Below are positions 1 through 11,701 of a stretch of DNA of 11,701 bases, piece by piece. This DNA is from an uncultured Acholeplasmataceae bacterium. GTDB taxonomy: Bacteria; Bacillota_I; Bacilli_A; Acholeplasmatales; Acholeplasmataceae. Made by a program: the position numbers and the translations under genes. The notes under the pieces are model-generated. The model was not told where the DNA came from, did not search any database, and was given only the letters and a program-made list of their open reading frames with translations. Location of the stretch: positions 1-11,701 of the forward strand of contig CAMOAP010000028.1 of the NCBI GenBank assembly GCA_946577115.1, written 5' to 3'. Position 1 is the first letter of the stretch. Each line of letters starts with the position of its first letter.

Positions 1-266
1 TATTAAGATGTAGGTAAAGTATAAAAATAAATGTAGGATTAATATTTTGTTATCTGCTTTCTGCCTTTTTCCGCTATTTGCGCGTAAAAATCTTCTTATT
101 ATGTGGATAAATATTGATTTTATGAAATAATTATTAATAAAAAATATCTTTATCTACACTTACATTTTTTGTGTTTTTTTATTTTGCAAGCGCCTTTAAC
201 AAAATATACAAACAAAAAAGCAAAAATTACCAAAAAAAACAAAATAATAAAAAAGAGGTTTTAAAA
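1..266. other. Intergenic region upstream of pepV with DnaA-box-like sites
   Basis: I see no convincing gene here. The stretch is AT-rich apart from a short GC-richer patch (about 60-92). It contains a perfect match to the DnaA box TTATCCACA on the minus strand at 102-110, a one-mismatch box TTATCTACA at 150-158, and a two-mismatch version at 9-17 in the opposite orientation. The 11-mers at 9-19 and 148-158 form an inverted repeat with 10 of 11 positions matching. A weak promoter-like pair, TTGCAA (184-189) and TATACA (205-210), has a short 15-nt spacer and could serve pepV. Confidence 0.6.
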
Positions 267-297
267 ATGATTGATTTTAAAAAAGAGGTTTTAAAAA
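248..297 (+). repeat. 20-bp direct repeat, period 30, across the pepV start
   Basis: The 20 bases at 248-267 recur exactly at 278-297. The period of 30 is a whole number of codons. The first copy carries the Shine-Dalgarno sequence (AAAGAGG) of pepV and reaches into its ATG. The second copy lies in the coding region, so residues 5-10 of the protein (KKEVLK) repeat what the first copy would encode if it were translated. This looks like a short tandem duplication over the translation start. Confidence 0.85.
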
Positions 298-1643
298 GAA
301 AAGACGCCTTAATTGAGGCTTTGCAAACATTATTAAAAATTAAAACCGAACTTACTATTTTTGACCCAAATAAAACAGGCGCCCCTTTTGGAAAAGGTAA
401 CCAACAAGCTCTTAATTTTATGCTTGATTTAGGTTACCAAAGTGGCTTTAAAACCCTTAATTTAGAAGGATACGCTGGTCATATTGAATACGGAGATCAA
501 AAAGAATGGGTTGGTATGATTGGTCATTTGGATGTTGTTCCTGCAGGAACTGGTTGGGACTATCCACCTTATGATGCTTTAATTGTTGATGGCACACTTT
601 ATGGCAGAGGAACCCAAGACGATAAAGGTCCTACAATGGCAGCTTTCTGGGCTTTGAAAATATTGCACGAACTAAATTTGCCGCTTTCTAAAAGAATTAA
701 ATTAATTTTGGGTGTCGATGAAGAAACTGGATTTCGTTGTATGAAACATTATTTTAAACACATTCCTGAATTACCTGTATCTGGTTTTGTTCCGGACAGC
801 CATTTTCCTGTTGTTTATTGCGAAAAAGGAATAGGGGATTTTACTTTTGAAGGTGAAGTTTTAGATGATAGAATTGTAAGTATTCACAGCGGACAAGCCT
901 CTAATGTTGTTCCGGATTTGGCACAAGCAGTTCTAAAATTTGACCCTAACTACCTAGATTTATTGCATAATTTTGTTCAAGCCAGAAATATCAAAGCCAC
1001 TTTAGAACCGCAAGGAGATTTTTTAAAACTTAAAGTTCATGGCATTTCTGCGCATGGTTCGACTCCTGAAATAGGAAAAAATGCCCTTTATGATTTGATG
1101 AAAGTGCTTGCAGCATTGGGAATTAAAAATACTTTGGTTGATTTTTTTGACCAATATTTGATAGATAGTTCGGATGGAAAAAAATTAGGTATTAATCATT
1201 TCGATGAAGAAACTTATAATTTAGTTTGTTTTTCTGGAGTTTTAAAATTAGAAAATAATCAAGCCTTTTTCACTCTTAATGTAAGATATCCTAAAGGAAT
1301 TACATTTGAAAAAATCCTTTTTCAATTAGAAAAATCCGCCAAGAATCAATATTTTTGCCTCAAAACTACCCTTCATCACCCCATTATGTATGTTGATCCT
1401 AAAAGTACTTTGATGCAAACATTATTGAAAGTTTATCAAAAATACACTAATGATTTCATTTCCAAACCTATGTGTGTTGGTGGTGGTTCTTTTGCTAAAT
1501 GTGCTCCTAATTTAGTACCTTTTGGACCTACTTTTGTCGATGAAGTTTCCTTAATTCATCAAAAAAATGAATCTATTTCAATTGATAAATTAATTACTTT
1601 AACTGCTATTTACACAGAAGCTTTATATCTTTTGTCCCGATAA
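267..1643 (+). CDS. pepV: Dipeptidase PepV (M20 family, zinc aminoacylase-type)
   Basis: This is a cytoplasmic M20-family dipeptidase that releases free amino acids from dipeptides, useful to a host-dependent bacterium living on imported peptides. It has 458 residues, close to the length of lactic-acid-bacteria PepV. Visible motifs are GHLDVVPAG at 86-94 (metal ligand H87), TQDDKGP at 116-122 (bridging D119), DEETG at 151-155 (catalytic E152, metal ligand E153), PDSHFP at 176-181 (D177), HGISAHGS at 258-265 in the lid domain, and H431 near the C-terminus. All expected two-zinc ligands are therefore present. I chose the ATG at 267 because AAAGAGG lies 8-9 nt upstream. A GTG at 171 in the same frame would add 32 lysine-rich residues without a ribosome site and without family support. 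The gene heads the pepV-thyA-dfrA-plsC cluster; the gap to thyA is 43 nt. Confidence 0.93.
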   Translation: MIDFKKEVLKRKDALIEALQTLLKIKTELTIFDPNKTGAPFGKGNQQALNFMLDLGYQSGFKTLNLEGYAGHIEYGDQKEWVGMIGHLDVVPAGTGWDYPPYDALIVDGTLYGRGTQDDKGPTMAAFWALKILHELNLPLSKRIKLILGVDEETGFRCMKHYFKHIPELPVSGFVPDSHFPVVYCEKGIGDFTFEGEVLDDRIVSIHSGQASNVVPDLAQAVLKFDPNYLDLLHNFVQARNIKATLEPQGDFLKLKVHGISAHGSTPEIGKNALYDLMKVLAALGIKNTLVDFFDQYLIDSSDGKKLGINHFDEETYNLVCFSGVLKLENNQAFFTLNVRYPKGITFEKILFQLEKSAKNQYFCLKTTLHHPIMYVDPKSTLMQTLLKVYQKYTNDFISKPMCVGGGSFAKCAPNLVPFGPTFVDEVSLIHQKNESISIDKLITLTAIYTEALYLLSR

Positions 1644-1686
1644 ACAACAAACATTTATTTAATTAAAAAATAAGGGGTTATACATT

Positions 1687-2553
1687 ATGAATACTTATTT
1701 AGATTTATGTCGTTTTATTTTACAAAAAGGCAGTTTCAGAAATGATCGTACTAATACAGGTACCAAAAGTGTTTTTGGCTACCAAATGCGATTTAATCTT
1801 GAAGAAGGTTTCCCTTTGTTAACTACTAAAAAAATGAATCTTAGATCAATTATCTACGAACTTTTATGGTTTTTAAAAGGTGATACTAATATTTGTTATT
1901 TAGTAAAAAATAATGTTAATATTTGGAATGAATGGCCTTATCAAAAATATCAACAATCAGCTTTTTTTCAAAATGAAACATTGAAAGAATTTGTAGAAAA
2001 AATCAAAAATGATCCTCTTTTTTCCAACAAATATGGTAATTTAGGCCCTGTTTATGGTAAACAATGGCGCGATTTTAATGGTGTTGATCAAATTAAATTT
2101 TTAATTTCTGAAATAAAAACCAATCCCAATTCCAGGCGTTTAATTCTTAATTCTTGGAATCCACCCTTATTAAATCAAATGGCATTACCACCTTGTCATG
2201 TCTTAGTTCAATTCTACGTTCACCAAACCAAACTCTCCTTGCAACTATATCAACGTAGTGGAGATGTTTTTTTGGGAATACCTTTTAATATTGCTTCTTA
2301 TTCTTTATTGCTTATGATGGTAGCACAAGTAACTAACTTACAACCTTTCGAATTTATCCATACTTTAGGAGATGCCCACATTTATTCCAATCACCTAACA
2401 CAAGTTCAGACCCAAATTAAAAGAACTCCTAAAAAATTACCTAAAATGATTTTAAATCCTGATATAAAAAATATTGATGATTTTAAATTTATTGATTTTA
2501 CTTTAAAAAATTATCAATTTGATAGCATTTTGAAAGGTGATATTGCTATATGA
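1687..2553 (+). CDS. thyA: Thymidylate synthase ThyA
   Basis: The enzyme methylates dUMP to dTMP using 5,10-methylene-tetrahydrofolate and leaves dihydrofolate. At 288 residues it lies between the short E. coli type (264) and the long L. casei type (316). Signature pieces are the N-terminal RNDRTNTGT (18-26), LLTTKK (44-49), NSRR (148-151, phosphate-binding arginines), the active-site PPCH (168-171, nucleophile C170), [13 protein letters not shown] (189-201) and DAHIYSNH (229-236). The start is supported by AAGGGG at 1672-1677, 9 nt before the ATG. The stop TGA overlaps the ATG of dfrA (ATGA at 2550-2553). That shows translational coupling to the enzyme that recycles its folate product, and shows that TGA is a stop codon in this organism. 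Confidence 0.96.
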
Positions 2554-3041
2554 TTAATTTAATTACTGCCTTTGATGGAAATTATTTAATTGGCAAAGAC
2601 AATAAATTACCTTGGCATTATCCAAAAGATTTACAATATTTTAAAAAAATTACCCTTAATAAAAATGTTATAATGGGTTATGAAACTTATAAATCTTTAA
2701 AAAGTTATTTCAAAAATAAGCCCTTTAATTTTAAAAAAACTTATGTAGCGTCTTTAAAACATGATTTTGAATTTCCTAATTTTAATATTGTTTCTGATTT
2801 ACAATCCTTTTTCGAAAGTGATGTTGCCCAAGATATTTTTATTATTGGTGGAGGAAAAATCTATCAACAAACCCTGCCTTGGGTAACAACTTTATATATT
2901 ACCCATATTTTACAAAGACACCAAGGAAACGTTTTTTTCCCCAAAATTGATTTATCACAATACCAATTAATCCAAAAAGAAATTCATCCACAATTAATTT
3001 TTGCCATTTATCAAAAGAAATTAGACAAGCCCAAATGTTGA
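2550..3041 (+). CDS. dfrA: Dihydrofolate reductase
   Basis: The enzyme reduces dihydrofolate to tetrahydrofolate with NADPH, regenerating the cofactor consumed by the adjacent ThyA. It has 163 residues, a normal bacterial DHFR length. The substrate site is seen in [12 protein letters not shown] (20-31), with the catalytic acid at D27. The NADPH-binding region is seen in [12 protein letters not shown] (39-50), where the usual Arg after MG is Tyr, and in the IIGGGKIY motif. The gene starts inside the thyA stop (ATGA) and overlaps the start of the downstream acyltransferase gene by 7 nt. It therefore has little room for its own ribosome site and probably depends on coupling. The symbol could equally be given as folA. 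Confidence 0.95.
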
Positions 3042-3844
3042 CTTTTATTTTTATTGCCATTTGGCTGACATTTGTTTTTTTGCAAACTCCCAAAAATATG
3101 CCAGTTGATTTTTCTTTTTGCTATAAACTGCCAGTTAATTTAATTTTGGGTTTGTTTTTGTCTTTTGTAATAACGTTTATAATTTTGGTTTTTTGTCTAG
3201 TTTTAATGTTTTTTTTACCCGCTAATCATTACTTTAAAGGGTTTGTTTCGCGTAGTGTGTCTCGTTTTGTCAACCGTTTTTTACGAATTAAAATATTGGT
3301 CCAAAATCCCCATTTGATTCCTTCAAAAGAAAATGTTGTTATTTATGCCAATCACAAGTCATACACTGATCCTTTTGTTATTACAAGTGTTATTGAAAGA
3401 ACTTTATCGTTTGCTCCTAAACAAAATTTTAATTGTTTTTTTGGAACTGCATGGTTTTTAAAATTAGCTTTTGTATCTTTGGATTGTATGGTAATCTCAA
3501 GGGATGACATTAGAAAAACTGCCCAAAATTTAATAAAGGCAATTCCCAAAGTTAAAAATGGTATGGTAATGGTAGTTTTTCCTGAGGGAGGCATTAAAAA
3601 TAGAAATAATGAACAAGCAATGCCACTTTTAGGAGGAGCTTTTAAAATTGCGTTCAAAAGTCAAGCTTCTATTTTGCCTTTAACTATAAAAGGATCAAGT
3701 CAAATCAAAAATAAGCGCTTTTGGCAAAAAAAAGTGGTGGAAATAATTATTCATCCTCCTTTAAAATATGATCATTATTGCAATACAAATATGCACCAAG
3801 TAGCTATTTATGTGCAAAATATTATTAACTCTAGTTTTAATTAA
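3035..3844 (+). CDS. plsC: 1-acyl-sn-glycerol-3-phosphate acyltransferase (PlsC family)
   Basis: This is a membrane-bound acyltransferase expected to convert lysophosphatidic acid to phosphatidic acid in phospholipid synthesis. It has 269 residues. Two hydrophobic segments lie at about 1-17 and 33-61. The catalytic domain follows, with the NHxxxxD motif (N106-H107 to D112), VISRDD (153-158), the glycerophosphate-binding FPEGG (182-186; most relatives have FPEGT) and ILPLTIKG (213-220). The start ATG at 3035 overlaps dfrA by 7 nt and no clear Shine-Dalgarno is seen, so translational coupling is likely. A later start would cut into the first hydrophobic segment. The exact acyl donor and position specificity cannot be read from the sequence. 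Confidence 0.88.
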   Translation: MLTFIFIAIWLTFVFLQTPKNMPVDFSFCYKLPVNLILGLFLSFVITFIILVFCLVLMFFLPANHYFKGFVSRSVSRFVNRFLRIKILVQNPHLIPSKENVVIYANHKSYTDPFVITSVIERTLSFAPKQNFNCFFGTAWFLKLAFVSLDCMVISRDDIRKTAQNLIKAIPKVKNGMVMVVFPEGGIKNRNNEQAMPLLGGAFKIAFKSQASILPLTIKGSSQIKNKRFWQKKVVEIIIHPPLKYDHYCNTNMHQVAIYVQNIINSSFN

Positions 3845-3870
3845 AATAATTATATTTTAACTTATTTTGA

Positions 3871-3879
3871 TGTTATAAT
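3871..3879 (+). promoter_or_regulatory. Extended -10 promoter for the osmC-like gene
   Basis: TGTTATAAT is a perfect extended -10 (TGn plus TATAAT) in the 104-nt gap after plsC, about 70 nt before the next start codon. There is no good -35 at 17 nt upstream (TATATT). Extended -10 promoters can work without one. The expected transcript starts near 3886. Confidence 0.55.
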
Positions 3880-3948
3880 AAAATAGATGTTTATTAAATA
3901 AATGCATAAAAAAGAAATATTTTTTTTAATAAAGAAAGGTTTTATAAT

Positions 3949-4377
3949 ATGATTATTTTTAAAACAATTGCTTATTTTAATCCTCATTTAGATGATTTAT
4001 GTTTTTTTGAAGAAAAAGAAGGGATCACTAAAAAATTAGTTTCAGCTTTAGAACCAAGCAAAAAAAAATCAGGACCTGTTGATTTATTTTGTCTTTGTTG
4101 GGCAATTTGTTTTTATAAAACTTCTAAAAAGATTTTAGCAGAACAAGATTACACAAATAAAGATTTGAAAGTAAAAGTAACTTTAGAAATGCAAAAAGAT
4201 GATAAAGGTTTTTATTTTAAGCCTACTGCTATTTTAGGAATCCAAGATATGACGTTGGAACAAATTGAAATAATTGCAGATGCAACTCATAAAAGATGTC
4301 CTATTTCTCGTTTAATTAGTGCTGATGAAAATGTTTCTGTTAAAGTTGCAAATTACAATGAATTGATTACAGAATAA
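3949..4377 (+). CDS. osmC: OsmC/Ohr-family protein (thiol peroxidase-like)
   Basis: This is a member of the OsmC/Ohr family, small cytoplasmic dimeric proteins that reduce organic hydroperoxides with a redox pair of cysteines. It has 142 residues, typical of the family. The C-terminal block TLEQIEIIADATHKRCPISRLI (about 102-123) is the characteristic second-cysteine region (C117). The first cysteine lies in the central helix DLFCLCWAICFY (45-56), best aligned as C54, though C48 and C50 are also there. The start is supported by AAAGAAAGG ending 9 nt before the ATG. The gene has its own promoter candidate and is followed after 3 nt by a strong terminator, so it is probably transcribed alone. 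OsmC versus Ohr subtype cannot be fixed by eye; the symbol is a family label. Confidence 0.82.
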   Translation: MIIFKTIAYFNPHLDDLCFFEEKEGITKKLVSALEPSKKKSGPVDLFCLCWAICFYKTSKKILAEQDYTNKDLKVKVTLEMQKDDKGFYFKPTAILGIQDMTLEQIEIIADATHKRCPISRLISADENVSVKVANYNELITE

Positions 4378-4380
4378 ATT

Positions 4381-4445
4381 TTTCAAAGTTATATAATAAA
4401 AAAAACACCTTTAAAAGGTGTTTTTTTTATTATATAACTTTGAAA
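4381..4445. terminator. Bidirectional terminator, perfect 32-bp inverted repeat
   Basis: The two arms of 32 bases pair perfectly around the single base at 4413. The core is CACCTTT/AAAGGTG, flanked by an A8 tract on the left and a T8 tract on the right. Each strand therefore gives a hairpin followed by a U-run. The element sits 3 nt after the osmC-like stop and 51 nt before the end of the convergent minus-strand cluster, so it fits as a shared terminator for both transcription units. Confidence 0.92.
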
Positions 4446-4496
4446 TTTTACAATGTTTAAATAATTTAAAAAATTATTATTAATGGTAAATTTTTT

Positions 4497-4823
4497 TTAA
4501 ATCTTTATTTTTGTAAATAATTTTTTTATTAAAGGGTTAAAAACATAATTATTATATTTAGCATCCGCAATTATGTCTTTTAAAAAAATGATATTTAATT
4601 GTAATAAATTTTTAGTAATATTGGCATCTTTTGTTAAGGGAAAAGTTTTATTAGGATTTTGCAAAAAACTTTTTAATATTTCTTGTTCTAAATGGCTACA
4701 AAACAATAAATAATTTATAATTTTGTTTTTAAATTTTTTGCTATAAAAATAATTCATTATAAAAACAACTAAAAGGCAAATAAAAACAATAAACATAAAT
4801 GTAAAAAAGACACTTTCAAACAT
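4497..4823 (-). CDS. Hypothetical membrane-anchored protein, 108 residues
   Basis: I do not recognise this protein with confidence. It has one strong hydrophobic segment at about residues 5-27, followed by a basic stretch (SKKFKNK), which suggests an N-terminal anchor with a cytoplasmic tail. The tail (about 43-108) alternates short helices with a hydrophobic pattern ending in VFNPLIKKLF. It could be a small winged-helix-like fold, loosely reminiscent of proteins annotated as superinfection exclusion protein B; that resemblance is only by pattern and memory. The gene starts 4 nt after the stop of the UPF0154 gene, has no visible Shine-Dalgarno and is the last gene before the shared terminator. 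Coupled translation from the upstream gene is likely. Confidence 0.7.
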   Translation of the reverse strand: MFESVFFTFMFIVFICLLVVFIMNYFYSKKFKNKIINYLLFCSHLEQEILKSFLQNPNKTFPLTKDANITKNLLQLNIIFLKDIIADAKYNNYVFNPLIKKLFTKIKI

Positions 4824-4827
4824 TTTT

Positions 4828-5043
4828 TTATTTGACTTGTTTCATGCTGTTAATAATTTGACGAATTTGTTTTTCAGAAGGGGTACGGCCCATTTGGCGA
4901 AACATTTCTTTTATTTGTTTTTCGCTGATGGGAGGATTTTTTTGTAAATATTTTTTCAACCAACGAAACATTAAAAAAGCTCCTAAAGCTCCTCCTAATA
5001 AAAATCCTATAATTGGATTTATGTATAACCAAATATTATTCAT
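4828..5043 (-). CDS. UPF0154 family small membrane protein (YneF-like)
   Basis: This is a 71-residue protein of the UPF0154 (YneF) family found across Firmicutes and Mollicutes; its biochemical function is not established. An N-terminal membrane segment at about 8-29 contains a glycine-rich stretch (GFLLGGALGAF). The family signature follows: KYLQKNPPIS (31-40) and MFRQMGRTPSEKQIRQIINSM (47-67). Length and architecture match B. subtilis YneF. An excellent Shine-Dalgarno, AAGGAG, lies 6 nt upstream of the ATG (complement of 5050-5055), so the start is secure. The gene lies 39 nt after rsmD in the same direction. Confidence 0.93.
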   Translation of the reverse strand: MNNIWLYINPIIGFLLGGALGAFLMFRWLKKYLQKNPPISEKQIKEMFRQMGRTPSEKQIRQIINSMKQVK

Positions 5044-5082
5044 TTTGAACTCCTTTTTTCTTTTTCTTTTCTTGATAAAAGT

Positions 5083-5643
5083 CTAAATTTTTTGATAAAA
5101 TTTAATTTTTTTATTACCATATTGTTTTTCTTTTTGCAAAAAAAATTCTTTAATTTGTCTAGGTAAAACAATTTTTCGATGTAATTCACAAATAATAATG
5201 CTATTTTGATGTGTTAATTTGTTCAAATATTCAAAAGAAGGCAAATAAAAATCTTTAAAATAAGGAGGGTCTAAAATAATAAAATCAAAAATCAAATTGG
5301 CTTTTTGGAATTTTTTTAAAGCTTGAACAAAATGCCCATAAAAAATAATGCTTTTTTTCAAATCCAGTTTTAATTTTTGTTGGTTTTCTTTTAAGGTTTT
5401 AAAAGCTTTTAAGGAAGAATCAACAAAATAGACTTGTTTAGCATCTCTGCTTAAAGCCTCAAAACCATAAGAACCGTTACCTGCGAATAAATCTAAAAAG
5501 ATTTTGTTTTGTACTGATGCTCCCAAAGTATTAAAAAGAGATTCCTTGACCAAAGAGCTAGTGGCTTTGGTGTGAGGTGATGGTACTAGTTTTATTTTGT
5601 GCCCTTTGAATTTGCCTCCAATGATAATTGTTGTCTTTGTCAT
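5083..5643 (-). CDS. rsmD: 16S rRNA (guanine(966)-N2)-methyltransferase RsmD
   Basis: This is a SAM-dependent methyltransferase that makes m2G966 in 16S rRNA of the small ribosomal subunit. It has 186 residues, the family's usual length. The N-terminal IIGGKFKGHKIKL (7-19) matches the RsmD start, followed by KATSSLVKESLFNTLG (26-41). The SAM-binding motif I is DLFAGNGSYGFEALSR (51-66), the acidic ribose contact lies in VYFVDSS (71-77), and the catalytic DPPY is at 125-128. The ATG overlaps the stop of the upstream 77-codon ORF (ATGA, 5640-5643) and has only an A-rich leader, so translation is probably coupled. Confidence 0.93.
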   Translation of the reverse strand: MTKTTIIIGGKFKGHKIKLVPSPHTKATSSLVKESLFNTLGASVQNKIFLDLFAGNGSYGFEALSRDAKQVYFVDSSLKAFKTLKENQQKLKLDLKKSIIFYGHFVQALKKFQKANLIFDFIILDPPYFKDFYLPSFEYLNKLTHQNSIIICELHRKIVLPRQIKEFFLQKEKQYGNKKIKFYQKI

Positions 5644-5873
5644 GAAAATATTTTTCTTTTGATGGAGTTTTTTAAAGAGGATAAAACTTCTTGATAATAG
5701 AAAGGAAAAGGGGGCTCTTTTTGACTGAAATCATCAAAATTAATTTTAAGAAGTTTATAGACATCTGGATTAAGATTAAAGTAAGCTAGCTTTTGAAAAT
5801 ATTTTATTTTACAAAAATTTCTTTGAGGTTCTAAGTTGTCACTTAACAATATCATTTTATCGCCATAATTCAT
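5640..5873 (-). pseudogene. Probable C-terminal fragment of a YqeK-type HD domain
   Basis: This ORF of 77 codons begins at an ATGA overlap with the yqeG stop. Its residues 6-18, KMILLSDNLEPQR, match the conserved end of YqeK diadenosine tetraphosphatases (K-V-I-Y-x-A-D-x-I-E-P-N-R in B. subtilis, as recalled). The following part keeps the YqeK tail pattern up to KEPPFPFYYQEVLSSL. The spacing from an 'AI' in the last part of YqeG to this lysine is 15 residues if the two frames are joined, the same as in YqeK. It therefore reads as the continuation of the domain begun in YqeG, in the -1 frame. One missing A in the A5 run at 5873-5877 would explain the break. It may be dead, or expressed as a coupled small protein. 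Confidence 0.6.
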
Positions 5874-6793
5874 TTTTGTATCACCCCAAATATGTTTGTG
5901 ATGGCATTAAGAATAGTGATATTTGTGATGCCGAATTCTTTTTTTACGATGTTTAAAGCAGATAGAGTGTTAAAAATGGCAGTTTTTTTGATGTATTTTT
6001 GGATATTGGCTTGAGTAAGATGGGGTTTTTGTTGTTCTAAGGTATCTTTTTGGGTGTAATTATTAAATAAAGATGAAATTTGAATAGTTAATAAAGGTTT
6101 GTTATAATGTCTTACCATTTTGGCATCGGTACGATAAGTCCTTATAGTGTGTTCTAACCGAGAAGTATAATTTTTTAATTTAGCTTCGACAGCTTGATGA
6201 ATTTTGTGCAAAAACATATTATTTTTTTTTTCTTCAAAGTCTTGAAATTTTTCTCTCCAAAGATGATAATCTTGTTTTTTGATATTGGTTAAAAACTTTT
6301 TTTCTCGATAAAAACGATTGAATTTAGTAAACGCACTTTCTTGAATGCGATTTAGGGGTTTTACTAACAAAGAACCAAAACCTGCTTGATTAGCTCCTTT
6401 TATATCTGTTTGGAGTTGGTCTCCTATCATCAACATTTGTGTGGGTGCTAAATTGAGAAGTTGGCATGCTTTTTGAAAAGCTTTAGGGGATGGTTTTTTG
6501 TTTAATAAGTTCAAATATATAAAAGTAAAATCTTTTTTTAAAACTTTATCGAGGCGTTTTTTAGAGGCATTAGAAAGAATAACAACTTTAAAAACAAGAG
6601 ATAATTGAGTTAAAAAGGTTTTAATTTGCTCATCTAGAATATCTTTGTTGTATTCAATTAAAGTGTTGTCTAGATCAAAAATTAACGCTTTAATGCCTTG
6701 TTTTTGAAACAACCCAAAAGGAATTTGCAAGACACAAGGAAAATAGTGTTGAGGGATGAAAAGTTTGTTGGGATAATGCATTTTATTTGACAT
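5870..6793 (-). CDS. yqeG: YqeG-family HAD phosphatase with C-terminal degenerate HD (YqeK-like) domain
   Basis: Residues 1 to about 165 form a YqeG-type HAD-IIIA phosphatase. DLDNT (40-44) gives the nucleophile D40 and acid D42, SN (74-75) is motif II, the lysine of NKKPSP (98-103) is motif III, and GDQLQTD (124-130) is motif IV. B. subtilis YqeG is about 170 residues; this ORF has 307. The extra part (about 195-307) resembles the N-terminal two thirds of YqeK: RLEHT (212-216), SLFNNYTQ (241-248) where YqeK has the metal-binding FHDYAK, and ALNIVKKEFGI (279-289) with NAI (296-298) where YqeK has GAYLVQREAGV and DAI. The HD pair is N244-N245. The stop falls inside the domain. The start overlaps greA by 11 nt; ATG at 6781 is an alternative. 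The substrate is unknown. Confidence 0.82.
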   Translation of the reverse strand: MSNKMHYPNKLFIPQHYFPCVLQIPFGLFQKQGIKALIFDLDNTLIEYNKDILDEQIKTFLTQLSLVFKVVILSNASKKRLDKVLKKDFTFIYLNLLNKKPSPKAFQKACQLLNLAPTQMLMIGDQLQTDIKGANQAGFGSLLVKPLNRIQESAFTKFNRFYREKKFLTNIKKQDYHLWREKFQDFEEKKNNMFLHKIHQAVEAKLKNYTSRLEHTIRTYRTDAKMVRHYNKPLLTIQISSLFNNYTQKDTLEQQKPHLTQANIQKYIKKTAIFNTLSALNIVKKEFGITNITILNAITNIFGVIQK

Positions 6794-7253
6794 CTACAAT
6801 TTTGACTCTAAAAGTGTTGCCAGTTTCACTGGTAACAAAAACAACATCTCCTATTTGATGTCCTTTGATGTTTTGTCCCAAAGGCGATTCAATCGAAATT
6901 TTGTTTGTAAAAGGATCCGCTTCCAAGGTGCTTACTAATTCAATTTCTTGTTGTTGTTTGGTTTGTAAAAGCTCCAAAGATACTTTTTTGCCAATACTTA
7001 CTTCTCTTTCTTTGGAAACTTTAACGACACGGACATTTTTTAAAATATTTTGGATTTCTGAAATACGATGTTCTATTAAAGCTTGTTCGTTTCTAGCAGC
7101 ATCATAATCAGCGTTTTCTGATAAATCTCCTTGTTCTCGCGCTTCTTTTAAAGCTTCTAAATTTTCTCTTCTTTTAACTTCTTTTAAAAAAGTTAATTCT
7201 TTTTTTAATTTTTCTATTCCTGATTGGGTAAGTTCATAAATTTTATTATTCAT
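6783..7253 (-). CDS. greA: Transcription elongation factor GreA
   Basis: GreA rescues backtracked RNA polymerase by stimulating cleavage of the 3' end of the transcript through the secondary channel. At 156 residues it has the usual length. The N-terminal coiled coil spans about 10-75, with the tip AREQGDLSENADYDAARNEQ (38-57) carrying the acidic pair D43 and E46. The C-terminal globular domain includes PLGQNIKGHQIGDVV. The ATG is preceded by AAGAAGG at about 10 nt. The gene follows trmR by 51 nt and its end overlaps yqeG by 11 nt. Confidence 0.96.
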   Translation of the reverse strand: MNNKIYELTQSGIEKLKKELTFLKEVKRRENLEALKEAREQGDLSENADYDAARNEQALIEHRISEIQNILKNVRVVKVSKEREVSIGKKVSLELLQTKQQQEIELVSTLEADPFTNKISIESPLGQNIKGHQIGDVVFVTSETGNTFRVKIVDVK

Positions 7254-7304
7254 AAATACAAGACCTTCTTTTTAATTTTTTGTTGGTTTTTCAAAATTCC
7301 TAAA

Positions 7305-7889
7305 TTATTTTTTGATATAAGAAATAATTAACCCATCACCTTCATCTTGAAAAGTAGTGTTAAAATCTGGGTGATTTGTTAAAAAAATTTGAAAATTATG
7401 CATTTTTTTGAAAATTCCTTTATTATTTTTAGTCGTTTTTGCTTTTTTAAAACAACTTAATTTGAGGTTATCAAAAATGATAATTCCTTGTTTTTTAAGT
7501 AAAGGAGTATATTTGCAAAATAACTTTTGATATTGGGCTTTGGCAGCATCAATAAAAATTAAATCATAGTTTTTTAAATTACAAGTAGGATAAATTAACG
7601 CCTCTGCCCAAATGATATTTATGTTATAGGGAGTTTCTTTTAAAAAGTTTTTAGCTAAATTATAATTTATAAAATCTCTTTCTAGGGTATCAATTTTAGT
7701 GTTAAGAGAACTCATAGCTAAAGCACTATACCCAATGGCAGTTCCAATTTCTAAAATATTTGTGATTTTGTTTTGTGAAATTACTTCAAGTAACACAGCT
7801 AATCCTTGGTCTTGAATAATCGGGATTTTGTTTTCTTGGGCATATTTTTTTAATTTTTGTAAGTTTTTTTCTTTGTTAAAAATAAACAT
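7305..7889 (-). CDS. trmR: tRNA 5-hydroxyuridine methyltransferase / O-methyltransferase (TrmR/YrrM family)
   Basis: This is a class I SAM- and metal-dependent O-methyltransferase. B. subtilis TrmR (YrrM) methylates 5-hydroxyuridine at tRNA position 34, and the neighbours here match the yrrM neighbourhood. It has 194 residues. Motif I is ILEIGTAIGYSALAMS (45-60), the ribose-binding acid is E70, the metal ligands are D114 in IFIDAAK and D140-N141 in IIFDN, and the C-terminal EGDGLIISYIKK is typical. I chose ATG at 7889 over an in-frame upstream start at 7964 because AAAGAG lies about 7 nt before it. The longer form would also add 25 residues overlapping ruvX by 74 nt. With this start, the gap to the ruvX stop is 1 nt. 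Confidence 0.88.
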   Translation of the reverse strand: MFIFNKEKNLQKLKKYAQENKIPIIQDQGLAVLLEVISQNKITNILEIGTAIGYSALAMSSLNTKIDTLERDFINYNLAKNFLKETPYNINIIWAEALIYPTCNLKNYDLIFIDAAKAQYQKLFCKYTPLLKKQGIIIFDNLKLSCFKKAKTTKNNKGIFKKMHNFQIFLTNHPDFNTTFQDEGDGLIISYIKK

Positions 7890-7890
7890 T

Positions 7891-8361
7891 TTAATTCTCT
7901 TTGTTTGGGTGTAATTTAATATAATCAAGATAATTTTGTAAAATGATTGCTGCTGCAATTTCATCTTTCATTTTTAAAATTTTTCCCCTTTTTTTGTTAT
8001 TGGTTTTTAACATTTGGATTGCTTGTACGGTAGATAATCGTTCATCCCACAAAATTACTTTTATTTGTACAAACTTGTTTTCTAGCATTTTTTTAAAATC
8101 ATTACTTATTTTGGCTTTAATTCCTATGTCGTTGTTCATGTGTTTGGGGTATCCCAAAATAATTGTTTTAATTTGATATTTATAAATTATTTCTTGCAAA
8201 GGTCCAATCAATTGATCGTATTTTTGGGTGGAAAAAAAAATGGTTTTGAGGTTTTGGGCAATAATTCCTGTTTGTGATAAAGCAATGCCTAAAGTTTTTT
8301 CACCTAAATCCAATCCTAAAGATGCATTATTTTGGCAGTTTAACATAATAAAAATTCTCAT
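7891..8361 (-). CDS. ruvX: RuvX/YqgF family Holliday-junction resolvase-like nuclease
   Basis: This is an RNase H-fold nuclease of the YqgF/RuvX family, linked in different bacteria to Holliday-junction resolution and to 16S rRNA 5'-end maturation. It has 156 residues, slightly longer than most. Acidic active-site positions are D18 in GLDLGEKTLGIALS (16-29), E107 in WDERLST (105-111) and D133 in KDEIAAAIILQNYL (132-145); the conserved ILGYPKHMNND is at 68-78. The start is uncertain. ATG at 8361 is preceded only by AAAGAA, and ATG at 8346 is preceded by a GAGAA; either keeps all motifs. A short open frame from upstream overlaps its beginning. It ends 1 nt before trmR. Confidence 0.92.
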   Translation of the reverse strand: MRIFIMLNCQNNASLGLDLGEKTLGIALSQTGIIAQNLKTIFFSTQKYDQLIGPLQEIIYKYQIKTIILGYPKHMNNDIGIKAKISNDFKKMLENKFVQIKVILWDERLSTVQAIQMLKTNNKKRGKILKMKDEIAAAIILQNYLDYIKLHPNKEN

Positions 8362-8539
8362 TTATTAAAAAATTCTTTGAATGATAAAAATTATTCTTTT
8401 TTTCTAGTTTTTGATTCAATTGCATTTTATCAATTTTTTTGTGTTTTGAAGCAAATAATTTTATTAATAATTGTTTAAAATAATTTAAAAATAGTGGGTT
8501 TGGGATTTTAAAAAAATTTAATTTTATTTTTTTTTGAAT
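8327..8539 (-). other. Candidate small or decayed ORF between alaS and ruvX
   Basis: A frame on the minus strand stays open for 81 codons (8572-8330), long for such AT-rich sequence. A strong Shine-Dalgarno AAAAAGGAG (complement of 8550-8558) lies inside it, but no ATG, GTG or TTG follows at the right distance. The codon about 10 nt downstream is ATT (8537-8539). Read from there, the product would be 70 residues, basic, with a hydrophobic-aromatic stretch (KLNFFKIPNPLFLNYF) and the end NENFYYVKLPK, and it overlaps the start of ruvX by 35 nt. The first in-frame ATG (8426) would give only 32 residues. It may be a gene that lost its start codon, a gene with a rare start, or chance. No family is recognised. 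Confidence 0.3.
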
Positions 8540-8648
8540 TTTAATTTTTCTCCTTTTTAGTTTCTTGTTTTTTTATTATTTCGAATATCTTTTAAAAATT
8601 TTAGAAATTTTTTCTTTGAGGATTTTTATTATAAAATTTTCTAACAGT
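8362..8648. other. AT-rich gap between ruvX and alaS
   Basis: The 287 nt are almost pure A/T. They hold the candidate small ORF with its orphan Shine-Dalgarno and, on the minus strand, a TATAAT at 8628-8633 just after alaS that lacks a -35 or TG extension. I see no GC-containing hairpin that would terminate alaS, so readthrough into ruvX is possible. Confidence 0.5.
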
Positions 8649-11243
8649 TTAATTTATTTCTAATTTATTTTTGACAAAATTAAGCATTTGTTGTAAATTT
8701 TGAGTTTTTTTTGTGCCGCCTTGAGCTAAACTGGCATTACCACCGCCAGAACCAAAAACCAAAGACACACCTTCTTTAATCAAATTGCCTGCATGTAGAG
8801 TTTTGCTTTTACATAAAAAAACAATTTTTTCAGGTTGAACATAAGATAAAAATAAAACTTCTAAATGATATTTATCAAAAATATGATTTAGAAAAAATTT
8901 TATAACTTCTAAAGGTTTTTCTTCTTTAATGGTTAACATCATTTTTTTGGTAATTTGTTTTGGTAAAAAATTAGATTCTGCTTGTACCATCTTTTTTTGA
9001 TGATATTCTAAAACTTTTTTTTCAAAAAGAACTAAGGCTCGTTGTTGTGTTTTGATATGCTTTTGATAATTGATAATATCTTGATAACTTTGGGTTATTG
9101 GAGGAAATTTTTTAATTTCAAAAGTGAGGTTTTGCGTTTGTAAGGATTTGGCTTTTTGGGTTAATTGGAGCAAGTTGTTTTTGTAAGGAGCTAATTTGGC
9201 GTTGATACTTTCTTCGCAATGATTATTACAAACTGCCTCAATGCGGTAGATGCCAGAGCTAATGCTTTCGCACGACAAAATAATGAAATGTTCTAAATCT
9301 TTAGTGTTTGTGGCATGTGTTCCTCCGCATAAATCCACTGAAAAGGTATCAATACTTACGATTCTTATTTTGTCTTTGTATTTGGCTTTTTGATTTTGTT
9401 CTAGAAGAGTGGCGTATTTTTTTTGGGCGTCTGGGATTAAAAGTTGTTCAATTTTGACTGGGACTCTTTTTTGAATTAGTTGGTTTACTTCTTTTTCTAT
9501 TTGTAATAAAGTTTGGGGAGTAATTTTTTCAAAATGATTAAAATCATAACGCAAATAGCTAAATCCCACTGATGAACCTTGTTTTTTGAGGTGATTGCCT
9601 AATTGTTTTTTCAAAACTACTTCCAAAAGATGTGTTGCTGTGTGATGATAAGAAATTTGTTTGCGTTTAGTTTTGTCAATACAGGCATAAACTTCTTGAC
9701 CTTCATAAAAGTTGCCTTGCAATTCGTGTAAAATTTGTCCATTGGGTAGTTTAGTTATTTTGGTAACTTTGGTGTTGTCAATCCAACCTTCATCTTCTAT
9801 TTGTCCTCCCATATTAGCATAAAAAGGTGTTTTTTCAAGCACTATTCCTTTATTAAAAATTTTGATTACTTTAGTTTTACAAACAAAATTTGTATAACCT
9901 ATAAATTCGCTGGGAGTTAAAAATTGTAGAAACTCTTCTTTTTGTTTGTTCATAAGTGTTTGTGATGTTTTGTTTTGTTTGCTTAAATTTTGGTGTTCGT
10001 GGAGTAATTCTTGGAATTTTTGGTAGTCTGTTTTAATTTTTTTCTTTTTAACATAATCTAAAATTAAATTTTCGGGAATGCCGTAAGTGTCGTATAATTT
10101 GAAAAAGTTTTTCCCTGATAAAGTGTTTTGAGTGAGGTGCTGTAAAAAAGTTTTTTCAGCGGTTTGGAGAGTTTGTTCAAAAATATTTTCTTGTTGCAAT
10201 AGTACTTTGGAAATTATTTCTTGGTTGGTCCATAGTTCTTTGTAAAAGTCTTTCATCATTGCAACTGTTGAAGGAACCAATTGATGTAAAAAAGGTTTTT
10301 CTAAACCTAGTTTTTTGCCTTCGTTAGCAGCTCTTCGTAATAATTTTTTTAAGACATAGCCCCTTTTTTCATTAGTTAGGACTGCTCCGTCATTGATTGC
10401 AAAAACCAAAGTTTTTAAGTGATCTGCAATAATTTTAAAACTTTCTTGTCCTGTGTATTTGATTTGTGTCATTTTTTCCAAATCTTTTATTAAAGGAAAG
10501 AAAATGTCTGTTTCAAAATTGGTTTTAGTGTTTTGTAAAATACAGGCTAAACGTTCTAAACCAGCACCAGTATCAATGTTTTTGCTTGGCAGTTCTTGAT
10601 ATTTTTCGATAGGTAATTTAGGGTCGCAATCATATTGAGAGAAAACAATATTCCAAATTTCGATAAAACGGTCGTTTTCTAAATCTTTAATAATTAGTTC
10701 TTTTTCGCGAGGGTCAAAAGTTTTGCCTCTGTCAAAAAAAATCTCGGTGCAAGGACCAGAAGGACCAGGACCTATTTGCCAAAAATTGTCCTTTAAAGGA
10801 ATAATGTGGTTTTTTTCGACTCCTAAGTCAAGCCAATATTGATAAGTATCTTGGTCTTGATAAAAATACGTGATGTAGAGTTTTTCTAATGGAAAAGCAA
10901 ACCATTTAGGTGAAGTTAACAACTCAAAGGCGTAGTGGATGGCTTCTTTTTTAAAATAATTTCCGATAGAAAAATTGCCTAACATTTCAAAAAAAGTGTG
11001 ATGGCGTGCGGTTTGGCCTACATTTTTGATGTCATTGGTGCGAATGCATTTTTGCACGTTAGTAATACATCTAAAAGGAGGTGTTTGTGTGCCATCAAAA
11101 TATTTTTTTAAAGGTGTAATTCCTGCATTAACCCACAATAAGTTAGCTTCGTTTTGTGGTATCAAAGAAGATGATTTTGTGATGTGGTGGTTTTTGCTTG
11201 CAAAAAATTTGAGCCACATTTGTCTAATTTCAAAAGATGTCAT
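8649..11243 (-). CDS. alaS: Alanine-tRNA ligase (AlaRS)
   Basis: The enzyme charges tRNA-Ala and hydrolyses mischarged Ser- and Gly-tRNA-Ala. It has 864 residues, near the 875 of E. coli. The class II catalytic core is at the N-terminus: PFRCITNVQKCIRTNDI (56-72) and TARHHTFFEMLGNFSIGNYF (78-97), followed by the tRNA-recognition region with RRAANEGKKLG (303-313). The editing domain has the zinc ligands H534 and H538 (HHTATH) and C639 and H643 (CGGTH). The C-Ala domain ends with the glycine-rich SGGGNASLAQGG (832-843). I chose ATG at 11243 because AAAGGAG lies 8 nt upstream; the in-frame GTG at 11252 overlaps that ribosome site. No T-box element was found upstream. It is the first large gene of the minus-strand cluster. 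Confidence 0.97.
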   Translation of the reverse strand: MTSFEIRQMWLKFFASKNHHITKSSSLIPQNEANLLWVNAGITPLKKYFDGTQTPPFRCITNVQKCIRTNDIKNVGQTARHHTFFEMLGNFSIGNYFKKEAIHYAFELLTSPKWFAFPLEKLYITYFYQDQDTYQYWLDLGVEKNHIIPLKDNFWQIGPGPSGPCTEIFFDRGKTFDPREKELIIKDLENDRFIEIWNIVFSQYDCDPKLPIEKYQELPSKNIDTGAGLERLACILQNTKTNFETDIFFPLIKDLEKMTQIKYTGQESFKIIADHLKTLVFAINDGAVLTNEKRGYVLKKLLRRAANEGKKLGLEKPFLHQLVPSTVAMMKDFYKELWTNQEIISKVLLQQENIFEQTLQTAEKTFLQHLTQNTLSGKNFFKLYDTYGIPENLILDYVKKKKIKTDYQKFQELLHEHQNLSKQNKTSQTLMNKQKEEFLQFLTPSEFIGYTNFVCKTKVIKIFNKGIVLEKTPFYANMGGQIEDEGWIDNTKVTKITKLPNGQILHELQGNFYEGQEVYACIDKTKRKQISYHHTATHLLEVVLKKQLGNHLKKQGSSVGFSYLRYDFNHFEKITPQTLLQIEKEVNQLIQKRVPVKIEQLLIPDAQKKYATLLEQNQKAKYKDKIRIVSIDTFSVDLCGGTHATNTKDLEHFIILSCESISSGIYRIEAVCNNHCEESINAKLAPYKNNLLQLTQKAKSLQTQNLTFEIKKFPPITQSYQDIINYQKHIKTQQRALVLFEKKVLEYHQKKMVQAESNFLPKQITKKMMLTIKEEKPLEVIKFFLNHIFDKYHLEVLFLSYVQPEKIVFLCKSKTLHAGNLIKEGVSLVFGSGGGNASLAQGGTKKTQNLQQMLNFVKNKLEIN

Positions 11244-11422
11244 TATAAACACTCCTTTAATTGGGTAAAATTGGATTGATATTTAATATTATTTTTTTTG
11301 TTGGGGTCTTTGTTGATGCAAATAATAATTAGTTTTATTAAAATATATTTTGATTTGTAATATATAATTGATATCTGATATATGTATAAAATTAAAAAAC
11401 CGATCAAACTTAATTTTAACAT
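11243..11422 (-). CDS. Candidate 59-residue hydrophobic ORF overlapping the alaS start
   Basis: An ATG at 11422 opens 59 codons ending in TAA at 11243-11245, which shares one base with the alaS ATG (TAATG). The surrounding frame is free of stops for 90 codons (11515-11246). The predicted peptide begins MLKLSLIGFLILYIYQISIIYY, a likely membrane segment, has a second hydrophobic run (ILIKLIIICI) and a polar tail. Its end contains the alaS Shine-Dalgarno. There is no good ribosome site before its own ATG. It could be a small membrane protein or leader peptide coupled to alaS, or a chance frame in A/T-rich leader DNA. No family is recognised. Confidence 0.3.
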   Translation of the reverse strand: MLKLSLIGFLILYIYQISIIYYKSKYILIKLIIICINKDPNKKNNIKYQSNFTQLKECL

Positions 11423-11524
11423 TTTTTTATGTCTTTTCGTTATTTTTTTGTATTTTTTAGTTATTTTTTGACTTATTTTGGTTTTGCAAAAGCTAAAAAT
11501 ATTATTTTTTTTTAATTATTAATA

Positions 11525-11530
11525 ATTATA
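11525..11530 (-). promoter_or_regulatory. Candidate -10 box toward alaS
   Basis: A perfect TATAAT lies on the minus strand about 280 nt upstream of the alaS start and about 100 nt upstream of the 59-codon ORF. There is no good -35 hexamer at 16-18 nt. Placement in the divergent region supports it; the match alone is weak in such AT-rich DNA. Confidence 0.3.
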
Positions 11531-11550
11531 AAAAGGATTGTTTTAAAAAA

Positions 11551-11559
11551 TGATATAAT
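11551..11559 (+). promoter_or_regulatory. Extended -10 promoter candidate (plus strand)
   Basis: TGATATAAT is a perfect extended -10, the same form as the one before the osmC-like gene. No -35 is evident. A transcript would start near 11566, inside the 20-bp palindrome that begins at 11564. Confidence 0.45.
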
Positions 11560-11563
11560 TTAA

Positions 11564-11583
11564 TTGTTATTTTAAAATAACAA
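11564..11583. promoter_or_regulatory. 20-bp perfect palindrome, possible operator
   Basis: TTGTTATTTTAAAATAACAA is a perfect palindrome with no spacer. It begins 5 nt after a TATAAT box and would cover the transcription start, a common place for a repressor operator. A palindrome of this size can occur by chance in very AT-rich DNA, so the position is the main argument. Confidence 0.35.
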
Positions 11584-11627
11584 AATAATTTTAATTTAAC
11601 ATTTTATATTAATTTATTTTTTTTCTT

Positions 11628-11655
11628 TTGGGAGCCAAAAACAAATAATTATAAT
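11628..11655 (+). promoter_or_regulatory. Promoter candidate for the GTG-started gene
   Basis: TTGGGA (11628-11633) and a perfect TATAAT (11650-11655) are separated by 16 nt. A start near 11662 would give a leader of about 26 nt with the ribosome site of the gene at 11688. The -35 lies in a small inverted repeat (TTTTGG at 11626-11631, CCAAAA at 11635-11640). Confidence 0.45.
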
Positions 11656-11687
11656 CATACAAAAAAACAAAAGTAAGGGTATCAAAA

Positions 11688-11701
11688 GTGAAAATCACAT
11701 C
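11688..11701 (+). CDS. Start of a gene running off the window (GTG start)
   Basis: AAGGG at 11675-11679 is followed after 8 nt by GTG AAA ATC ACA, which would begin a protein Met-Lys-Ile-Thr. A promoter candidate stands just upstream. Only four full codons are in the window, so neither the family nor even the reality of the gene can be settled here. Confidence 0.45.

Follow-up and report, generated by a model that had tools for sequence, protein, structure and literature searches.

An apparent YqeG-YqeK fusion in an aster-yellows-type phytoplasma is most likely an intact yqeG with the remains of yqeK as its tail

Introduction

Does a phytoplasma reading frame that begins as YqeG and runs on into YqeK-like sequence encode a two-part enzyme, or has one gene been read into the ruins of its neighbor? 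The question is raised by a stretch of 11,701 nucleotides (the window), which is contig C28 of a draft assembly of 62 contigs and 441,643 bases, estimated to be 78% complete, from a plant-infecting, aster-yellows-type phytoplasma (genome code G000 in this analysis). The nearest named relatives that we found are two other phytoplasmas, Onion yellows OY-M (L003) and 'Candidatus Phytoplasma tritici' (L002); over the yqeG/yqeK stretch the OY-M sequence is that of G001, and the tritici sequence is that of G026. A comparison of the window with a plasmid collection gave no DNA match.

YqeK elsewhere is a hydrolase of the HD superfamily that acts on Ap4A and related nucleotides. A first-pass annotation of the window described YqeG fused to a YqeK-like domain split by a frame change between a 307-codon frame and a 77-codon ORF. 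Both frames are indeed present on the minus strand where they had been placed (Table 1), the second is in -1 relative to the first, as the coordinates confirm, and the long frame's TGA and the short one's ATG share bases.

Table 1. Features of the yqeG/yqeK stretch, in positions of the window
Feature	Position	Strand	Basis or remark
greA	6783-7253		flanks the 307-codon frame on one side
307-codon frame	5870-6793	minus	open reading frame list
yqeG proper, 189 codons, predicted HAD phosphatase	6227-6793	minus	TIGR01668, 92.3 bits over residues 10-160 of the 307-codon product; relatives' alignment
Ten-A run at the place of the yqeG stop in four close relatives	6222-6231	minus	alignment
Very probably decayed yqeK, first part, in frame with yqeG	5900-6235	minus	74% identity to OY-M YqeK residues 2-113
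His29 site (S. pyogenes YqeK numbering)	6149-6151	minus	kept
HD motif site (His58, Asp59)	6059-6064	minus	Asn-Asn
Lys62 site	6050-6052	minus	Gln
His91 site	5969-5971	minus	Asn
Frame change in YqeK homology, approximate	5897-5902	minus	OY-M alignment
Very probably decayed yqeK, second part, other frame	5643-5897	minus	76% identity to OY-M YqeK residues 115-199
His117 site, second frame	5892-5894	minus	kept
77-codon ORF	5640-5873	minus	later part of the second yqeK piece; its ATG corresponds to an internal Met codon conserved in YqeK
Asp135 site, second frame	5838-5840	minus	kept
rsmD	5083-5643		flanks the 77-codon frame on the other side

Results

The YqeG part

The match of the long product to the YqeG profile lies above that profile's cut-off of 89.1 bits. 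Over the 189 codons of yqeG proper there is no gap or stop relative to G001, G002, G020 and G026, and none relative to G018 over 187 residues. The HAD motifs of YqeG are DxDNT, SNxS, a conserved Lys and GDQxxTD, and inspection of the translation by eye finds FDLDNT, LSNAS, NKKPS and GDQLQTD. We suggest that the window YqeG is itself probably still active, as the HAD phosphatase that it is elsewhere; the protein of B. subtilis has been studied as a 5'-nucleotidase (PMC5080769). The YqeG part was matched in 27 of the 29 genomes of the genus, and a tail like that of the window occurs in no other genome listed. Among the matches listed from a 150-genome sample of the order, which leave aside the weakest YqeG matches, the window frame is the longest, at 307 aa, the next being 263 aa.

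Two pieces of one YqeK

Residues 190-307 of the long product match positions 8-99 of TIGR00488 (18.4 bits) and the 77-aa frame matches positions 110-150 (19.3 bits); the corresponding matches to PRK07152 are to positions 185-285 (21.2 bits) and 297-345 (15.7 bits). All are far below the cut-offs for YqeK, which are 70.15 bits for TIGR00488 and 315 bits for PRK07152, and a scan of the window's genome with TIGR00488 reached 22.8 bits, again below 70.15. Pfam searches of residues 190-307 and of the 77-aa frame found no HD-domain hit for either. The first-pass annotation had proposed profile searches and would have taken an empty result as refutation of YqeK; the NCBIfam matches, weak as they are, fall in the right order, and together with the OY-M comparison they overrule the Pfam result. 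Judged from these alignments, the domain is there, and Pfam misses it only because it has decayed too far.

The same annotation advised looking for an intact ORF in related phytoplasmas, and OY-M has one, a separate YqeK frame of 199 aa that overlaps the end of yqeG. Against TIGR00488 the OY-M protein reaches 105.8 bits; five distinct solved sequences match it, two of them named bis(5'-nucleosyl)-tetraphosphatase. As a query, the OY-M protein aligns with the window first in one frame and then in the other (Table 1), and the colinearity of the pieces with the whole of OY-M YqeK identifies them as parts of one YqeK. The proposal that the two pieces together cover a YqeK domain therefore stands for two halves, as the profiles and the colinearity indicate, and fails for a full domain with a single slip; YqeK in the window occupies two frames rather than one open reading frame. 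Our literature search found no paper with both yqeK and phytoplasma, and six with both yqeG and yqeK.

The frame change and the missing yqeG stop

The break between the frames had been assigned to an A5 run at 5873-5877, where the ATG of the 77-codon ORF lies. YqeK homology in the second frame extends upstream of this ATG, reading KHIWGDTKMNYGDK, and the frame change is therefore near 5902-5897, some 20 bases ahead of the A5 run. All nine aligned sequences share the ATG at 5873 as a Met codon; it did not arise here as a start. The overlap of TGA and ATG might suggest that programmed frameshifting or a coupled restart yields a YqeK in two parts. Since the ATG is a conserved internal codon, the homologous frame is already open farther upstream and any product would be without active-site residues, we regard the chance of such a mechanism as practically negligible.

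The apparent fusion has its origin elsewhere, at the end of yqeG. In OY-M, G002, G020 and G026, yqeG ends at a stop codon that the window lacks; the ten-A run is found in its place. Homopolymer errors have been warned of in some 16SrI phytoplasma drafts (PMC7366425), and given this caution and the draft status of the assembly (62 contigs and incomplete, as noted above), an assembly or sequencing artefact may have produced the open join at the run, with yqeK decayed all the same and yqeG ending near its usual place. We hold this to be a possible, though the less likely, account of the join, because the stop bases themselves are replaced, which goes beyond a difference in run length, and because the other genes compared are without frame errors, with one possible exception. 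Of 12 further genes of the window that served as queries, 11 aligned without gaps on either side with G001, G002, G020 and G026; pepV differs in length in G026 and is cut by the ends of the sequences fetched from G001 and G002. The possible exception is an ORF of 108 aa at 4497-4823 on the minus strand, which in OY-M and tritici has 115 aa and a different C-terminal end; by this comparison the last codons of the window ORF may have changed frame. Among the relatives, G026 has single stops in comt and pepV, and G001 has one in a second pepV-like match. The case for decay of yqeK stands apart from the ten-A run, because the substitutions described below show decay by themselves.

Active-site residues

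S. pyogenes YqeK has two magnesium sites, one with His29, His58, Asp59 and Asp135, the other with Asp59, His91 and His117, and its activity falls when His29, Lys62, His91 or His117 is changed (PMC11857287). In the phytoplasma sequences we located these residues by motif and spacing. Four of the seven metal or catalytic residues (His58, Asp59, Lys62 and His91) are substituted in the window yqeK and three are kept. The string SLFNNYTQ, which had been cited as a YqeK feature of the window, stands where OY-M has ALFHDYTK, and the HD motif itself is therefore lost. Asp59, which bridges the metals, is kept in all six intact copies aligned (OY-M, G002, G018, G019, G004 and G024) and replaced in all three broken copies (those of G000, G026 and G020). 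Relative to the other residues, of which 38 of 176 are changed, the four changes in seven active-site positions are a borderline enrichment (one-sided p = 0.05).

Substitution rates

In comparison with OY-M, the dN/dS of the window yqeK is 0.49, whereas that of eight other genes is 0.08-0.21 (yqeG 0.21, rsmD 0.14, greA 0.08, alaS 0.20, thyA 0.13, folA 0.14, plsC 0.19 and orf142 0.14). These values are pairwise counts rather than the product of a fitted codon model. With G018 as outgroup and the branch split calculated by hand, the window branch has 41 non-synonymous changes in yqeK and the OY-M branch 5.5, as against 10 on each branch in yqeG (Fisher test on rounded counts, p = 0.003). The contrast in rates is weaker when the comparison is made with G018 itself, at 0.33 for yqeK and 0.15-0.32 for the other genes. 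At 0.31 and 0.33 relative to OY-M, the yqeK dN/dS of G020 and G026 is only somewhat higher than that of the remaining genes, which go up to 0.25 and 0.27, respectively. The rate of the window yqeK relative to OY-M suggests that it has been released from selection.

The distribution of changes over codon positions also bears on the possibility that the 118-residue tail has been retained as a non-catalytic domain of YqeG. The tail has remained free of stops, and its 74% identity to OY-M extends over 112 residues. However, window-specific changes in the first yqeK part fall on codon positions 1, 2 and 3 in numbers of 16/7/7, without a third-position excess, as against 3/1/11 for OY-M-specific changes in yqeK, and the tail is present in no other genome examined; we consider retention very unlikely. 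A more specific form of the idea, in which YqeG captured the dead part of YqeK by loss of a stop at a gene overlap and the tail is both made and kept as a domain gained, serving as a non-catalytic regulator or partner surface, would seem to have just as little chance of being right. In the second yqeK part the window-specific changes are 9/4/4. For yqeG itself the window-specific changes are 7/5/7, with less third-position skew than in G026 (6/2/11) or G020 (6/3/11), which suits the reading of a decayed yqeK beside an intact yqeG less well.

yqeG and yqeK in relatives

Both frames could be located in 18 of 23 loci, and in all 18 yqeG and yqeK are separate, yqeG ending at its own stop. Of the remaining five, G010 and G023 have a yqeK frame that the motif missed, G008 has no yqeG frame, and in G020 and G026 yqeK is broken. 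In 17 of the 18 the opening of the yqeK frame falls between -65 and +80 bases from the yqeG stop; in G005 it is at 738. There was no protein with both domains among the 120 of 134 hits listed, and none of those is longer than 213 aa. In G014, G016, G021, G022, G023 and G027 both domains lay within an open frame of 373-396 aa, which looked like a natural fusion; for all but G023, the frame list shows yqeG, a stop, and yqeK in the same frame, and these five were rejected.

If the window encoded a genuine YqeG-YqeK fusion enzyme, interrupted only by a single recent frame break or a sequencing error, this would account for one frame that spans YqeG and over half of YqeK, with the rest in a second frame. 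It would leave four substituted active-site residues that no frame error explains, a raised dN/dS in yqeK, and separate genes in every relative in which both frames were located. We find it extremely unlikely on these grounds, and the fused enzyme of the first-pass annotation is given up. The window yqeK is instead very probably a decayed gene, a pseudogene by the evidence of its sequence, joined onto the yqeG frame.

Breakage of yqeK is not confined to the window. The copy in G020 is broken elsewhere, with about 80 bases missing near its start, and that in G026 elsewhere again, with frame changes and stops. In a tree built from eight genes other than yqeK (6,789 columns), a branch with 88% support separates G000, G020 and G026 from G001, G002 and the outgroup G018. 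The best fit is that function was lost once, early in the group of G000, G020 and G026, and that the copies then broke differently; separate losses in the three genomes are possible. Across the 29 genomes of the genus, TIGR00488 found YqeK above its cut-off in 21 and as remains below it in 3, and gave no match in 5 (G006, G007, G009, G012 and G017); yqeK can therefore be lost. One YqeK match was found in G000, and since that assembly is only 78% complete, a second yqeK elsewhere in the genome is possible. A NUDIX enzyme was considered as a backup for YqeK. One NUDIX match was found in G000 and none in any of the five genomes without a YqeK match, and the losses are not explained in this way.

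In two non-phytoplasma genomes of the order (G138 and G035) the gene order is yqeG-yqeH-yqeK, with rsfS after yqeK or fused to it. RsfS had no match in the 29 phytoplasma genomes. YqeH scores at most 57 bits in these 29 genomes and 172.5 and 259.4 bits in the two non-phytoplasma relatives, all below the cut-off of 297.4; we read the phytoplasma hits as other GTPases. The suggestion that genes between yqeG and yqeK had been lost thus holds for yqeH. The YqeK-RsfS fusion of G035 (L065, 143-1066) is a single frame of 307 aa that scores 104.2 bits against TIGR00488 and 60.5 bits against TIGR00090, and the 23 YqeK frames of 286-318 aa among the matches listed from the 150-genome sample of the order may be the same fusion.

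Group II intron matches in other phytoplasmas

Two inserts interrupt yqeG in G003. Against the Rfam group II intron model they score 46.8 and 39.2 bits, the second just below the gathering score of 40. They lie on the minus strand of L069 (G003:C1:393000-397200) at 3287-2134 (1154 bases) and 2020-1285 (736 bases), with no long ORF inside, and when the flanks are joined at the model 3' ends and the 5' insert sequence that the two share, a stop-free YqeG of 186 aa results. Group-II-intron-like inserts also split yqeK in G005 (L070, 1177-1841) and G008 (L071, 672-1654), and in both the flanks join in frame. Each of these two loci has a further intron match (L070, 541-648; L071, 401-480) for which a simple search found no partner end.

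Across the 29 phytoplasma genomes, Rfam group II intron matches with E up to 0.001 number 55 in G003, 66 in G005, 53 in G008 and 52 in G023, genomes of about 0.5-0.6 Mb; G006 has 18, and the other 24, among them the window's genome with 1, have at most 14 each. Matches to the group II reverse transcriptase (maturase), many of them fragments, number 39 in G003, 19 in G005, 8 in G008 and 7 in G006, and the same search gave none in G023. Published accounts describe phytoplasma group II introns within an insertion element or in few copies (PMC3750655, PMC4299374), and among the titles, abstract openings and selected passages covered by our literature search there is no report of such a load in phytoplasmas. 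The intron load of G003, G005, G008 and G023 is a more surprising observation than the decay of yqeK, and these intron-rich phytoplasmas deserve a study of their own.

Discussion

The apparent two-part enzyme is most likely a single intact enzyme followed by a dead tail. We suggest the following course of events. Comparison with the two non-phytoplasma genomes shows that yqeH was lost from between yqeG and yqeK, leaving the two genes to abut or overlap in phytoplasmas. YqeK may then have become dispensable in the branch of G000, G020 and G026; each copy is broken in its own way, as the differing lesions in the three genomes show. With the yqeG stop missing in the window strain, yqeG would read 118 codons into the dead yqeK. 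If the ten-A run is correct, the resulting 118-residue tail is presumably meaningless; if it is wrong, YqeG would end near its usual place. Neither the tail nor the 77-codon ORF would have a useful function.

The yqeK case is ordinary reductive decay. Its value lies in the removal of a false fusion and in a clean case of a reduced genome losing a gene beside an intact neighbor. It also bears on what YqeK is kept for. In mycoplasmas YqeK is fused to NadD (PRK07152), and the role proposed for YqeK there is NadD proofreading (PMC9426524). NadD had no match in the 29 phytoplasma genomes of the genus, and NAD synthesis genes besides nadE are described as not found in four phytoplasma genomes (PMC3322544). 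Because 21 of the 29 have YqeK without any NadD match, proofreading of their own NadD cannot be what keeps YqeK, and phytoplasmas keep or lose YqeK without a NadD partner.

Four known systems invite comparison with the window. Its first 189 codons are those of YqeG (HAD-IIIA phosphatase, TIGR01668), with a score above the cut-off, and differ from other YqeG genes in the 118 codons of apparently decayed yqeK that follow. The remainder is colinear with YqeK (bis(5'-nucleosyl)-tetraphosphatase (symmetrical), TIGR00488 / COG1713) over OY-M residues 2-199, and departs from it in having two frames, four active-site substitutions and pieces that score far below the cut-off. Like the mycoplasma NadD-YqeK fusion, the window has YqeK-like sequence placed C-terminally on another protein; in contrast, the domain that precedes it is YqeG rather than NadD, and the YqeK part is broken. 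A further parallel is given by phytoplasma metabolic pseudogenes such as the folP and folK reported from clover phyllody phytoplasma (PMC3322544), which are likewise frame-broken metabolic genes in a reduced genome. The window differs in that another gene is affected and in that its remains extend the frame of the gene before it.
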